Source: Salinibacter grassmerensis (GTDB lineage Bacteria > Bacteroidota > Rhodothermia > Rhodothermales > Salinibacteraceae). From it: a stretch of 64,000 bases of DNA. The stretch spans positions 780,818-844,817 of the forward strand of contig NZ_CAMTTF010000001.1 in NCBI RefSeq assembly GCF_947077765.1, in the 5' to 3' direction. The position numbers and the translations under genes were made by a program. Positions 1 through 64,000 of the stretch are shown here, piece by piece (position 1 is the first letter of the stretch; every line of letters begins with the position of its first letter). Under the pieces are notes generated by a model. It saw nothing but the letters and a program-made list of their open reading frames with translations. It had not been told where the DNA came from and ran no database searches.

Positions 1-239
1 TGCGTCACGGTTTGGACCTCCATGCGCTGCGGGGCCGCGCTGTCAACCGCATCCCCCTCCACGGGCGTCACCGGCAGAAAGTCCATGGGGTTGGATGCGT
101 CTCCCTCGTCGGGCGTCACCACGTTGAACACACAGATGGTGGCGCCGGACCGCAGCGCTAGGTGCGCGGCGTGGGCGAACGCGTCCTCGGCCACCGAGGA
201 GAAGTCGGTCGGGAACAGAATGGTGTCAATGTTGAGCAT
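1..239 (-). CDS. Universal stress protein (UspA family), N-terminal part
   Basis: The minus strand reads from an ATG at 239 and runs off the left edge, giving 79 codons with no stop. The start MLNIDTILFPTDFSS followed by an AEDAFAHAAHLA helix is the typical first beta strand and helix of a UspA domain (strand ending in PTDFS, then an Ala-rich helix). UspA proteins are cytoplasmic stress proteins, often nucleotide binding. The gene lies 44 bases downstream of the NarL-type regulator on the same strand and could be cotranscribed with it. The C-terminus is outside the window, so it is unknown whether it has one or two Usp domains. Confidence 0.85.
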   Translation of the reverse strand, partial: MLNIDTILFPTDFSSVAEDAFAHAAHLALRSGATICVFNVVTPDEGDASNPMDFLPVTPVEGDAVDSAAPQRMEVQTVT

Positions 240-283
240 CGGAAGGGGTACAGAATCAGAGACGAAACGGTGAGGAAACGAGA

Positions 284-937
284 TTATGTGCTCTCTTCGC
301 TCTCCACCCACTGCACGGCGTGCTTCATGAGCTCGTTGGCGGAGTCGAAGTTGAGCTTGTTCTTGATCCGGGCCCGGTACGACTCGACGGTCTTGACGGA
401 CAGGTGGAGCCGTTCGGCGATGTCGCGCGTCGAGAGGCCCTGCCCCGTCAGCTCAAACACCTCTAGTTCGCGGTCGCTCAACACTTCGAGCGGCGACTGC
501 ATGATGCGCTCGCGCCCGCCCTCGGCCATGCTCTGCAGCAGTCGCTCGTTGATCTCCTCGCTTACGAAGATGCGGCCGTTGAGCACTTTCCGGATGGCCT
601 GCACAATGTCGTCGCCGGCCTCCTGCTTCATCACGTAGCCCCGAGCCCCGGCCCGGATGCAGCGCTCGGCGTAGAGGGTCTCATCGTGCCGGGAGACGAC
701 CAGAATCTGCACGTCAGGGGCCCGCGACTGGAGGTGCTTGATCAGCTCCATCCCGCTCATGCCGGGCAGGGAAATGTCCACAATGACGAGGCTGGGGGAC
801 AGGTCCTCAATTTCGCTGAGGACCTCCTCGGCACTGTCCATCTGGCCGGCCACGTTGAGGTCGGCCTCCGCCTCAATGGTGCGGGACAGGCCCTTTCGCA
901 GGAGCGGATGGTCGTCGACCAGTACGATGTCTTTCAT
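284..937 (-). CDS. NarL/FixJ-family response regulator
   Basis: The protein has 217 residues. Residues 1-120 are a receiver domain: acidic pair VDDH at 8-10, phospho-acceptor Asp54 in VIVDISLPGMSG, and Lys in VMKQE. Residues about 148-210 are a LuxR-type helix-turn-helix with SDRELEVFELTGQGLS and the recognition helix HLSVKTVESYRARIKNKL. The ATG at 937 was chosen over an upstream in-frame start at 1015 because the receiver begins at MKDIVLVDDH. It follows a HisKA_3 histidine kinase on the same strand after about 200 bases, the usual partner for this class. By family it is a DNA-binding transcription activator; its targets may include the adjacent universal stress genes, which is inference. 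Confidence 0.93.
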   Translation of the reverse strand: MKDIVLVDDHPLLRKGLSRTIEAEADLNVAGQMDSAEEVLSEIEDLSPSLVIVDISLPGMSGMELIKHLQSRAPDVQILVVSRHDETLYAERCIRAGARGYVMKQEAGDDIVQAIRKVLNGRIFVSEEINERLLQSMAEGGRERIMQSPLEVLSDRELEVFELTGQGLSTRDIAERLHLSVKTVESYRARIKNKLNFDSANELMKHAVQWVESEEST

Positions 938-1097
938 GGGAGGGCACGGTGCGGTGGCAAAAGAAGGAGGACGTGCATCCCTGCTCCAATTCACGTGGCT
1001 TCGTGCAGGCAGCAAACAGGATAACGTGTATTGCGGGGAACGGAAAGTATCGAGTCGGGCCGGTCATCTGTATCGGGGGGCTGTCGTTTTTCCCTGT

Positions 1098-1109
1098 GGG
1101 GGATCCCCC
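1098..1109. promoter_or_regulatory. Perfect 12-bp palindrome between kinase and regulator genes
   Basis: GGGGGATCCCCC is a perfect palindrome in the roughly 200-base gap between the kinase stop (1135) and the regulator start (937). It could be an operator for the regulator gene or, less likely because it has no loop, part of an attenuator. No function is shown by the sequence itself. Confidence 0.3.
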
Positions 1110-1134
1110 GACGAGAGGCTGTTCTCGACGCGCA

Positions 1135-2508
1135 CTACGACTCGGCCGGTACAGGAGCCCGGTCCTCGTCCACGACCACGTCGGCCGTCCGGGGGATTGT
1201 GCAGGTGACCACCGTTCCGTCCCCGAGCTCGCTTTTGATTTCGAGGCCGCCCCCGATGATGCGGGCACGATACTGCATGATGTGGACCCCCATCCCGGAG
1301 CTGTCCGCCACGTCGGGGTCGAAGCCAGTGCCGTCGTCCCGCACCTGGAGGCGGATCTGCTCGTCGCCGGAGGCCAAAACGATCTTGAGGTCGTCGGCCT
1401 CGCCGTGGCGCACGGCGTTGCTCACGGCCTCCTGCGCGATGCGGTAGAGGTGCGTCGCGACCGTGTTGTTGTGAACGAGAACGGTGTCGACCTCCCGGAA
1501 CGAACACCCCACGTTGAACATCCGCACGGCATTTTGGGAAAGGCGACGCAGGGCCTCGGTCAGGCCGTTGCCCTCCACGTCCACCGGAATCAGGCCGTGC
1601 GACAAGTCGCGGGCGTACTGGTCGGCCTCCTTGACGTGATCGGTGATTTCGGCCATGTCCTCGGCGCGCTCGTGGCCCTCCTCCTCCAGTTGCCGGGCCA
1701 GGTCCTGGCTCAGCAGGCCGATGCCCGTCAGCATCTGCCCGAGGCCGTCGTGCAGGTCCTGTCCAATGCGGCGGCGCTCCCCTTCACTGATCTCCAGGAT
1801 CTCCTTCTCGAGCCGGCGCCGCTCGCTAATGTCGCGCACGATGCCGGTGAAGAGAAGCCGATCGCCCAGCTCCACCTCGCTCACGGCCAAGTCCATTGGG
1901 AAGGTCGATCCGTCCTTGCGACGGCCCCACACCTCTCGCCCGATGCCGATGATGCGCCTACGCCCGGTTTCGTGGTAGTTTCGAAGGTACTCGTCGTGCT
2001 CGTCGCGGTACGGAGGCGGCATGAGCACCTTCACATTTTCCCCAATCACGTCCTCGGCGTCGTACCCGAAGATGTTCTCGGCGGCCTCGTTAAACGATTC
2101 GATGTGCCCATCCGCGTCGATTGTGATGATGCCGTCGACCGTCGTTTCGAGGACGGCCTGGGCCTTCGCCTCGCTCTCGCGCTGGTCCTGCCGCACGCGC
2201 TTGTGGCGGAGCACCACCGCTACTGCGGTCCAGAGGCCGGCCAGCACCAGGCCGCGTTCCATGAGTGCCTCGGCCGGAACGGAGGCCTCGAACTGGAGGG
2301 CATACCCGAGTCCGACGAACACTGTCGTCAGAAGGCCAAATCCGATCGCGGGGCCCCGTCCTTCGAGGAAGAGGGTCAGCAGGATGACCGCGACCTGAAG
2401 CATCTCTACGGTCGCCCCCATCGGCAGCATCCAATCCAGGAGAAACAGTGCCCCAGACAGCAGGCCGAGGCCGACGTAGAGCAGAACACGTCGCGAGGGA
2501 AGGGGCAT
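1135..2508 (-). CDS. Membrane PAS sensor histidine kinase, FixL-like, HisKA_3 type
   Basis: The protein has 457 residues. Residues 8-100 hold three or four membrane segments. A PAS domain follows (about 115-230), then HisKA_3 with phospho-acceptor His253 in RRRIGQDLHDGLGQ, and an HATPase with DDGTGFD and GMGVHIMQYRA. The PAS domain strongly resembles the haem PAS of FixL: it has MPPPYRDEHDEY with His171 at the position of the FixL proximal haem ligand, and IIGIGR with Arg191 at the position of the FixL oxygen-sensing Arg. The residue matching FixL His214 is Arg here. The ATG at 2508 is preferred because the ORF upstream lacks recognisable domains. It presumably phosphorylates the NarL-type regulator encoded just downstream. 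Haem binding is inferred, since many FixL-like PAS domains have not been tested. Confidence 0.93.
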   Translation of the reverse strand: MPLPSRRVLLYVGLGLLSGALFLLDWMLPMGATVEMLQVAVILLTLFLEGRGPAIGFGLLTTVFVGLGYALQFEASVPAEALMERGLVLAGLWTAVAVVLRHKRVRQDQRESEAKAQAVLETTVDGIITIDADGHIESFNEAAENIFGYDAEDVIGENVKVLMPPPYRDEHDEYLRNYHETGRRRIIGIGREVWGRRKDGSTFPMDLAVSEVELGDRLLFTGIVRDISERRRLEKEILEISEGERRRIGQDLHDGLGQMLTGIGLLSQDLARQLEEEGHERAEDMAEITDHVKEADQYARDLSHGLIPVDVEGNGLTEALRRLSQNAVRMFNVGCSFREVDTVLVHNNTVATHLYRIAQEAVSNAVRHGEADDLKIVLASGDEQIRLQVRDDGTGFDPDVADSSGMGVHIMQYRARIIGGGLEIKSELGDGTVVTCTIPRTADVVVDEDRAPVPAES

Positions 2509-2582
2509 GCGGGGAAATGGGGGGCGGGCGGAGAACAGGGGCGCCGGGAGCGACGAGGAAACTGCGGCGTGGTGTAGTGGGC

Positions 2583-2599
2583 GTGGGAAATGTCCCCAC
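2583..2599. promoter_or_regulatory. Inverted repeat in the divergent kinase/Usp promoter region
   Basis: GTGGG and CCCAC half sites, separated by seven bases, lie between the divergent kinase (start 2508) and the tandem-Usp gene (start 2757). The G-rich/C-rich arms are of the kind bound by NarL-family dimers. It is a candidate operator only, and the arms are short. Confidence 0.25.
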
Positions 2600-2756
2600 G
2601 GTCGCTTTTTGGGAGTTCCTACGACGGAATGGGGTGACCACCGGACCGATGAAGCAGTCCGCACAGCGCTTTTTGTTAATGTTCTTTGCGGGGCAGAGTT
2701 CGTCTCGTCTGTCGTTGTTGGCGGTAGTGCCTTCCTGTTACCCGTTCCGGTCCGCC

Positions 2757-3605
2757 ATGCTCCACGCCGCCCACATTCTGTGTCTGGGGTCGCCCACGTC
2801 GGCGGTTGGTACGCAGGCCGCGCACCTGGCCCGTCGCCTGGGGGCGACGCTTCACATAATGTCTCCCCCATCCTCCGACCCGGCCGCCACCGGGGCGACG
2901 AGAGCGACCCCAGCCTCTGTGAAAGAGGCGGCGATACCGAAACGAATCGTCGAGACGCAGCCCAGCTCCGTGGCGGCGGTGCTCCAGTATGCATGCGACC
3001 AGGACATCGACCTCGTGGTGGCCGACACCCCGCGCGACCGTGGGCCGGTTCCGCCGTTTGCCACCGACGTGTCTCAGGCGCTCACTCGGCGCCTCGACTG
3101 CCCCGTTTTTGTTGTGGAGCGACAGGGCGACCCGGACGCAATTCAGCGTCTCCTCGTGCCCACCGACCTGTCCGACTGCGCCCTCCGTGCCTTCCGGTAC
3201 GCCGTAGCGCTGGCACGCCTGTACGATGCCACCATCGACGCCCTACACGTGATTGAGTCCCTTCCGTACGTGGCCCTTACGCCCACGGATCGGCTCTCGC
3301 TAGGAGCCACGACGCTGTCGGAGCGCCGGGGGCGCCGCCGGCTTCGCGCCTTTCTCCAGGAAGGAGAGGCGGCGGACGTGCAGGTGCAGCCCCACATTAC
3401 GCACGGTGACGCCGCGGATCAGATCAGCCGCTTTGCCGACCAGGCCGACGTGGATTTAATGGTGCTTTCGGCCCATGGCAACGACGACGAAGTAGGCCCG
3501 TTTGGGCCGGTCGGCACGCGGGTGCTGGGGCGAGTGGCCTGTCCCTTGTTTTTGTTGCGGGCCTCCGGGCCGTCGCTTCTCACCCCGCCCGACGAGGTGG
3601 CGTAG
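2757..3605 (+). CDS. Tandem-domain universal stress protein
   Basis: The protein has 282 residues with two UspA-like halves. The first (MLHAAHILCLGSP, about 1-125) is divergent; the second (about 130-275) is canonical, with IQRLLVPTDLSDCALRAFRYA and, near the end, DLMVLSAHGNDD, GPVGTRVLGRVACPLFLLR. The ATG at 2757 is chosen because the Usp fold begins directly there. It is divergent from the FixL-like kinase and is the second Usp gene flanking that two-component system. Universal stress proteins of this type are cytoplasmic and often induced by starvation or low oxygen. The first domain lacks a clear nucleotide-binding G-x-G motif. Confidence 0.88.
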   Translation: MLHAAHILCLGSPTSAVGTQAAHLARRLGATLHIMSPPSSDPAATGATRATPASVKEAAIPKRIVETQPSSVAAVLQYACDQDIDLVVADTPRDRGPVPPFATDVSQALTRRLDCPVFVVERQGDPDAIQRLLVPTDLSDCALRAFRYAVALARLYDATIDALHVIESLPYVALTPTDRLSLGATTLSERRGRRRLRAFLQEGEAADVQVQPHITHGDAADQISRFADQADVDLMVLSAHGNDDEVGPFGPVGTRVLGRVACPLFLLRASGPSLLTPPDEVA

Positions 3606-3725
3606 TCGTGCCCGCAGTCCGTGGTCGAACGATCGCCACTCGCCGCCGGGATGGACGCCGTCGGCCGCCTTCATTACGTTGGTATTCCCACCGTTCGCTG
3701 ACCTTCTGCATTAGCTTGCACATTC

Positions 3726-4568
3726 ATGCCCACAACCGTTCCCTCCTCGTCCCCGGACTCGCCCCCCGCGACGCTTCCGGCGCCGTCTCCCACTCAGCCC
3801 GTGGCGGGCCGCCCGGTCGACACCGACGCGCCGGCGTTCGACTGGACACCGGTGCCCGACGCGACCCGCTATCGGGTCCAGATCGCGGGCACGGAGGCCT
3901 TCGAGGCCGTCCACTACGACGAGACAATGGATCGCGGAACCGCCGTGTCCCTCGGGGCCGTCCTCCCCGACGAGGTCGCCACGGCCTGTTGGCGTGTGCG
4001 GGCGGAGGGGGCGGACGAAGCCCGGTCCGACTGGGGCGAGCCGGCCCGCTTCTCGGTTCCGTCGGCGGGACTGGAGGACGCCGACGGCACAGTCCGGGTG
4101 GAGGCGCCGCCGGTGCCGCTTCACCCCACGAGCGACCAGGATCCCCCGCTCGATCAGAGTGCTGTTCCGTTCACGTGGGAGGCCGTGCCGGAGGCCACGG
4201 GCTACCAACTGCAGGTGGCTCCGGCCGAGACTCCCGAGGACCCGATCGTCGACCTCACGGTTGACCAGACCACGTCGGTCACCCTCTACGACACGCTGTC
4301 CGGAGAGGGCACGTCGTTTCACTGGCGCGTGCGCCCGCTTTTCCGCGTGGCCGAGCCGGGGCCCTGGAGCGATTCGGTTCCGTTCGCCGTCGCGCCGCCG
4401 GCAGACGACGAGGAGCAGACCCCGGAGGCCGAGGGCCCGCGGGCGTCGGCCCGGATCGCGGGGCCGGCCACACAGGCCCGAACGAGCACGACCCTCTCGC
4501 TCGCGGTGTCTTTGCTCGCCGTGCTGAGCTTTATCGCCACCATCGCGCTCATCGTGTTCGCCGGATAG
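3726..4568 (+). CDS. Fibronectin type III-like protein with C-terminal membrane anchor
   Basis: The protein has 280 residues. A Pro/Ser-rich start is followed by two Fn3-like repeats. The first (about 38-120) has FDWTPVPDATRYRVQIA and ACWRVRAEGAD; the second (about 135-230) has FTWEAVPEATGYQLQVAPA and FHWRVRPLF. A low-complexity linker leads to a single hydrophobic helix at the extreme C-terminus (TTLSLAVSLLAVLSFIATIA). There is no N-terminal signal peptide, so the topology suggests a tail-anchored protein with cytoplasmic Fn3 domains. The role is unknown. It lies just upstream of lactate dehydrogenase on the same strand. Confidence 0.7.
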   Translation: MPTTVPSSSPDSPPATLPAPSPTQPVAGRPVDTDAPAFDWTPVPDATRYRVQIAGTEAFEAVHYDETMDRGTAVSLGAVLPDEVATACWRVRAEGADEARSDWGEPARFSVPSAGLEDADGTVRVEAPPVPLHPTSDQDPPLDQSAVPFTWEAVPEATGYQLQVAPAETPEDPIVDLTVDQTTSVTLYDTLSGEGTSFHWRVRPLFRVAEPGPWSDSVPFAVAPPADDEEQTPEAEGPRASARIAGPATQARTSTTLSLAVSLLAVLSFIATIALIVFAG

Positions 4569-4612
4569 CCCGGCGAAGCGTTCTCACTTCACCCTCACAA
4601 TGCCCCTGTTCT

Positions 4613-5563
4613 ATGATTCAGCGACGCACCGTCGGCATCGTTGGCACCGGCAACGTCGGCACCGCGGCCGCCTATGCCATGTTCAACCAGAGCCTCGCCA
4701 GTGAAATCCTGCTCCTCGACCAGGACACCCGCCGGGCCGAGGGGGAGGCCATGGACCTCATGCACGGCCAGCAACTGGTGGGAGGCATCACGTGCCGCGC
4801 GGTCGAGTACTCGGCCCTCAGCAACGCCCAGATCATTGTCCTCTCGGCGGGGGCGAGTCAGCAATCGCCGGACGAGACGCGTCTCGATCTGCTACAGCGC
4901 AACGCGAAGATCTTCCGCGAGATCATCATCCAGCTCGACAAGCACGCGCCGAACGCGATCCTCGTGGTGGCGACGAATCCCGTCGACGTGCTCACCTACA
5001 TCTGCCAGGAGATGAGCAGCCGGCCAAACCGACGCATCCTGGGCACCGGCACGCTGCTGGACACGGCCCGCTTCCGGGCGCTACTGGGGCGGCACTACGG
5101 GGTGGATCCCCGCTCGGTGCACGCGTACATTCTTGGGGAGCACGGTGATTCCGAGGTCCCCATCTGGAGCAACGCCACAATTGGGGGGCAAGAGATCCAC
5201 GGAGAGACCGTGTTGGGGAAGGAGTGGGACGAAGGGACGATGCAGTCGATTTTCGAGCAGGCGCGCGACGCAGCCTACGAAATTATCGACCGGAAGGGCC
5301 ATACAGACACCGCCATTGGCCTGGTCATCGCCCGCATCGTCCGCGCCGTGCTTGAGGATCAGCAGAACGTGCTGCCCGTCAGCACACGGACCGACGGTGC
5401 GTACGGCATCGATGACGTGTGCCTGAGCGTCCCGTGCGTCGTGGGACTGGAGGGCATGGAGAAGCGTGTGGACCCGGAGTTCAGCGACGGGGAGCGAGAG
5501 GCCCTCCGCGAATCCGCTCAAGCCCTCCGCGAGAGCCGTGCCGATCTAAAGGTGGGGACGTAG
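4613..5563 (+). CDS. ldh: L-lactate dehydrogenase
   Basis: The protein has 316 residues and is a member of the LDH/MDH family. It has the Rossmann motif VGIVGTGNVG at 7-16, Asp150 and Arg153 in LLDTARF, and the catalytic His177 in LGEHGDS. The substrate-specificity loop reads ASQQSPDETR, with Gln residues where malate dehydrogenases carry Arg, which supports pyruvate/lactate as the substrate pair. The loop is one residue longer than in typical LDHs. The enzyme is cytoplasmic and interconverts pyruvate and L-lactate with NAD(H). No allosteric site can be judged from sequence alone. A related 2-hydroxyacid dehydrogenase specificity is possible. Confidence 0.9.
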   Translation: MIQRRTVGIVGTGNVGTAAAYAMFNQSLASEILLLDQDTRRAEGEAMDLMHGQQLVGGITCRAVEYSALSNAQIIVLSAGASQQSPDETRLDLLQRNAKIFREIIIQLDKHAPNAILVVATNPVDVLTYICQEMSSRPNRRILGTGTLLDTARFRALLGRHYGVDPRSVHAYILGEHGDSEVPIWSNATIGGQEIHGETVLGKEWDEGTMQSIFEQARDAAYEIIDRKGHTDTAIGLVIARIVRAVLEDQQNVLPVSTRTDGAYGIDDVCLSVPCVVGLEGMEKRVDPEFSDGEREALRESAQALRESRADLKVGT

Positions 5564-5610
5564 CGACCGCCGGTGAGAGACCCGGGGCGAACAGAACTGG
5601 CGCCCAGAAT

Positions 5611-6810
5611 CTACGACGTCGGGAGGTCCGGCTTGGTCACGCCCGACGCTTCCGAGGCGTCCTCATCCGCGGCGGCCTCGTCGTCGGTGGGGGCGCCGTC
5701 CCCAGTGGTGGCCGCGGCAGGCTCGTCGTTGCCCGCCTCGTCCTCCTCGTCCCAGTTTTCGATGGCCTCCAGGACGGTGTCCACGATCTCGTCCTCCGGG
5801 ACCGTGTCCACCACCTCGCCGTGCTTGAAGAAGTGGGCGCGGCCTCGTCCCAGAGAGACGCCGAGGTCGGCCCCTTCGGCCTCCCCAGGGCCATTAACGG
5901 CGCAGCCCATCAGGGCCACGTCAAGGTTCTTGTCGAAGCCCCGCTCCGCGACGGCCTGCTCTACTTCCTCCACGACGGTGAAGAGGTCGCCCACGAGCCG
6001 CCCGCAAGTGGGGCACGCGATGATGTTGACGCCGGGCCGCCCGATCCCCAGCGACTTGAGGATGCGGTGTCCCACTTTCACCTCCTCCACCGGATCGGCA
6101 GCCAGGGAGACGCGAATCGTATCGCCGATGCCGTCGGCCAGCAGCGACCCAATCCCGATCGAGCTCTTGACCGTGCCGGTGTCGAGCGTGCCGCTCTCCG
6201 TCACCCCCAGATGCAGCGGGTAGTTCGTCTCCTCGGCCACCTTGCGGTAGGCCTGAATCATCATGTAGGGATCGGAGTGCTTCACCGAGATCACGATGTC
6301 TTCGAAGTCGTTGCGCCTGCAGACCTCCACGTGGCGCATGGCACTCTCGAAGAGGGCCTGCGGCTTTGGGTAGCCGTGCTTGTCGAGAATATCTTCTTCC
6401 AGAGACCCGGAGTTGACGCCAATCCGGATCGGAACGCCGGCCTCCTTCGCGGCCTCCAGCACCTCGCGCTCCCACTCGCGCTTGCCAATGTTGCCGGGGT
6501 TGATGCGCACCTTGTCGATGCCCGCCTCGATGGCCTTGAGGGCGTACTGGTAGTTGAAGTGAATGTCGGCCACGACGGGCACGGGCGCGCCCTGCACGAT
6601 GTCTTTCAGTGCGTCGGCGTCTTCGGGACGGGGCACGGCCACGCGCACCACGTCGGCGCCCGCGTCCGCCACCCGCTCAATTTCTTCGAGGGTCGTCTCC
6701 ACCTCGTGCGTCTTCGAGACGGTCATGGTTTGTACAGAGATCGGCGCTTCTCCTCCGATTTGGACATCACCAACCTGGACGGGGCGGGATGAGCGACGAG
6801 GACGTTCCAT
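5611..6810 (-). CDS. ispG: 4-hydroxy-3-methylbut-2-enyl diphosphate synthase
   Basis: The protein has 399 residues and catalyses the iron-sulfur dependent penultimate step of the MEP isoprenoid pathway. The TIM-barrel part has VQTMTVSKTHEVETT, VRVAVPR, VADIHFNYQYAL and VRINPGNIG. The C-terminal part supplies the [4Fe-4S] ligands: two Cys in IIACPTCGR, one in MGCAVNGPGEAEGA, and the Glu that follows. About 55 residues of acidic, Ala-rich tail extend beyond the conserved end, as is common in halophiles. This is the compact two-domain form, not the long form with an inserted domain seen in many Bacteroidetes. ispE, another gene of the pathway, is also in this window. Confidence 0.95.
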   Translation of the reverse strand: MERPRRSSRPVQVGDVQIGGEAPISVQTMTVSKTHEVETTLEEIERVADAGADVVRVAVPRPEDADALKDIVQGAPVPVVADIHFNYQYALKAIEAGIDKVRINPGNIGKREWEREVLEAAKEAGVPIRIGVNSGSLEEDILDKHGYPKPQALFESAMRHVEVCRRNDFEDIVISVKHSDPYMMIQAYRKVAEETNYPLHLGVTESGTLDTGTVKSSIGIGSLLADGIGDTIRVSLAADPVEEVKVGHRILKSLGIGRPGVNIIACPTCGRLVGDLFTVVEEVEQAVAERGFDKNLDVALMGCAVNGPGEAEGADLGVSLGRGRAHFFKHGEVVDTVPEDEIVDTVLEAIENWDEEDEAGNDEPAAATTGDGAPTDDEAAADEDASEASGVTKPDLPTS

Positions 6811-6972
6811 AGACCGAAGCGAATTTAGTAGCGAAAGTAGGTGTGAAGGCGAAGGGGAGTCACGTTGCGCATCCGCGGTCGACGCTGTATCGGCACGTCC
6901 CGGGATGGCTCTCGGGTCGATCCTGGCGGGCCTGGACCGCTACATGGCGCGGCCCGTCATGCTCTAGGGGCA

Positions 6973-7917
6973 TCAGGACTCGCTGGCCTCGTACAGGATC
7001 CGCTTTTCCTCCTCACTGAGCGCATCGTATCCCTCCTCACTGATTTTGTCGAGGATGCGGTCGACCTCTTTGGTGTGGCCGGCGGACGTGCCCGAGGCCC
7101 CATTGGTGTCGCCGGGACGCTGAGTGGGGGCGGGGTCCGAGGAAGAGGAAGACGAGGACTGAAACCAGCCCGTGACACGGGCCACCAGTCCGGAGCCGGA
7201 GCGGCGGGAGGAGCGGCCCCGAAACAGAACGCCGATTCCCGGGAGCGTCCCGAGGGCACCCTGTTGATTCTTGGCGTAGAGGAAGCCGGTGAGGGCGCCG
7301 CCCCAGTGGGCCGCGACGGCCGTGTTGCCGCCGGGGCGCAGCGCCATCAGCGCGTCGATGGCGAGAAACCCGACGACGACCCACAGCAGGGGCACGACCC
7401 CGAAGAAGAGCAGTCGGATCTGTTTGTACGGGTACAGAATCGCCACGGTCGTCAGCACGCCGAGCACCGAGGCAGAGGCCCCCAGCACCGGAATGCTCTG
7501 TCCGCCCTGCATCCCGCCCGAAATGCCGGGCGCGATCGGGCTCAGGAGCAGACAGATGAGCGCGCCGCCGACGGCCGTCGTGAGGTACACGCTCCAGAAC
7601 TGCTCCGACCCCTGCATCCGCTCAAATTCGCGCCCCACCCAGAAGAGCAGAAGCATGTTGATCCCGATATGGAACAGCCCGGTGTGCATGAAGCTGTACG
7701 TCACCAGCTGCCAGGGCTCCAGCAGGATGTCCGGAAACACCGGGTGCAGCGCCAAGTGCGACCGGACGAAAAAGAGCCCGGTGCTCCACAGGTTCAGAAA
7801 CTGCAGGGCCACCCACACCACCACGTTGATTGTGATGATGGTGCGCAGCGCCGACGGCTGCTGGTAGTACCACGTCTTGAAGTCGTACACGGTCGATTGC
7901 TGGGCTGTTGGCCCCAA
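6973..7917 (-). CDS. Rhomboid family intramembrane serine protease
   Basis: The protein has up to 314 residues with about six membrane helices. Rhomboid signatures are HIGINMLLLFWVG (helix 2), the catalytic Ser in LGASASVLGVL (helix 4, GASA in place of the usual GxSG), and His in AHWGGALTGF (helix 6). The C-terminal tail ends in ILDKISEEGYDALSEEEKR, an acidic helix common in rhomboids of this phylum. The open frame begins with TTG at 7917 immediately after an in-frame TGA; a GTG at 7890 is an alternative start. A second rhomboid lies about 200 bases upstream on the same strand. Substrates are unknown. Confidence 0.88.
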   Translation of the reverse strand: MGPTAQQSTVYDFKTWYYQQPSALRTIITINVVVWVALQFLNLWSTGLFFVRSHLALHPVFPDILLEPWQLVTYSFMHTGLFHIGINMLLLFWVGREFERMQGSEQFWSVYLTTAVGGALICLLLSPIAPGISGGMQGGQSIPVLGASASVLGVLTTVAILYPYKQIRLLFFGVVPLLWVVVGFLAIDALMALRPGGNTAVAAHWGGALTGFLYAKNQQGALGTLPGIGVLFRGRSSRRSGSGLVARVTGWFQSSSSSSSDPAPTQRPGDTNGASGTSAGHTKEVDRILDKISEEGYDALSEEEKRILYEASES

Positions 7918-8114
7918 TCAAAGGCAAAAGAGGAGAACGCACCGTTTCGGACGGTCCGTCCGCCGGATACGCCGGCTTATACCACGGAGTGGGGGCAAGG
8001 TTTGCCGGAGTGGATTCGACGGATGGAATGCCTGGGAAAGTCGGGGCTGAGGGGCAATGCTCAAGTTCGTGGCGGGCGACGCGTGCCTGTGCGGCCCCGC
8101 TCAAGAAGGGCTGG

Positions 8115-8780
8115 CTACCACCGCATCACGCGGTCCGGCTGCATCGGCAGCTTGCCCCGCCAGTACTGAATGAGGAGAAAGCCAATCACCATGCCGCCGA
8201 GGTGCGCAAAGTTGGCCACCCCCGCCTGCGTGCCCGTGACCGCCGAGTAGAGCTCCAGCGCCCCAAACCCGGCGACGAGCCATTTGGCCTTGATTGGAAA
8301 CAGAAACCAGATGTAGATCGGCTGATTCGGAAACATCATGCCGAAGGCCAGAAGGATACCGTACACCCCGCCCGAGGCCCCCACCGTCGGGATGGCCGCG
8401 CTCACGAACGCGAGGTGCGTGAGGGCAGCGCCGATGACGCACGCGAAGTAGAAAAATACGAACCGCTGGGAGCCCCATCGATTCTCGACCTGAACCCCAA
8501 ACATCCAAAGGGCAAACATATTGAAGAACAAGTGGCCAAAGCTCCCATGTAGGAAGCCGTAGGACACCAGCTGCCAGGGCCAAAAGTCGGGACCGGCGGT
8601 GCCGGGTGGGTAGAGCGGCATGAGATTCAGCACGCTCGCCAGCATCGAGGATGGCGGCAGCGTCTCGGCCGCCACAAACTGGGCCAGGAAGAACAGGCCG
8701 TTGAGGATGAGAAGGTTCTTAATCACCGGCGGCATCATCGAGACCCGCGTGGGCGGCCGGTACTGAGTGCGTCGCGGCAT
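8115..8780 (-). CDS. Rhomboid family intramembrane serine protease
   Basis: The protein has 221 residues and six predicted membrane helices. It shows GHLFFNMFALWMFG in helix 2, the catalytic Ser in VGASGGVYGIL, and catalytic His in FAHLGGMVIG. The start is the ATG at 8780 (MPRRTQYRPP); an upstream in-frame ATG at 8828 would add a Cys-rich stretch without support. It lies upstream of the second rhomboid gene on the same strand. The two differ in length and in the Ser motif, so they are probably not recent duplicates. Confidence 0.92.
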   Translation of the reverse strand: MPRRTQYRPPTRVSMMPPVIKNLLILNGLFFLAQFVAAETLPPSSMLASVLNLMPLYPPGTAGPDFWPWQLVSYGFLHGSFGHLFFNMFALWMFGVQVENRWGSQRFVFFYFACVIGAALTHLAFVSAAIPTVGASGGVYGILLAFGMMFPNQPIYIWFLFPIKAKWLVAGFGALELYSAVTGTQAGVANFAHLGGMVIGFLLIQYWRGKLPMQPDRVMRW

Positions 8781-8932
8781 GCGCTCGGAGCGTCTTGTTT
8801 GGGGGAAGGGGTCTGTACAGCAACACAACTCTACTTAGCAATCGTACGACTTGCGAGTCCGTGCGTTCGGGCGGCTGGGGAAGACAAGCTCCTACTACCA
8901 CTGCATCACTCGTCGTTTTCCTGTTCGGTCCC

Positions 8933-9688
8933 GTGGTCCTCTTTGTTTCCGATATGCACTTTGGGCGCGGGGCCCGCTCGACAGAGCGAACGAAGGAGGC
9001 GGCGCTCGTCGAGTGTCTGAAGGCCCACGCCTCAGACATCGACCATCTGTACTTGCTCGGGGACGTGTTCGACGGGTACATCGAATATCGCCACCTCGTC
9101 CCGAAAGGGTTCGTCCGGTTTCAGGGCCTGCTCGCGCGCTGGACCGATCGGGGAATTCCGGTGACGTACCTGCTCGGCAACCACGACCCGTGGCACCAGG
9201 ACCACTTCTCGGAGGAACTGGGGGTTACGCTCGTTCCCGAATCGGTCGAGGCCACGCACTTCGGGCGACGCCTCCACCTCGCGCACGGAGACGGCCTTGT
9301 GGCGACCGACCCGCCGCGCTCCTGGGTGCGGGCCCTGTTCCGCCACCCGGTGCCGGTGTGGCTCTACCGGTCGCTGTTGCCTGCAGACATCGGGCTTGGC
9401 CTTGCCCGCTGGGTGAGCCGGCGGCTCCATGATCCGGACGAGGAGGACGCGGCCACGCCTGCACGCCTTCGAACGCAGGCCCACGGGCTCCTCCGGCACG
9501 AGACGCTAGACGGGGTCGTCCTGGGACACGGCCACGTGCCGGTCCTGGACCGGGGCCCGGACGGGGTGTATCTCAACACCGGCAACTGGTACGAACGACG
9601 GACCTTTGCCCGTTTGGACGAAGGGGGGCTGCACCTCCAGCGCTGGAACGGCACGCGCGCTCAGGGCATTGAATCCGTTCCGCTGTGA
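8933..9688 (+). CDS. UDP-2,3-diacylglucosamine pyrophosphatase-like metallophosphoesterase
   Basis: The protein has 251 residues and is a calcineurin-like phosphoesterase. The metal-binding motifs appear in order: FVSDMHFG, LLGDVFDG, LLGNHDPW, LAHGDG and LGHGHVP. The spacing and the YLNTGNWYERRTF end resemble LpxH-type enzymes, which cleave UDP-diacylglucosamine in lipid A synthesis. Specificity is inferred. GTG at 8933 is preferred because the first motif begins a few residues later; the longer frame from 8795 has no domain content. It is followed 52 bases later by a class A PBP gene, which suits a role in the cell envelope. Confidence 0.85.
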   Translation: MVLFVSDMHFGRGARSTERTKEAALVECLKAHASDIDHLYLLGDVFDGYIEYRHLVPKGFVRFQGLLARWTDRGIPVTYLLGNHDPWHQDHFSEELGVTLVPESVEATHFGRRLHLAHGDGLVATDPPRSWVRALFRHPVPVWLYRSLLPADIGLGLARWVSRRLHDPDEEDAATPARLRTQAHGLLRHETLDGVVLGHGHVPVLDRGPDGVYLNTGNWYERRTFARLDEGGLHLQRWNGTRAQGIESVPL

Positions 9689-9740
9689 CGAGGCGCAACC
9701 TCCCCCTTTCGCTTGTTTTCCTGCACCGGCTTGCGGGTCT

Positions 9741-12116
9741 ATGTCTGAGTGGTCCTATTCCGACGAGGAGCTCGATCAGTACTTTCGCGACCGGTCCGCT
9801 CGAGAAGATAATCGTTCAGGGGGCGGCCCATCGGGGGACGAAGGGAACGGCCACGAGCGCCCGACCACCGGTGTCCGTGGCTTCTTTCACCGTCACATCT
9901 CGGACCCGTGGATGGCGCAGGCCGCCGCCGTGCTCTCCGTCCTCACGGGACTGTTGGTAATGGGGATGCTCGCGGCAGGAACGTACGTCTGGACCCTGAC
10001 CGACGACATCCCGTCGACCGAGCGCCTGGAAGACCCCACCATGCAGCTGGCCACCATCGCCTACACGGCCGACGGAGAAGAACTGGCCCGGTACGCCCGA
10101 CAGAACCGCTCGTGGGCTCCCTACGACAGCATCTCGTCCCACGTTACCGACGCGCTCATCGCGACCGAGGACCGGCGGTTTTACCGGCACTGGGGCGTGG
10201 ACCCGAAGGCCATCATGGCCGCGGTGGCCGACATCTTAACCGGGGGCTTCCGGGGGGCGTCGACCATCACGCAGCAACTCGCGCGCAACCTGTACAACGA
10301 GGAGGTGGGACGGGCCGTCACCATCCCGCGAAAGGTCCGAGAAATGGTGACCGCCGTGGAGCTCGAGCGGCGCTACACGAAGCGGGAGATTCTGGAGATG
10401 TACCTCAATACCGTGAGCTTTGGGGGGAACGTATACGGCATCGAGTCCGCGGCCCGGACGTATTTTGGCCGGCGCGCCGCGCAGCTTGATCCCCTTCAGG
10501 CCGCCACCCTGGTGGGCATGCTGCGGGCGACCTCCTACTACAACCCAGTCCGAAACCCGCAAAACGCGAAGCAACGGCGCAACGTGGTCCTGCGGCTGAT
10601 GCAGGAGCAGGGCGCCATCGGCGCTGCCTACTACCGCGAACACGTCGACGACCCGGTGCGGGCCGACTACCACTCCTCGCGCCTCTCTGCGAGCCTCGCT
10701 CCGTACTTTGCCGAGCACGTGCGCACCACCCTGTCGGACTGGGCCACGAACGAGAAATACAGCGACCACCCCCTCCACGGCCGCGACATCTACGGCGACG
10801 GGCTGCGGGTGTACACGACCCTCGACTCCAAGCTGCAAAAGCTGGCCCGAGCATCGGTCAAGCACAACATGACCGCGCTCCAGAAGGTGGTGGGCTACCA
10901 GTGGAGCGAGCCCTCGCCCGGGCTCTACAGCAGCTCGCTGGCGGACTACCGGTCGCTGACGCCGGGCGAAGACTACGAGCCGTTCGCCCACTTTTGGGAG
11001 TCGAACCCTGAGGTCCTAGACGACTTCATCCGCCAGACGACCCGCTACGACACGCTGCGGGCCCGCGGGATGGGGCCAAAGGCGGCGGTGGACCGGCTTC
11101 GTGGCGCCCCGTCGTTCCTCGACTCGCTGAAGACAACGAAGAGTCGACTGGGGGCGGGCCTCATCTCCCTCGACCCCCGGAACGGGCACGTGAAGGTGTG
11201 GATCGGGGGACGCGACTTTGAGACCGAGAAGTACGACAAGGTCGGCATTGCCCGGCGCCAGCCGGGATCGACGTTCAAACCGTTCACCTACACCGCCGCC
11301 ATCGACAACGGCTACTCCCCCTACGACACGCTTCTGGACAGCACGTTTACCTGGGAGGACGCGGGGGCGGACACGACATGGTCGCCCCAGAACTACAACG
11401 GAGAGTCCTCCGGGGAGATGCTGACCCTGAGCCAGGGGCTGGCCAATTCCAAAAACACGATCACGGCCCGGCTCGCGCTCGACCTGAATCCGCAGACGGT
11501 CACCACGTACGCACGCCGAATGGGCATTCCGGAAGAAACCCTGAGGGCGGTTCCGTCCATTGCACTCGGCACCAGCAACGTGCGGCTGCTCGACATGGCT
11601 GCGGGCTACAGCACCCTGGCAAATGGAGGGCTCTACAACGAGCCGGTAGCGATTACTCGGGTGGAGGATCGGTACGGCAATGTTCTTTGGGAGGCCTCCC
11701 CGAGTCCGCGGGAGGCCCTTTCCGAGCGCACGGCCTACACGGTCGTCGACATGATGCGCGGGGTAATCGATTATGGCACCGGCGTGCGGATCCGCACGCA
11801 GTTCGACCTTGGGGAGTACGACCTGGGCGGGAAAACGGGAACCACCGACCGGGCGGCGGACACGTGGTTTATGCTCATGCACCCCGAGCTGGTGAGCGGC
11901 TCCTGGGTGGGCTTTGAGGACCAGCGACTGACCTTCCGAACGGGCTTCTGGGGGCAGGGGGCCCACACCGCGCTGTTCCTCGTCGGCGACTACTACCGGC
12001 GCATAACCGAGGCGGACGAGGTGTCGCTCGCGGAAACGTCCTTCCCGCTCGTGCAGGGATACGGCGCCCCGGAAGACACGACCGGCAGCCAGAACGGCGG
12101 GCGCGTCGGGTGGTAG
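9741..12116 (+). CDS. Penicillin-binding protein 1A-type bifunctional peptidoglycan synthase
   Basis: The protein has 791 residues. After an acidic cytoplasmic tail there is one membrane helix (about 58-83). The GT51 glycosyltransferase domain has the catalytic Glu143 in IATEDRRFYRHWG, and GASTITQQLARNL at 172-184. The transpeptidase has the acyl-enzyme Ser510 in the STFK motif of RQPGSTFKPF, SKN in GLANSKNTI, and the KTG motif in LGGKTGTTD. It polymerises and cross-links peptidoglycan at the outer face of the inner membrane. The ATG at 9741 gives the usual short N-terminal tail. It follows the LpxH-like gene and precedes sbcD on the same strand. Confidence 0.95.
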   Translation: MSEWSYSDEELDQYFRDRSAREDNRSGGGPSGDEGNGHERPTTGVRGFFHRHISDPWMAQAAAVLSVLTGLLVMGMLAAGTYVWTLTDDIPSTERLEDPTMQLATIAYTADGEELARYARQNRSWAPYDSISSHVTDALIATEDRRFYRHWGVDPKAIMAAVADILTGGFRGASTITQQLARNLYNEEVGRAVTIPRKVREMVTAVELERRYTKREILEMYLNTVSFGGNVYGIESAARTYFGRRAAQLDPLQAATLVGMLRATSYYNPVRNPQNAKQRRNVVLRLMQEQGAIGAAYYREHVDDPVRADYHSSRLSASLAPYFAEHVRTTLSDWATNEKYSDHPLHGRDIYGDGLRVYTTLDSKLQKLARASVKHNMTALQKVVGYQWSEPSPGLYSSSLADYRSLTPGEDYEPFAHFWESNPEVLDDFIRQTTRYDTLRARGMGPKAAVDRLRGAPSFLDSLKTTKSRLGAGLISLDPRNGHVKVWIGGRDFETEKYDKVGIARRQPGSTFKPFTYTAAIDNGYSPYDTLLDSTFTWEDAGADTTWSPQNYNGESSGEMLTLSQGLANSKNTITARLALDLNPQTVTTYARRMGIPEETLRAVPSIALGTSNVRLLDMAAGYSTLANGGLYNEPVAITRVEDRYGNVLWEASPSPREALSERTAYTVVDMMRGVIDYGTGVRIRTQFDLGEYDLGGKTGTTDRAADTWFMLMHPELVSGSWVGFEDQRLTFRTGFWGQGAHTALFLVGDYYRRITEADEVSLAETSFPLVQGYGAPEDTTGSQNGGRVGW

Positions 12117-12209
12117 GAGCGGGCCGATGGGCGTTGCATCGCGACGCCCGAACGACTTTTTCCATCCTGGTCCCTTTCATCGGTCTCTCGAATCCGGTCG
12201 CCCGACGTC

Positions 12210-13505
12210 GTGAAGCTGCTCCACACCGCCGACATCCACCTGGGATTCAAGACACACGGACAGCGCGACGCGGACACGGGCCTGAACACACGGCTCCTCG
12301 ACGTGCGGCGCTCACTGGAGGCCGTCGTCCAGCGTGCCCTCGACGCCGACGTGGACGCGTTTTTGTTCTGCGGGGACGCCTACCACACCGCAGACCCCAC
12401 CCCCACGCAGCAGGACATCTTTGTTCAGTGCCTCCGGCCCCTCGCCGACGCGGACATCCCGGTCGTGCTGATCGTGGGCAATCACGACCACCCTGTCACG
12501 TTCGGCCGCGCCTCATCGCTTGACATCTTCGACCACATCGCCGGCGAGGTTCATTGCTACCGCAAGCCGGCGTCCAGCGTCCAGGTCCTTGACACGAAAC
12601 GCGGGCCGCTCCAGGTCATTCCGCTGCCCTGGCCCATCCGCAGCCAGATCCTGGCGAAGGACGAGTACCGCCGCATGTCGCCGGATGAGCTTCGCCAGTT
12701 CGTGGAGGAGCACTACGTGACCTACGTTCAGCGCCGGGCCACCGAGATTGTGGATGAGGAGACCGGCGTCACGCCGGGGGGCACCGAGCGCGCCCTGTCG
12801 CCCGACGTGCCCACCGTGCTGGCGGGACACGTGACCGTGCAGGGCGCCGCCCTGTCCGGCTCGGAGCACACCACCACGATCGCGTCGGAGCCGAAGTTTA
12901 CCGTGGGGCAACTCGCCGTGCAGCCCATCGACTACGTGGCCCTGGGCCACGTGCACCGGCCCCAGAACCGCAACGAGGAGGGCCACCCGCCCGTCGTCTA
13001 TTCCGGTAGCATCGAGCGTGTGACCTTCAACGAGGCCGACGAGAGCAAGGGCGTTCAACTGGTAGACATCGAGCCGGGACGCGACCCGATCACCCACACG
13101 ACCTTCGTCGAAACCCCCGCCCGTCCGTTCGTCGCCGTGTCGGTCGACGCCCGAGACGCAGACGCCCCGACCGAGCGCGTTCTGGCGGCGATCCACGAAC
13201 GAGATGTCGCCGACGCCATCGTGCGGGTTCGGTACCGCGTGCGAGAGGAGCAAGTGGCGCAGGTCGACCCCGAACAGGTTCGAGAGGCCCTGGCAGACGC
13301 CGATACGGTCGCCGGAATCGAACGCACGGTGGACCCGGCCGATCGCAAACGACGGACGGCGGTCACGCGCGAGTCCGGGCTCGAGGAAGCGGTGCGCCAG
13401 TACGTAGGGCAGCACGACGAGCTGTCGGGACTGGAGGACGACCTCGTGGAGACGGCCCTGTCACTTAAGGCAGAGCTGGACGCCGACGAGACGAACCCTG
13501 GGTGA
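12210..13505 (+). CDS. sbcD: Exonuclease SbcD (Mre11 family)
   Basis: The protein has 431 residues. Phosphodiesterase motifs are LLHTADIHLG (Asp8, His10), FCGDAYH, VGNHDHP, LAGHVTV and ALGHVHRPQ, as in SbcD/Mre11 nucleases that process hairpins and blocked DNA ends with the SbcC ATPase. The start is GTG at 12210, right at the first beta strand. The C-terminal capping region is acidic. No sbcC gene follows: the next gene encodes an unrelated acidic hypothetical protein, so the partner must lie elsewhere. Confidence 0.92.
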   Translation: MKLLHTADIHLGFKTHGQRDADTGLNTRLLDVRRSLEAVVQRALDADVDAFLFCGDAYHTADPTPTQQDIFVQCLRPLADADIPVVLIVGNHDHPVTFGRASSLDIFDHIAGEVHCYRKPASSVQVLDTKRGPLQVIPLPWPIRSQILAKDEYRRMSPDELRQFVEEHYVTYVQRRATEIVDEETGVTPGGTERALSPDVPTVLAGHVTVQGAALSGSEHTTTIASEPKFTVGQLAVQPIDYVALGHVHRPQNRNEEGHPPVVYSGSIERVTFNEADESKGVQLVDIEPGRDPITHTTFVETPARPFVAVSVDARDADAPTERVLAAIHERDVADAIVRVRYRVREEQVAQVDPEQVREALADADTVAGIERTVDPADRKRRTAVTRESGLEEAVRQYVGQHDELSGLEDDLVETALSLKAELDADETNPG

Positions 13506-13591
13506 GAATCATTCCCCGAGGAGCCCACAGGGCGACTCCTGAGCCCGTCCTCTCCTTGAGCCGATCGTGCGAAATCTGTAATTGACGCCGT

Positions 13592-13605
13592 CGTGCCGAG
13601 GCACG
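13592..13605. repeat. Short hairpin downstream of sbcD
   Basis: CGTGCC and GGCACG pair around a two-base GA loop, 87 bases after the sbcD stop. A run of T does not follow, so it is only a weak terminator candidate. Confidence 0.3.
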
Positions 13606-13675
13606 GTTGAATGTTCGCCCACCTACCTCCATCTTATGCGCATCCCATCATTCATTCCGTGCTCGAAGCTGGGGA

Positions 13676-13698
13676 CGTACGGCTCCGCAAGCCGTACG
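13676..13698 (+). promoter_or_regulatory. Perfect 9-bp hairpin in the leader of the acidic hypothetical gene
   Basis: CGTACGGCT and AGCCGTACG form a perfect nine-base-pair stem with a five-base loop (CCGCA). It ends 31 bases before the GTG start at 13730. It could be an operator or an mRNA leader hairpin that controls translation. Nothing like a known riboswitch was recognised. Confidence 0.4.
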
Positions 13699-13729
13699 AA
13701 CAGTTTCGCAATCAACGCATCAAACACCC

Positions 13730-14272
13730 GTGGATATCGAAAATCGCACCGTAGTCGTCCCGCGAAAGGAAGACACGACCAAGGAGGAAGAGCCCGTCGA
13801 AGTGTGGCCGCTGGTTGAGGCGGCCCTCGACAAGGTTGACGCCGACCCGACCACCTACCAGGCGGCCCAGGCGGCCATGGAGGTGAGCGACGGCTGTGCA
13901 ACCCTGGCCAACTTCCTGATTAGCCAGGCCGAGCAGGTCGAAAAGATGGACTATCGTTTCAAGGTCCCCCTGGTCGTGCTCGGAGCTCAACTCGCCCGCG
14001 AGGACGACGGTTCTACCACCATTTACGATCCCGGCGAGGGAGCCTTTCACTTCGAGACCGACGATCACCACTTTGCCTTTGAGGTCTTCGAGGACTGGAC
14101 GGTCGACTGGGAAGAAGTGACCGACCGGATCGAGAAAGGGTACAACTGGGACGGCGTCGAGAAGCAGGTTTGGGCCCTCGACTGGCTCATGGCCTACCTC
14201 GAGGTTCCCTCGGATGACTATATGGTCGACGATGAAGGGGACGACGACGATCAGTACTACAGCCGCATCTGA
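13730..14272 (+). CDS. Acidic hypothetical protein
   Basis: The protein has 180 residues if GTG at 13730 is the start (MDIENRTVVVPRKED). It is soluble and very acidic. The C-terminus ends in a run of Asp followed by QYYSRI. A central region with EVSDGCATLANFLISQ and FHFETDDHHFAFEVFEDW looks like a compact alpha/beta fold. No family was recognised. It begins 225 bases after sbcD, downstream of two hairpins, and converges with ispE. Codon use matches its neighbours, so it is likely a real gene. Confidence 0.65.
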   Translation: MDIENRTVVVPRKEDTTKEEEPVEVWPLVEAALDKVDADPTTYQAAQAAMEVSDGCATLANFLISQAEQVEKMDYRFKVPLVVLGAQLAREDDGSTTIYDPGEGAFHFETDDHHFAFEVFEDWTVDWEEVTDRIEKGYNWDGVEKQVWALDWLMAYLEVPSDDYMVDDEGDDDDQYYSRI

Positions 14273-14390
14273 CGGCAGTTGACGCCCTTTGTTGTCCCGG
14301 TCCCACGCCGTTCGCTGTACCGCTCTGGGGGGAGTGCTTCCGAGGGAACACCTTACCCGTACCTGCTCTGGACGGAGGTGAACCACGGCG

Positions 14391-14409
14391 CTTCGGATTG
14401 TGACCGAAG
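14391..14409. terminator. Weak terminator candidate between convergent genes
   Basis: CTTCGG and CCGAAG pair with a seven-base loop directly next to the ispE stop codon at 14410, between two convergent genes. In the plus direction it is followed by TCAATTT, a poor U-tract. The stem is short, so support is weak. Confidence 0.25.
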
Positions 14410-15273
14410 TCAATTTGGTGCCGGTGTGAGGTGAGTCCGGATGTTCAGTAGATCCCGTGACTGGAGCGTCTCCTGCGCCGCCCTGGCCGCACCTGTCTCC
14501 TCGAAGAGCCCGTACACGGCACTGCCGGATCCGGAGAGGGAGGTGTACGCAGCGTCTGTTTTCCGCAGGGCCGTCCGCACCGCATCGACTGCCGGTTCCG
14601 CCGTCGTCACCGGAAGGGCAAAGTCGTTGGTGAGGTCCTCTTTCCAGCGAGACAGGTCATTCGAGAGTACGAGACGTCGCAAATTGGGGCGGTCGGCCTC
14701 CGTGGGCGTCACCTGGTCGTAGGCCCAGGGGGTGGAGACCTCGACGGCCGGAACGGCGACGAGAAGAGGGCCGGGCAACTGGTAGGGCGCGCCGTCTTTG
14801 GAAAGTGGCGACAGCGTGTCGCCACGCCCGGTGGCATGAGCCGCCGGCGCGTCCTGGAGGAAAAACGGCACGTCGGCCCCGATCGTACGTCCGATCTCCT
14901 GGAGGGTCTCGGGAGATGGGTCGACGTCCCACAGCCGCGTGAGAAGCCGGAGCGTGGCTGCGGCGTCGCTAGAGCCACTGCCCAGTCCAGCGCCGTACGG
15001 CACCCGCTTCTCAAGGTGGAGGTCGGCGCCTGCAGTCACGCCAAATGCCGACGCGAGCCGGTGGGCCGCCTGGAGGCACAGGTTGTCTGCGTCCGTGGGG
15101 AGCGCCGGGTCCGAGCACGTGAGGGAGAGGGCGTCGGCGGGCGCCGCCGTGACGGTGTCGGCCCAGTTGATCCGGTGCAGGACCGTCTCGACGTCGTGGT
15201 ATCCGTCTGGGCGCCGACGGAGGACGTGCAGCCCTAGGTTAATCTTGGCGGGGGCGTTCTGCGTGAGGGGCAT
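14410..15273 (-). CDS. ispE: 4-diphosphocytidyl-2-C-methyl-D-erythritol kinase
   Basis: The protein has 287 residues and is a GHMP kinase. It starts with APAKINLGLHVL and RRPDGYHDVETV, the substrate-binding elements of IspE, and has the ATP-binding loop PYGAGLGSGSSDAA near residues 94-107. The C-terminal motif SLSGSGSAVYGLF is also typical. It phosphorylates CDP-methylerythritol in the MEP pathway. The gene lies 74 bases downstream of thrB on the same strand, so cotranscription with the threonine genes is possible. Confidence 0.95.
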   Translation of the reverse strand: MPLTQNAPAKINLGLHVLRRRPDGYHDVETVLHRINWADTVTAAPADALSLTCSDPALPTDADNLCLQAAHRLASAFGVTAGADLHLEKRVPYGAGLGSGSSDAAATLRLLTRLWDVDPSPETLQEIGRTIGADVPFFLQDAPAAHATGRGDTLSPLSKDGAPYQLPGPLLVAVPAVEVSTPWAYDQVTPTEADRPNLRRLVLSNDLSRWKEDLTNDFALPVTTAEPAVDAVRTALRKTDAAYTSLSGSGSAVYGLFEETGAARAAQETLQSRDLLNIRTHLTPAPN

Positions 15274-15346
15274 CTACCGGGAGGTGAGGCAGAGAGAAAC
15301 CGCGTGAAGAAGTCTAGCCGCAGGGTGATTTCCTGCATCGCCGCGC

Positions 15347-16306
15347 CTATGGCGACTGCGAGTCCGCGGGCGTGGGGGCGGCGACGCGGGCCCCCTCAGG
15401 GGAAATGGGAGAGATCCAGGCCTCGGTGGACACGTCGTGCTGCGCGAAGGCCTCGATCATGGCGTCCCGCACACGCTCGGCATGACTGGGGCCCTTGCAC
15501 CACGCGAACAGCGTGGGGCCGGCGCCCGAGAGGGAGCAGCCCAGGGCGTCGTCTGCCAGTGCTGCGTCCTGCACGTCCGCAAAGCCGGGCACGAGCGCGG
15601 CCCGGTGGGGCTCCACGATGAGGTCGCGCAGGGCGCGTCCGATGAGTGCGAGGTCGTCGCGGTAGCAGCCCGCCACGAACGCGCCCAGATGGGCCGTCTG
15701 CCGAACCGACTCGGACAACGGAATGGTGTCGGGCAGGCACGCCCGTGCCTCTCGGGTTGGAATGACCCGGTCCGGGCGGACAAGGACACAGCGGATGCCG
15801 GACGGGACCGGAATGGGCACCACGTCCGGGGGGGCCATCTCGCGGGTCAGCACGAGGCCCCCGAACAGGCACGGGGCGACATTGTCGGGGTGCAGGTCGC
15901 CGCTTGCCACGGCCTCCCCGGCCAACGCGTGGGGCAGCAAATCCGCCTGCGACCAGGACGTTGAAAGCAACTCGGCCCCGGCCACGACCGCGCCCACGGC
16001 GGAGGCGGCCGAGCCCCCGAGCCCGGACCCGAGCGGGATCCCTTTCTCGATGGAAACCTCGAACCCCCCGTCCATGCCCGCGGCATCCCGGAGGGACTGC
16101 AGGGCGACGGTGGCCGTGTTGTCGGCGGGCGTGGTGGGCAGGTCGGTGACGCAGCCCGTAATAGAGCCAATCCGCACCGTAGGCTCATCGAGCCACCGCA
16201 CCGTCACCCGGTCGCCGAGGCCGTCGAGGGCACCCCCCAGGACGTCGTACCCCACGGCAACATTGCCCATCGAGGCGGGAGCAAAGACAGTGACCGCATC
16301 GCTCAT
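15347..16306 (-). CDS. thrB: Homoserine kinase
   Basis: The protein has 319 residues and is a GHMP kinase. ThrB features are VFAPASMGNVAVGYDVLG at the N-terminus, the ATP loop IPLGSGLGGSAASAVGA, and GCSLSGAGPTLFAWC near the end. It phosphorylates homoserine on the way to threonine. It follows thrA by about 97 bases on the same strand, and ispE comes next. A threonine synthase gene is not in the window. Confidence 0.95.
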   Translation of the reverse strand: MSDAVTVFAPASMGNVAVGYDVLGGALDGLGDRVTVRWLDEPTVRIGSITGCVTDLPTTPADNTATVALQSLRDAAGMDGGFEVSIEKGIPLGSGLGGSAASAVGAVVAGAELLSTSWSQADLLPHALAGEAVASGDLHPDNVAPCLFGGLVLTREMAPPDVVPIPVPSGIRCVLVRPDRVIPTREARACLPDTIPLSESVRQTAHLGAFVAGCYRDDLALIGRALRDLIVEPHRAALVPGFADVQDAALADDALGCSLSGAGPTLFAWCKGPSHAERVRDAMIEAFAQHDVSTEAWISPISPEGARVAAPTPADSQSP

Positions 16307-16402
16307 GATCTCGTTCGTTTTCTGAGTGCTTCCAACGGGGAGGCGCCCTCTTGCAAGGCAGCTCTGTGAACCAGTGGCCTGCCGTTTCGTCTTCCTTGGG
16401 AC

Positions 16403-18868
16403 CTACGACATCAGCCGAAGCAGGTCGGCAAACACGCCTGCCGCGGTGACCTGGGGACCAGCACCGGGGCCCTGCACGATGAGGGGCGTCTCGTTGTACC
16501 GGTCCGTTTGGAAGCGGACGATGTTGTCCGTGTGGTTGATGCGGGCGAAGGCGTGGTCGGCGGGGTAGCGGCGCAGGCGCACCGATGCGTCGCCGTCCCG
16601 CGTGACGCTACCTACGAACCGGAGCACCTTGTTTTCGGCCTGGGCGTCCCGAAGGAGTTGGGTCATGTCCGCATCGTGCTCGGGAAGCCGGTCGAGAAAC
16701 GACTCGACCGTGCCGTCGTGGAGCGGTTCCGGCACAAGCCCGTCCACGGACACCTCGTCCAGCTCCAGCGGCACCCCCATTTCGCGCGCTAGGATGACGA
16801 CCTTGCGGGCCACGTCCATGCCGGAGAGGTCGTCGCGGGGGTCGGGTTCAGTAAAGCCCTCGTCCTTGGCCTGACGGAGAATGGCGGAGAAGGGCCGGTC
16901 GCCATCGAATGCGTTGAAGAGATACGACAGCGTGCCGGAGAGGATGCCCTCAATGCGGTGCACCTGGTCGCCCGTCTCGGTAAGGCTGTTCAGGGTCTGC
17001 AGAATGGGCAGGCCCGCCCCCACAGTCGTCTCGTACAAATACTGGGGCCCGGGCCCGCGGCTGGCGGCCTGAAGGGCCTGATACGTGTCCCACGCGTCGG
17101 TATTGGCCTTCTTGTTGGGCGTCACCACGTGGATGCCGCGCTCCAGCCAGCCCTGGTAGCGCCGGGCGATGGGGGCGCTGGCGGTACAGTCGACAATCAC
17201 CGTGTGCGGGTGGTAGTCGGTCTGCACGTGGTCGACGAAGGCGTCGAGGTCGGTCGCCTCCCCCGCAGACAGGTCGGCCCGCCACGTCTCGAGGTCGAGG
17301 CGCTGCTCGGCCCGGAGCATGCGGGACGATGCGGCGATGCCGCGCACACGGAGGTCGATGTCCTGCTCGTCGCGGAGCCGGTCGGCCTCAGTGTGAATCT
17401 GGTCGAGCAGGGCCGCACCGACATTGCCGGCCCCGATAATACCGACCGACAGGGTCCGCTTCGAGAGGTAGAAGCCTGCGTGGGCCGCCCTGAGGGCACG
17501 GCGGGCGTCGTCCCCGTCCACCACGGCCGAGATGTTGCGCTCTGAGGAGCCCTGAGCGACGGCCCGCACGTTGACGCTGGCCTCCCCAAGGGCCCCGAAG
17601 AAGGTGGCGGCGACGCCGGGCGTGCCGGCCATCTGGTCCCCCACCACGGCGAGGATGCTACAGTCCGGCACCAGCTCGACCGTCCGGAGCTGGCCGCGGT
17701 CCAACTCGGCGTAGAAGGCGTGCTCGGCGGCCTCACGGGCGACCTTGGCCTGGGCCTGTGGCACGGCAAAGCAGATCGAGTGCTCGGAGCTGCCCTGCGA
17801 GATCAAGATGACCGACACCCCTTCATCCTCCAGCGCGTCGAAGAGGCGCCGGGCAATGCCGGGCACCCCAATCATGCCGCTGCCCTCCAGGTTGAGGAGG
17901 GCCACGTCGTCGATTGTGGAGAAGCCCTTCACGACCGACGCGCCGTCGTCGTTGAGGTGGATGCGGGTGCCGGGCCGGTCCGGCGCAAAGGTGTTGCGGA
18001 TCGTGATCGGAATCTCGTGCTCGACGGCCGGTGACAGCGTGCGCGGGTGAATGACACCGGCACCGAAGTAGGCCATCTCCATCGCCTCCTCGTAGGAGAG
18101 GGCGTCGAGGCGGCGGGCGTCGGGGACGTACCGCGGGTCGGCACTCATAACCCCGTCGGTGTCCGTCCAGATCGTGAGGGCGTCGGCCTCGAGCAGCGCG
18201 GCGAAGAGAGCGGCGGAGTGGTCGGAGCCGTTCCGTCCGAGGGTCGTGGGCACCCCGTCGGGCGTGGTGGCGATGAAGCCGGTGGCGACAATCACGTCGG
18301 GGTCGTCGTGCGCGGCCCGCCAGTCGGCAAAGCGTGCCTGGGTGGCCGCCTCATCGACCACTGGGCCCAGCTCCTCGTGGGTGACGACGAGCACGTCGCG
18401 GGCGTCGCACACGGCGGCCGATAGTCCCCGGCTACGCAGCACCCCCCCAAGCACGCGGGCGGACCACAGCTCGCCGTACCCGGCCACGAGGTCGCGGGTT
18501 GTATTGGGGGCCGTGCCCATGAGGCGGGTGGCCCGGAGCACATCGGCCAGGTCGTCCATGTCCTGGTCCAGTGTGCGAAGCACGGAGGCGGCGGCGTCTC
18601 CGTCCAGCAGATCGGTGACCACGGCCCGCTGATCGTCGCGGAGGGCCTGAAGCCGATCGGACAGCCCGTCGGCATCGGTGTGGGCCTTCTCGGCGAGGGC
18701 AAGCAGGCGGTCCGTCACCCCGCTCATGGCGGAGACCACGACCGCAACCGGAGGGGAGCGGGTCTCGAGAAGGTCGGCCACGTGCCGGATGCGGGACGGG
18801 TCGGCAAGGCTGGTGCCGCCGAACTTATGAACCCGCCAGTCGGTGGGTGCAGACTCGGACGATTCCAT
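16403..18868 (-). CDS. thrA: Bifunctional aspartokinase / homoserine dehydrogenase
   Basis: The protein has 821 residues. The aspartokinase domain (1 to about 300) begins with VHKFGGTSLADPS and contains TLGRNGSDHSAA. Two ACT domains (about 320-460) carry ILISQGSSEHSICFAV and VAQGSSERNISAVVD, which bind the feedback effector. Homoserine dehydrogenase starts near 470 with SVGIIGAGNVGAALLD and has GILSGTLSYLFNAF and EPDPRDDLSGMDVARK. It catalyses the first and third steps of the aspartate pathway. thrB is next on the same strand. Feedback inhibition, probably by threonine, is expected from the family. Confidence 0.96.
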   Translation of the reverse strand: MESSESAPTDWRVHKFGGTSLADPSRIRHVADLLETRSPPVAVVVSAMSGVTDRLLALAEKAHTDADGLSDRLQALRDDQRAVVTDLLDGDAAASVLRTLDQDMDDLADVLRATRLMGTAPNTTRDLVAGYGELWSARVLGGVLRSRGLSAAVCDARDVLVVTHEELGPVVDEAATQARFADWRAAHDDPDVIVATGFIATTPDGVPTTLGRNGSDHSAALFAALLEADALTIWTDTDGVMSADPRYVPDARRLDALSYEEAMEMAYFGAGVIHPRTLSPAVEHEIPITIRNTFAPDRPGTRIHLNDDGASVVKGFSTIDDVALLNLEGSGMIGVPGIARRLFDALEDEGVSVILISQGSSEHSICFAVPQAQAKVAREAAEHAFYAELDRGQLRTVELVPDCSILAVVGDQMAGTPGVAATFFGALGEASVNVRAVAQGSSERNISAVVDGDDARRALRAAHAGFYLSKRTLSVGIIGAGNVGAALLDQIHTEADRLRDEQDIDLRVRGIAASSRMLRAEQRLDLETWRADLSAGEATDLDAFVDHVQTDYHPHTVIVDCTASAPIARRYQGWLERGIHVVTPNKKANTDAWDTYQALQAASRGPGPQYLYETTVGAGLPILQTLNSLTETGDQVHRIEGILSGTLSYLFNAFDGDRPFSAILRQAKDEGFTEPDPRDDLSGMDVARKVVILAREMGVPLELDEVSVDGLVPEPLHDGTVESFLDRLPEHDADMTQLLRDAQAENKVLRFVGSVTRDGDASVRLRRYPADHAFARINHTDNIVRFQTDRYNETPLIVQGPGAGPQVTAAGVFADLLRLMS

Positions 18869-18984
18869 GCGAGGAGGAGGAGGAGCGTTAGGGGGGTGGA
18901 CCCGTGACGGGTGACGGTGTCAATCTCGACCCGGAGAAGAACGGCGCCGGTCGCTTCCGTGCGGCCGGGGCAGGCGGAAGGCCT

Positions 18985-19845
18985 TTATTGGGGCTCCGCC
19001 TGCGCATTGTCAGCGACGGTCGCCGTGAGAAGGCGGTGAATCTGCGAGCGACCTGTTTGCAGGGAGGTGCCGTCGGAAGAAGGAGAGGCCTGTCCCCCTG
19101 TCAGGTGTTGCGCGGTAAGAAGCGCAAGGGCCATCACATCCACCCCCATGTGGCGGGCCGCGATCACTTCGGGTATCACGCTTGTCCCCACGGCGTCGGC
19201 CCCCAGCCGATGGGCCATTCGGTGCTCGGCCGTCGTTTCGTGGTGGGGGCCAAGAAGGCCCAGATAGATGCCCTTTCGCAGGGAGATGCCCTCATTCCGC
19301 GCCGCGCCGCTGACTCGTCGCCGGAGCGCCGGGTCGTAAGGGGTGGTCATGTCGGGAAAGCGCGGCCCCCAGTCGGGCACGTTGGGCCCGACGAGCGGGT
19401 TCTGGCCTTGAAAGTTGATGTGGTCGGTCAGCAGCATCAGGTCCCCGCGACTGGCCTGTGCGGTGACGCTGCCGGCCGTGGCCGCCAACAAAAGCGAGTC
19501 AACACCCGCGGTTGCGAGCATGCGGACGGGAAAGACAACCTCCCGGGGCGTGTGCCCTTCGTAGAGATGGGACTCCTGGTCCAACTCGACGACTTGCGTC
19601 CCGCCAAGGGTGCCGACCGTGAGCGCACCATCCGACGCCGGATAGTGTGGGAGGTTGGTGTATGGAATCGTGTGCTCGACCGTCCCTGCCTGAAGGACAC
19701 CGTCGAGATCCATGTCGCGCATGACGGCGACCGTCGAGGAAGAGGTGTCCAGATCGGGGAGGGCGGCCGCCGCCGCGTCGACCTGTTGTTTATACGCGGC
19801 GGTTCCGTCGGCGGTGAGGGCGGAGGCGTCGGAGGCCGTAGACAT
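18985..19845 (-). CDS. punA: Purine nucleoside phosphorylase (trimeric PNP family)
   Basis: The protein has 286 residues. Family motifs include LLLAATAGSVTAQASRGDLM, LTDHINFQGQNPLVGPN, RFPDMTTPYDPALR, the purine-site region GPHHETTAEH, and GTSVIPEVIAARHMG. It cleaves purine nucleosides with phosphate in the salvage pathway. Where typical PNPs have a Tyr-Glu pair in GPxYET, this one has HHET, which may affect nucleoside preference. It lies between thrA and divIVA on the same strand. Confidence 0.9.
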   Translation of the reverse strand: MSTASDASALTADGTAAYKQQVDAAAAALPDLDTSSSTVAVMRDMDLDGVLQAGTVEHTIPYTNLPHYPASDGALTVGTLGGTQVVELDQESHLYEGHTPREVVFPVRMLATAGVDSLLLAATAGSVTAQASRGDLMLLTDHINFQGQNPLVGPNVPDWGPRFPDMTTPYDPALRRRVSGAARNEGISLRKGIYLGLLGPHHETTAEHRMAHRLGADAVGTSVIPEVIAARHMGVDVMALALLTAQHLTGGQASPSSDGTSLQTGRSQIHRLLTATVADNAQAEPQ

Positions 19846-19899
19846 GCGGAGGGTGGGTTGGAAAACGCGTGACGTAGAGGGGAGCGAGACGACCCGAGA

Positions 19900-21177
19900 C
19901 TAATCCTCCATGTCTTCGAGGATGCTCCAGATTTTCTCGATCTCCTCGGAGGTGTCGTCCTGGTCGTCCCCGGAGCGATTTCTCTTTTCCGGCTCTTCCG
20001 TCTGCTCGGCATTGGACGCCTGGGGATCGGAGACATCGCCTACCTCCTGCTCCGATGGGGCCGGGACATCGGTAGGCTGATCCGGCGCGTTGGCCTGTGA
20101 AGAGGACGGCTCGTCCTGCTCATGGGGACGATCGTCGGAGACCTCGGGCTCGGAAGGAGGCCGTTCCGACGGGGTGTCCTGCTCCGAAGAAGGGCGAGGA
20201 GTGGGGGCGGCCTCGCTTGCGACGTCGTCCGTGAAAACCTCCGACGGGGTGCGGTCCGCAGATGACCCCTCGGTCGAAGGGGCGGCGTTAGTCAGCGGTT
20301 CGGTCTCGGCGAGAACGTCCTCCTCGGGGGAGGCCGGGTCGTCTGTGTCCGGGGGGCTCTCCGTAGATGAATCGGCAGTCGGGTCCGTCTCGGACGAATC
20401 AGCGTCATCGACGCGGCCCGAGGCGGAAGAGGCATCGGGGTCCGCCGGGTCTGTGGGCTCAAACGACGACGCATTGGGGCGGGCCGGCTCTGCGTCGGAG
20501 GCCGACTCCGTGGCGGGATCGGGAGCATCGTCGTCCGCCTGTGTTAAACCCGGAGCAGAGGGGGCGTCGGACGGCGCTCCAGGGCCGGACGGCGAGCCAG
20601 AACTGGACGGCGATGGAGGAGTCTCGTCGGTCGGCGGCTCCGGGGGCGTCGCCGACGCCGGGCCGGACGGGTCGCGCTCTTGCTCGTGCGCCTCCAGCAC
20701 CTCAAGCTCCGAGTTGAGGAAGGCCCGCAGCCGTGCAACGGCCTCGGTGTGCCGATTGTGGAGATGACGGACGTCGGCCTTCAGCTTCTCGCGCTCGCTC
20801 TCCGCGTCGCGCTTGATCTCTTCGGCCTGATCCCGGGCGTCCTCCACGATGCGCTCGGCTTCACGCTCAATGTCTGCCGCTTCCGCCTTGGCGTCCTCCA
20901 CGATGCGCTCGGCCTTCTCGCGAGCATTTTCGAGCGTCTCCTCGGCGTTCTTCCGCGTCTGGTCCAGAGCCTGCTGGAGGGCCTCTTCGACCTCCTGGTA
21001 GTGGTCCATCCGGCTTTGCAGCTCCTCCACCTTGTTTTTCAGGCGGCGGCGTTCGTCTTCCAGGTCCTCCCACTGCTCGGCCACCATGTCGAGGAATGCG
21101 TCGACCTCCTGGGGGTCGTACCCGCGCAGGCTGCGGTCAAACTCTCGCTTTCGAATGTCGAGCGGCGTGAGGTTCAT
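19900..21177 (-). CDS. divIVA: DivIVA domain protein with long acidic disordered tail
   Basis: The protein has 425 residues. The DivIVA domain is at 1-60: MNLTPLDIRKREFDRSLRG, then YDPQEVDAFLDMVAEQW, containing the membrane-binding turn. A coiled coil follows to about residue 165 with Glu/Lys/Arg heptads. From about 170 to 405 the protein is low-complexity Asp/Ser/Pro/Glu/Thr, and it ends in an amphipathic stretch, SEEIEKIWSILEDMED. DivIVA proteins mark curved membrane and organise division or polar growth. yggS lies just upstream, as in the ylmE-divIVA neighbourhood of Firmicutes. The tail is unusual in length and could be a partner-binding linker. Confidence 0.9.
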   Translation of the reverse strand: MNLTPLDIRKREFDRSLRGYDPQEVDAFLDMVAEQWEDLEDERRRLKNKVEELQSRMDHYQEVEEALQQALDQTRKNAEETLENAREKAERIVEDAKAEAADIEREAERIVEDARDQAEEIKRDAESEREKLKADVRHLHNRHTEAVARLRAFLNSELEVLEAHEQERDPSGPASATPPEPPTDETPPSPSSSGSPSGPGAPSDAPSAPGLTQADDDAPDPATESASDAEPARPNASSFEPTDPADPDASSASGRVDDADSSETDPTADSSTESPPDTDDPASPEEDVLAETEPLTNAAPSTEGSSADRTPSEVFTDDVASEAAPTPRPSSEQDTPSERPPSEPEVSDDRPHEQDEPSSSQANAPDQPTDVPAPSEQEVGDVSDPQASNAEQTEEPEKRNRSGDDQDDTSEEIEKIWSILEDMED

Positions 21178-21369
21178 GGCGTCTGCGGCTTGGATCTGGA
21201 AACGGGTACAACAGCGGGTGGACCGATGGCCTCAGACGAGTCGACGGTCCTTTGCGGTCCGTCGTGCGAGGCAGCGAGACCCACAGGTTTACCGTGTGTT
21301 CACCGGGCTGCCCCAACACTGTTTCGGGGCAACGCGGTCTTCGAGGGGGCTGGGCCGCCGGGAGATCGC

Positions 21370-22128
21370 CTAGTCGTAATCGCGCGGCCCGAAGATCGAT
21401 GTGCCGAGCCGGATCATGGTGCTTCCTTCCTCGATGGCGACCTCGAAGTCGTTGCTCATTCCGATGGAGAGTTCGTTCATCTCCACCTGCGGGTTGTCGG
21501 ACGCGTCGTAGGTGTCGAACAGCTCCCGCATCCCCTGAAACTCGCCCCGGACGTCCTCGGGGTCGTCCACGAACGAGCCGAGGGCCATGAGCCCCTCGAT
21601 GGCAAGGTGATCGTACTGCGCGCAGTGGTCGAGGTACTCGTGCGTCTCGGACGGGGCGAGCCCGTACTTTTGCTCGTCGCCCGTGACGTTGACCTGCACT
21701 AGGCACGGCAGTACGCGGTCGTTCTTGGCGGCTCGTTTGTTGAGCTCCTCCGCGAGGCGAGGGCTGTCGAGCGCGTCGAACCAGTCGGCGTGGCGGGCAA
21801 TGAACTTGGCCTTGTTTCTTTGCAGGTGGCCCACCATGTGCCACTTCACGTCGCCGTCCTCAAAGGCGCCCGGGCGGGCCTTCGCCTTGTCGCGGAGCTG
21901 CCGGGCCCGGTTTTCGCCGAAGTGCTCCAGGCCCACGCCCGTGCCGGATTCGATGGCCTGCATCGGAAACGTCTTGGAGACGGCGACGACCGTGATCTCA
22001 TCGGGAGACCGCCCGACCCGGTCGCAGGCCTGAGCGATGCGCCCACGGATGGACTCGACTCGTTCCTGTACGACTTCGGGGCGGATTTGGGCTTCCACCT
22101 CCGGCGTAGCATCCGGAATCTTGCTCAT
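21370..22128 (-). CDS. yggS: YggS-family PLP homeostasis protein
   Basis: The protein has 252 residues and is a single-domain alanine-racemase-fold PLP carrier. The cofactor Lys is Lys52 in VVAVSKTFP; other motifs are HFGENRARQL, WHMVGHLQRNKAKF, CLVQVNVTGDEQKYG and the phosphate site ELSIGMSNDFEVAIEEG followed by RLGTSIFG. It keeps vitamin B6 pools balanced. It is the ortholog of YlmE, encoded next to divIVA in many bacteria, as here. Confidence 0.94.
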   Translation of the reverse strand: MSKIPDATPEVEAQIRPEVVQERVESIRGRIAQACDRVGRSPDEITVVAVSKTFPMQAIESGTGVGLEHFGENRARQLRDKAKARPGAFEDGDVKWHMVGHLQRNKAKFIARHADWFDALDSPRLAEELNKRAAKNDRVLPCLVQVNVTGDEQKYGLAPSETHEYLDHCAQYDHLAIEGLMALGSFVDDPEDVRGEFQGMRELFDTYDASDNPQVEMNELSIGMSNDFEVAIEEGSTMIRLGTSIFGPRDYD

Positions 22129-22269
22129 GTGCGGGGCAAAGTTGCGTGCTGCGAAGCGTCTACGAACCGGGTATTGGTATCTCGGTGTGGGCGCACATGA
22201 TCCGGTGCGGGCAGTCCTTGCGGCCGGACGAGCCCACGCACACCCTGCTCCGTTTAGAGTGGTGAGCGG

Positions 22270-22455
22270 CTACTGGGTCGGCTGCACGTCGAACGACACG
22301 ACGCGGCCGCCCTGCGCGACGATGTGGACGCGCAGGGGGCGACAACAGACGCCACAGTCCTCGATGTAGGTCTGCTCGCGGACCGACGGGTCGACGAGCA
22401 CGGCGGTTGTTTCCCAGCAGTGCGGGCACGTAAATGTCTGCTCGCGGACGTTCAC
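22270..22455 (-). CDS. CPXCG motif-containing cysteine-rich protein
   Basis: The protein has 61 residues. It has two Cys pairs, FTCPHCWE and EDCGVCCRP, in the arrangement of the small CPXCG family, probably a zinc-ribbon fold. The ATG at 22455 and stop at 22270 fit the family length of about 60. Function is unknown. Its neighbours are yggS and a large permease gene, with gaps of 141 and 244 bases. Confidence 0.85.
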   Translation of the reverse strand: MNVREQTFTCPHCWETTAVLVDPSVREQTYIEDCGVCCRPLRVHIVAQGGRVVSFDVQPTQ

Positions 22456-22699
22456 GGCGTAGGGGACATTGAGGAGAAAATAGCGAGTGGGAGGCTACGG
22501 GCGGATTCCTGGGGCTCTGCTGTCCAGGTTCTTTCCACCCGTCGTCGGTTCGATCTTAGCTTGCTCCGTCAGCACCGCGGCGCGGGGCAGAACCTCTGGT
22601 CCTCATTATTTCGCCCGTCCGGGGCTGATGCTTCACCCGGCCGGGTGGGCCGTGGAAGGCCGCCGGACCGGTGCTGTCGTCGGAGCCGATGCAAAGCCG

Positions 22700-25246
22700 C
22701 TACGTCTCCGTCCGGAGCACGTCGAGCGGCGGACGGTCGTAGAGGCCGCGGCTGTTCCAGAGGCCAATGGCGATGGTCACGATCACGGCAAGCACGAACG
22801 CCGCGAGAAGCACGAGCGGCGCGACCACGAAGGGCCCCTCGAAGACGAAGTACGAGAGTCCCCATGCGCCCGCCAGGGCCAGAAGCAGGCCCGTCGCCGC
22901 CGCGAAGGCCCCGAGAAAGAGATACTCCACCGTCATGATGGTCTGTACGGTGCGGCGCGAAGCCCCCAGTGTCTTTAGCAGGACGCTCTCCTCGGCCCGC
23001 TGGTAGCGGCTTACCACCACCGCCCCGGCCAGCACGATGAGGCCCGTGAACACGCTGAAGAGGGCCATGAACCGGATCACGTACGCGAGGCGCCCGAAGA
23101 GGTCCTGGAACGTGGAGAGGATGAGGGACAGGTCGATGGCGGACACGTTTGGGTAGTCCTGCACGACGTTCCGCTGCGCCGCGGCCGCCACGTCGTCGTT
23201 CGGGGTGCGCCCGAGGAGAACGTGGGTCTGTGGGGCCGCCTCGAGCGCGCCCTCGGGAAAGACCACAAAGTAGTTGGTGCCGATGCGCTGCCAGTTCACA
23301 TTGCGCAGGCTGGAGATGTAGGTCGTGATCGGCCGGCCCTGCACGTCGAACGTGAGGGTGTCGCCGACGCCCACGTTCAGTTCCTCCCGGGCCATCTCCT
23401 GCTCCATCGAGATGGGAACGGCCTCGCCGGACTGCATCGGATTGCCCTCGACGGCACCGACGAACTCGCCCGCCACGATCGTCTCGCTCTCGGTGAGGTG
23501 GTCGCGGTACGTGACGCGGTACTCGCGCTCGTAGGCCCAGCTCACGTTGACCGTCGAATCTTGCCGCAGGGCCTCAATGGGGCGGCCCTGCAGGGCCTGC
23601 AGGCGCGTCGTCACGATGGGCTCGCTGGCCAGAACCGGGGCGCCCGCCTCCTCCACGGCGCTGCGGACGCCGTCGATCTGGTCGTTCTGGATGCCAAACA
23701 TCACGAGGTTGGGGCGGTTCTCGCCCCCCGCCACCTGGATCTGCTCCAGGAGCGTGCGCTCGACGAGCACGAGGGTCGTGATGAGGAAGACGCCCAGGCC
23801 CAGGGTAAGCAACAGGACCGTCGTCTGGTTATGGGGCCGGTACAGGTTGGCCAGGCCCTGCCGCCAGGGGTAGGACCAAGAGGTCGGAAAGAAACGGCGC
23901 ACCCCCGCCATGATCCCGCGGGCCACGAGGGCGAGCACCCCGAACACGGCGCCCACGCCGACGGCGTAGCCGAGCCCAATCTCCCAGGTGGGGGCCTGGA
24001 GCACGGCGATGCCCGACACCGTGGCCGCTACGGCGGCCGCCACGGCCCACCGGGCGGGGTCGCGCCAGCCGCCGGTCGAGGGCTCCACCTCGGTTCGCAG
24101 CGCCTGGAGCGGCGAGACGCCCCGTACCTCCAGCAGCGGCCACAGCGCGAAGAGAAGCGTCACGCCCAGCCCTACGACCAGCCCCAGGCCCACAGCGGTC
24201 CACGACACCGCGAAGGTGACCTCGACGGGCAGGAAGTCGGCGAGGAGGCGGGGCACGAAGGCCTGCAGTGCCACGCCGAGAAGGCTGCCGAACCCGGCCC
24301 CGATCAGGCCGAGCACACCGGCCTGAGCAAGGTAGATGCGGAACGTGGGCCCGGCCTTCGCCCCCAGGCAGCGCAGGACAGCGATCGAGGTGAGGCGGCG
24401 TTGGACGTACACGTGCACCGCACTCGCTACGCCGAGGCTCCCCAGTAGCAGCGCTATGAATCCAGCAAGGCCCAGAAAGCGATACAGGTCGCTGAGGCCA
24501 TCCTGCCAGCCCGAGGCGGCCTCCTCGACGGTATCGAGGTCGAGATCGTGCCGGTCCAGATAGGGGTCGATCCCCGCGATGAGCTCATTCAGATTTCGGG
24601 CCTCCTCAAACTCGAACATCACCTCGTACTCCACACGGCTCCCGCGGCCGAAGAGGGAGGTATCGAGCCGGGCACGAGGCAGGTAAATGCGGGGACTGGC
24701 GGCCGAGGTAAAGCTCGACTCGCCCGGGGCCTGCTTCAGCTCCCCGAGGATGGGGTACTGTGTGTCCCCGACGCGGACGGAGTCGCCCACCTCGACCCCA
24801 AACTGACGCAGGAGCGCGCCGTCCACGAGAGCCCCGTCCTGACTCCGGTAGCGGGCCGCCGCGTCGTCGGGCTGCGTCTCCAGCGTGCCGTAGAACGGAA
24901 AGCCCCCCTCCACGGCCCGCACGGCGGAGAGCCGTGTGCCGCCGGTGGCGGGAAAGTAGGCCATCGACGCGAACGATACGCGGCGCGACTGGGTGCCCCC
25001 AATCGAGTCAAGGAGCGCCTCGGTGGAGTCCTGAAACGGCGAGTCGCTCTCGATTTTCAGGTCGGCGCCCAGGAGCGTCTTCGCCTCCTGGTCGACCGTC
25101 CGCGTCAGGTTTTCCCCAAAGCCGCGAATGGCCACGAGGGCCGCCACGCCCAGCACCATGGCGGAGAGGTAGAGGGCCAGTCGTGCGCGGCTGCCGCGGC
25201 TGTCGCGCCAGGCCATCTTGAGAATCCACGGGACGTTCTCGCTCAT
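22700..25246 (-). CDS. FtsX-type ABC transporter permease (YbbP-like)
   Basis: The protein has 848 residues. It starts with WILKMAWRDSRGSRARLALY and one membrane helix, then a large periplasmic MacB-like domain (about 45-260). Two FtsX blocks follow: four helices near 265-400 and continuing to about 465, and the last block near 735-835 (VVVSRYQRAEESVLLKTLGAS is the typical start of an FtsX unit). Such proteins act with a small ATPase in exporting or extracting lipids or lipoproteins. No ATPase gene lies next to it, which is unusual because ybbA-like partners are normally adjacent. Confidence 0.88.
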   Translation of the reverse strand: MSENVPWILKMAWRDSRGSRARLALYLSAMVLGVAALVAIRGFGENLTRTVDQEAKTLLGADLKIESDSPFQDSTEALLDSIGGTQSRRVSFASMAYFPATGGTRLSAVRAVEGGFPFYGTLETQPDDAAARYRSQDGALVDGALLRQFGVEVGDSVRVGDTQYPILGELKQAPGESSFTSAASPRIYLPRARLDTSLFGRGSRVEYEVMFEFEEARNLNELIAGIDPYLDRHDLDLDTVEEAASGWQDGLSDLYRFLGLAGFIALLLGSLGVASAVHVYVQRRLTSIAVLRCLGAKAGPTFRIYLAQAGVLGLIGAGFGSLLGVALQAFVPRLLADFLPVEVTFAVSWTAVGLGLVVGLGVTLLFALWPLLEVRGVSPLQALRTEVEPSTGGWRDPARWAVAAAVAATVSGIAVLQAPTWEIGLGYAVGVGAVFGVLALVARGIMAGVRRFFPTSWSYPWRQGLANLYRPHNQTTVLLLTLGLGVFLITTLVLVERTLLEQIQVAGGENRPNLVMFGIQNDQIDGVRSAVEEAGAPVLASEPIVTTRLQALQGRPIEALRQDSTVNVSWAYEREYRVTYRDHLTESETIVAGEFVGAVEGNPMQSGEAVPISMEQEMAREELNVGVGDTLTFDVQGRPITTYISSLRNVNWQRIGTNYFVVFPEGALEAAPQTHVLLGRTPNDDVAAAAQRNVVQDYPNVSAIDLSLILSTFQDLFGRLAYVIRFMALFSVFTGLIVLAGAVVVSRYQRAEESVLLKTLGASRRTVQTIMTVEYLFLGAFAAATGLLLALAGAWGLSYFVFEGPFVVAPLVLLAAFVLAVIVTIAIGLWNSRGLYDRPPLDVLRTET

Positions 25247-25396
25247 GCGGGCTTTGAGAAGCGTCAGAAGGAGGATAGGAGGGAAGGCGGAGGCGGTAGC
25301 ACGACAGTCGGGGGAGGCCCAATGTGCGGAACCGGGGGCTGCGCATCGTGGCCGAGGTGCACACGCCCGCTGAGGAAGGAGGGCTGCTCCACGGAA

Positions 25397-25909
25397 CTAC
25401 CTCAGCGCTGTGTCGGCGAACTGCTCCCCGAGGTCCCGACACAGCGCCTCCAGGTGCTCTCGGTCGGTCGTGTCGAATGCACCGAGCGTGTCGGAATCGA
25501 CGTCGAGCACGGCCAGTAGATCGTCGCTTGGTGTAAGGACGGGCACGACGACCTCCGACCGGGTGGACGACTGGCACGCGATGTGGTCCGGGGCCTCGGA
25601 CACGTCCGGCCACAGCTGCGTCTCGCGGGTCCGCGCCGCCGCTCCACACACCCCGCGGTCAAAATCGATGTGGAGGCAGCCGTGTGGGCCCTGGTACGGA
25701 CCCACGAGCAGTTCCTCGTCGGACACCGCCCGGTAGAAGCCTGTCCAGTCGTAGTGGTCGAACGAGTGGTGGAGTTCGCACGCCACGGTGGCCATCGCCG
25801 ACATCCAGTCGGTCGGGCCGTCCAGCAGCGCGCCGATGCGACGACGGGCGTCGTCGTAGTGTTCGGCCTTATCTGCCGCGGGTGTGGTGGAGGAAGCGGG
25901 AGAAGACAT
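25397..25909 (-). CDS. msrC: Free methionine-(R)-sulfoxide reductase (GAF domain)
   Basis: The protein has 170 residues. The GAF fold carries all three Cys of this enzyme class: Cys78 in GPHGCLHI, Cys88 in RGVCGAAA, and catalytic Cys112 in HIACQSSTRSEVVVP. Their spacing equals that of the E. coli enzyme (84, 94, 118). It reduces free methionine-R-sulfoxide in the cytoplasm using thioredoxin. The ATG at 25909 is preferred to 25969, whose extension has no family match. It stands upstream of the permease gene on the same strand. Confidence 0.9.
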   Translation of the reverse strand: MSSPASSTTPAADKAEHYDDARRRIGALLDGPTDWMSAMATVACELHHSFDHYDWTGFYRAVSDEELLVGPYQGPHGCLHIDFDRGVCGAAARTRETQLWPDVSEAPDHIACQSSTRSEVVVPVLTPSDDLLAVLDVDSDTLGAFDTTDREHLEALCRDLGEQFADTALR

Positions 25910-25978
25910 CTGAGGCAGGCGGTCGTGCACGAGAACGATCGGCAGCGGCCCGGCGATGCCGGACCGCAAGGAGCAATT

Positions 25979-26263
25979 CTACTCTGTCACCTCCACCTGA
26001 CTGCCGTAGAAGGCGACGTGGTCCTTGAGCTCAGACGCCTCGTCGGACGGATCCGGGTAGTACCACGCGGAGTCCTCTGCGCGATCACCATTGTCGACCA
26101 GGTCGTAGTAGTGCGCCTTGCCCTTCCACGGGCAGGTGGTGCGGTGCTCGCTCTTCTTGAAGTGGTCCTTGTTCAGCGACTCGGGCGGGAAATAGTGGTT
26201 GCCCTCAACGACGACGGTATCGTCGCTCTCAGCGAGGACAACATCGTTCCAGGTGGCTTTCAT
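25979..26263 (-). CDS. DUF427 domain protein
   Basis: The protein has 94 residues. The DUF427 fold is recognised from VVLAESDDTVVVEGNHYFP, RTTCPWKGKAHYYDL and the aromatic WYYPDP motif. It is a small soluble beta-rich protein of unknown function, widely present in bacteria. It is transcribed towards msrC, 70 bases away. Confidence 0.9.
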   Translation of the reverse strand: MKATWNDVVLAESDDTVVVEGNHYFPPESLNKDHFKKSEHRTTCPWKGKAHYYDLVDNGDRAEDSAWYYPDPSDEASELKDHVAFYGSQVEVTE

Positions 26264-26689
26264 GGCTGTCAGGGGATTATGGCAAAAAGCACGATTAGAG
26301 TTGAAAACGGTTTTCCAAGGTCAAAGGGATCTTATCCTAGGTCTCCAATACGGTCCTTCAGTTCTCAGGTGCCACACCGTGTCGAAGTCGTTGCAGTATG
26401 CCCGAATGTTCTGTACGAGAGGGGCGGAAGCCGACAGCGCACGTCATGAAAATGCCGTACGGGGCCCACCGCTGCTGATGGTCGCGACGGGCCCGGTGCA
26501 GAACAGTTCTCCTCGGTCTCGTCTCGCCCATGTGATGGACGAAACCGGCGGGGATACGGTGGCACCGACGCCAGTCTTCATGATACTCCGGTTGGACGGT
26601 GCGGGGTCTCCACTGGGATGCGTCCCGAAGTTCACGAACCTTCCGTGGGGTCTTCAGAAGCAAAACCCGGACGGCCAGTACGCCCTCTA
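26264..26689. other. Stretch without a supported gene
   Basis: No reading frame here looks coding in length, composition and start together. The left part probably holds the promoter of the DUF427 gene; it is A-rich near 26275-26340. The right end may be the remains of the damaged membrane-protein gene described next. Confidence 0.4.
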
Positions 26690-27049
26690 CGACGCTAGTG
26701 AGCACGAGGGCCTCACGAGAAGTTCTGTCTCGGGAACGACCGTGCCGATGAGTCCGAACCCCGACCACAGCGTGGCCGACCTGTAGAAAAACGACAGCGT
26801 GCAGGCGACCACGCGCTGTTAGTCTTCACCGGGCAGCGCGTCGTACGCCGCTTGGTTGGGCATGTTGAGGAACGAAGGGGCGTACGGCACCCACCACGCC
26901 GCTGCATAGTGAAGAGCGACGGGCTCGAGATTGAACATGGGGGAGACGCCCACTCGGACCAGCAACAGTCCAGTGTACGCTCCTGCCCCGAGCCCGATTC
27001 GGGCCGTGACGAGACCGATGTTCGTAGCGTGCACTCCGTTTTCGCTCAT
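26690..27049 (-). pseudogene. Possibly interrupted small membrane protein
   Basis: An open frame from ATG 27049 to a TAA at 26819 encodes 76 residues with hydrophobic stretches (ARIGLGAGAYTGLLLVRVGV). Beyond the TAA the same frame continues for 43 codons with another membrane-like stretch (CTLSFFYRSATLWSGFGLIG) to a TAG at 26687-26689. The join PGED*QRVVAC reads like one protein split by a nonsense codon. Third codon positions are GC-rich on both sides. No family was recognised. If the second half is coincidence, the 76-residue protein alone may be the gene. Confidence 0.4.
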
Positions 27050-27175
27050 CTGCTCCGGGCGTTCGTAGATGGCGGAATCAATCTCAGGGGATCGTTGTCC
27101 CTGACGGCAGTCCCGCTTCTTCTTTCGCGACCATGATGAGGGCCGGCTCGCGGCGATGGCCGGCGCAGGCCACGG

Positions 27176-27442
27176 TCACCCCCCAATCCCGCCAATCAAC
27201 GCGGTGCCCGCGATGGTCAAGACGAAGTACAGAAGCACGGCGATGATGGCGACCGGGAACGCGGCGAGGCCGGCCTTGAGGAGAATAACTGCCCAGTCGT
27301 TGAACCCGATGTCGATGTCCGTGAGGACGACGCCTCCCTTGTCGGGACTGCTGGCCTCCCCGAACGGATAGCCGCAACAGGGGCAACATTCCGCGTGCTC
27401 ACTCACGTCGGTCGCGCACTCGGGACAGTCGATGAGCGCCAT
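27176..27442 (-). CDS. Zinc-ribbon membrane protein
   Basis: The protein has 88 residues. The N-terminus has a four-Cys zinc-ribbon, CPECATDV and CCPCCGYPFG, followed by a linker and one long membrane helix (about 52-85, LKAGLAAFPVAIIAVLLYFV). Such zinc-ribbon membrane proteins are common and mostly of unknown role. It stands alone, about 245 bases from the thiamine pseudogene terminus. Confidence 0.75.
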   Translation of the reverse strand: MALIDCPECATDVSEHAECCPCCGYPFGEASSPDKGGVVLTDIDIGFNDWAVILLKAGLAAFPVAIIAVLLYFVLTIAGTALIGGIGG

Positions 27443-27579
27443 GGCGGGGTCGGAGGCGGCGTGAGGAGGATGTGGAGGTAGGCTTCCTGTTGGGGAATAC
27501 CCAAATTTGGTCGAGACAGTTTCGCCTCGGGACGAAGCCGCCAGTAGCGAGAGTACCGGGGGAGCGCCGTCGACGCACT

Positions 27580-27621
27580 CCCAAAAGTAAAGAACGGCCC
27601 CCGGCGTCTACGCCGGAGGCC
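27580..27621 (-). terminator. Probable Rho-independent terminator of the thiamine gene
   Basis: On the minus strand GGCC-CCGGCG pairs with CGCCGG-GGCC across a four-base loop (stem 27596-27621, one mismatch). It is followed by GTTCTTTACTTTTGGG, a T-rich tail. It lies about 70 bases after the stop of the binding-protein pseudogene and probably closes that transcript. Confidence 0.55.
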
Positions 27622-27687
27622 GCACGGGGACGAGAGGAGCCGGTGAGGCGGCTTTCGCGTCCTCGTTCTTGAAAGAGAAGAGCCGAT

Positions 27688-28633
27688 CTATTTGAGCGCC
27701 GCCGTCGCCGTTTCCTGCGATGGTGTGCCTGGGCCCGGAAGCGCGAGTGTATTTGTCCAGTACGCCTCTTTCCCAGGGCGGCTGTCGATCAGGTCGCGAC
27801 TCGTCATCCAGGCCTCCAGCTGCTCGTAGTACTGGGGCGTCATCGACAGGTCGTACGTGAAGCAGGGCAGGGTGGCCCCGAAGATTGCGTCCGTCTGCTT
27901 GTCCTCCAGGTCCGCCCCGGTGCGACGCGCGTAGACGGCCCGCGCCTCCTCCGGACGCTGATGGAGGAGGTCAATGCCGCGACGCATCACGTTGACGAGG
28001 CGGGCGAAGGCGTCCCGGCGCTCCTCAAGCCGGTCGGGGGGTGGTGATCAAGACGAGCTGGCAGAAGTCCGGGATGCCCCAGTTCTTGAGGGCGAAAAAC
28101 TCCGCGTCGAGGCCCCGGTGGGCCGCCTCTACGAGCTCGAAGTTGTAGAAGGCCAGTGTGGCCGCGTCGGCCTCTCCGTCGATTAATGCGTCGGTGTGGT
28201 AGAAGCCATAGTCGACCGGCGTAAACGTGTCGGGGTCGTATGCCCCGCCGTCGGCCTCGACCATTGAGCCGGCGATGGCGGGGCCGCCGGGGCCGGGGGC
28301 CCCAGGATATTGCAGGCGCGCGCCTGCGAGGTCTCGGGGGCGCTCAATACCGGCGTCCGGGCGGTACATGACCCCGCCGTTGGTGTGAAGGAACCGCGTG
28401 AAGCCAACGACTGGTCGGCCGGCAGCACGGTCCTCGACGAGGTGGAGCGGCTCGGTCACCGCCACGTCCATGTCTCCATCTTCGATGGCACCGACGGCGT
28501 CGAGGTGCTCCTCCGGCTCGATGACCTCGAGATTAAGGCCGGCATCTTCGAGCCAGCCGTGTTCTTTCGCGAGAAGAAGAGGGGTGTGGTCCGGGTTCAA
28601 GAACCACTCAAGCCCCAGGCGAATCGTGTCCAT
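27688..28633 (-). pseudogene. Frameshifted thiamine-precursor binding protein (NMT1/THI5-like)
   Basis: Two frames join into one protein of about 315 residues. The N-terminal part (28633 to about 28042) has LGLEWFLNPDHTPLLLAKE, TEPLHLVEDRAAGRPV and YPGAPGPGGP, typical of NMT1/THI5 proteins such as ThiY. At 28036-28041 there is a run of six G (six C on the coding strand). Reading through five instead gives TTPDRLEERRDAFARLVNV and leads into MRRGIDLLHQRPEEA in the second frame, ending at 27688. A TPP riboswitch lies upstream, so the gene once served thiamine or pyrimidine-precursor uptake. The frameshift may be a true mutation, slippage-based phase variation or a sequencing error. No permease or ATPase gene is adjacent. 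Confidence 0.8.
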
Positions 28634-28727
28634 TGTGGGAACGGAGGTTGTGCTGGCGATTGGTGAAAAGGAGCGCCAGCAGTGCCTCCCCCGGCCCACG
28701 GCCGTGAGCGAAGAGGGGACGAGCCAA

Positions 28728-28832
28728 AACGATTCCCTACGCCGGTGCGAACCGGGTCAGGTTCAAAGGGTCTGATCTCAGCCTCAACTGCGCTGCGTTG
28801 GCTGCAGGCCAATCGTCGAGGCACCCCTAGCG
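28728..28832 (-). promoter_or_regulatory. TPP riboswitch (THI element)
   Basis: Read on the minus strand the conserved blocks occur in order: AGGGGTGCC, GGCTGAGATCA, GACCCTTTGAACCTGA, CCGGCGTAGGGAA. GCTGAGA and ACCTGA are the invariant pyrimidine-sensing and pyrophosphate-sensing elements, and CGTAGGGAA is the closing strand. It ends about 95 bases upstream of the start of the binding-protein pseudogene at 28633. Binding of thiamine pyrophosphate would lower expression. Confidence 0.93.
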
Positions 28833-29436
28833 CGTACCATAAGTGCATGTTAGGATGTACTCGGGGCGACGTCAACGCCAACCCAGAGGAAAATTTCTTT
28901 AGCACCAGGAGGGCGGTCTGGCTACAGACGGAGAGACTGTAGGACTCCGTCCGGCGACGGCACGCCGCTGTGCCCCATCAACGTGTCGCCGCGACCTCGA
29001 GTGGGAGACTCCGTAGGCATATCCACGTGTCCGGAAGATTGGCACACAACAACTTAACTAAGCGCCCAAAATCTTTTAGCCCACGGAATCTTTCTGGGTC
29101 ACCTCCGTTGTCTCTTCTCGGAAAAGAGCACTCTGGAATTCGAAAACTATTATTTTGCAAAAGCAAAATTAAGGCCACGCCTACTGAAATCTCGTGTTGT
29201 CGTTTTCGGGGCTCTTCCTAGTTTCGGTCACTGCCCCGCGAGAACGACAATGGTTTTGGCTGCCGTTCAGCGCCCTTGAGAGCCCCCTGGGCGGGATGGT
29301 ACCTCGGCCCACGCAACAGGGTTAGTACAGCTCCTCAGTACACTCGGAGTATTCCCTGTCGGGCGATTTCCTTGACGTAGAGCCACCCGCTCCCTTTTTC
29401 TTTTCAGCAGTTCGTCCACGCAAAAGTCCTTCAAGT
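28833..29436. other. AT-richer intergenic region with a small hairpin
   Basis: No gene is supported in about 600 bases. The stretch is richer in A+T than its surroundings, above all 29040-29180. A perfect hairpin, ATTTTGC-AAAA-GCAAAAT, lies at 29152-29169. Promoters for the riboswitch transcript (leftward) and the flavin reductase (rightward) should lie here. Confidence 0.4.
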
Positions 29437-30144
29437 ATGGCTTCCGACACGCTAGAGACCACTCTTACTTCCATTCACCAAATGACCCCTCGGGTCAAGC
29501 AGTTTGTGCTTGAGGCGGAGGACCACACCTTCTCCTACCAGCCCGGTCAGCACGTCGTCATCGAGTTTGAGCAGGACGGAGACACCGTTGGGCGGCCCTA
29601 CACGCCCGTGAACCTGCCGGGCACCGGCGCCCTGGCCCTTGGCATCAAGCGCTACGAGGACGGCACCGCCTCGACCTGGATGCACGACCGGTCGGTCGGG
29701 GACCAGATCACGGTCACCAAGCCCAGCGGTAACCTCCACCTGCAGAGCCTCAGTCGAGACGTGGTCTTCCTCTCGACTGGGACGGGCATCACCCCGATGA
29801 TTGCGATGCTCAAGCAATACCTGAGCGAGGGCAGCGGCCGGGCCGCGTTCCTCTACGGAGAGCGCACCCAGGAAGACATCATGTACCGGGAGACCCTCGA
29901 CCATCTGTCGGCCGACCACGACAACCTGGAGGTGCTCTACTCCTTGTCCGATGAAGACTGGGACGGGCCGACCGGGCACGTGCAGTCCCACCTCGGTGAA
30001 GTGGTAGACGGCCGCTTTGAGGACCCGCACTACTACATCTGCGGGATCCCCCCGATGGTGGTCGACAGCGAAGAGATGCTCCAGAATGAGGGCGTCGAGG
30101 AGGACCGCATCTTCACGGAGGGGTGGGAAAGCGACGCAGTGTAG
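29437..30144 (+). CDS. FAD-dependent ferredoxin/flavodoxin reductase-like oxidoreductase
   Basis: The protein has 235 residues of the ferredoxin-NADP reductase superfamily. The FAD-binding barrel has QPGQHVVIEF and the isoalloxazine motif GRPYTPVN. The NAD(P) domain has FLSTGTGITPMIAML, LYGERTQEDIMYRE and the C-terminal YYICGIPPMVVDSEE. There is no iron-sulfur domain, so it probably passes electrons between NAD(P)H and a separate carrier. It stands alone between two long intergenic stretches. Confidence 0.88.
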   Translation: MASDTLETTLTSIHQMTPRVKQFVLEAEDHTFSYQPGQHVVIEFEQDGDTVGRPYTPVNLPGTGALALGIKRYEDGTASTWMHDRSVGDQITVTKPSGNLHLQSLSRDVVFLSTGTGITPMIAMLKQYLSEGSGRAAFLYGERTQEDIMYRETLDHLSADHDNLEVLYSLSDEDWDGPTGHVQSHLGEVVDGRFEDPHYYICGIPPMVVDSEEMLQNEGVEEDRIFTEGWESDAV

Positions 30145-30775
30145 CCTGCATGACACTGCTCCCGGGCGGACCGACGCTGGCATCCGCCACAAGTTTGAGC
30201 CTGCTTCCGGGTTGACTGCCTCGGTTCGACCCCGTGACTGCGGAACCTGGCCCACTGCGGACGGGAGTCCCGGTGGGCCAGACGTACAGGTTCCTGGTCG
30301 TGAAAAGGATTGGTCTATAAACCTCTCGGCGCGGGCGTCGAACACGCGGCGGTCGTCGGCGGGCATTGGTCAGTCGACGCGACTCGCCCAGATGGACCGG
30401 GATCTGTGTTGAATGCTCCGGGTGAACGCCTACGAAACGTGTGGTAGTTAAGGCAATTCGCATCCCCTGATCTTACAGAAGAAATTGGCGCACCTAGGAA
30501 TCAGTGCCGTCGGAACGAGCCGTCCGCCCCTTTCCCGTGATGTCGTCTCGTGATGCGCAGCGGAAGCTCGGCGGGTGTAATCCCTGCGGGACATTACCCC
30601 GTCGGGGACCCTTATGCTTCGAGGCGGTTGTAACTCTGAATCCCTGCCGTGCACGTAGAACCGAGGAGAGCACGTGGCCGGAGAGGTGCATGCCCCTGGC
30701 CATCTGCGATGTAGAGCCCGGTTTTGGTCTGAATCTCCCACCCCCGCCGCTTCCGCTTCAGCACGCCTTCATTCC
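30145..30775. other. Stretch without a supported gene
   Basis: About 630 bases separate two plus-strand genes. Short frames exist but none has a credible product. No riboswitch, tRNA or clear terminator was seen; the 3' part should hold the promoter of the next gene. Confidence 0.4.
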
Positions 30776-31969
30776 ATGCGCCGCCGCACAGGCTTCCGCC
30801 GTCTTGTTTTCTCCTTCTGTCTCTTTGCGCTGCTGGCCGCCGGGCAGGAGGCCGGTGCCCAGCAGTCCGATCCTGCACGCGGCCGGGCTACTCTCGTGGG
30901 CACCGTCGTGGATTCGGCGACCGGCGACCCCTTGTCGGACGTGAACGTCTTCATCGCGGAGAGCATGCGGGGGACGACGACCGACGATCAGGGCCGCTTC
31001 CGGCTCACGGGCGTGCCGCTCGGGGCTCAGCAACTCTACGTGTCCTTCGTGGGGTACGAATCGACCTCCCGGAGCCTCAACCTGCGAGAGTCGAGGCCGT
31101 ACCGGTTCGAGTTTGCGCTTCAGGAGACGGTCTTGGAGGGAGAGGGCGTCGTCGTTGAGGCGGAGCGCGACGAGCAGTGGCAGCGGCGCTTCGAGCGGTT
31201 TAAGGCAGCCTTTCTCGGCGAGACCCCCAACGCGGAGCAGGCGAAAATCCGAAACCGAGAGGTGCTCAGCTTCGACGGGGGAATGGGCTCGCTGGAAGCC
31301 TTTGCCGCCCGGCCCATCGTGATTGAAAACAAGGCCCTCGGCTACCGGGTGGAGTATCACCTGGAGGACTTCAAGGTGACCCAGCGGCGGACGCAGTACG
31401 ATGGGGAGCCGTTTTTTGAAGAATTGGAGGGCAGCCCGGCCCAGGAAGCGAAGTGGGAAAAGGCCCGCCGAGAGGCATTCCTCGGGTCCTTCCACCACCT
31501 CATGCTCGCCATGATCGAGGATCGGGTCGAGGAACAGGGCTTCAAGCTGTTCTATCGGCAGAACGCGCCGGGCGGCCCCCCTGGACGTGCGTCCTCAGAT
31601 CCGCCGGGGGGCGGCAGCTTCGGATCGGGCTTCTCCGGGGGCGGGGGGCGGATGTCCATTGAGGTGAGCGACATCATGACCGACGGAGACGCGCCGGACG
31701 AACACATCCTTGACTTTCAGGGGGCGGCCGAAATCATCTATCTTGGGGAGAAGCAAAGCGAGGCCTACTCGACCTGGCGGGAGGAGCGCACCGGGCGCCG
31801 GGGCGGACGAGCGCCCCGCTACCAGACCTCTCAGTTCTGGCTGGAGCGAGGCCCGGCCACCGTCGACTACAAAGGCGAGGTTGTAGAGCGGTACGGCGTG
31901 ACCGTATCGGGGTACTTCGGGTTCGAGCGAGTGGCCGATCAGGTGCCGAAGGAATACCGCCCGCAGTAG
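30776..31969 (+). CDS. Exported carboxypeptidase-regulatory-like domain protein
   Basis: The protein has 397 residues. A signal peptide (MRRRTGFRRLVFSFCLFALL, cleavage near AGAQQ) precedes a beta-sandwich of the CarboxypepD_reg type (about 35-120) with TLVGTVVDSATGDPLSDVNV, GTTTDDQGRFRLTGVP and SFVGYES. The rest (about 130-397) is a conserved but unnamed region with a Gly-rich insert near 270-295. It is not a TonB receptor, because it lacks plug and barrel. Related Bacteroidota proteins are periplasmic or outer-membrane associated. Function unknown. Confidence 0.8.
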   Translation: MRRRTGFRRLVFSFCLFALLAAGQEAGAQQSDPARGRATLVGTVVDSATGDPLSDVNVFIAESMRGTTTDDQGRFRLTGVPLGAQQLYVSFVGYESTSRSLNLRESRPYRFEFALQETVLEGEGVVVEAERDEQWQRRFERFKAAFLGETPNAEQAKIRNREVLSFDGGMGSLEAFAARPIVIENKALGYRVEYHLEDFKVTQRRTQYDGEPFFEELEGSPAQEAKWEKARREAFLGSFHHLMLAMIEDRVEEQGFKLFYRQNAPGGPPGRASSDPPGGGSFGSGFSGGGGRMSIEVSDIMTDGDAPDEHILDFQGAAEIIYLGEKQSEAYSTWREERTGRRGGRAPRYQTSQFWLERGPATVDYKGEVVERYGVTVSGYFGFERVADQVPKEYRPQ

Positions 31970-32324
31970 ACGCCGATACAGCCGAGTGATTGGGACGAAC
32001 GTCCGCGGCACCACGGGCCAGCGGCAGTGCGGGGGCTGCTCCTATCTTGCACCAGCCCGGCCAACCCGCACGCTCAAACAGGGATGGTTCGCCAACTCAA
32101 ATGCGCCCGAAAGGGACGATCGATCCGCTTGTGGAGAAGCGGAGAGCCGTCTCGTGGCTGTGCCGACTTGTGTACGCAAATGCGTTACGAACGTGAACCG
32201 ATGCGGACGGCCGAAAACCTTCCCAGGGGAGATCAATACAGCCAGTCGCGAAGCTGATCCCCCTCGTTCATGGCACGCGGTCCGCCGCGCGCCGCCACAT
32301 CCACCAGAGTCCCTTCTACCGCGT
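31970..32324. other. Intergenic stretch
   Basis: About 355 bases without a supported gene, between two plus-strand genes. An interrupted palindrome ACGCA-AA-TGCGT is present near 32173-32184. Nothing else was recognised. Confidence 0.35.
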
Positions 32325-33002
32325 ATGACTGCTGTCCCCAACTCGGAATCCGAGAACCTCCACATCATCATCGCCGGGGCCGGGCGCGTCGGGCACCGGA
32401 CGGCCCGGGTCTTGAGAGATCAGGGCCACGACGCCTACCTCATCGACAAGGAGCCCGACACCGTCGAAAACGCCCGCCAGGCGCTACAGTCGACGGTCAT
32501 CGAAGGAGACGCCACGGACCCGAACGTACTGGCACAGGCCGACCCCGAGCGGGCCGATGTTCTCGCCGCCCTGACGGAGACCGGGGCAACAAACTTCGCA
32601 ATCTGCGCGGTCGTCAAGCACCTCACCGATGACATCCGGACCGTTGCCCGGATTGAACGGCCCGACCAGCTTGATGAGGAGGGCAAGTTCTTCGACCGGG
32701 TGGTCTATCCGGAGCGGGCCGGTGCGAAGTCCGCGGTCAATCAGATCCTGGCCGGCGACACGCGGGTCTTTGAGGATGTCACCAGCGACCTTGACGTGTT
32801 GGAGATTCAGGTTGCCCCGGAGGCCCCGGTTGCCGGCAAGAAGCTGGGAGCTGCCCAGCTTCCGGACCAGAGCCACGTCGTGTTCGATGTTACGAACGAC
32901 GAGTTGCCCGAGCCCGGCACCGAGCTCGTGCCGGGACACCGCTACCTGATTGCGGCCGCCCCTGGCGTGACCCGCGAGACGCGAAGGCAAATGGTTGGGT
33001 AG
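32325..33002 (+). CDS. TrkA-type NAD-binding potassium-channel regulatory protein
   Basis: The protein has 225 residues. TrkA-N (about 12-130) has HIIIAGAGRVGHRTARVLRD, a nucleotide-binding Rossmann fold, then the acidic IDKEPD. TrkA-C follows (about 145-225) with VLEIQVAPEAPVAGKKLGA and TELVPGHRYLIAA. Such proteins gate TrkH/KtrB-like potassium channels, important in salt-in halophiles. No channel gene is adjacent. The ATG at 32325 starts 12 residues before the Rossmann fold; the longer frame upstream is not supported. Confidence 0.87.
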   Translation: MTAVPNSESENLHIIIAGAGRVGHRTARVLRDQGHDAYLIDKEPDTVENARQALQSTVIEGDATDPNVLAQADPERADVLAALTETGATNFAICAVVKHLTDDIRTVARIERPDQLDEEGKFFDRVVYPERAGAKSAVNQILAGDTRVFEDVTSDLDVLEIQVAPEAPVAGKKLGAAQLPDQSHVVFDVTNDELPEPGTELVPGHRYLIAAAPGVTRETRRQMVG

Positions 33003-33095
33003 CGCCGTCAGGATCAGGGAAAGCAGCCCGGTGAGCCTTGGAGGTCTTTCCCCGTTCCGACTGACGCATTCGTGCATCTGCCGTGCTGCGTCCCG

Positions 33096-33410
33096 TCAGC
33101 CCGAGGCAGGGAGATAGCTCATTTCCTCCCCAATTGGGTCCGCCAACTGGAGCTCATCGACGACGTGCCGCTTCGTCTTGGGCCTCAGCTCTGTCCACCG
33201 GGCGTGGGCGAGACGACCCAGTTCAATCGGGCTCCCGTACACCTCGTACCATTCCTCTGCGAACTGGTCACCCTGTTGTTCGCTCACCCTGCGGCGCAGT
33301 TGCTGTAGCTTCTCAGCCTGCTGCTCGAAGTCAGGGGTCCGGCTTCCGAAAAGTCGCTCGAACTGATCCAGGAGATCAGAGCGGGAAGGAATAGAATCCG
33401 TGTCGTCCAT
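33096..33410 (-). CDS. Small hypothetical protein
   Basis: The protein has 104 residues, is mostly helical and charged (SDLLDQFERLFGSR, QQAEKLQQLRRRVSEQQGD, TKRHVVDELQLAD). It has no signal or membrane segment. No family was recognised. It converges with the TrkA-type gene. Acidic composition and length suggest it is real. Confidence 0.55.
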   Translation of the reverse strand: MDDTDSIPSRSDLLDQFERLFGSRTPDFEQQAEKLQQLRRRVSEQQGDQFAEEWYEVYGSPIELGRLAHARWTELRPKTKRHVVDELQLADPIGEEMSYLPASG

Positions 33411-33749
33411 TGGCCTATCGGTCTGTGGGAGGAGTGTGGGGGAGGTTGCCCAACTGCGGTCGTTGGGGCTCGTGGTTGGCTATCAGGCACCTGGCGGGAA
33501 TCCGTTCCGCCGGGGCGGGACATTTTAGGCCGCAAAATGTGTGCGATACTAAACGAGATCAGATCGGTGGTCTGTCCACATGAGCCCCCCTCCCGGTGTG
33601 ATGTCGCAGAAATGTCGAAGACGGACGCGCCCCTGCCGGGGAGGGACCTAGAGAGACTCCACGAACATTCCGTCGCCAGTGGAGGTGGGAGCGCGGCCCG
33701 CCCGCCCTACGCCCCGGCTGCGTGACCAGAGCCGACTCTCCGGGTCACC
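33411..33749. other. Intergenic stretch
   Basis: About 340 bases without a supported gene. It should contain the promoter of the small hypothetical gene ending at 33096 and the terminator region of the DUF2214 gene. Confidence 0.35.
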
Positions 33750-34235
33750 TCAGCCAAGTCCGTAGTGCAGTGCACTTCCAAGGAGAGGAAGGAGAGTCAG
33801 AAGAGCCAGTTCAACCCCGACGGTGCTTCGAAGCCGCCGGTCGCAGGAGGCTGAACGCGAGGGAATTGAGAGTCCCAGCAGGTTCTGAACAGGCACTTCC
33901 TCCCCGTCGAGCTCGGCCCGCCATCGCAGAAACGTGAGCGTAGGGTAGATGGACGCCACGCCGACCAGCGTAAACAGCCCGACCTTCGTCCACAGCACCG
34001 GGCTCTGCAGGTAGTAGGCAAACCCCTTTCCGAAGTACAGCACTTGCACCACGCCCGTCGCGAATACGCCGACGGCAGCGAGCCCGTACACAACGTCGGC
34101 CGTTTCTAGTGATCGAACCGTAGCAGCATCGGTGGGGCCGCGCAGTAGGGCATACTCGACCGCCACCGCGGCATAGGTGAGCATGAAGCTGAGGATGTGC
34201 AGGTACAGAACGAGCGTGGAGGACCAGAGGGACAT
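33750..34235 (-). CDS. DUF2214 family membrane protein
   Basis: The protein has 161 residues and four predicted membrane helices. It begins MSLWSSTLVLYLHILSFMLT; characteristic stretches are ADVVYGLAAVGVFATGVVQV, GKGFAYYLQSPVLWTKVGLF and GVELALLTLLPLLGSALHYG. The ATG at 34235 was chosen because the upstream part of the frame is not membrane-like. Function unknown. The segment before the last helix (LGLSIPSRSASCDRRLR) is less typical, and a small compensated change there is possible. Confidence 0.8.
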   Translation of the reverse strand: MSLWSSTLVLYLHILSFMLTYAAVAVEYALLRGPTDAATVRSLETADVVYGLAAVGVFATGVVQVLYFGKGFAYYLQSPVLWTKVGLFTLVGVASIYPTLTFLRWRAELDGEEVPVQNLLGLSIPSRSASCDRRLRSTVGVELALLTLLPLLGSALHYGLG

Positions 34236-34306
34236 CGGCACGCAAGTCGGCGAGAAACGCAAATGACAGGACTCCAAGTACGCGACGGAGGACATCGGTC
34301 CTCCCA

Positions 34307-34489
34307 CTATGCCGGGACATCGGTGACCGGCATCTGGCGAACAGACACGACGTGCCCGTCGTCGAATTGGACGCAAAGCCAGGACGGCATCTCGGCGTCC
34401 TTCGCATCGTAAACCAACACCGGGCGCTCGTCCTCGGGACGTTCCTTCACAGAAGCATGCCCTTGCGGGTGGGGGGAGGGCCTGCCCAC
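34307..34489 (-). CDS. Small hypothetical protein
   Basis: The protein has 60 residues. The core VKERPEDERPVLVYDAKDAE followed by CVQFDDGHVVSVRQMPV reads like a small beta-rich domain with halophilic composition. The start is uncertain, since the first 12 residues look less natural. No family recognised. It lies between the DUF2214 and DUF2805 genes on the same strand. Confidence 0.45.
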   Translation of the reverse strand: MGRPSPHPQGHASVKERPEDERPVLVYDAKDAEMPSWLCVQFDDGHVVSVRQMPVTDVPA

Positions 34490-34554
34490 AGGCCGAGTTG
34501 CTCACAGGAAAGCCCCTGGGGTCCGGCGGTCTGCTGGCCAGCCCCCAATGATTT

Positions 34555-34938
34555 TTACTCCTCCGGCCCCTCTTCGTCATTTTTGGGACGATCGGCTGTC
34601 TCGCCAGAGCGATCCCGGAGGGCGGATGACTCTAGCGGGCCCGAAAGGTCTGTGTCGTCGTCGAGGGACTCTAGGGAGCGGGCACCGGGGGGACGCTTGC
34701 TGACCGAGTCGGTCAACGAACGCCGGGAGGCATGCTTTGAGGGACGTCCGCTGACTCGCTCGCGCCAGAGTTTCCAGCTCGACCGCTTCAGCCGACCGCG
34801 CATCAGCGCGATGACGGCTTCTTCCTCCAGGCCGTACCGCGCCTCGATGGCCTCGAAGGGGACGTCGTCCTTCCAGGCCATGCCGATAACGTGGGAGACC
34901 TCCTCATCCGAGAGATCATGGTCGCGTTGAACACCCAT
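34555..34938 (-). CDS. DUF2805 (TIGR03643) family protein
   Basis: The protein has 127 residues. The DUF2805 domain (about 8-70) has LSDEEVSHVIGMAWKDDVPF, EAIEARYGLEEEAVIALMR and SSWKLWRERVSGRPSKH, a predicted helix-turn-helix-like fold common in Bacteroidota and Proteobacteria. An acidic, disordered tail of about 55 residues follows. Function unknown. The start MGVQRDHDLSDEE at 34938 fits the family. Confidence 0.88.
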   Translation of the reverse strand: MGVQRDHDLSDEEVSHVIGMAWKDDVPFEAIEARYGLEEEAVIALMRGRLKRSSWKLWRERVSGRPSKHASRRSLTDSVSKRPPGARSLESLDDDTDLSGPLESSALRDRSGETADRPKNDEEGPEE

Positions 34939-35501
34939 AAAGAGCGGGAGCTTGTGAAGGCGTGAGGGCGCGTGTGTGAGGGCAGGCGGCCGGACGCTTG
35001 AAACGGTGGTGCCTCTCGCCCGAGGAAAACCGCGGAGCGGTCGATAAATGAACAGTCCCGGGCGCAAGTATCCTCCGCCGGCTCACTGGGAGTCTACATC
35101 AATTTGGACATGCAGGGTGCAATAATCGATTCGCAAGGAGCCTGGCACTGCGCGTAACAAGGTCGGAAGGTCGCGCGGTGGGCCGAGGGCCGTGGGGCTC
35201 TGAATGTGCCGAATGACCGGGACTGTCCGCCTCCTGCTCGTCTTCGTGGGTGTTCGAGCAGGTGTTTGCAATGCCTGCGCCGGATCGGCGTCGTTCCTGA
35301 CCGGTTGCTGACTAGATGCCGGACAACACGCTCGGGGCACGCATCCGCATTTGAAATGTGGGAACAGGAGACGAGAACAAACAGTGCTCCGGCGCGGCCG
35401 CTTTCGGGGCCCAAGAAGAAACCGATCGCCCCTCGACGGCTGCCTCCGAAAACGGCGGCGTCCGGAAACGAGCCCCCTCGTACCAACAGATTGCTCTCAC
35501 G
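34939..35501. other. Stretch without a supported gene
   Basis: About 560 bases. Several short frames are open on both strands, but none has a coherent product. The left end should hold the promoter of the DUF2805 gene. Confidence 0.35.
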
Positions 35502-35885
35502 GTGAACTACGTCCGTAGTGCCCTTACCTACGGCGCAATTTTTTGTCTAATCGGTTTGTTGTTGCTGTTCTTCGGTGGTCTCCTGGCCGGGGGAGAGGCC
35601 CGGCTCCCGGCGCCCGGCGCTGGGTGGTCGGGCGTCCAGTCCAACGTGGATCCCGTCCAGGCCGGCATGCTGTTCGTGGCCCTGGGGGCTGGACTGGGCA
35701 TGCTGGTGGCGCTGTGGGTACGAGCGTCGTGGGGTGAGACCACCGCGGTCCTGGTTCTCCTCGCCGGGGGGGTTTGGGTCTTCGAGCCCGCCGGCGTGGA
35801 GGAGGTCTGGCAGACCCTGTGGCGGGTGGGCTGGATCTGGAAGGGCGTCCTGGAGTGGCGGTCCAGCCCGGGATGGGGCGCGTAG
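35502..35885 (+). CDS. Hypothetical membrane protein
   Basis: The protein has 127 residues from GTG at 35502. It has three or four membrane segments: YGAIFCLIGLLLLFFGGLLA, AGMLFVALGAGLGMLVALWV and TTAVLVLLAGGVWVFEP. The C-terminus is Trp-rich (VWQTLWRVGWIWKGVLEW). No family recognised. A longer frame begins at 35358, but that part looks non-coding. It converges with a small minus-strand gene. Confidence 0.6.
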   Translation: MNYVRSALTYGAIFCLIGLLLLFFGGLLAGGEARLPAPGAGWSGVQSNVDPVQAGMLFVALGAGLGMLVALWVRASWGETTAVLVLLAGGVWVFEPAGVEEVWQTLWRVGWIWKGVLEWRSSPGWGA

Positions 35886-35904
35886 CCCCCGTTCGGCGCT
35901 GCCG

Positions 35905-36153
35905 TCATCCCTGTCCGCCCCGCATGAGAACCCTGAGGACCCGGCTTTGCCTTTTGAGGTATGTCGTGTCCGCCTGCTTGAGCTCTGTCATTGCATCATC
36001 AGGCACTTCGTAGAGCACCTGCCGGCCGCGTCGCAATGCCCACGCTGCCACCGGATGGCCCTCGCAGGGCTCCCCCCGACGGGTTGCCCGTTCCACGACT
36101 GCCTGGCACACGTTTAGGTGGCGAGCAAGCTCCGATTGAATAAGCCGCTGCAT
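35905..36153 (-). CDS. Small hypothetical protein
   Basis: The protein has 82 residues, basic rather than acidic. It begins MQRLIQSELARHLNVCQAVV with helical character and contains RRGRQVLYEVPDDAMTELK. The basic N-terminal helices and the later strand could form a small DNA-binding fold, but no family was recognised. It converges with the preceding membrane protein gene, 19 bases away. Confidence 0.45.
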   Translation of the reverse strand: MQRLIQSELARHLNVCQAVVERATRRGEPCEGHPVAAWALRRGRQVLYEVPDDAMTELKQADTTYLKRQSRVLRVLMRGGQG

Positions 36154-36733
36154 GGTCGCTGGAGGAGGGGCGGGAAAGGTAGAGAATCTAAGTACGGGGC
36201 TGTGGTGGGTGGGCACGTTCACCAAGACCGGACCCTGTGTCATCGGCGGCGCTCGGTGTTGTTGCCGGAGAATCAATTCCGAAGTAGTCCACAAGATCTC
36301 AGTTCTGAGGGGCGTAAGAGGTTCCGCTTGCGGGGCCTGTGCACGCGTGGCGGCTGTCACCATCCGGGGAAATAAAACAGTTTTACGGTTCGGTCTCGCG
36401 CAACTCCCCTCCGCGCATGTGCACCTTGGGCTTCACGGTGTACGGACCCGGGCACTAAGGAGCAGGTCTCCTGGACAGCCGTCGAAAACGGCACGGACTT
36501 GTAATAAGCTGTTTTCCGCGCCCCCAGACTTCCGTCCCAGCGTTTAGGAGAGGCAGATGACCAGCCTGATCCCACGTCGATGCTCCGCTCTTTAGAAACG
36601 TGGGCCGTATGTTTTCGTGGATAGAAGGGCAAAAATTTCAACCCGATCTAGCAACTGCGGCGGCGAGGCGACGCGGATCCGCCGCGGTGCAGCCCCGCAC
36701 CGTCTTCCTTGAACCAGACGTTTGTACCAGCCG
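36154..36733. other. Stretch without a supported gene
   Basis: About 580 bases between divergent genes. An A/T-rich patch is present near 36365-36395. No RNA gene, riboswitch or mobile element was recognised. Promoters for both flanking genes should lie here. Confidence 0.4.
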
Positions 36734-37774
36734 ATGAAAGCTGCTGTCTTCTACGAGCCGGGCGACATCCGAGTCGAGGATGTGCCCGACCCTAGCATCG
36801 AAGCGCCCACCGACGCCATCTTGCGCATTACCCGCACGGCGATCTGTGGGTCGGACCTGTGGTTCTACCGTGGCCACCGCGACTACGAGGCCGGCTGGCG
36901 CACGGGGCACGAGCCGATGGGGGTCGTTGAGGATGTGGGAAGTGAAGTGCGGTCCCTGGAGCCTGGAGACCGCGTGCTGGCGCCCTTCGCGATCAGCGAC
37001 GGCACCTGTGAGTTCTGTCGACAGGGGCTGCACACGTCCTGCGTGCACGGCAACGTCTGGGCCGCAGAAAACGACGGCGCCCAGGGCGAGGCCGTCCGCG
37101 CGCCCCAGGCGGACGGCACCCTCGTCAAGATCCCCGAGCGTGCGGAGGGCGACGAGTCGCTCCTCCGAGCGCTCTTCCCGCTCACGGACGTGATGGGCAC
37201 GGGGCACCATGCGGCCGTGTCGGCCGGCGTGGAGGCCGGATCGACCTGTGTGGTCGTCGGCGATGGGGCCGTGGGGCTCTGTGCCGTGCTGGCCGCCCAG
37301 CGCCTCGGGGCGGAGCGCATCATTGCGATGGGCCACCATGAGGATCGGCTCGAGAAGGCGCGGGGCTTTGGGGCGACAGACATTGTCTCCAGTCGCGGGG
37401 AGGAGGCGGTGGAGGAAGTTCGCGAGATGACGCGAGGAGGCGCACGTCACGTCATGGAGTGCGTCGGTGCGGCCTCGGCGATCGAGACAGCGATTGGGGT
37501 GTGCCGGCCAGGGGGGACGATCGGGTACGTCGGGGTTCCGTTTGGGGCCGAGGAGGGAGGGCTCAACATGTTTCGGCTCTTCCGGGAAAACATTACGCTC
37601 CAGGGCGGCATCGCGCCGGTGCGGGAGTACATTCCCGAACTGATGGACGATGTTCTCGACGGGACGCTCGACCCGTCTCCTGTCTTCGACAAAACCATTG
37701 GCCTGGAGGAGGTGCCCGACGGCTACGCCGCGATGGACGACCGAGAGTCCATCAAGGTGATGGTCGAGCTGTAG
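36734..37774 (+). CDS. Zinc-dependent alcohol dehydrogenase family protein
   Basis: The protein has 346 residues of the medium-chain dehydrogenase superfamily. Catalytic zinc ligands are Cys38 in AICGSD and His59-Glu60 in TGHEPMG. The structural-zinc loop has only three Cys (GTCEFCRQGLHTSC), as in the subfamily with the CVHGNVW motif. The cofactor domain has CVVVGDGAVGLCAVLAAQRL. The substrate is unknown. It converges with another zinc dehydrogenase of a different subfamily. Confidence 0.9.
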   Translation: MKAAVFYEPGDIRVEDVPDPSIEAPTDAILRITRTAICGSDLWFYRGHRDYEAGWRTGHEPMGVVEDVGSEVRSLEPGDRVLAPFAISDGTCEFCRQGLHTSCVHGNVWAAENDGAQGEAVRAPQADGTLVKIPERAEGDESLLRALFPLTDVMGTGHHAAVSAGVEAGSTCVVVGDGAVGLCAVLAAQRLGAERIIAMGHHEDRLEKARGFGATDIVSSRGEEAVEEVREMTRGGARHVMECVGAASAIETAIGVCRPGGTIGYVGVPFGAEEGGLNMFRLFRENITLQGGIAPVREYIPELMDDVLDGTLDPSPVFDKTIGLEEVPDGYAAMDDRESIKVMVEL

Positions 37775-37847
37775 AGGAGACGTCCGGGGCACTGAGCCTT
37801 TTCTGCGAGCGCCGATGGCAGAACGAGCACTCGTCCGCTCCTCCGCC

Positions 37848-38891
37848 TTATCCGAAGTCATCGATCACGGCGATGCCCGTGCCGGCGAAGTTGCCCATCT
37901 GCTGCAGGTGATCGGCAGCCTCCGCGAGTGGAATCGTCTGTCGTACAAGCTGACGGGGGCGGAGTCGGCCCGCCTCGATCATGCTGAAGAGGGCCGGATA
38001 GCGGTGGGCCTGGAGGCCGTGCGCGCCTCGCAGCTCCAACTCATCGGCCACCACGCGGTCGAAGGGAATGGCGGTGTGCACGTTCTCGCCCACGAGGAGG
38101 CCCACCTGGACGTGTCGACCGCGCTTCCGCAAGTTCGCCACGGAGTTTCGGCACGTGTCGGGGCTGCCCAGGGCGTCTAGAGAGAGATGAACGCCGCCCT
38201 GGGTGGCATTGCGGACGGCGGCCGCGACGTCGTCGGTGTCATCGGCGTTGATCGTGCGGCTGGCTCCCACCTCGTCGGCAAGCGAAAGGGCCGCGTCGGC
38301 AATGTCCACGGCGACAACCTGGGCCCCGGCGGCACGAGCAATCATGACGGCCGACAGGCCCACGCCGCCGCACCCGTGGACCGCCACCCAATCGCCGCTT
38401 CTTGCCTCCCCCTGATCGATGACGGCCCGGAAGGCGGTGGCAAAGCGGCAGCCGAGGCTTGCCCCGGTGACCGCATCGATCGACGTGGGGAGGCGGACCA
38501 GGTTTTCATCGGCGTAGTCGATCCGCACGAACTCGGCGAAGGCCCCCTGAGCCGAAAAGCCGGGCTGGAACTGATTGGGGCACACCTGATGCTGACCGGC
38601 GCGACACTGCTCACACGTGCCGCAGCCGCCCACGAACGGCACCGTCACGCGCTCGCCTTCCGCCCACTCCTCAACGCGGTCGCCGACCGCCGTCACGGTT
38701 CCCACCACCTCGTGCCCCGGCACGTTCGGAGGGGTGATCATCGGGTCGTGGCCCTTCCAGCCGTGCCAGTCACTCCGGCAGACCCCACACGCAAGCACCT
38801 TCAGCACGACGCCCCGCGGCGTGGGGGCGGGCCGTGAAACCGTCTGGAGCGTCAGGGGGGCATCAAAGTCTTCGTAGACGAGGGCGTTCAT
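37848..38891 (-). CDS. Zinc-dependent alcohol dehydrogenase
   Basis: The protein has 347 residues. Catalytic zinc: Cys38 in LACGVCRSDWHG and His60-Glu61 in VPGHEVVG. The structural zinc site has four Cys in GGCGTCEQCRAGQHQVC. The Rossmann motif is VAVHGCGGVGLSAVMIARAA, followed by VDIADA, which suggests NAD preference. The substrate is unknown. It converges with the dehydrogenase at 36734-37774, separated by 73 bases. Confidence 0.92.
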   Translation of the reverse strand: MNALVYEDFDAPLTLQTVSRPAPTPRGVVLKVLACGVCRSDWHGWKGHDPMITPPNVPGHEVVGTVTAVGDRVEEWAEGERVTVPFVGGCGTCEQCRAGQHQVCPNQFQPGFSAQGAFAEFVRIDYADENLVRLPTSIDAVTGASLGCRFATAFRAVIDQGEARSGDWVAVHGCGGVGLSAVMIARAAGAQVVAVDIADAALSLADEVGASRTINADDTDDVAAAVRNATQGGVHLSLDALGSPDTCRNSVANLRKRGRHVQVGLLVGENVHTAIPFDRVVADELELRGAHGLQAHRYPALFSMIEAGRLRPRQLVRQTIPLAEAADHLQQMGNFAGTGIAVIDDFG

Positions 38892-39067
38892 GACAGCAGG
38901 GGCCGGCAGGAAAAGAGCGGTCCCCTATACGAGGGCGCAGTGGCCGTGATGCAGGCGCAGGAATTGACCGCTCAGTGAAGCAACCGCGTGAGACGCACTG
39001 GCTTGTCCGCCCGTGGTCCGTGGGCAAAACCCGTAGGCAGAAGAAGAAATCGCTCTCGGTCTGCTCC

Positions 39068-39535
39068 TCAGGGAAGTGAAAACAGGTTCAGGGAGGGAAG
39101 GTATCGGGCGAGTTGGAAGAGGGAAGTGGTGCTCTGGTTCTGCTCGTGAATCCACTCCCGGGCGTCTTTCGGGCGGTTAGTGGTAAAGAAGGACGGGTAA
39201 GACTCGGCCTGCTGAGCCTGCTCCCTGAGGGTCTCCATCTCCGTTCGGGCGATCAGGTCGTCCCCGTGGACGATCGCGATGTGCTCGATACCGGCCGACG
39301 CTGCCTCCGGAAGGCCTTCCCGGACGAGCCACTCCATGCTGGAGGTATGATGGGCCGTAACGTTTCGTACATCGGCGATCAGCCCGGGCACCGCCTGCGA
39401 ACGAACAAATTCGAGAAGCTGGTTCGTCCCGTACCGAAACTCCTCCCCCGTGGGCTGTGCCTTCCAGCGGAATCGCACTGCATTGACTTCCGTATCAACC
39501 GTCATCGAATACAGGCGTTCGTGGATCGAAGGCAT
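39068..39535 (-). CDS. STAS/SpoIIAA-like protein
   Basis: The protein has 155 residues. The pattern TVDTEVNAVRFRWKAQPTG, GLIADVRNVTAHHTSSMEWL and HIAIVHGDDLIART is that of the short STAS-like (SpoIIAA-like) proteins widespread in Bacteroidota, followed by FTTNRPKDAREWIHEQ. The ATG at 39535 is chosen; an internal ATG at 39505 is an alternative. It lies downstream of a chemoreceptor pseudogene on the same strand. The role is probably regulatory, but no partner is evident. Confidence 0.75.
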   Translation of the reverse strand: MPSIHERLYSMTVDTEVNAVRFRWKAQPTGEEFRYGTNQLLEFVRSQAVPGLIADVRNVTAHHTSSMEWLVREGLPEAASAGIEHIAIVHGDDLIARTEMETLREQAQQAESYPSFFTTNRPKDAREWIHEQNQSTTSLFQLARYLPSLNLFSLP

Positions 39536-39990
39536 AGCCGGTTGGACGATCTGTTCAGGTAACAGTGGGACCGCCTTTCCCTCCCAAGTGTGTCCTTCGC
39601 AGTGCCGAGACGGAGGAGAAAGGCACGACGAAGATGAGTTTAGGGGTCTCGTTAATTGTGTTATCGGGCTTGGCGAAAAAATTTTAACCTGGACGCTCGG
39701 GTGTGGAGCAAACCCCCATTGGCTCGGTCTTGCTGTCCGCCTCACGGCTTTGGTTGTCATCGGTACCTGGCCCGCCGGCAGTATCCCCAGCGGAAACGGT
39801 CTTCCCCGCTTACGTCGTCGAAGACGCAGCGACGGTAAAGCCAGGCGAGAACTGGGCAGCATTCGCCCCAAGGGTACGGTTCCGGTCTGCTTTCGCCATC
39901 GTCCTCCGGATGCTTGCAGTTCAGTCGTCTCCGGCTTGAATTGTCGGTTTGCCTGTCAGTCGGCAGCCGTCCGGCAGGGTTGTTCCTGTT
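39536..39990. other. Intergenic stretch
   Basis: About 455 bases without a supported gene. The left part, with an A/T-rich patch at 39670-39690, probably holds the promoter of the STAS-like gene; the right part follows the chemoreceptor gene. No clear terminator was seen. Confidence 0.35.
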
Positions 39991-42102
39991 CTACAGCGTC
40001 GCTCCCTCCGACGGATGCCCGTCTCCGCCGTACCCCTGAGGCATGTCCTCGGGAGAAGGCATGTCCTCGGAAGAGGGCGAGCCGGAGGGTGATTGGCCTG
40101 CCGGCGACTGGCTGGAGGGCGACTGGCCTGTCGAGGAGGTCCCTACTGGGGTGTGCCCTACCCCCGCCTCCACCCGGAACCGCTGGACCGTCTCCTCCAG
40201 CTCGGTGCTGAGGCCCTCCAGCCGGCCGGCGGTGTCGGACACCTCGGTCACCCCGGCTGCCGACTCCCGGGCGGCCGTCGAGATCGACTCGACGCTCTTC
40301 GCAATCTCCTCGCTGGTGGTGGACTGCTCCTCGGAGGCCGCCGCAATCTCGTCGGTCATCTGCTCGACCCGGCCGATCGAGCCGACAATCTCTTCCAGAA
40401 CGGCGCTGGCCTTGCGGGAGAGCTCGATCCCCTCCTCGGCGTTGGCGCTGCTCTGGCGGGCCGCCTCCACCGCCTCCTGGATCTCGGTCTGGACCTCGCC
40501 GATGATGTCGGCGATCTCGGTGGTGGCCTGGTCGGTCTCCTCCGCCAGCTGGCGCACCTCCTCGGCCACGACCCCGAACCCCTGGCCCGTGTCCCCGCTT
40601 CCCGACTCGCTGCCGGCCCGGGAGGCCTCGATCGCGGCGTTGAGGGCCAGGAGGTTGGTCTGGCCGGCGATGTCGTCGATCGTCTCGACGACCTGGCTGA
40701 TCTCCTCGCTGGAGGCCTGGAGGCGCTCGATCGTCTCGGCGGTGCCCTGGACCTCCGCGGCGATCTCCTCCATCTTGCCGGTTGCCTCGGAGACAACCGT
40801 CTGGCCCTCCTGGGCCTGGCGGCTGCCCTCCTGGGCGGCGTCTGCGACCTGCTGGACGCTTTTGGCGTTCTCCCCGATCGTCTGGTTGAGCTGCTCGACG
40901 GCGGCGGCCACCTCCTCGGCCTGGGCGGACTGCTCCTCGGCGCTGGCGGCCATCTGGTCGGAGGAGGCGCTGATCTGCTCGGTCGCCGTGGCGGTGGAGG
41001 TGGCCGCCTCCCGCACCTGACCGACGATGGAGCGGAGGCCGGAGACCGCCTCGTTGAAGCCCTCAAACAAGCGCCCGATGGCCCCGTCTCGGCCGGCCGG
41101 GAGGCGGACGGTGAGGTCCCCCTCGGCAAAGCGCCCGATGGCCTCCAGCATCGTGTCGACGCTGTCCTGGAGGCGCTCCTTCTGGCGCTCGGACTTCTCG
41201 ACGGCCTCCTCGACGCGGCGCTCGACGGAGGCCTTCTCCTCCTCGAGCGCCTCCATGGCGTCGGCGATCTGGCACTGGCGCTGGTTAAACGCCTCGGCCA
41301 CGGCGGTAATCTCGTGGGCGCCCTCGACGGAGACGGTTACGTTCTCCTCTTCCCTGCTGCTAAGCTGGTGGGCGAAGGACCGGAGGGGGGTGGTGACCCG
41401 GGTGCGCATGACGTAGAGGACCGCCCCCACCACCGCCGCCAGAAGGACGAAGATGCCGGCCATCATCCATGTCATGACTTCTGACCAACGCCGGTCTGTG
41501 GCAACCTGCTGGGCGGCGTTTGCCTCAATCGCCTCCCGGAAGTTCTCACTGGGCCGGATGACCTCCTCTCGTGTCGCCCGGTACTGGTCGTCAAACATAA
41601 TTTGGCGGGCCTCGGCGCGTTTTTCCCGATCAGACAGTGCCTGATCATGCTCACTGAGGCTTGCACTGGCGACTGGGCCCGGCATCTCCGACTCCGGCCC
41701 CCCATTGGCCTCCAGCACGAGGCGCATTGAACGAATCTCGATCTCTACCAGCGCATCCGAGTTCGCCTTCGCTTTACGGAGATACTCGATCTCTTCGTCG
41801 TAGTCCCCCTCTGCGCTACTCAACTCGTCGATGGGCTGCTGAAGGGGCTTCTCGTCCAACTTTTCCCAGTAGTTGTCGAGGTATTTTGAATCCCCAGTGA
41901 CCGCAAAAGACCGCGCCTAACGGGTGAGGTAATCAGAGTCGTAAGCGACCTGGTGCCCCATATTGGTGTAAGATGCCTGCTGCTCATACGCACCGACGAG
42001 TGCGCTGGTCGATTGCGAATTGAGGTACATTCCCACGCCGAGAACGAGGAGGAGCACCGTGAGCGTGGCCGCGGCCAAGCGCGTGATCTTGGAAAGCTTC
42101 AT
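39991..42102 (-). pseudogene. Methyl-accepting chemotaxis protein interrupted by an amber codon
   Basis: One frame of 704 codons runs from ATG 42102 to 39991 but contains TAG at 41917-41919. Before the TAG are a membrane helix and the start of a ligand domain (ending SDYLTR). After it the frame continues with ARSFAVTGDSKYLDNYW, which fits the same chemoreceptor sensor domain without loss. Then come a second membrane helix (MAGIFVLLAAVVGAVLYVMR), HAMP-like segments with TVRLPAGRDGAIG, and the signalling hairpin with IDDIAGQTNLLALNAAIEAS. A change from GAG or CAG would restore the gene. The downstream part has a possible TTG start at 41859 but would lack the first membrane helix. Confidence 0.85.
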
Positions 42103-42395
42103 GGAAGCCCAGAACCGATTTATAAAAGTGAGTTAACATAACTCTCTGGTCACGATTATCGTAGGTTCAGGGCTAAATTTTGAGGCCAACTTTCCGCCAG
42201 CTCTGGTGGTTTGAGGAGGGGTGCAGAACCGGCCCGTGCGGACGTGGGACAGCCCGAAAGGGAAGGGCTGGGGCCGAAGGGCGAGCTGTCCGGATGGTTT
42301 TCGACGGTTGGTTGATGGGGAGGAGGCCCGAAAGATGTTGTTCGGATGAGGAACGCCGCCCGGACGATCTTCGGCGTAGGCCCCACGGAGACGCT

Positions 42396-45300
42396 CTATT
42401 TCGGCTCAGGGAATCGGACTGTGAAGTGGCTTCCCTCGCCCTTCTCGGTCTCCACGTTGATGGACCCGCCCATCTGGTCGATGGCTTTCTTGGTGACGGT
42501 CAAGCCAAGCCCAGTGCCCTCGTACTCCCGACCGAGCCCCTCGGACTCCTGGCGGAACGGATCGAAGAGGGTCTCGACCATCCCCTGATCCATGCCGATC
42601 CCGGTGTCCTCCACGTCCAAAACCGCCTGCTCCGCCTCCCGAGAAATTCGGACCCGCACCTCTCCGTCGTTGGTGTATTTGATCGCGTTGGAGATGAGGT
42701 TCTGAAGTACGATTTGCACGCCGCCCTCATCCGCCTGGGCCCATGCGGGAGTTTCACGGGCCTCGACCCGTAGACGCAACCCCTTGTCCTCGGCTCTCGG
42801 CCGAAGCTCCTCCACGATTGTCGCCGCCTGTCCGGCAATGTCTACCGCCGTCTCTTCCAGGTCCATCTTTCCCGCCTCCAGCTTCGAGAGGTTGAGGACC
42901 CCATCGAGCGTGCTCAGAAGCCGGCGGCCGCTCTTCCCGATAAGGTCGGCGAAACGAAGGGCGGACTCCTCCTCTTGGACCTCCTCCCCAATGGCGTCGG
43001 CGAAGCCGATAATCGACGTCAGCGGCGTTCGGATCTCGTGGCTCATGTTCGCGAGCATCGCCGATTTGGCCCGGCTGGCAGCCTCCGCTTCTGCCTGGGC
43101 CATCTCGGCCTCCGCCTTCGCCTCGCGGAGGGCGCCCTCTCGCTCCAAGCGGCCTAGAACGAGGGCCGCGTAGCTACTCAAAATCTCTAGTAGGCGGAGG
43201 CTGAACGGGCTGAAGCGCCCGACCTCCGTCTTGCCGACGACGACGACCCCACGCTTCCCGATCGGCACGGCCGCCGCGGAGCGCAGTTTTCCGTACTCAA
43301 TGTCGTTGTCGAGGTCGTCTATGTTCTCCGCAACGACTGTGTCTCCGGTCCGCACGGCCCGGGCCGAGAGGCTATCTCCGCTCTCTGGCTGCGGCTGGGG
43401 AGACGGTACAGAGGATTCGGATACCGTCCGCTCCGGGCGAATGAGATCGCCGTCCACGAACCCCGTGTTCTGAAGCGGATAATCGAAGATGGTCCCGAGG
43501 AGTTCGTGGATGCGACCGGACACCTCCTCTGGGCTTTCGGCCGTGAGCACCCGGCGCGTTGCCTCGTAGAGCGCCTCAATCTTGTCCTGCCGTTCCTGAA
43601 GGGCCTGCTCCTGCTTCTTGCGTTCGGTAATATCGATCCCGAAGGCCGCGACGTGCGTGACATCGCCTTCGATGTTGGTAATGGGTTTGTGGCTCCGCAT
43701 GAAGTAGCGGACCCCACTTTCCGTCTCCATCCTTTCCTCGAACTGGGTGGTTCGCTGCTCGCGGGCGGCCGTCCGAATCGCCCGGTGTCGTTGCCGCCCC
43801 AGCTCCAGGTCCAAGCCTCGTTTCCGGCAGTATTCCACGTTCGTGTGGCCGATGAGCCACTCCCGCATCTCCGGATCCTTCACGCTCTGCTTGTTGACGA
43901 ATTCGTACCGTCCATCAGGCTTGAACACCGCCAGGTCCTTCACGGCTTTCTCCAAAATCTGCTCGTAATACTGCTTTGTGCTCCGCAGCTTCCGTTCGTC
44001 CTCCTTTCGTGCCGTAATGTCCCGGACGACGCAGACAAAGCTCCCGTCCTCGAGGGCCGTGAGGGACAGTTCCTGCGAAAACGAGGAGCCGTCGGCCCGC
44101 AATCCCTGTGCCTCTCCCCGCCACTGGCCAGTCTGGCGCAGTGTTGCGAGAACCTCCTCCTCGAGGCGCTTCTCTTCTTCCTCATCGTAGCAGATGATCC
44201 AAGACTCTCCGATCAGAGACTCGGGCGCATCGTAACCGTAGATGGCTGCGTGGGCCTGATTGACGTACTGGTAGACACCGTCCGCGTCAAGGATTGCGAT
44301 CCCATCGCTCGCGGCTTCCACGGCGCTGGAACGGTGCTGGAGGGCCCGATCCTTCTGCCGGCGATCGGTGATGTCCCGAACCGTGCACACCAGTCGACCC
44401 TCGCTGGCGATTGTCAGAGACAGCGTCGCCGGGAAGGTCGTCCCGTCGGGACGGCTGCCGGTGACCTCCCCCTGCCAGTGGCCTTCTTCCTCCAGGGTTG
44501 GGAAAACCTCTTTCTCCAACCGGTCCACTTCGTCGGCGTTGTAAAGACGTCGCCACGACTCCCCGAGCAGCGCGTCAGTGCTTTCGAAGCCGTACATGTT
44601 CGCGTGGGTCTCGTCCACGTAGACGTATCGCCCGTCTTCCAGAACCGCAATGCCGTCGGCAGCCTCCTCAATCGCTTGCAGGGAGGATTCAATTGTGCGT
44701 CGGCGTGGCTCCTGCTCGGTGATGTCGCGGAAGATGCCCACCGCGAGCCGCCGCTCCTCGACCTCTACGGTCGCGGCGCTGATTTCGACGGGTATGTTCT
44801 CGCCGTCGTCGGTCACAACGTGTATGGGAGATCCGTCCTCGAACCGGCGGACTCTATCTCCTGCTCCTGGCCGACAGCACTTCTGAAATAGCCGTCGGTA
44901 CCGATCCGCCTCCCCCGTGGGATGCAGTTCAGTCTGGTGCCGCCCGGTGATCTGCTCCTTGCTGGCCCCGATGAGTTCGGCGGCCTTCTGGTTCACCTCA
45001 ACGAGCCGCCCCGTGTCAACATCGGCCAGAATCACAGGGTCGGGGGCCGCCTCCAGAAGTAAGTCGTACTTTTCCTGCGATTGGTCGGTCTCCTGCCGAT
45101 GGCGCTCCTGCTCCAGGATTCGCTCGACCGACTGGGCAAGCAGGTCCATGGCCGCTTCGTCCGTCGGGTCCGACGGCCTCGGCTCCTGCCCCCCGAAGCA
45201 AACCGTGCCGTAGAGTTGGCCCTCAACGATGATCTTGGCGCCGAGGTAGCAGGACAGGCCGTATTCCTGATAGGCCGGGTCCGTTTCCCAGCCCTGCTGT

Positions 45301-45686
45301 TCCGCGTCCTCAAGGCAAAGGACCTCGCTCTGCGTTATGGCCTTCCGGCAATAGGTTGTCGTGAGGTCCGACTCCGCACCCGCCTGAACTTTGGGATGCC
45401 CTCCGGTGGCCGCAACGACTCGGTGCGTTGACTCCGCCATATCAATGCGGGAGAGAAACCCCGCCTCAATACCGAGTCGGTCGGTGCCGGCATGAAGGAG
45501 GGCGCGGATCTTCTCCCTCGAAGACAAGCCATCGGCGTGTATGATCCGCCGGACTTGCTCTCGAAACGAAAGGCCCGGATCGTCTTCGGAGTAATCAGTG
45601 CCAATCGGGACGAGGCCCTTCGGCGTTGGCTCTGTCACTCCGTCCGATGAACCACCGGTCGACGACTGGGATGAGAATGGACTCAT
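42396..45686 (-). CDS. Multi-PAS/GAF sensor histidine kinase
   Basis: The protein has 1096 residues, is soluble, and has no membrane helix. In order: GAF (about 40-205, LHAGTDRLGIEAGFLSRID), four PAS domains (about 220-730, each ending near DITE, DITD, DITA or DITE motifs), a second GAF (about 735-865), HisKA with phospho-acceptor His in MLANMSHEIRTPLTSIIGFA, and HATPase with VLQNLISNAIKYTNDGEV and DTGIGMDQG. There is no receiver domain. It lies upstream of the chemoreceptor pseudogene on the same strand. No response regulator gene is adjacent, so it may act on a shared partner. The ATG at 45686 precedes a disordered start. Confidence 0.92.
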   Translation of the reverse strand: MSPFSSQSSTGGSSDGVTEPTPKGLVPIGTDYSEDDPGLSFREQVRRIIHADGLSSREKIRALLHAGTDRLGIEAGFLSRIDMAESTHRVVAATGGHPKVQAGAESDLTTTYCRKAITQSEVLCLEDAEQQGWETDPAYQEYGLSCYLGAKIIVEGQLYGTVCFGGQEPRPSDPTDEAAMDLLAQSVERILEQERHRQETDQSQEKYDLLLEAAPDPVILADVDTGRLVEVNQKAAELIGASKEQITGRHQTELHPTGEADRYRRLFQKCCRPGAGDRVRRFEDGSPIHVVTDDGENIPVEISAATVEVEERRLAVGIFRDITEQEPRRRTIESSLQAIEEAADGIAVLEDGRYVYVDETHANMYGFESTDALLGESWRRLYNADEVDRLEKEVFPTLEEEGHWQGEVTGSRPDGTTFPATLSLTIASEGRLVCTVRDITDRRQKDRALQHRSSAVEAASDGIAILDADGVYQYVNQAHAAIYGYDAPESLIGESWIICYDEEEEKRLEEEVLATLRQTGQWRGEAQGLRADGSSFSQELSLTALEDGSFVCVVRDITARKEDERKLRSTKQYYEQILEKAVKDLAVFKPDGRYEFVNKQSVKDPEMREWLIGHTNVEYCRKRGLDLELGRQRHRAIRTAAREQRTTQFEERMETESGVRYFMRSHKPITNIEGDVTHVAAFGIDITERKKQEQALQERQDKIEALYEATRRVLTAESPEEVSGRIHELLGTIFDYPLQNTGFVDGDLIRPERTVSESSVPSPQPQPESGDSLSARAVRTGDTVVAENIDDLDNDIEYGKLRSAAAVPIGKRGVVVVGKTEVGRFSPFSLRLLEILSSYAALVLGRLEREGALREAKAEAEMAQAEAEAASRAKSAMLANMSHEIRTPLTSIIGFADAIGEEVQEEESALRFADLIGKSGRRLLSTLDGVLNLSKLEAGKMDLEETAVDIAGQAATIVEELRPRAEDKGLRLRVEARETPAWAQADEGGVQIVLQNLISNAIKYTNDGEVRVRISREAEQAVLDVEDTGIGMDQGMVETLFDPFRQESEGLGREYEGTGLGLTVTKKAIDQMGGSINVETEKGEGSHFTVRFPEPK

Positions 45687-46411
45687 GGGCAAAGAAGAGT
45701 CTGGTAAAGTGCCCCAGGGCCCCAGGGTGCGCGCAGATCTTATCCATCCGCGCTTCAAGGCGTCTCTCATTCCGTTTTGGGGCTACACGACGTCACGTAC
45801 GCAAAGAACAACCAGGTGCTTCGGGGATCTCCTGAGTTAGATCCACCGCATCCGTGAGATCGGTGACCGGAAACCGCATTGGGCGTTTTGCTGTGACTTT
45901 TGGACTACGTTAGCTCATCTTATGGACAGTCAAAAAGAAATAGTGTTGTCCCAATTTCGTTATCTCCCCCCCCGCAAAAGTGACTCTTAACAGCCACGGC
46001 TCGGTCCATCAACGCCTGGATTGCCGCTGTGCGCAGCGCCCAGCAGTTGTGCGTAGCACCCATGATGATCATGTGGAGCGGCGTGCGGAGGCTAAAGACC
46101 AATTTCCCTAAAATAAGTACGTAGCATAAGAACTGCTTGGTCCAACTCTTTGGCACAAAAAGAAATCTAGAGAGAATTTCCGGTGGGGGTATCTGGGGCC
46201 GGGCCTGTTGGTGAAATCAGGGGCTCAGTAACTCCGAAAAGCCCTCAGGCGTGCGTCTTCTCCCTCGGTTCTTTGAGGTCCGGAGACCGTGATGTCTCCT
46301 TGGTAGCGTCTGGCATTGGCAAAAAGCAGCACCCTCGGATTAATGATTTTTCAGCGCAGGGCACGTCCGCTGAGGCGTTGCCGATCGAAGACGGTTCTGG
46401 AAAAAACACAG
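45687..46411. other. Intergenic stretch, possibly with decayed sequence
   Basis: About 725 bases between a minus-strand kinase and a plus-strand pseudogene. Composition is uneven, with A/T-rich patches near 45920-45970 and 46100-46175. A 78-codon minus-strand frame (45920-46156) is open but matches nothing recognised. No inverted terminal repeats were found. Confidence 0.35.
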
Positions 46412-48046
46412 ATGGAGCGGAAGGTCCGCCTAGAAGCCCTGTCCGACAATGTGCCCGGCGTACCCTCTGATTCTCAGGCAGGGTCGGATGGCGCGAACAG
46501 TTTGTCACGTTCATCGGGGAGATGGAGACCAGGCTTTTGAGGCTTTCCACCGGGCCGGATGAGTTCTACGAACGGTTTGCGGAGCACAGTCCGGAAAGTC
46601 ACCGAGAAAAGTTTCTTCGGTCGGCCAGGAAAGCGGTCACGAACTGCTTGCGCTGGCGACAACGATTCCTGTTTGATCGACCCAATGGATAGCGTGTCTG
46701 GCTCCTGGGGGCCGCGGAGCCCAAACTCCAAGGGGGAAGGATTTCTATTTCGCGGCGTCCTGCTCGACATCACAGAACGGGTCAACGAGGAGCGCCGCCG
46801 TGAGCAGGTGATCCGGCGTGTTCCCGATGCAATCGTTGAGGTCGACGCCGAGTGGTGCTTCACGCTCGTTAACGACCAGGCCGAGGAGAAGGCCTACGAC
46901 GTATTCATCCTGGACGTCAACCTGAAAGATCGCCGCACGGGCGTGGAGGTGCTCCAGGCGGTGCGTAGAATGCAGGAGTACGTGTCTACCCCGGCGGTGG
47001 CCTGCACGGCGTATGCCCTGGACGACCACCGCGAGCATTTCCGCCGGGCCGGATTTGACGATGTCGTGGCGAAGCCGGTGACCAAGCGGGAAATTCTCGA
47101 CGTTGTCGCCCAGCGGCTCAATGAGCCCACCTTGTCCGAGGTGGAGACCCCCGAAATATCATTGTCGGGGATTGAACTGCCCCCGATTCCGACCACGCTG
47201 ACTGAGGTCGCGAGTCTCGCGTCCAGCCCCGAGTCCCCCGACGTGGAGGCGCTCACGGGGGCGTTGCAGAAAGACGCGGTGGTGTCGCAGTGGCTCATTC
47301 GCCACATCAACTCGGCGTACTACAGCATGAGGGAGTCCATCGACACTGTCGAGCGGGCTGTGCGGTACCTCGGCTTTCAGCCGGTGTGCAACCTCGTCCT
47401 GACGAAAGTGATCGGGGAAAGCTTCTCGGGCACCGAGGGGCCGGAGGGGGAGCGGGTGCAGCAATACGTCATGAAAACGAGCGTGCTGGCGGCCTACGTC
47501 GCCCGTGAGCTGTCCAAGGAAGTCGGCTTCGACGAGCCCGGGGTAGCGTACACCGGCGGGATTTTTGCCCAGATCGGCCGCCTGGCCCTTCTCGAGGAAG
47601 AGGGGAAGACCTATATCGATCTCTGGTTTGAGGAGCAGGATCGGTCGGCGCCCTTCCGGGGCCCACCCCCGCAGGGACAAGAAATTCTGCACTTCGAAGA
47701 GGACTACGTGCAGAATGGCCTTGCCGTTGGGAAAGAGTGCGGCATCTCCGACAAATTGCAGGCTGTTCTTCGAAGCCACCACCGCCCCGGACGGACCAGC
47801 GCGGACTTCCGCCCGCTCGTCCCGGTCGTCGCGATGGCCTTCAGGGTGGCCCAACATGCGGGCGACCTCGAAGACGAGAACCCGTGGGGCGACGAGGAAG
47901 CCCTCACCCGCGACCTCCAAGAGTCCAAGGTCACACGTCACGTGGTGAGGGAGCAGTCCCTCTCCGAAGGGAGGCTGATTGCGTCGGTCGTGGACATCGT
48001 CGGGGACGCCACCGAGTTTGTCGATGAGGTCTTGGATGCGGCGTAG
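46412..48046 (+). pseudogene. Decayed PAS-receiver-HDOD signalling gene
   Basis: The 5' part is a broken PAS domain spread over frames: LEALSDNVPGV (46412 on), then FVTFIGEMETRLLRLSTGPD and RWRQRFLFDRPNG in a second frame up to a TAG at 46690-46692 and on to WLLGAAEPK, then FLFRGVLLDITERVNEERRR in a third. A second PAS starts (VPDAIVEVDAEWCF) but is cut at about 46885 and joined to the middle of a receiver (YDVFILDVNLKDRRTG, CTAYA, AKPVTKREI) that lacks its first acidic pair. An intact HDOD domain follows (about residues 200-400 of the 495-codon frame from 46559: LPPIPTTLTEVASLA, YYSMRESIDTVERAVRYLGF). A hybrid sensor gene seems to have lost its kinase core. The HDOD part may still be expressed. 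Confidence 0.8.
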
Positions 48047-48137
48047 TCCCGAGTCCGAGGCCGACTACGCAGTCGCCCCGAAGACCTCCGATACGTGCGC
48101 TCGTATCCGCCTTGAGGAGAGGGGGACCCGCAGTTGG

Positions 48138-50615
48138 TTAAGACGAGGGACCAGCGGGGGCCGGCCGTTGGGCGCTGAGTTGCAGCACCAGTCGTCGCGT
48201 ACTAGTGAGGAGGTCGGATTCGAGAATGACGTTGCGGGCTGGAAGGCCCAGTTCGCCGAGGCGGGCCGTCACGTCGGTGCCGTTGGTGTGCTGCGTCGCC
48301 ACGGCGAGCAGGTGCTCGGAGTCGATCCGGGCCTCGTCCACGAGCCAACGCGCAATGCGGAGGGCCTGCGATGGGGCGGAGGGGTCGACGTGAAGCACGA
48401 GGTCGCGCACCTCGCCTAGGCGGCCCCGAAGGTCTTTCAGTGTGGCGGCGCTGCAGGAGCGGACGTCGAAGTGGGCAACCACCTTCTCGTCGTGCTCCAG
48501 GTAGCGGGCGAGGCCCTCCTGTGCCCGGGGCGTCTGCTCGACGACCAGGATGGGATGGCGGTCGGCGTCGGGGCGCGGGACGGGGGGGAACGTGTGGGCC
48601 ACGTACTCTTCCAGCGCCACGTCGTAAAGAAAGTCGGCCACCTGTTCGGGGAAGGAGCCCTCATCGGTGTGCCAGTCGGACTGGAACGGGTTCATGAGGC
48701 AGGTGCGGAGGAGGGTGAGCGACGCGCCGCGCTCGGCGGCCTCCCGCACTACATCTGCGGGCAGCAGATCCTTCAGGATGTGGGCGTAGTCCGCCACGTC
48801 GACCTCGGTGCGGGAGAGCAGGAAGGCGTACTGGTTGATGTCTTCCCGCCCGTCGACGGTCATCTGCTGCCAGATCCGGTTCGTGTAGTCGTTGAGGGAC
48901 GCGATGCTCTCGACGTCGGGGCCCGGGGTCACGACGAAGCAGAACGCGACCGTCTCCGGGTGGTGGAACGGGCGCAGGTCCAGTTCCCCCTCGGCGGCGG
49001 AAAAGCGCTCCGTCAGTGCCTCGAAGAGCTGCTGATTCGCCCGGATGCAGTTCTCCATGAAGCGTCCGTGCCCGTCGGGCGTGAGGGGCACCATCGCCTG
49101 CGACAGGTAGCAGCTCACGGCCACGGCGCCGGGGCGAGAGCCCTCCAGCGTCCACTGCCCCAGGAAGCCGCCGAACCCGGACTGGTCCTCATCGGCGAGG
49201 TACGGCGCCTTGTACGCGATGGCGTCGCGGACATGGTAGTCCCGGAAGAGAACGGCGCCCGCGGGGTAGGGCACGTAGCCGAACTTGTGAGGGTCGATCG
49301 TGATGGAGTCCGTCGCGGAGAGCGTCGCGAGCGCCTCCGCGTCGTCGGCGGGGAGGAGGCCGTCGGGGCCCACGAGGGCATCGTCGAGCTGGGCGGGCGG
49401 GACGAAGTCCCCGTCGTCCGTCTTCGGAAGAAGAGAGGCGAAGAAGCCCCCGAAGGCGGCGTCGCAGTGGTGCCAGAACGTGAGGCCGGCGTCGCCCACT
49501 TCTCGGCGCACGGCCTCAATCTCATGCAGCGGGTCGATGGCCCCCTCCTCCGTGGTGCCCACGATGGAGACGACCCCGAGCACCGGCTGCTGATTCTCGA
49601 TGCACTCGTGAAGCCGCTCGCGCAGCGCGTCGGTATCGAGACGGATGCGGTCGTCCACGGGAATCGTCTCCAGCGCGTCGGCCCCGAGGCCCACCACGTC
49701 CATGTTCTTCTGCCAGCAGTAGTGGGTCGCCTGCGAGATGAACACCTTCGGCAGACGGGCCGGGTCGTCGGGAAACGCCCGGTTGTACTGGAGCAAGAAG
49801 GAGGCGAGCCCGGCCCGCCGCACGCTGGGCAATGCCTCCTGAAACGCCTCTGCCCGTTCCGGCGGCCCCTCGCGCAGGGTGGCCTTGATGCGCAGGTGCA
49901 GGTCGGTGATGGCGTCGATTGGAAGGTTCGAGAGGCGCCACGTGGACAGGGCGTCGAGGGCGGCGCGCTCGCCGATGGCGGTCGTCACCTCCAGGTCGGC
50001 AAGCGACGCGAACGCGTCGGTCTGGTGGGCGACGAGGCGGACGGCCAACGGGTAAAGCCGGATGTTGCGGGCGATCCAAAGCGTCTCCAGGTTTGCCACC
50101 GTGCCGCCGCTGCAGAGGTGCCCCCAGCTGTACGAGGGGCGCCGGGTGCGGGCGTCGCGGGGCAGGGTCTCGGGGAGAAACGTGGGGTAGCCTACCATTT
50201 CGGCAAGGGCCTTGAAGTAGGCCCGTTCCTCCCGCACCGTCTCCGGAGACACCTCCGCCACCACGTTGTTCTGGTTGTAGAGGAGCCCGGCAAAGTAGCC
50301 CACGAAGGCGGGCAGCGACGGGTCGCTCACGATGTGGGCCACCTGCCGCGGCGAGTAGAGCGGCGCCGCGCGCTTCAGCTCCGCCAAAATTTTTGAGAGC
50401 TCGTCCCGAAGCCGCGCCGACATGTCGTCGAACGCCTCGGTGCGCTTGTCCCGCTCGTCGATCAGGCGAGGGTCCCGTGGGTGAAAGTTGCGGCGCCAGA
50501 AGACGTGGTCCCGGAGCACCTCGAGGAGCAGGCGCTCCAGCTCGTCGGCGTTCTCCCCTTTTGGGCCGAGAAAGGCGGCCTTGTGGAGCGCGTCGGAGGA
50601 CGGTGGGTCGGACAT
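48138..50615 (-). CDS. PLP-dependent group II amino acid decarboxylase with extra C-terminal domain
   Basis: The protein has 825 residues. The decarboxylase fold (about 90-640) includes SSGGT-like SWGHLCSGGTVANLE, the cofactor-stacking region WHHCDAAFGG and the Schiff-base Lys444 in ITIDPHKFGYVPYPAGA. Group II members act on glutamate, aspartate, tyrosine or other acids; the substrate is not clear here. Residues 687-825 form an extra alpha/beta domain (PILVVEQTPRAQEGLARYL, DLVLHVDPSAPSQALRIARW) resembling a receiver without the usual acidic pocket. The ATG at 50615 gives MSDPPSSDALH. It is divergent from the EIIA gene. Confidence 0.88.
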   Translation of the reverse strand: MSDPPSSDALHKAAFLGPKGENADELERLLLEVLRDHVFWRRNFHPRDPRLIDERDKRTEAFDDMSARLRDELSKILAELKRAAPLYSPRQVAHIVSDPSLPAFVGYFAGLLYNQNNVVAEVSPETVREERAYFKALAEMVGYPTFLPETLPRDARTRRPSYSWGHLCSGGTVANLETLWIARNIRLYPLAVRLVAHQTDAFASLADLEVTTAIGERAALDALSTWRLSNLPIDAITDLHLRIKATLREGPPERAEAFQEALPSVRRAGLASFLLQYNRAFPDDPARLPKVFISQATHYCWQKNMDVVGLGADALETIPVDDRIRLDTDALRERLHECIENQQPVLGVVSIVGTTEEGAIDPLHEIEAVRREVGDAGLTFWHHCDAAFGGFFASLLPKTDDGDFVPPAQLDDALVGPDGLLPADDAEALATLSATDSITIDPHKFGYVPYPAGAVLFRDYHVRDAIAYKAPYLADEDQSGFGGFLGQWTLEGSRPGAVAVSCYLSQAMVPLTPDGHGRFMENCIRANQQLFEALTERFSAAEGELDLRPFHHPETVAFCFVVTPGPDVESIASLNDYTNRIWQQMTVDGREDINQYAFLLSRTEVDVADYAHILKDLLPADVVREAAERGASLTLLRTCLMNPFQSDWHTDEGSFPEQVADFLYDVALEEYVAHTFPPVPRPDADRHPILVVEQTPRAQEGLARYLEHDEKVVAHFDVRSCSAATLKDLRGRLGEVRDLVLHVDPSAPSQALRIARWLVDEARIDSEHLLAVATQHTNGTDVTARLGELGLPARNVILESDLLTSTRRLVLQLSAQRPAPAGPSS

Positions 50616-51005
50616 GGCGGGAGGGAGCTGTTGTCGAAAAGTGGGAATGATCCGTACGGGGTGCCCCGACAATCTTTTCGGTGTGGAGGATTTTCATGAA
50701 GGAAATAGGAGCCCCCACGGACGGTCGCGCAGGCCCCAGAATGAAGAGCGGAATGAGCGGTGTGATCGTGCTCGGTCCATGCGAGAAAGGAGTAAGGACC
50801 CGGTCGCGCGTCGGTACCATGGGGCCTCCACCCGATGAGATCGTGAATTCTTCGTCGCAGACGGAGACACGCCCGTACTGTGGAGCGGAACCCGGGGCGG
50901 GGGGCGAGCGAATACGTGAAATCGACGGCGTCTTCTCCTATGCTGTAACGTGCGGGGTGTCCACCTAGCCTGCGTTTTGTCTGCCTCACCGACCCGGTCG
51001 TGCGC
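50616..51005. other. Divergent intergenic region
   Basis: About 390 bases between the decarboxylase (leftward) and EIIA (rightward) genes. It should hold both promoters. No hairpin or riboswitch was recognised. Confidence 0.35.
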
Positions 51006-51491
51006 ATGCCGACGACCCAGACCACCAAGATCAACCAGCTATTGGACCCGGAGCACGTCCGCATCGGGCTGGCCGAGACCTCAAAGACAGCGGTGATCGA
51101 CGCGCTCGTCGACGTGCTGGCCGGCCACGGGGCCATCAGTAGCCTCGACGATGCGCGGGCGGCGATCTTTGCGCGGGAAGAGAAAATGTCGACCGGTGTG
51201 GGAAAGGGGCTCGGCCTCCCCCACGCCAAGACCCCAGCGGCCTCCGATACCGTTGCGGCTTTTGCGACCACCGACGAGCCGGTCGACTTCGGGGCGGTCG
51301 ACGACGTCCCCGTCCAAATCCTTCTGCTGCTCGTGGGGCCGGAGGAGCACAAGTCGCAGCACGTCAAAATCCTGGGCCGCATCTCGCGGCTCGTGAGCCG
51401 GGAGTCGCTGCGAGAGCGTCTTTTGGACGCCGAGACGCCAGAGACGGTCATCGAAACCATCCGTGAGGAGGAGGCCGCGCTCCGCAGTTGA
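51006..51491 (+). CDS. PTS EIIA (PtsN-like) protein
   Basis: The protein has 161 residues. The EIIA fructose/Ntr-type domain has the phosphorylatable His73 in GKGLGLPHAKT, with FATTDEPVDFGAVDDVPVQ and LLLLVGPEEHKSQHVKILG. No EIIB, EIIC, HPr or EI gene is adjacent, so a regulatory role of the EIIA-Ntr type is more likely than sugar transport; this is inference. GTG at 51000, two codons upstream, is an equally possible start. hisS follows 70 bases later on the same strand. Confidence 0.85.
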   Translation: MPTTQTTKINQLLDPEHVRIGLAETSKTAVIDALVDVLAGHGAISSLDDARAAIFAREEKMSTGVGKGLGLPHAKTPAASDTVAAFATTDEPVDFGAVDDVPVQILLLLVGPEEHKSQHVKILGRISRLVSRESLRERLLDAETPETVIETIREEEAALRS

Positions 51492-51561
51492 GGCCGGCGA
51501 CCGGCGTGCATTCGAGGGAGGGACCCACATCTCTAGTCTTCTTTAGCGATTCCTTTTGCCA

Positions 51562-52869
51562 GTGAGCACTTCGTTCCAAAACATTAAGGGCACCTTCGAC
51601 ATCCTGCCGGACGCCTACACCGACGATGGGGGAACGCGGGTGGCCGGCAGTGCCGAGTGGCGCCATGTGGAGGCCACGGTCCGCAACGTGATGCGTCGCC
51701 ACAACTTTGAAGAGATTCGTACGCCCGTGCTGGAGCCCACCGAGCTCGTAGCGCGTGGGGTGGGCGAATCGACCGACATCGTGCAGAAGGAAATGTTTGC
51801 CTTCGAGCGGAGCGATACGCAGTACGTCCTCCGGCCCGAGATTACGGCGCCGGTCGTGCGCTCCTTTCTCCAACACCACCTTGATCAGCGCGGTGGGGTG
51901 CAGAAGCTGTTCTACATCGGCCCGTGTTTCCGGGCCGAGCAGCCGCAGAAGGGGCGATATCGGCAGTTTCACCAGTTTGGCGTCGAGGTGTTGGGCGCGG
52001 ACCAGCCCCGGGCCGACGCCGAGACCATTGCTGTGCTGATGGCCGTGTGCGAGGCGCTCGGCCTGTCCGACCTGCGCCTCCGCCTCAACACGCTTGGGAC
52101 GCCGGAGCGCCGCGAGGAGTACGTCGCCGCCCTGCAGGACTACCTGACGCCGCACGCCGACGAGCTGTCGGAGACGAGCCGCCGTCGCCTGGAGCGCAAC
52201 CCGCTACGCATCCTCGATACGAAGGTGGAGCACGAGCAGGAGCTCCTGCGCGATGCGCCGACGCTCATGGACTTCGTGGGGGAGGAAAGCCTTGCCCACT
52301 ACGATCGGGTCAAGGAGCTGCTCGGCGACCTAGGCGTCGAGTACGAAGAAGACCCCCACCTCGTGCGGGGGCTGGACTACTACACCGAGACCACCTTTGA
52401 GCTGGAAAGCCCGGGCCTCGGGGCACAGAGTGCGCTTGCGGGTGGGGGGCGCTACGACCGTCTTGCGGAGGTGCTGGGCAGTGACGAACCGGTGCCCGCG
52501 GTCGGCTTCGCGGCGGGCATGGAGCGCCTCTTCCTTGCGCTCGACGAGGCGGAGGTTGACCGTCCCGATGCGGCCTCGCCCGATGTCTTTATCGCGGCGC
52601 TGGGCGACGAGGCGGAGGCGTGGGTCTTCCGCACGGCCCAGGAACTGCGCGCGGCGGGGCTGCACGTCGCCCACGACCTCATGGGCCGGTCGTTGAAGGC
52701 GCAGATGAAGGAGGCCAACCGGCAGGATGCCCCGTACACGATGATCATTGGCGGGAACGAGCTGGAGGCCGAGGCCGCGACCGTCAAGGAGATGGAGAGT
52801 GGGGAGCAGGAGGACGTCCCGTTCGACGACCTGGCCGAGTACCTCACCGGCTCCCCCGAGGTTGCCTAG
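51562..52869 (+). CDS. hisS: Histidyl-tRNA synthetase
   Basis: The protein has 435 residues. Class II motifs: IRTPVLEPTELVARGVGES, motif 2 FYIGPCFRAEQPQKGRYRQF, the His-specific LVRGLDYYTETTFE, and motif 3 AVGFAAGMERLFLA. The C-terminal anticodon domain begins near 335 (PDVFIAALGDEAEAWVF). GTG at 51562 is preferred to TTG at 51556. It charges tRNA-His. The downstream endonuclease gene begins 55 bases later. Confidence 0.95.
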   Translation: MSTSFQNIKGTFDILPDAYTDDGGTRVAGSAEWRHVEATVRNVMRRHNFEEIRTPVLEPTELVARGVGESTDIVQKEMFAFERSDTQYVLRPEITAPVVRSFLQHHLDQRGGVQKLFYIGPCFRAEQPQKGRYRQFHQFGVEVLGADQPRADAETIAVLMAVCEALGLSDLRLRLNTLGTPERREEYVAALQDYLTPHADELSETSRRRLERNPLRILDTKVEHEQELLRDAPTLMDFVGEESLAHYDRVKELLGDLGVEYEEDPHLVRGLDYYTETTFELESPGLGAQSALAGGGRYDRLAEVLGSDEPVPAVGFAAGMERLFLALDEAEVDRPDAASPDVFIAALGDEAEAWVFRTAQELRAAGLHVAHDLMGRSLKAQMKEANRQDAPYTMIIGGNELEAEAATVKEMESGEQEDVPFDDLAEYLTGSPEVA

Positions 52870-52924
52870 CGTGAATCTGTGCTGGGGGCCGTTTGCTGAT
52901 TGTCGAACATCGTCTCTCGTCTCG

Positions 52925-54160
52925 ATGCCAAAGAACATCTGGGTGCTCTTGCTCTTGGGTGTGGGGCTGGTGGTGGGGTGCCGCCCCCGCGAGCAGGCCA
53001 TGAATGAGGAAGAGACGTCCGTGCGCGCCATGACTTACAACATCGAAGACGTCCGCACCGCCGACTTGCGCCGGGCCGATCATCCCCGCCTCCAGCGGGC
53101 GGCGGCGCGCATTCAGCACCTCGCGCCCGATGTGCTGCTCGTCAACGAGATGACGTACGACCAGCCGGGCGATCCGGGCTACCGGGCGGGCGCCCCGGAA
53201 GGCCACAATGCCCAGCGGTTCGCCCACCACTACCTCTCCACGCCGCAGGCCGACACCCTCGACGGCCTCTCGTACCAAACGGTGATGCTGCCCGTCAACA
53301 CGGGGGTGCACAGTGGGCTCGACCTCAACAACGACGGACGGGTTTTCCCGGCCGTCCCGGAGATTCCCGGTGCGCCCGAAGATGGCAGCGTGCCCCCTCA
53401 GACCGATGCAGGGCGTGACTATGGCAACGACGCGTGGGGCTTTGGCACCTTTCCCGGGCAGTACGGCATGGCCCTCCTCGTCCGGGACGATCTCGCGGTG
53501 CTCCGCGACTCGATCCGTACGTTTCGGCTCCTGCCGTGGCACGAGAAGCCGAACGCGTCGGTCCCCCTCGACACCACGTCGTTTGAGCCCTGGTACAGCC
53601 CGGAGGAGTGGGCCGCAGTGCGCCTCTCGTCCAAAAGCCACTGGGACGTGCCCGTGCAACTCCCCAGCGGCGAGGTGCTCCACGTACTGGCGAGTCATCC
53701 TACGCCGCCTGGCTTCGACGGGGTGGCTCGTCGCAATAACCACCGCAACCACGACGAGGTGCAGTTCTGGAGCGACTACCTGAACCAGGCCTCCTACGTC
53801 GAAGACGACTCGGGGCGGACCGGAGGGCTCCACGCAAACGCCTCGTTCCTGATTATGGGCGACCTGAACGCCGACCCGGACGACGCGTCGATTTTCCGGA
53901 ACGCCATCCGGCACCTGATCGGCCACGAGCGTGTCAACGGGGACGTGGTGCCGGAGGCCTCGCCGGCCCGGCAGGCGGATTATCCCGACCTCGACCCCGA
54001 CGACACGTCGCGCTGGGAGGCCCGCATCGATTACGTGCTGCCCGCCTCCACCGTGACCGTCGACGAGGCTGGCGTATGGCGGCCCTCCCCCACCCGCGTT
54101 CCCGACGTGCCGGTGAGCGATCACTTCCCGGTCTGGATGGATGTGCGCGTCGGCCCGTAG
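52925..54160 (+). CDS. Endonuclease/exonuclease/phosphatase family lipoprotein
   Basis: The protein has 411 residues. A lipoprotein signal (WVLLLLGVGLVVGC, lipobox Cys19) precedes the DNase-I-like fold: RAMTYNIEDV, VLLVNEMTYD, ASHPTPPGFDG, FLIMGDLNADPDD, and VSDHFPVWMD at the end. The metal and catalytic residues (Asn, Glu, Asp-Asn, Asp-His) are in place. An exported member of this family may be a phosphodiesterase or nuclease used in scavenging phosphate or nucleotides; the substrate is unknown. Confidence 0.88.
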   Translation: MPKNIWVLLLLGVGLVVGCRPREQAMNEEETSVRAMTYNIEDVRTADLRRADHPRLQRAAARIQHLAPDVLLVNEMTYDQPGDPGYRAGAPEGHNAQRFAHHYLSTPQADTLDGLSYQTVMLPVNTGVHSGLDLNNDGRVFPAVPEIPGAPEDGSVPPQTDAGRDYGNDAWGFGTFPGQYGMALLVRDDLAVLRDSIRTFRLLPWHEKPNASVPLDTTSFEPWYSPEEWAAVRLSSKSHWDVPVQLPSGEVLHVLASHPTPPGFDGVARRNNHRNHDEVQFWSDYLNQASYVEDDSGRTGGLHANASFLIMGDLNADPDDASIFRNAIRHLIGHERVNGDVVPEASPARQADYPDLDPDDTSRWEARIDYVLPASTVTVDEAGVWRPSPTRVPDVPVSDHFPVWMDVRVGP

Positions 54161-54211
54161 GCCTATCCCCCATTGTCACAACGTCTCCCAATCCTTTTTT
54201 TGTTGCCTGCC

Positions 54212-54640
54212 ATGGAGTGGCGACAAGACACCGTCCGCCTCGACCCGAAGCCCCGCGGCTTTCACCTCGTCACCGATCAGATCTTGGCGAGGGGGCCTCG
54301 CCTCGACGACCTCCAGACGGGCCTCCTGCACGTCTTTATCCAGCATACCTCCGCCTCCCTTACAATCAACGAGAACGCCGCCCCGGCGGTGCGTGGGGAT
54401 ATGGAGCGCTACTTCGACGAGCTGGTGCCCGAGAACCAGCCCTACTACCAGCATACGGTGGAGGGCCCCGACGACATGCCCGCTCACATCAAGGCGTCGC
54501 TGCTCGACACGAGCCTTTCTGTTCCCCTCCAGGACGGGCAGCCGGCCTTTGGCACCTGGCAGGGCATCTACCTGAACGAGCACCGCGACAATGGCGGCGC
54601 GCGCTCGGTGGTGGTAACGGCCTACGGGGAGACAACGTAG
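54212..54640 (+). CDS. YjbQ family protein (UPF0047)
   Basis: The protein has 142 residues and fits the YjbQ family: LLHVFIQHTSASLTINENA, YFDELVPENQPYYQHTVEGP, and GTWQGIYLNEHRDNGGAR. Conserved His and Glu residues cluster as in a metal-binding active site; some family members show weak thiamine phosphate synthase activity. The ATG at 54212 matches the usual length. It converges with the FAD oxidoreductase gene, 16 bases away. Confidence 0.92.
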   Translation: MEWRQDTVRLDPKPRGFHLVTDQILARGPRLDDLQTGLLHVFIQHTSASLTINENAAPAVRGDMERYFDELVPENQPYYQHTVEGPDDMPAHIKASLLDTSLSVPLQDGQPAFGTWQGIYLNEHRDNGGARSVVVTAYGETT

Positions 54641-54656
54641 CGCCGCAGAGGGCGGG

Positions 54657-56021
54657 TCAGGCGACCGACTCGGCGCGTGGTGCGATTTGTTTGGCCAGCC
54701 GCCGGGCCCGAGCGTAGAGGGCGTGCACGTGGGTGTAGGTGAAGCGGGCGCCCCGGCCCAGCAGGCGGAGATTGTTGAAGCGATCCAGGTACGTTTTCAG
54801 GCGATCGGCCTTGTCGTGGGCGCCGACCTCCAAGATGGGATACGCAAAGGGAAGGGCCTGATGGTCGACCGTGACGACGTCCTCGTCTCCCTCGATGAAC
54901 CCCTGTGCGGCCAGCAGGTCCACCGCGCTGTCCCGAAGGACTTCGTCTGACTGCTCCCACGCCGCGGTGTCCGGGTGGCAGGGGCGTTCGAGAACGACGA
55001 CGGTCTGGTCGTCGGGAGCCATGTCGGGACTGCGGTTTTTCGGCTCGTAGAGGCGGGTGAACGGGACCGATCGCTCGGGAAAGTAGAGGGAGGCATTGGG
55101 GGTGAGGCGCGGACGGTCCAGGCCCAGCACCACGAGGCGGAGGTGGCGGAACTGCATCGATTCGGCCACCGACTGCACCGCATCGGGCGGCGGTGGGTCG
55201 AGCAGGTGGAGCATGCGCGTGAGGGGCAGTGTGCTCACGACCGAGTCCACGTCGGTGCGGGCATCGTCGTTGACCGTGACGTGGCGGATCTGGCGGCCGT
55301 CGTGCGACAGCCGGGTGATGCGGGCGCCGGTACGGATGCGCTCGCGGCCGATGGCGTCGGCGGTGGCCTCGGCGATCTGGCCGTAGCCATGCTTGGGGTA
55401 ATAGAACGAGCCGTCGAGGTGACGCGCTTTCTGGGTTGGGCCGCCGAAGGCCTCGAGAAAGAACGTCTTGAGGTCGAGGCCCTCCAGGCGGTCCCCGGCC
55501 ACACGGGGAGAGAGGGTGGTGGCGTCGGCGCCCCACAGCTTCTCGGTATAATTCAGCAGGAAGTGCCCGGCGAGGGTGGGGCCGTAGCTCTGCAGGGCCA
55601 TCTCCTCAAAGTGATCGGCGTCGTCCGAGATGCGAGGAATGGACAGTTGCTCCCACGCAATCTGGGCGAGGAGGGAGAGGGGAAGCTTCCGCAAGAGGTC
55701 GTACGGGGCGAGCGGAAAGTCGATGCGCCGCCCGCGCCAGCAGATTTGGCTGGGTGCGTCCACGCGGCGGAGGTCGTCGCCCAGGAGGGCCCGCACGTCG
55801 GCGGTCACCGCGTCGTTTTTGTCGTGGAAGCGGTGCGCGCCGGTGTCGTAGCGGAAGGGGCCCATCCGGAGCGTCCGTGCGTTGCCGCCCACCGCGTCCG
55901 CGGCCTCAAACAGGCGCACGTCGAGCCCCTGCCTCCGGGCGTAGAACCCGGTCGCGAGCCCGGCGGGGCCCGCGCCCAGTACGGTCAGTGGTGCCTCGTG
56001 CGGGTCAGTGCTCATAGACAT
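54657..56021 (-). CDS. NAD(P)/FAD-dependent amine-oxidase-like oxidoreductase
   Basis: The protein has 454 residues. The FAD-binding start is LTVLGAGPAGLATGFYARRQ, followed by GGNARTLRMGPFRYDTGAHR. It resembles protoporphyrinogen oxidase and UDP-galactopyranose mutase relatives often found beside glycosyltransferases. The C-terminus has GRGARFTYTHVHALYARARR, the second FAD contact. The start overlaps the 3' end of the upstream glycosyltransferase-like gene by 17 bases, so they are likely cotranscribed. The substrate is unknown, and a role in envelope glycan or polyprenyl chemistry is inferred. Confidence 0.85.
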   Translation of the reverse strand: MSMSTDPHEAPLTVLGAGPAGLATGFYARRQGLDVRLFEAADAVGGNARTLRMGPFRYDTGAHRFHDKNDAVTADVRALLGDDLRRVDAPSQICWRGRRIDFPLAPYDLLRKLPLSLLAQIAWEQLSIPRISDDADHFEEMALQSYGPTLAGHFLLNYTEKLWGADATTLSPRVAGDRLEGLDLKTFFLEAFGGPTQKARHLDGSFYYPKHGYGQIAEATADAIGRERIRTGARITRLSHDGRQIRHVTVNDDARTDVDSVVSTLPLTRMLHLLDPPPPDAVQSVAESMQFRHLRLVVLGLDRPRLTPNASLYFPERSVPFTRLYEPKNRSPDMAPDDQTVVVLERPCHPDTAAWEQSDEVLRDSAVDLLAAQGFIEGDEDVVTVDHQALPFAYPILEVGAHDKADRLKTYLDRFNNLRLLGRGARFTYTHVHALYARARRLAKQIAPRAESVA

Positions 56022-57621
56022 AAACGGTCACCTTGGGCCACATGCGATTGACGTGCGGGTTGTGGTAGAACGTGCGGGTGCGGGTCGGGGCCTGGTCGAT
56101 CAGCGACGCGTAGGTGCCCACCACCAGGGTACGTCCCGCCTCCGTCTCTCGCAGACGGCGGACGTCCGACGAGTCCTCGATCGAGAGAAACCGCGCCCCC
56201 ACCTGCTGGGTCTGGAGGTACGTGTTGACGAGCGGAACGGACGCGACGCGGGTTGGCCTGGAGGTCGTCCGGGCCGTATTTTCGACAAACCCCTTGGCCT
56301 GGGCGATGGCCGACGGATCGCGGTGCTGATCCACGAGCACGAACGTGACCGCGGCGTAGGCCCCGGCGACGGCCAGGACGGCTCCGCGGACGGGCCACGA
56401 GCGGGTCCGCCACCAGGTGGCTGCGCCCGCCGCCAGCACCGGGAGCAGTAGTGCCAGAAGGGGAAGCACGTGCCGGCTCTTGTGCACGACGTTCTGGAAG
56501 AAAAACATCCAGGCGCCGTAGACGGCCGCACACACCACGAGCATCCGCGCGCGTCGACGGCCAACAGCGCCGGTCTGCACCATGCGCCGAAGGCCCGAGA
56601 TGCCCACGCCCAGCACCCCGGTGCCGACGAGGAGTGTGCTCCAGTGACGCCCGGGCCACCAGCCCCCGAGCCCGTCGGCCCACAGGCCCTGTACGGTTCC
56701 GGCGAGACGGCGGCCGAGGTCCGACTCCGTCTGCACCGTGCCCCCGAAGTCCGCAAAGTGGCCGGTGGTCTGGCCCCACGCCACGTCGATCAGGGTCCAC
56801 AGGCCCGTGTCGAGCACCATCGGCACGAGCCACACCCCCACCCCAGCAACGCCCGCCGCGACGAGCCGGATCGGCCGGTCGGAGCGCCACAGCACGAGGA
56901 GGGACGGGACCACGACGAGCGGCAGGTACGAGAGCCGCAGCCCGGCCAGCAGCCCGGCCAGGGCGATGCCCACGAGCGCGGCCCGTCGTCCCGCCCGGCC
57001 CTCCGATTGCCCCGCCCGGCCCTCCGATTGCCCCGCCCGGAGCAGAACCGCCAGCGTCGCTACGGCCCACGCCGTGCCCAAGAAGTCGGGCATGTAGCGG
57101 TTGGCCATCAGCCATAAGAGTGGATTGAGGACGACGACACCGGCCAGCGCTGCCCCTTCAACCGAGCATAGCGGTCGGTCCCACAGACGGAGGAGCGCCC
57201 AAACGAGACCGACGGTCGCAAACCCACCGACCAGCGAAAAGCTGGTGCTAAATGACCCGGTGGGCAGGTAGAACAGCTCCGTCGCTGCCCAGAACACCGG
57301 GTACCCCGGAAAGTGGGGCTGGAGCGCCGCGATGTCGTACTCGTCCGCCACGCTGAGCGCGAAGCGGAGGCTGTCGGGGTCCTCGATGTACGTGATGGTG
57401 GTGGCGAGGCGGCTGCCGATGCAGGCCACGATCAGCGCGCCCCACGCCACGCCGCGCGCCCTCCAGTACCGCCGGAGCATCCGGCGCCAGGACGACGCAT
57501 CGGCAGCAGTCACCGGCGAGGCTGTGTCGCGCGTGCTCACGAGGTCGAACGGGCAAGTTGGGGAATCAGACACCGACGCCCCTCCCCCGCCGGGGCGGAA
57601 GAGGGGCGATCGGTCATGCAT
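56005..57621 (-). CDS. Glycosyltransferase family 39-like membrane protein
   Basis: The protein has 538 residues with about ten membrane helices after a 50-residue cytoplasmic start. The first loop has YIEDPDSLRFALSVADEYD and LQPHFPGYPVFWAATEL, matching the acidic and HPPGYP-like motifs of GT-C (PMT/ArnT-like) transferases that use polyprenyl-phosphate sugars. A 7-residue repeat, AGQSEGR, in the middle stems from a 21-bp DNA repeat. It overlaps the downstream FAD oxidoreductase. ATG at 57621 is taken as the start; a later one is possible. Confidence 0.8.
   Translation of the reverse strand: MHDRSPLFRPGGGGASVSDSPTCPFDLVSTRDTASPVTAADASSWRRMLRRYWRARGVAWGALIVACIGSRLATTITYIEDPDSLRFALSVADEYDIAALQPHFPGYPVFWAATELFYLPTGSFSTSFSLVGGFATVGLVWALLRLWDRPLCSVEGAALAGVVVLNPLLWLMANRYMPDFLGTAWAVATLAVLLRAGQSEGRAGQSEGRAGRRAALVGIALAGLLAGLRLSYLPLVVVPSLLVLWRSDRPIRLVAAGVAGVGVWLVPMVLDTGLWTLIDVAWGQTTGHFADFGGTVQTESDLGRRLAGTVQGLWADGLGGWWPGRHWSTLLVGTGVLGVGISGLRRMVQTGAVGRRRARMLVVCAAVYGAWMFFFQNVVHKSRHVLPLLALLLPVLAAGAATWWRTRSWPVRGAVLAVAGAYAAVTFVLVDQHRDPSAIAQAKGFVENTARTTSRPTRVASVPLVNTYLQTQQVGARFLSIEDSSDVRRLRETEAGRTLVVGTYASLIDQAPTRTRTFYHNPHVNRMWPKVTVYVYEH
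56990..57040. repeat. 21-bp tandem repeat inside the glycosyltransferase gene
   Basis: A 21-bp unit beginning CCCGCCCGGCCC occurs twice in full plus a nine-base partial copy. It encodes repeated QSEGRAG in a cytoplasmic or periplasmic loop. The unit is a multiple of three, so copy-number change would keep the frame. Confidence 0.85.
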
Positions 57622-57660
57622 CACCGGGCACAACCCCGTGTGATCCGTGTGGCGTGCAGA

Positions 57661-58905
57661 CTACCAGGCCGCCACGTTGCTGTCGCTGAAGCTGTAGGCG
57701 TCCTGGAGGATCTGCGTCGCGTCCGCGAGGTCGTTTTCGTATTCCGATACGGTCACCTCTCCGTACGGAGGGGCGTTGCCGACATCCTTGAGGATGTCGT
57801 TCAGCTGCGTGGTGCTCAGCTCGCTGTTGTAGTATTGGAGGCTCCAGGCAAAGGCTTTGGCTTCCCCCCAAGCGCCCTCGTCGATGTCTCCCTGCGCGAT
57901 GGTTTTTCCGTCGTCGAGGCCGCTCAGCGACCCCTCCATCGAGTTGACGTAGTGAATCACGTTGACCGCGACGACCTTCTCCCAGGCGTCGAGGGCCGTC
58001 TGAGCGTGACTAGAGGGATCCTCGTCGTTTTCGATGTCTTCCCGTCCTTCGACGAGTGCATTGAAGGCATCTCGGGCGAAGTCGGGAGACGGACCATCGG
58101 TGTTCGACGCCGCGGTGGAGCGCTCGATGGCGTAGGCGGCCCAGGTGTAAACGTACTCACTCGTCAGGTCAACGGACTCATTGCCGTCAATGTCCTGGGC
58201 CGGCCCGCTGGCCAATCCCTCTCCGCCGCCGCTGTAATCGAGAAACGGCTCAAGGGTGCGCGGGAAGCCGAAGTAGCCGAAGGCCTTGTCCCACTGCTCC
58301 GCCTGGTTCGACGAGACATTGCCATTAGCGAAGTCACTCAGGATCGACGCCCCTTGCCCGTAGATGGGCGTCCCCAGCAGCATCTTCTCGGCAAACTGGC
58401 TCAGGACGATGCCGTTATCGGTCGTGGCGACGTCGTTCGCCCCGGCCTGCTCAAAGTAGAACGTGAGCATGTCGTCCGTTGTAATTGACGACCCCGAGCT
58501 GGGCGAATCGCTACTCTCTAGGTTTGCGCTCTGTAGGAGGTCCGCATCGTTCGTCAGGGAGGAGATGTCAACCCCGCTCGCAATGTCGCCGTAGGTACTC
58601 TGCTGGGCCGAGATGCCAGAGGTCGGGAGCGTCTTGTCGTCGATGGTGCCCGTGTACAGCTCGTCGAGCACGGTCTCCGAGTTGTTAGAGGCATTCCCGA
58701 CCTTAACCCCGAGATCAAACGCCAGTAGATTTGTAACGGTCTCCGCCCCGTAGGTGCTGGACGGATACGCAAACGAATCGGTCTCGTCGACATTGCCACC
58801 GCTTGAGCCGGTGCTGTCGCAGCCCGTCAGGACCAGCCCGAAGGCAAGAAGGGGCAGCAGGAATACGGTCGTGTAGCGAAAAAGGGAACGTTGCATAGGA
58901 GTCAC
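57661..58905 (-). CDS. DUF4856 lipoprotein
   Basis: The protein has 414 residues. A lipoprotein signal with lipobox LVLTGC precedes the DUF4856 domain, recognised from FAYPSSTYGAETVTNLLAF, LSQFAEKMLLGTPIYGQGAS, QAEQWDKAFGYFGFP and ARDAFNALVEGR. DUF4856 proteins occur in Bacteroidota next to TonB receptors and iron-related genes; the function is not established. It lies 81 bases downstream of a FecA-like receptor, separated by a strong hairpin. A start at 58896 is also possible. Confidence 0.88.
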   Translation of the reverse strand: MTPMQRSLFRYTTVFLLPLLAFGLVLTGCDSTGSSGGNVDETDSFAYPSSTYGAETVTNLLAFDLGVKVGNASNNSETVLDELYTGTIDDKTLPTSGISAQQSTYGDIASGVDISSLTNDADLLQSANLESSDSPSSGSSITTDDMLTFYFEQAGANDVATTDNGIVLSQFAEKMLLGTPIYGQGASILSDFANGNVSSNQAEQWDKAFGYFGFPRTLEPFLDYSGGGEGLASGPAQDIDGNESVDLTSEYVYTWAAYAIERSTAASNTDGPSPDFARDAFNALVEGREDIENDEDPSSHAQTALDAWEKVVAVNVIHYVNSMEGSLSGLDDGKTIAQGDIDEGAWGEAKAFAWSLQYYNSELSTTQLNDILKDVGNAPPYGEVTVSEYENDLADATQILQDAYSFSDSNVAAW

Positions 58906-58939
58906 TGCGTTGATGAAAGTGTATCTGTGTGAGGAAGAC

Positions 58940-58970
58940 GCCCCGTCTCTCTGGTTTTGAGAGGCGGGGC
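58940..58970 (-). terminator. Strong hairpin between receptor and DUF4856 genes
   Basis: GCCCCGCCTCTC pairs with GAGAGACGGGGC (minus strand, one G-U pair) around a seven-base loop. The following minus-strand bases, GTCTTCCTC, are a poor U-tract. It may be a partial terminator or an RNA-stability element that sets different levels of the two proteins. Confidence 0.55.
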
Positions 58971-58986
58971 GGTTTTCTGTGTGAAT

Positions 58987-61542
58987 CTAAAAGTCGTATT
59001 GAATCGAGAGATTGACCTGGCGGCGGGCGCCAGGGATGATGCCCGTGCTCAGGTTGGCGCTCGGCTGGCTGGGATTGGAGTGCAGCCGCGAGCCGATGTA
59101 CACGTTGTCCGTCACGTTCTTGGCGGTGAGCTGGACGCTGAGGGCCTCGGAGTACTCGTAGGTGGCCCCGGCGTCGATCACCGTGTGGGCCGGCACAGGG
59201 CCCCGCTCGCCCCGGCTGTTGGTGCTCTCCAGGTTTTCGAGGTCGGTGTAGAAGCGGCCGGTGTAGCTGAGGTCGGTCGACAGGGTGAGTCCGATGTCCG
59301 AAAATGCCTTCGATAGCCCCACCGTGGCGGTGTGGGTGGGAGCCGCCGGCAGTTCGTTGCCACTGATGTCTTCCGCCAAGCCATCGATCGCACTTGAGAT
59401 GACACCCTGCACGACCGACGACTGCAAGTAGGTGTATGACACGTCCAGCGTGGGGAGGGGGCCGGCAAAGACGCCGCCCTTCACGCGGGTTCGGGCTTCC
59501 AGGCCGTAGCTTTCCACCACCCCCAGGTTTTGCTGGAAGCTCGTGCGCCCGCCCACCAGGTTCTCCACGTAGAGGTAAAAGCCAGTGACTTCGAACTGGC
59601 CGGCGTCGGAGCGGCCCCGCACGCCCAGCTCCGAGTTCCAGCTCTTCTCGGCCTTCAGGTCGAATCCACCGTCGCCCGCGCCGGTGGCGCTGGGCGGATC
59701 GAAGCCCACGATGGCGAAGATGGCGCTGGAGGGCGGCGTGTAGCCGCGGTGGACCCCGCCGAAGAGGCGGGCATTGCCCTCCCCGAGCGTGGTGCCCAAG
59801 TCGGTGGTCCCCAGGTTCCAGTTGAAGCCGAGCCGGGGCAGGGGGACCACGCTCGTTTGGTCGCGGTACTGGCTGCCGTTGAGGCGGTTGATCTGAGACT
59901 GCTTGAAGACCTCCAGCCGAAATCCCGGTGAGAGACGAAGCGGGCCCCACTGCACATCCTCCAGTGCGTAGAGGGAGAGCGCCCGTGTCTCGTAGACCGA
60001 GCTGCCGCCGATGATTGTTACGGGGTCGGAGTCGGACACGTCGCCCTGATAGAAAACGCCCTCCCGCACGCCCACCTCGTCGCTGATCTTGCGGTTGTCC
60101 TTGAAGCGTTCCCAGTGCAGGCGACCGCCCAATTCCAGGTCCGCCTCCTGCCCGAGCAGGCTGTGCTGGATGCCCAGCGAATGCTCGACGCCGGTGACGT
60201 AAAAGGTGCGCACGTTGCCGAAGTACGGCTTGTCATTCAGCGTAAGGCCGTCCCTCACGTCGCTGATGCCGACGCGCATGAGCGGCCCCGGCTCGTTCGG
60301 CTCGACCGGCTCGGCGTCTCTGTTTGGGGCCTGGTAGTCCTCCGCGTCTACGAACACGTCCTTCTCCCGCCACCACGGGCGGTGAAAGACGTTGGCGTAG
60401 AGCCGCGTGGTGCCCTGCACGGCGTCGCTGTAGCGGCGGTTGTAAATCGTCCCCAGCGACGCCCGGTAGATCTGGTAGAGGTCGTCGTCCTTGGGGTTGA
60501 AATCCGGGTCGGTGCGGAAGGAATATGGAGTGAGGCCGGTGTAGGTAGCGTTCAGTCGCTCGTAGTTGGCGTTGGTCTTGACGTACAGCGATCGATCGTC
60601 GCCAAGATTTGCCTGCAGCTTGGCGGTGCCGTTGAACTGGCGGAAGTCGTTGTGCTGGCGAAAGCCGTTTCCTCGCTTGAAGAGTAGCTGGACCTGCGGG
60701 CGCACGTCGTCGGTCCCGAAGCCGCCAACCTCCCCGAAGGCGCTGACGTAGCCGTTTGTGCCGGGGGTCAGCTCAAAGGTCCCTCCCGGTGAGCGGCGCT
60801 GTGGGCGGCTGGTGACGTAGTTGATGACGCCGGCCATCGTTTGCGGGCCGTGCCGGATCGTGGAGCTGCCCTTGATGACCTCGATCTCCTCGATGCGCTC
60901 GATGGGCGGGTTGTAGTAGAGCGGGGAGAAAACGTAGGGGGCAGGCTGGATGGGCATCCCATCCTCCATGACGAGTACGCGCTGGGTGCGGCGGGGCTGC
61001 AGGCCGCGGATGCCCACCGACATGCGGGTCTGAGACATGCCGTCGTCGGCCAGACCGTAGACGCCGGGCACATGCTTGAGGGCTGCCTGGGTGCCGATGG
61101 GATCCATCTGACTCAGGGCGGCGGCGTCCACCTTTGAGGCCGCGCCCGGAAGGGCCGTCCGGGTGCTGCGCGTGGAGCCGGTAATCTCGAGCCCCGATAG
61201 CTCCACAGTGGCGCTCGCCAGCTCCACGGTCAGGCGCGTCGTCTGGCCGGCCTGAACCCGCACCGTGCGCGTGGTTGTGACATACCCCACGTGGCGCACC
61301 TGCAGGGTGGTGCGACCGGCCGGCAGGTTGGTGAGCACGAAGCGGCCGTCCGCGTTGGTGACGGTGCCTTGAGGCCGAGCACTCCCGCTGACGCCCACCG
61401 TTGCGTCGGCAAGCGGCCCCCCTGCTTCTGCGGTGACGACGCGGCCTTCTATGCCGCCCGTTGATGCGTCCTGACCAACCGCAGGTCCACTATTTAGACT
61501 AAATACAAAAAAGGAGAGGGCGAGAACGTATTCGACGCGCAT
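58987..61542 (-). CDS. TonB-dependent receptor, FecA-like
   Basis: The protein has 851 residues. A signal peptide (1 to about 24) is followed by a carboxypeptidase-regulatory-like domain (about 30-110, GGIEGRVVTAEAGGPLADAT), a plug (about 125-240, with SVGIRGLQPRRTQRVLVMED and IEEIEVIKGSSTIRHGPQTM) and a barrel ending in NLSIQYDF, whose C-terminal Phe is the outer-membrane signal. The plug is closest to the FecA group for ferric-chelate uptake; the substrate is inferred. A small lipoprotein lies upstream and DUF4856 downstream. ATG at 61542 gives a proper signal peptide. Confidence 0.92.
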   Translation of the reverse strand: MRVEYVLALSFFVFSLNSGPAVGQDASTGGIEGRVVTAEAGGPLADATVGVSGSARPQGTVTNADGRFVLTNLPAGRTTLQVRHVGYVTTTRTVRVQAGQTTRLTVELASATVELSGLEITGSTRSTRTALPGAASKVDAAALSQMDPIGTQAALKHVPGVYGLADDGMSQTRMSVGIRGLQPRRTQRVLVMEDGMPIQPAPYVFSPLYYNPPIERIEEIEVIKGSSTIRHGPQTMAGVINYVTSRPQRRSPGGTFELTPGTNGYVSAFGEVGGFGTDDVRPQVQLLFKRGNGFRQHNDFRQFNGTAKLQANLGDDRSLYVKTNANYERLNATYTGLTPYSFRTDPDFNPKDDDLYQIYRASLGTIYNRRYSDAVQGTTRLYANVFHRPWWREKDVFVDAEDYQAPNRDAEPVEPNEPGPLMRVGISDVRDGLTLNDKPYFGNVRTFYVTGVEHSLGIQHSLLGQEADLELGGRLHWERFKDNRKISDEVGVREGVFYQGDVSDSDPVTIIGGSSVYETRALSLYALEDVQWGPLRLSPGFRLEVFKQSQINRLNGSQYRDQTSVVPLPRLGFNWNLGTTDLGTTLGEGNARLFGGVHRGYTPPSSAIFAIVGFDPPSATGAGDGGFDLKAEKSWNSELGVRGRSDAGQFEVTGFYLYVENLVGGRTSFQQNLGVVESYGLEARTRVKGGVFAGPLPTLDVSYTYLQSSVVQGVISSAIDGLAEDISGNELPAAPTHTATVGLSKAFSDIGLTLSTDLSYTGRFYTDLENLESTNSRGERGPVPAHTVIDAGATYEYSEALSVQLTAKNVTDNVYIGSRLHSNPSQPSANLSTGIIPGARRQVNLSIQYDF
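61491..61505. promoter_or_regulatory. 15-bp palindrome at the receptor gene start
   Basis: TATTTAG-A-CTAAATA is a perfect 7-bp inverted repeat around one central base. It lies about 40 bases inside the receptor gene, within the signal-peptide codons. The half site TATTTAGAC recurs at 61857-61865, 26 bases upstream of the small lipoprotein start at 61831. Such A/T-rich sites suit a metal-dependent repressor, but no regulator is identified. Confidence 0.4.
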
Positions 61543-61591
61543 GCTGCGAGATCTGGTTCTGTATCCGTGCAAGAGGCACCCGCCGCTGGGA

Positions 61592-61831
61592 TTAGAAGCG
61601 GGCCGGGTTGGTTGTCGCGCTATCGGTCCTCGCCGAGGAAGACTGGCTGGAATCCACGGCGGTGGCGGGCGGGGACAGGCGGTCGAGGGCACTGTAGCTG
61701 CCCCCCTCCTCCGGGGTCCCGTCGGACGGGCCCAGGACAGGATCATCCGAACACGCCGGCAGGGTGACGAGCAGAAGAAGCAGCGCCCCGAGTCCTACCG
61801 TCAGAGAACGACGTGTGAACGAATGGCTCAT
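61592..61831 (-). CDS. Small lipoprotein
   Basis: The protein has 79 residues. A lipoprotein signal (LTVGLGALLLLLVTLPAC, lipobox Cys27) is followed by a short, Ser/Thr/Asp-rich, probably disordered mature part. It is the first gene of a likely operon with the FecA-like receptor, 49 bases away. A TATTTAGAC half site and a hairpin lie upstream. No family recognised. Confidence 0.7.
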   Translation of the reverse strand: MSHSFTRRSLTVGLGALLLLLVTLPACSDDPVLGPSDGTPEEGGSYSALDRLSPPATAVDSSQSSSARTDSATTNPARF

Positions 61832-61887
61832 GCGGAGTGCGGAGGTGATTCCTAATTATTTAGACCACTTATAGATAAGAGGGGCTT

Positions 61888-61909
61888 TCTCGACGATCAA
61901 CCGTCGAGA
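61888..61909. repeat. Perfect 8-bp hairpin upstream of the small lipoprotein
   Basis: TCTCGACG and CGTCGAGA pair around a six-base loop, 57 bases upstream of the lipoprotein start and 125 bases after the glgB stop. No U-tract follows on either strand. It may be a weak terminator for glgB or part of the lipoprotein leader. Confidence 0.4.
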
Positions 61910-62033
61910 ATACAGAAGCTGTAAAATTAGAAGAGAGGACAGTCCGCACGTCCCCACGGGCAGCAGAAAGTGTGGAGGGGAGCCCAGGGGGCCTGTCCTC
62001 GCTAGTCGGAAGTGGAGGCGGGCCCGGGGTGGG

Positions 62034-63902
62034 CTACTCGGCTGGCTCCAGGACCAGTGCTCCCAGCGGGGGAAGAGTCAGCTCCAGGGAATGGGAGTGT
62101 CCGTGCCTCCCGAACGGATCGCTATGGACGGTTCTCTGATTGCCCACGTTGCTGCCGCCGTAGGCGTCGCTGTCGCTGTTGAGTTGTTCGTGCCACAGGC
62201 CCTCGCCCGGCACGCCAATGCGGTAGTTCTCGCGAACGACCGGCGTAAAGTTGAGCACGAAGACGAGCGAGCGGTCCCCGTTGAGGCGGCGGTAGGTGAG
62301 GACGCTGTTCTCGCGGTCGTCGTACGAGATCCATTCGAAGCCGTCTACCTGGTCGTTCCAGAGGGCCGGCGCGTTCTGGTAGAGGTGATTGAGGTCGCCG
62401 AGCCACTCCATGAGGCCCTCGTGCAGGGGGGCATCGGTGAGTCCCCATTCCAGCTCCTGATCGTGGTTCCATTCGCGGTGCTGCCCGAACTCACCCCCCA
62501 TGAAGAGCAGCTTCTTGCCGGGGTGGCCGAACATGTGGGCGTAAAGGAGCCGCAGGTTGGCCGCTTTCTGCCAGTCGTCGCCTGGCATCTTGCTCCAGAG
62601 GGAGTTCTTGCCGTGGACCACCTCGTCGTGGGAGAGGGGGAGTGTGTAGTTTTCGGAGAAGGCCCAGCTGAGGGTCCAGGTCAGGTCGCCGTGGTGGTGC
62701 TTGCGGTGAACCGGTTCTTTGCTTGCGTATTCGAGCGAGTCGTGCATCCAGCCCATGTTCCACTTGTAGAGGAAGCCAAGGCCGCCGTGCTCGGTGGGGG
62801 TGGTCACGCCGGGCCAGGCAGTTGACTCCTCGGCCAGCATGATGGCCTCGGGGTACTCCTCGTAGACGTGCTCGTTGGTGTCCTGAAGGAGGCTGATGGC
62901 GCCCAGGTTCTCGCGGCCGCCGTGCACATTGGGCGACCAGTCGCCCTCGCGCGAGTAGTCGCGGTAGAGCATGGAGGCGACCGCGTCGACGCGGAGGCCG
63001 TCCACGTGGTACTTGTCCATCCAGAAGAGGGCGTTGGAGAGGAGAAAATTGCGCACGCCGTTCTTGCCGAAGTCGAAGACGCGCGTGCCCCAGTCCGGAT
63101 GCTCCCGCATGAGCGGGTCCTCGTATTCGAAGAGGTGCGAGCCGTCAAAGTAGGTGAGCCCCTGCGGGTCCGTGGCGAAGTGGCCGGGCACCCAGTCCAT
63201 GATGACACCGATCCCGCGCTGATGCAGCGTGTCGATGAGGTGCATTAGGCCGTCGGGGTCGCCGTAGCGAAAGGTGGGGGCGTAGTACCCGAGAATTTGG
63301 TAGCCCCACGACCCGTAGTACGGATGTTCGGCAAGCGGCAGAAACTCGACGTGGGTGAAGCCCAGGTTCTGCACGTGGTCGGCCAGCGGCTCGGCGACCT
63401 CCCGGTAGCTGAGCGACTCGCCGTGCTCCTTGTGCCGCCAGGAGCCGAGGTGCACCTCGTAGATGGAGAGGGGGCCGTCCAGTCCGCTGGGGCCCTCCCG
63501 CTCGTTCATCCAGTTGCTGTCGCCCCACGTGTAGGTGTCGAGGTCGGTGACGATGGCCGAGAGGCCCTCGTATGTGTTCTGGGCAGGCGGCTCCATGCGG
63601 AAGGCGTAGGGGTCGGTCCGGTCGAACCAGTCGCCGTTGGCCTGGAGGTGATACTTATACTTGTCGCCCGGCTGGGCCCCACGCACGTACCCTTCCCAGA
63701 GTCCCCCCTCGCGCCGATCCAGTACGTCGGCTCCGAAGCGCCAGTCGTTGAAGTCGCCCGTTACCTCCACCCGGTCGGCATTGGGGGCCCAGACGCTGAA
63801 CCAGGTGCCCCGCTGGTTGGGATGTGCCCCCATCCGCTCGTAGCTGTGGGTATGGGTGCCTTGCCGCCAGTAGTAGAGGTCGTCGTCGGTGAGATGGGGC
63901 AT
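62034..63902 (-). CDS. glgB: 1,4-alpha-glucan branching enzyme
   Basis: The protein has 622 residues. A CBM48 domain (about 22-110, [20 protein letters not shown]) precedes the GH13 barrel: region [10 protein letters not shown], nucleophile Asp306 in [12 protein letters not shown], acid/base Glu358 in MLAEESTAW, and [11 protein letters not shown]. It introduces alpha-1,6 branches into glycogen. It lacks the extra N-terminal module of the E. coli enzyme, as many shorter GlgB proteins do. The stop of another minus-strand gene lies about 44 bases upstream, so the two may be cotranscribed. Confidence 0.96.
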
Positions 63903-63945
63903 GGGGGGCTGTGGGTGGGAAGGATCAATTGCGTGGAGAGAGGGA

Positions 63946-64000
63946 TCAGGCGTCGAGGCGGTCGGAGGCGGTCGCCTCGTGGGGGGCGAGCAGACGGCGA
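63946..64000 (-). CDS. C-terminal end of an unidentified gene
   Basis: On the minus strand an open frame enters from the right edge and ends [16 protein letters not shown] at a TGA (63946-63948). The position 44 bases upstream of glgB and the composition suggest the tail of a real gene, perhaps also of glycogen or trehalose metabolism. Too little is visible to name it. Confidence 0.4.

Follow-up and report, generated by a model that had tools for sequence, protein, structure and literature searches.

A single deletion of 3.0–3.4 kb, confirmed by comparison with related genomes, joined the second PAS domain (PAS2) of one signaling gene to the middle of the receiver domain of the next in Salinibacter grassmerensis, leaving a complete HDOD domain downstream. 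The event lies in the stretch of 64,000 nucleotides analysed here (the window), in which all positions are counted. Taken as a whole, our explanation is a two-gene ancestor, a deletion at a short repeat, and a retained HDOD protein that would act without phosphorylation control, and we hold it with good confidence. The features on which the argument draws are as follows.

42,396–45,770, minus strand: divergent sensor kinase, open over 1124 amino acids, of PAS/GAF type by eye; also the neighbor in G003 and G010 (79–80% DNA identity)
45,536–46,413, no strand assigned: flank that precedes the PAS1 remnant, without a match at E 0.001 in any of the 12 other Salinibacter genomes
46,319–46,727, plus strand: decayed first PAS domain (PAS1) of an ancestral PAS histidine kinase and, weakly, the part before it, from alignment to the intact kinases of G003, G010, G006 and G002 and a protein match to the G003 kinase
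46,559–48,046, plus strand: fusion-carrying ORF, 495 amino acids counted from the first ATG
46,728–46,884, plus strand: end of PAS1, linker helix and start of PAS2 (last residues VNDQAE), in the frame of the HDOD ORF and conserved at the protein level
46,877–46,886, plus strand: deletion junction at a 10-bp repeat, from blastn and comparison with relatives
46,886–47,122, plus strand: C-terminal two thirds of the receiver, keeping Asp (FILD), Thr (ACTAYA) and Lys (AKPV) but not the first strand with its acidic pair
47,177–47,782, plus strand: complete HDOD domain (PF08668, E 1.7e-27, profile positions 1–194 of 196)
47,783–48,046, plus strand: C-terminal tail of the HDOD protein and stop codon, in gap-free alignment with the G003 and G010 protein ends
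48,138–50,672, minus strand: convergent pyridoxal-phosphate decarboxylase-like gene, named by reading its sequence; 91–93% identical in G003, G010 and G006

Among the 12 Salinibacter genomes compared with the window, four (G003, G010, G006 and G002) carry the two halves of the chimera as separate, adjacent genes on the same strand. Four of the remaining eight had no match and four had short paralogue matches only; three of the 12 comparison genomes are only 62–83% complete. The preliminary description had pointed to a PAS-kinase-receiver-HDOD gene of other strains as the parent. A parent was found in these four genomes, but as two adjacent genes, and no single-gene form was among the matches listed for the 13 genus genomes. 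Profile searches on G003, G010 and G006 identified several PAS domains, GAF, HisKA and HATPase_c in the first gene (gene 1, a kinase) and HATPase_c, receiver and HDOD in the second (gene 2). Gene 2 encodes 694–696 amino acids in these three genomes and is an open frame of 615 amino acids in G002. The window is 75, 74, 72 and 70% identical to G003, G010, G006 and G002, respectively, over the kinase part and 87, 87, 81 and 75% identical after the junction. The blastn values of 85–89.5% take in the decarboxylase gene and were set aside for identity.

Gene 2 is a degenerate kinase fused to a receiver and an HDOD domain (L028:8028-10118, L029:7800-9890, L030:4499-6583), to our eye an unusual architecture. 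At the site of the phospho-accepting His of gene 1 (MSHEVRTPL in G003), Arg stands in gene 2 of G003, G010 and G006 (LGREAETAL in G003). Its ATP-binding boxes vary, and no HisKA match was obtained in gene 2 at a limit of E 10. The kinase module of gene 2 thus looks like a pseudokinase, and gene 1 would presumably phosphorylate the gene 2 receiver, which in turn would control the HDOD domain.

The module adjoins the decarboxylase-like gene in G003, G010 and G006, the same place as in the window, and this neighbor marks the ancestral place. In G002, the module is found on the contig of L031 (G002:C10) and the decarboxylase gene on another (L087, G002:C116), with neither member in the decarboxylase flank. 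A move of the two-gene module within the genus is therefore possible. Whether other species have lost the pair from the ancestral place was also considered. Neither gene was found at E 1e-4 beside the decarboxylase gene in stretches from seven genomes, of which one of 800 bases and one of 4.8 kb are little informative, and the G002 pair lies on another contig. On the upstream side, about 78 codons at the start of the divergent kinase ORF, as called, fall within the flank at 45,536–46,413. Since no DNA like this flank was found in the relatives, the true start of the divergent kinase may be further in.

A junction near 46,885 had been proposed, and blastn together with alignment of the repeat mapped it to 46,877–46,886. 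The window matches gene 1 at 46,414–46,884 and gene 2 from 46,877 onward, and its alignments to L028, L029 and L030 overlap at 46,877–46,884. G003, G010 and G006 carry the 10-bp sequence CAGGCCGAAG at both places, with one copy in gene 1 and the other in the gene 2 receiver, and the window junction retains nine of its ten letters; G002 is without the repeat. The copies are 3404 bp apart in G003, and their spacing is about 3.4 kb in G006 and 3.0 kb in G010. For the G003 pair, two breakpoints drawn at random would land within a shared run of at least 10 bp with a probability of 6.5e-5, which is good support for a deletion at a short repeat. Moreover, the two copies are in the same codon phase, and the frames of gene 1 and gene 2 are joined without a shift.

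The four intact relatives support the earlier proposal that the kinase core and the beginning of the receiver were lost through an internal deletion, but the deletion spans two adjacent genes and the spacer between them and is not internal to one. The junction is present in one of 13 genus genomes. A junction conserved in relatives, the result that the preliminary description had set against its own reading, was not seen in the 12 others, of which three are incomplete assemblies. Relocation of the deleted DNA within the genome is unsupported. With 40 of 135 first-look candidates scored, no orthologue-like copy was found: outside the junction flanks there were only matches of 65–82% identity, the best other place reaching 72% and shorter pieces up to 82%, and one of 91% over 32 bp.

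PAS1 had been described as spread over three frames with a TAG at 46,690–46,692. Alignment to the intact kinases agrees that the TAG interrupts the ancestral frame of PAS1 as a nonsense codon and that the domain is in three pieces, but these are divided between two frames (position mod 3 is 2 for the outer pieces and 1 for the middle one). The breaks are the TAG and two small insertions, near 46,490 and near 46,727. Of the 1629 bases, all three fall within the 313 at the 5′ end (p 0.007 under a uniform distribution), and no frameshift or nonsense codon was found in the ~1.3 kb 3′ of about 46,728.

The position of these breaks bears on the order of events. It is conceivable, though we think it somewhat doubtful, that PAS1 decayed first, so that a front-shortened kinase started near PAS2 and a later deletion joined it to gene 2; such an order is compatible with our best explanation. 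The border between broken and conserved sequence indeed falls at the second insertion near 46,727 and not at the deletion junction. However, the kinase frame is open across PAS1 in all four relatives with the gene pair, and no front-truncated kinase without the deletion was seen. Under the explanation that we favor, PAS1 may have been broken either after the deletion or already before it.

The fusion ORF runs from its first ATG at 46,559; an alternative start at ATG 46,685 would yield 453 amino acids and appears to fit the conserved stretch better. No convincing in-frame start or ribosome-binding site was seen for this ORF, and the promoter-like matches (1 vs 0.5 expected) carry no information. 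Its first ~57 residues come from PAS1 DNA, translated for the most part in a frame other than that of the domain. Residues ~58 to 110 match the kinase from the end of PAS1 through the linker helix and into the first part of PAS2. As had been noted from the sequence, PAS2 is cut after VNDQAEE and the same frame runs into the receiver. The receiver remnant covers positions 35–110 of 111 in PF00072 (43.1 bits) and is not a complete domain, whereas the receiver of the G003 parent covers positions 2–110 (74.0 bits). Profile search identified neither HisKA nor HATPase_c in the window ORF at E 1, and the ORF is not a hybrid histidine kinase.

The motifs FILD, ACTAYA and AKPV are identical in the window, G003, G010 and G006, and G002 has FVLD and ACTAYS with the key residues kept. 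We take the Asp of FILD to be the phospho-acceptor and the Thr of ACTAYA and Lys of AKPV to be conserved receiver residues. The acidic pair after the first receiver strand forms the metal site. The VEDN stretch that holds this pair is present in all four parents and falls inside the deletion, and the metal site is absent from the window. The HDOD domain had been called intact, and its full-length match to PF08668 bears this out, scoring 96.7 bits against a curated cut-off of 22.9.

Constraint on the remnant was assessed by fitting codon models on five genomes with the window branch as foreground and the PAS1/PAS2 border placed at the second insertion. For the 386 codons of the gene-2 remnant taken together, the window branch had a dN/dS of 0.108 against a background of 0.092, and the value differed from 1 (2dlnL 21.8). 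Among its parts, dN/dS was 0.047 for the receiver stub and 0.071 for HDOD; the PAS2 stub gave 0.070 over 47 codons. For PAS2 and the receiver stub together it was 0.059, and a value of 0.2 was rejected (2dlnL 6.1). These window-branch values average the time before and after the deletion, and a recent deletion would give the same low values. The C-terminal tail gave 0.456, not distinguishable from background or from 1, and dN/dS of the 18-codon linker was uninformative. A tree that groups the window with G003/G010 is favored by the gene-2 data by about 24 log units, whereas the PAS1 data leave the choice undecided; the dN/dS results were unchanged under the other two trees.

PAS1 behaved differently on the window branch, with dN/dS of 0.571 vs a background of 0.178 (LRT 5.6; 1.3 against a value of 1). 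A neutral fraction of time shared by PAS1 and PAS2 plus receiver was rejected (2dlnL 6.6), and the ratio of amino-acid to silent changes in the window was 33:15 in PAS1 vs 8:18 in PAS2 plus receiver (p 0.003). However, the intact sister branch showed the same excess in PAS1, with ratios of 12:7 vs 4:14 (p 0.02). With control genomes as foreground, G006 gave an LRT of 5.3 for PAS1 in the opposite direction (lower) and a dN/dS of 0.41 for PAS2 plus receiver (LRT 3.3), and G002, whose branch is near saturation, gave an LRT of 8.9 for PAS2 plus receiver (lower). The control branches swing as much, and therefore the relaxation of PAS1 seen in substitutions (LRT 5.6) is weak on its own.

Together, these data are relevant to whether the whole remnant is a dying pseudogene, in which the deletion is recent and the HDOD domain is intact for want of time. 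Such plain decay would fit a junction found in one genome only, the already broken PAS1 and the tail dN/dS of 0.46 on the window branch, and any gene 2 promoter between the genes would have been lost. Nevertheless, we regard it as rather unlikely: there are no indels or stops in the about 1.3 kb after 46,728 against three in the preceding 313 bases, and dN/dS of the stubs and HDOD is 0.05–0.07. Selection after the deletion is likely, and on balance we lean towards the short HDOD protein still being used. Continued use is held as likely only, because the junction is known from one genome, the rates span time before the deletion and the control branches are noisy. The suggestion that a new short signaling protein had arisen is therefore compatible with the open frame past about 46,728 and the low dN/dS, but it is not proven by a junction found in a single genome.

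The course of events that we favor starts from an ancestor with a plus-strand PAS-type histidine kinase (gene 1) adjoining the pseudokinase-receiver-HDOD gene (gene 2). Deletion between the 10-bp repeats, of which gene 1 has one copy in PAS2 and gene 2 the other in its receiver, removed the remaining PAS domains, GAF, HisKA, HATPase, the intergenic space, and the degenerate kinase module and first receiver third of gene 2, with the matching codon phase of the repeats fusing the frames. A short HDOD protein would still be made, starting after the TAG or at 46,559, with PAS and receiver stubs unable to sense or take up phosphate. From what is generally known of the receiver family, ordinary phosphorylation of the chimeric receiver is unlikely because the first strand and acidic pair are lost, even though Asp, Thr and Lys are kept. 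The chimera is most likely a phosphorylation-independent HDOD effector, and its HDOD domain would act constitutively or via another input.

A bolder possibility, which we consider improbable, is that the chimera is a selected working protein in which a patched receiver controls HDOD in a new way, a new signaling domain made in one step. Here the lost first strands and helices of the receiver would be replaced by the final PAS1 strand, the linker helix and the opening strands of PAS2. The residues before the phospho-acceptor Asp number 49 in the chimera vs 42 (counted by eye). AlphaFold models from three-row alignments without the front of the parent's receiver had mean pLDDT of 43.9 and 39.8, a confidence too low to speak for or against a patched receiver. 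Finally, that an assembly error or strain mixture made the junction is hardly credible despite the short direct repeat there, given that the junction lies inside a 1.1 Mb contig, the joined DNA is diverged from all relatives, PAS1 is broken independently, and assemblers are not misled by repeats as short as 10 bp.

The closest known counterparts of an HDOD effector behind a receiver are GsmR of Xanthomonas campestris and DVU0330 of Desulfovibrio vulgaris, likewise response regulators with HDOD output, which in the excerpts of these reports are without an HD-GYP motif or phosphodiesterase activity (PMC4114195, PMC6543031). Unlike these regulators, the receiver in the window has lost the opening third of the domain and continues from a PAS stub in the same protein. 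The same excerpts describe HDOD as resembling HD-GYP without its activity and Xanthomonas HDOD proteins as affecting flagellar genes and attachment (PMC6543031, PMC4114195), and SadB, with HDOD and a YbaK-like domain, as binding c-di-GMP (PMC6543031). HDOD is also named among the outputs associated with aspartate-less receivers in the excerpted account (PMC4395418). Both those receivers and that of the window are degenerate, but the latter keeps its Asp and is without the first part of the fold, a truncation and not a substitution. Another protein, L013 (G020), is 35% identical over residues 100–420, and the receiver before its HDOD domain looks complete by eye. The Salinibacter two-gene modules (L028–L031, and the S. 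altiplanensis record L032) represent the ancestor-type arrangement, intact there and fused in the window. No description of this fusion was found in the titles and abstract openings surveyed.

Codon phase deserves separate mention. Of the maximal 10-mers shared by the G003 parent pair, 28 of 35 are in phase. Between 36 non-overlapping window ORFs of 200 amino acids or more, 2295 of 3347 shared 10-mers (69%) are in phase, and the in-phase share rises from 60% at 8 bases to 69% at 10 and 75% at 12. An in-frame join is therefore ruled out as a sign of selection. Because 10-mers shared between coding sequences are mostly in phase, these counts suggest that short-repeat deletions in GC-rich genomes would be biased to in-frame fusions.

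Fusion by deletion is an event of an ordinary kind, and this is a cleanly mapped case in which deletion at a very short repeat turns two adjacent signaling genes into one shorter gene. The in-phase bias of repeats offers a general, testable reason for in-frame fusions in GC-rich bacteria. If the protein is made, an HDOD effector can persist after the loss of its kinase and receiver input.
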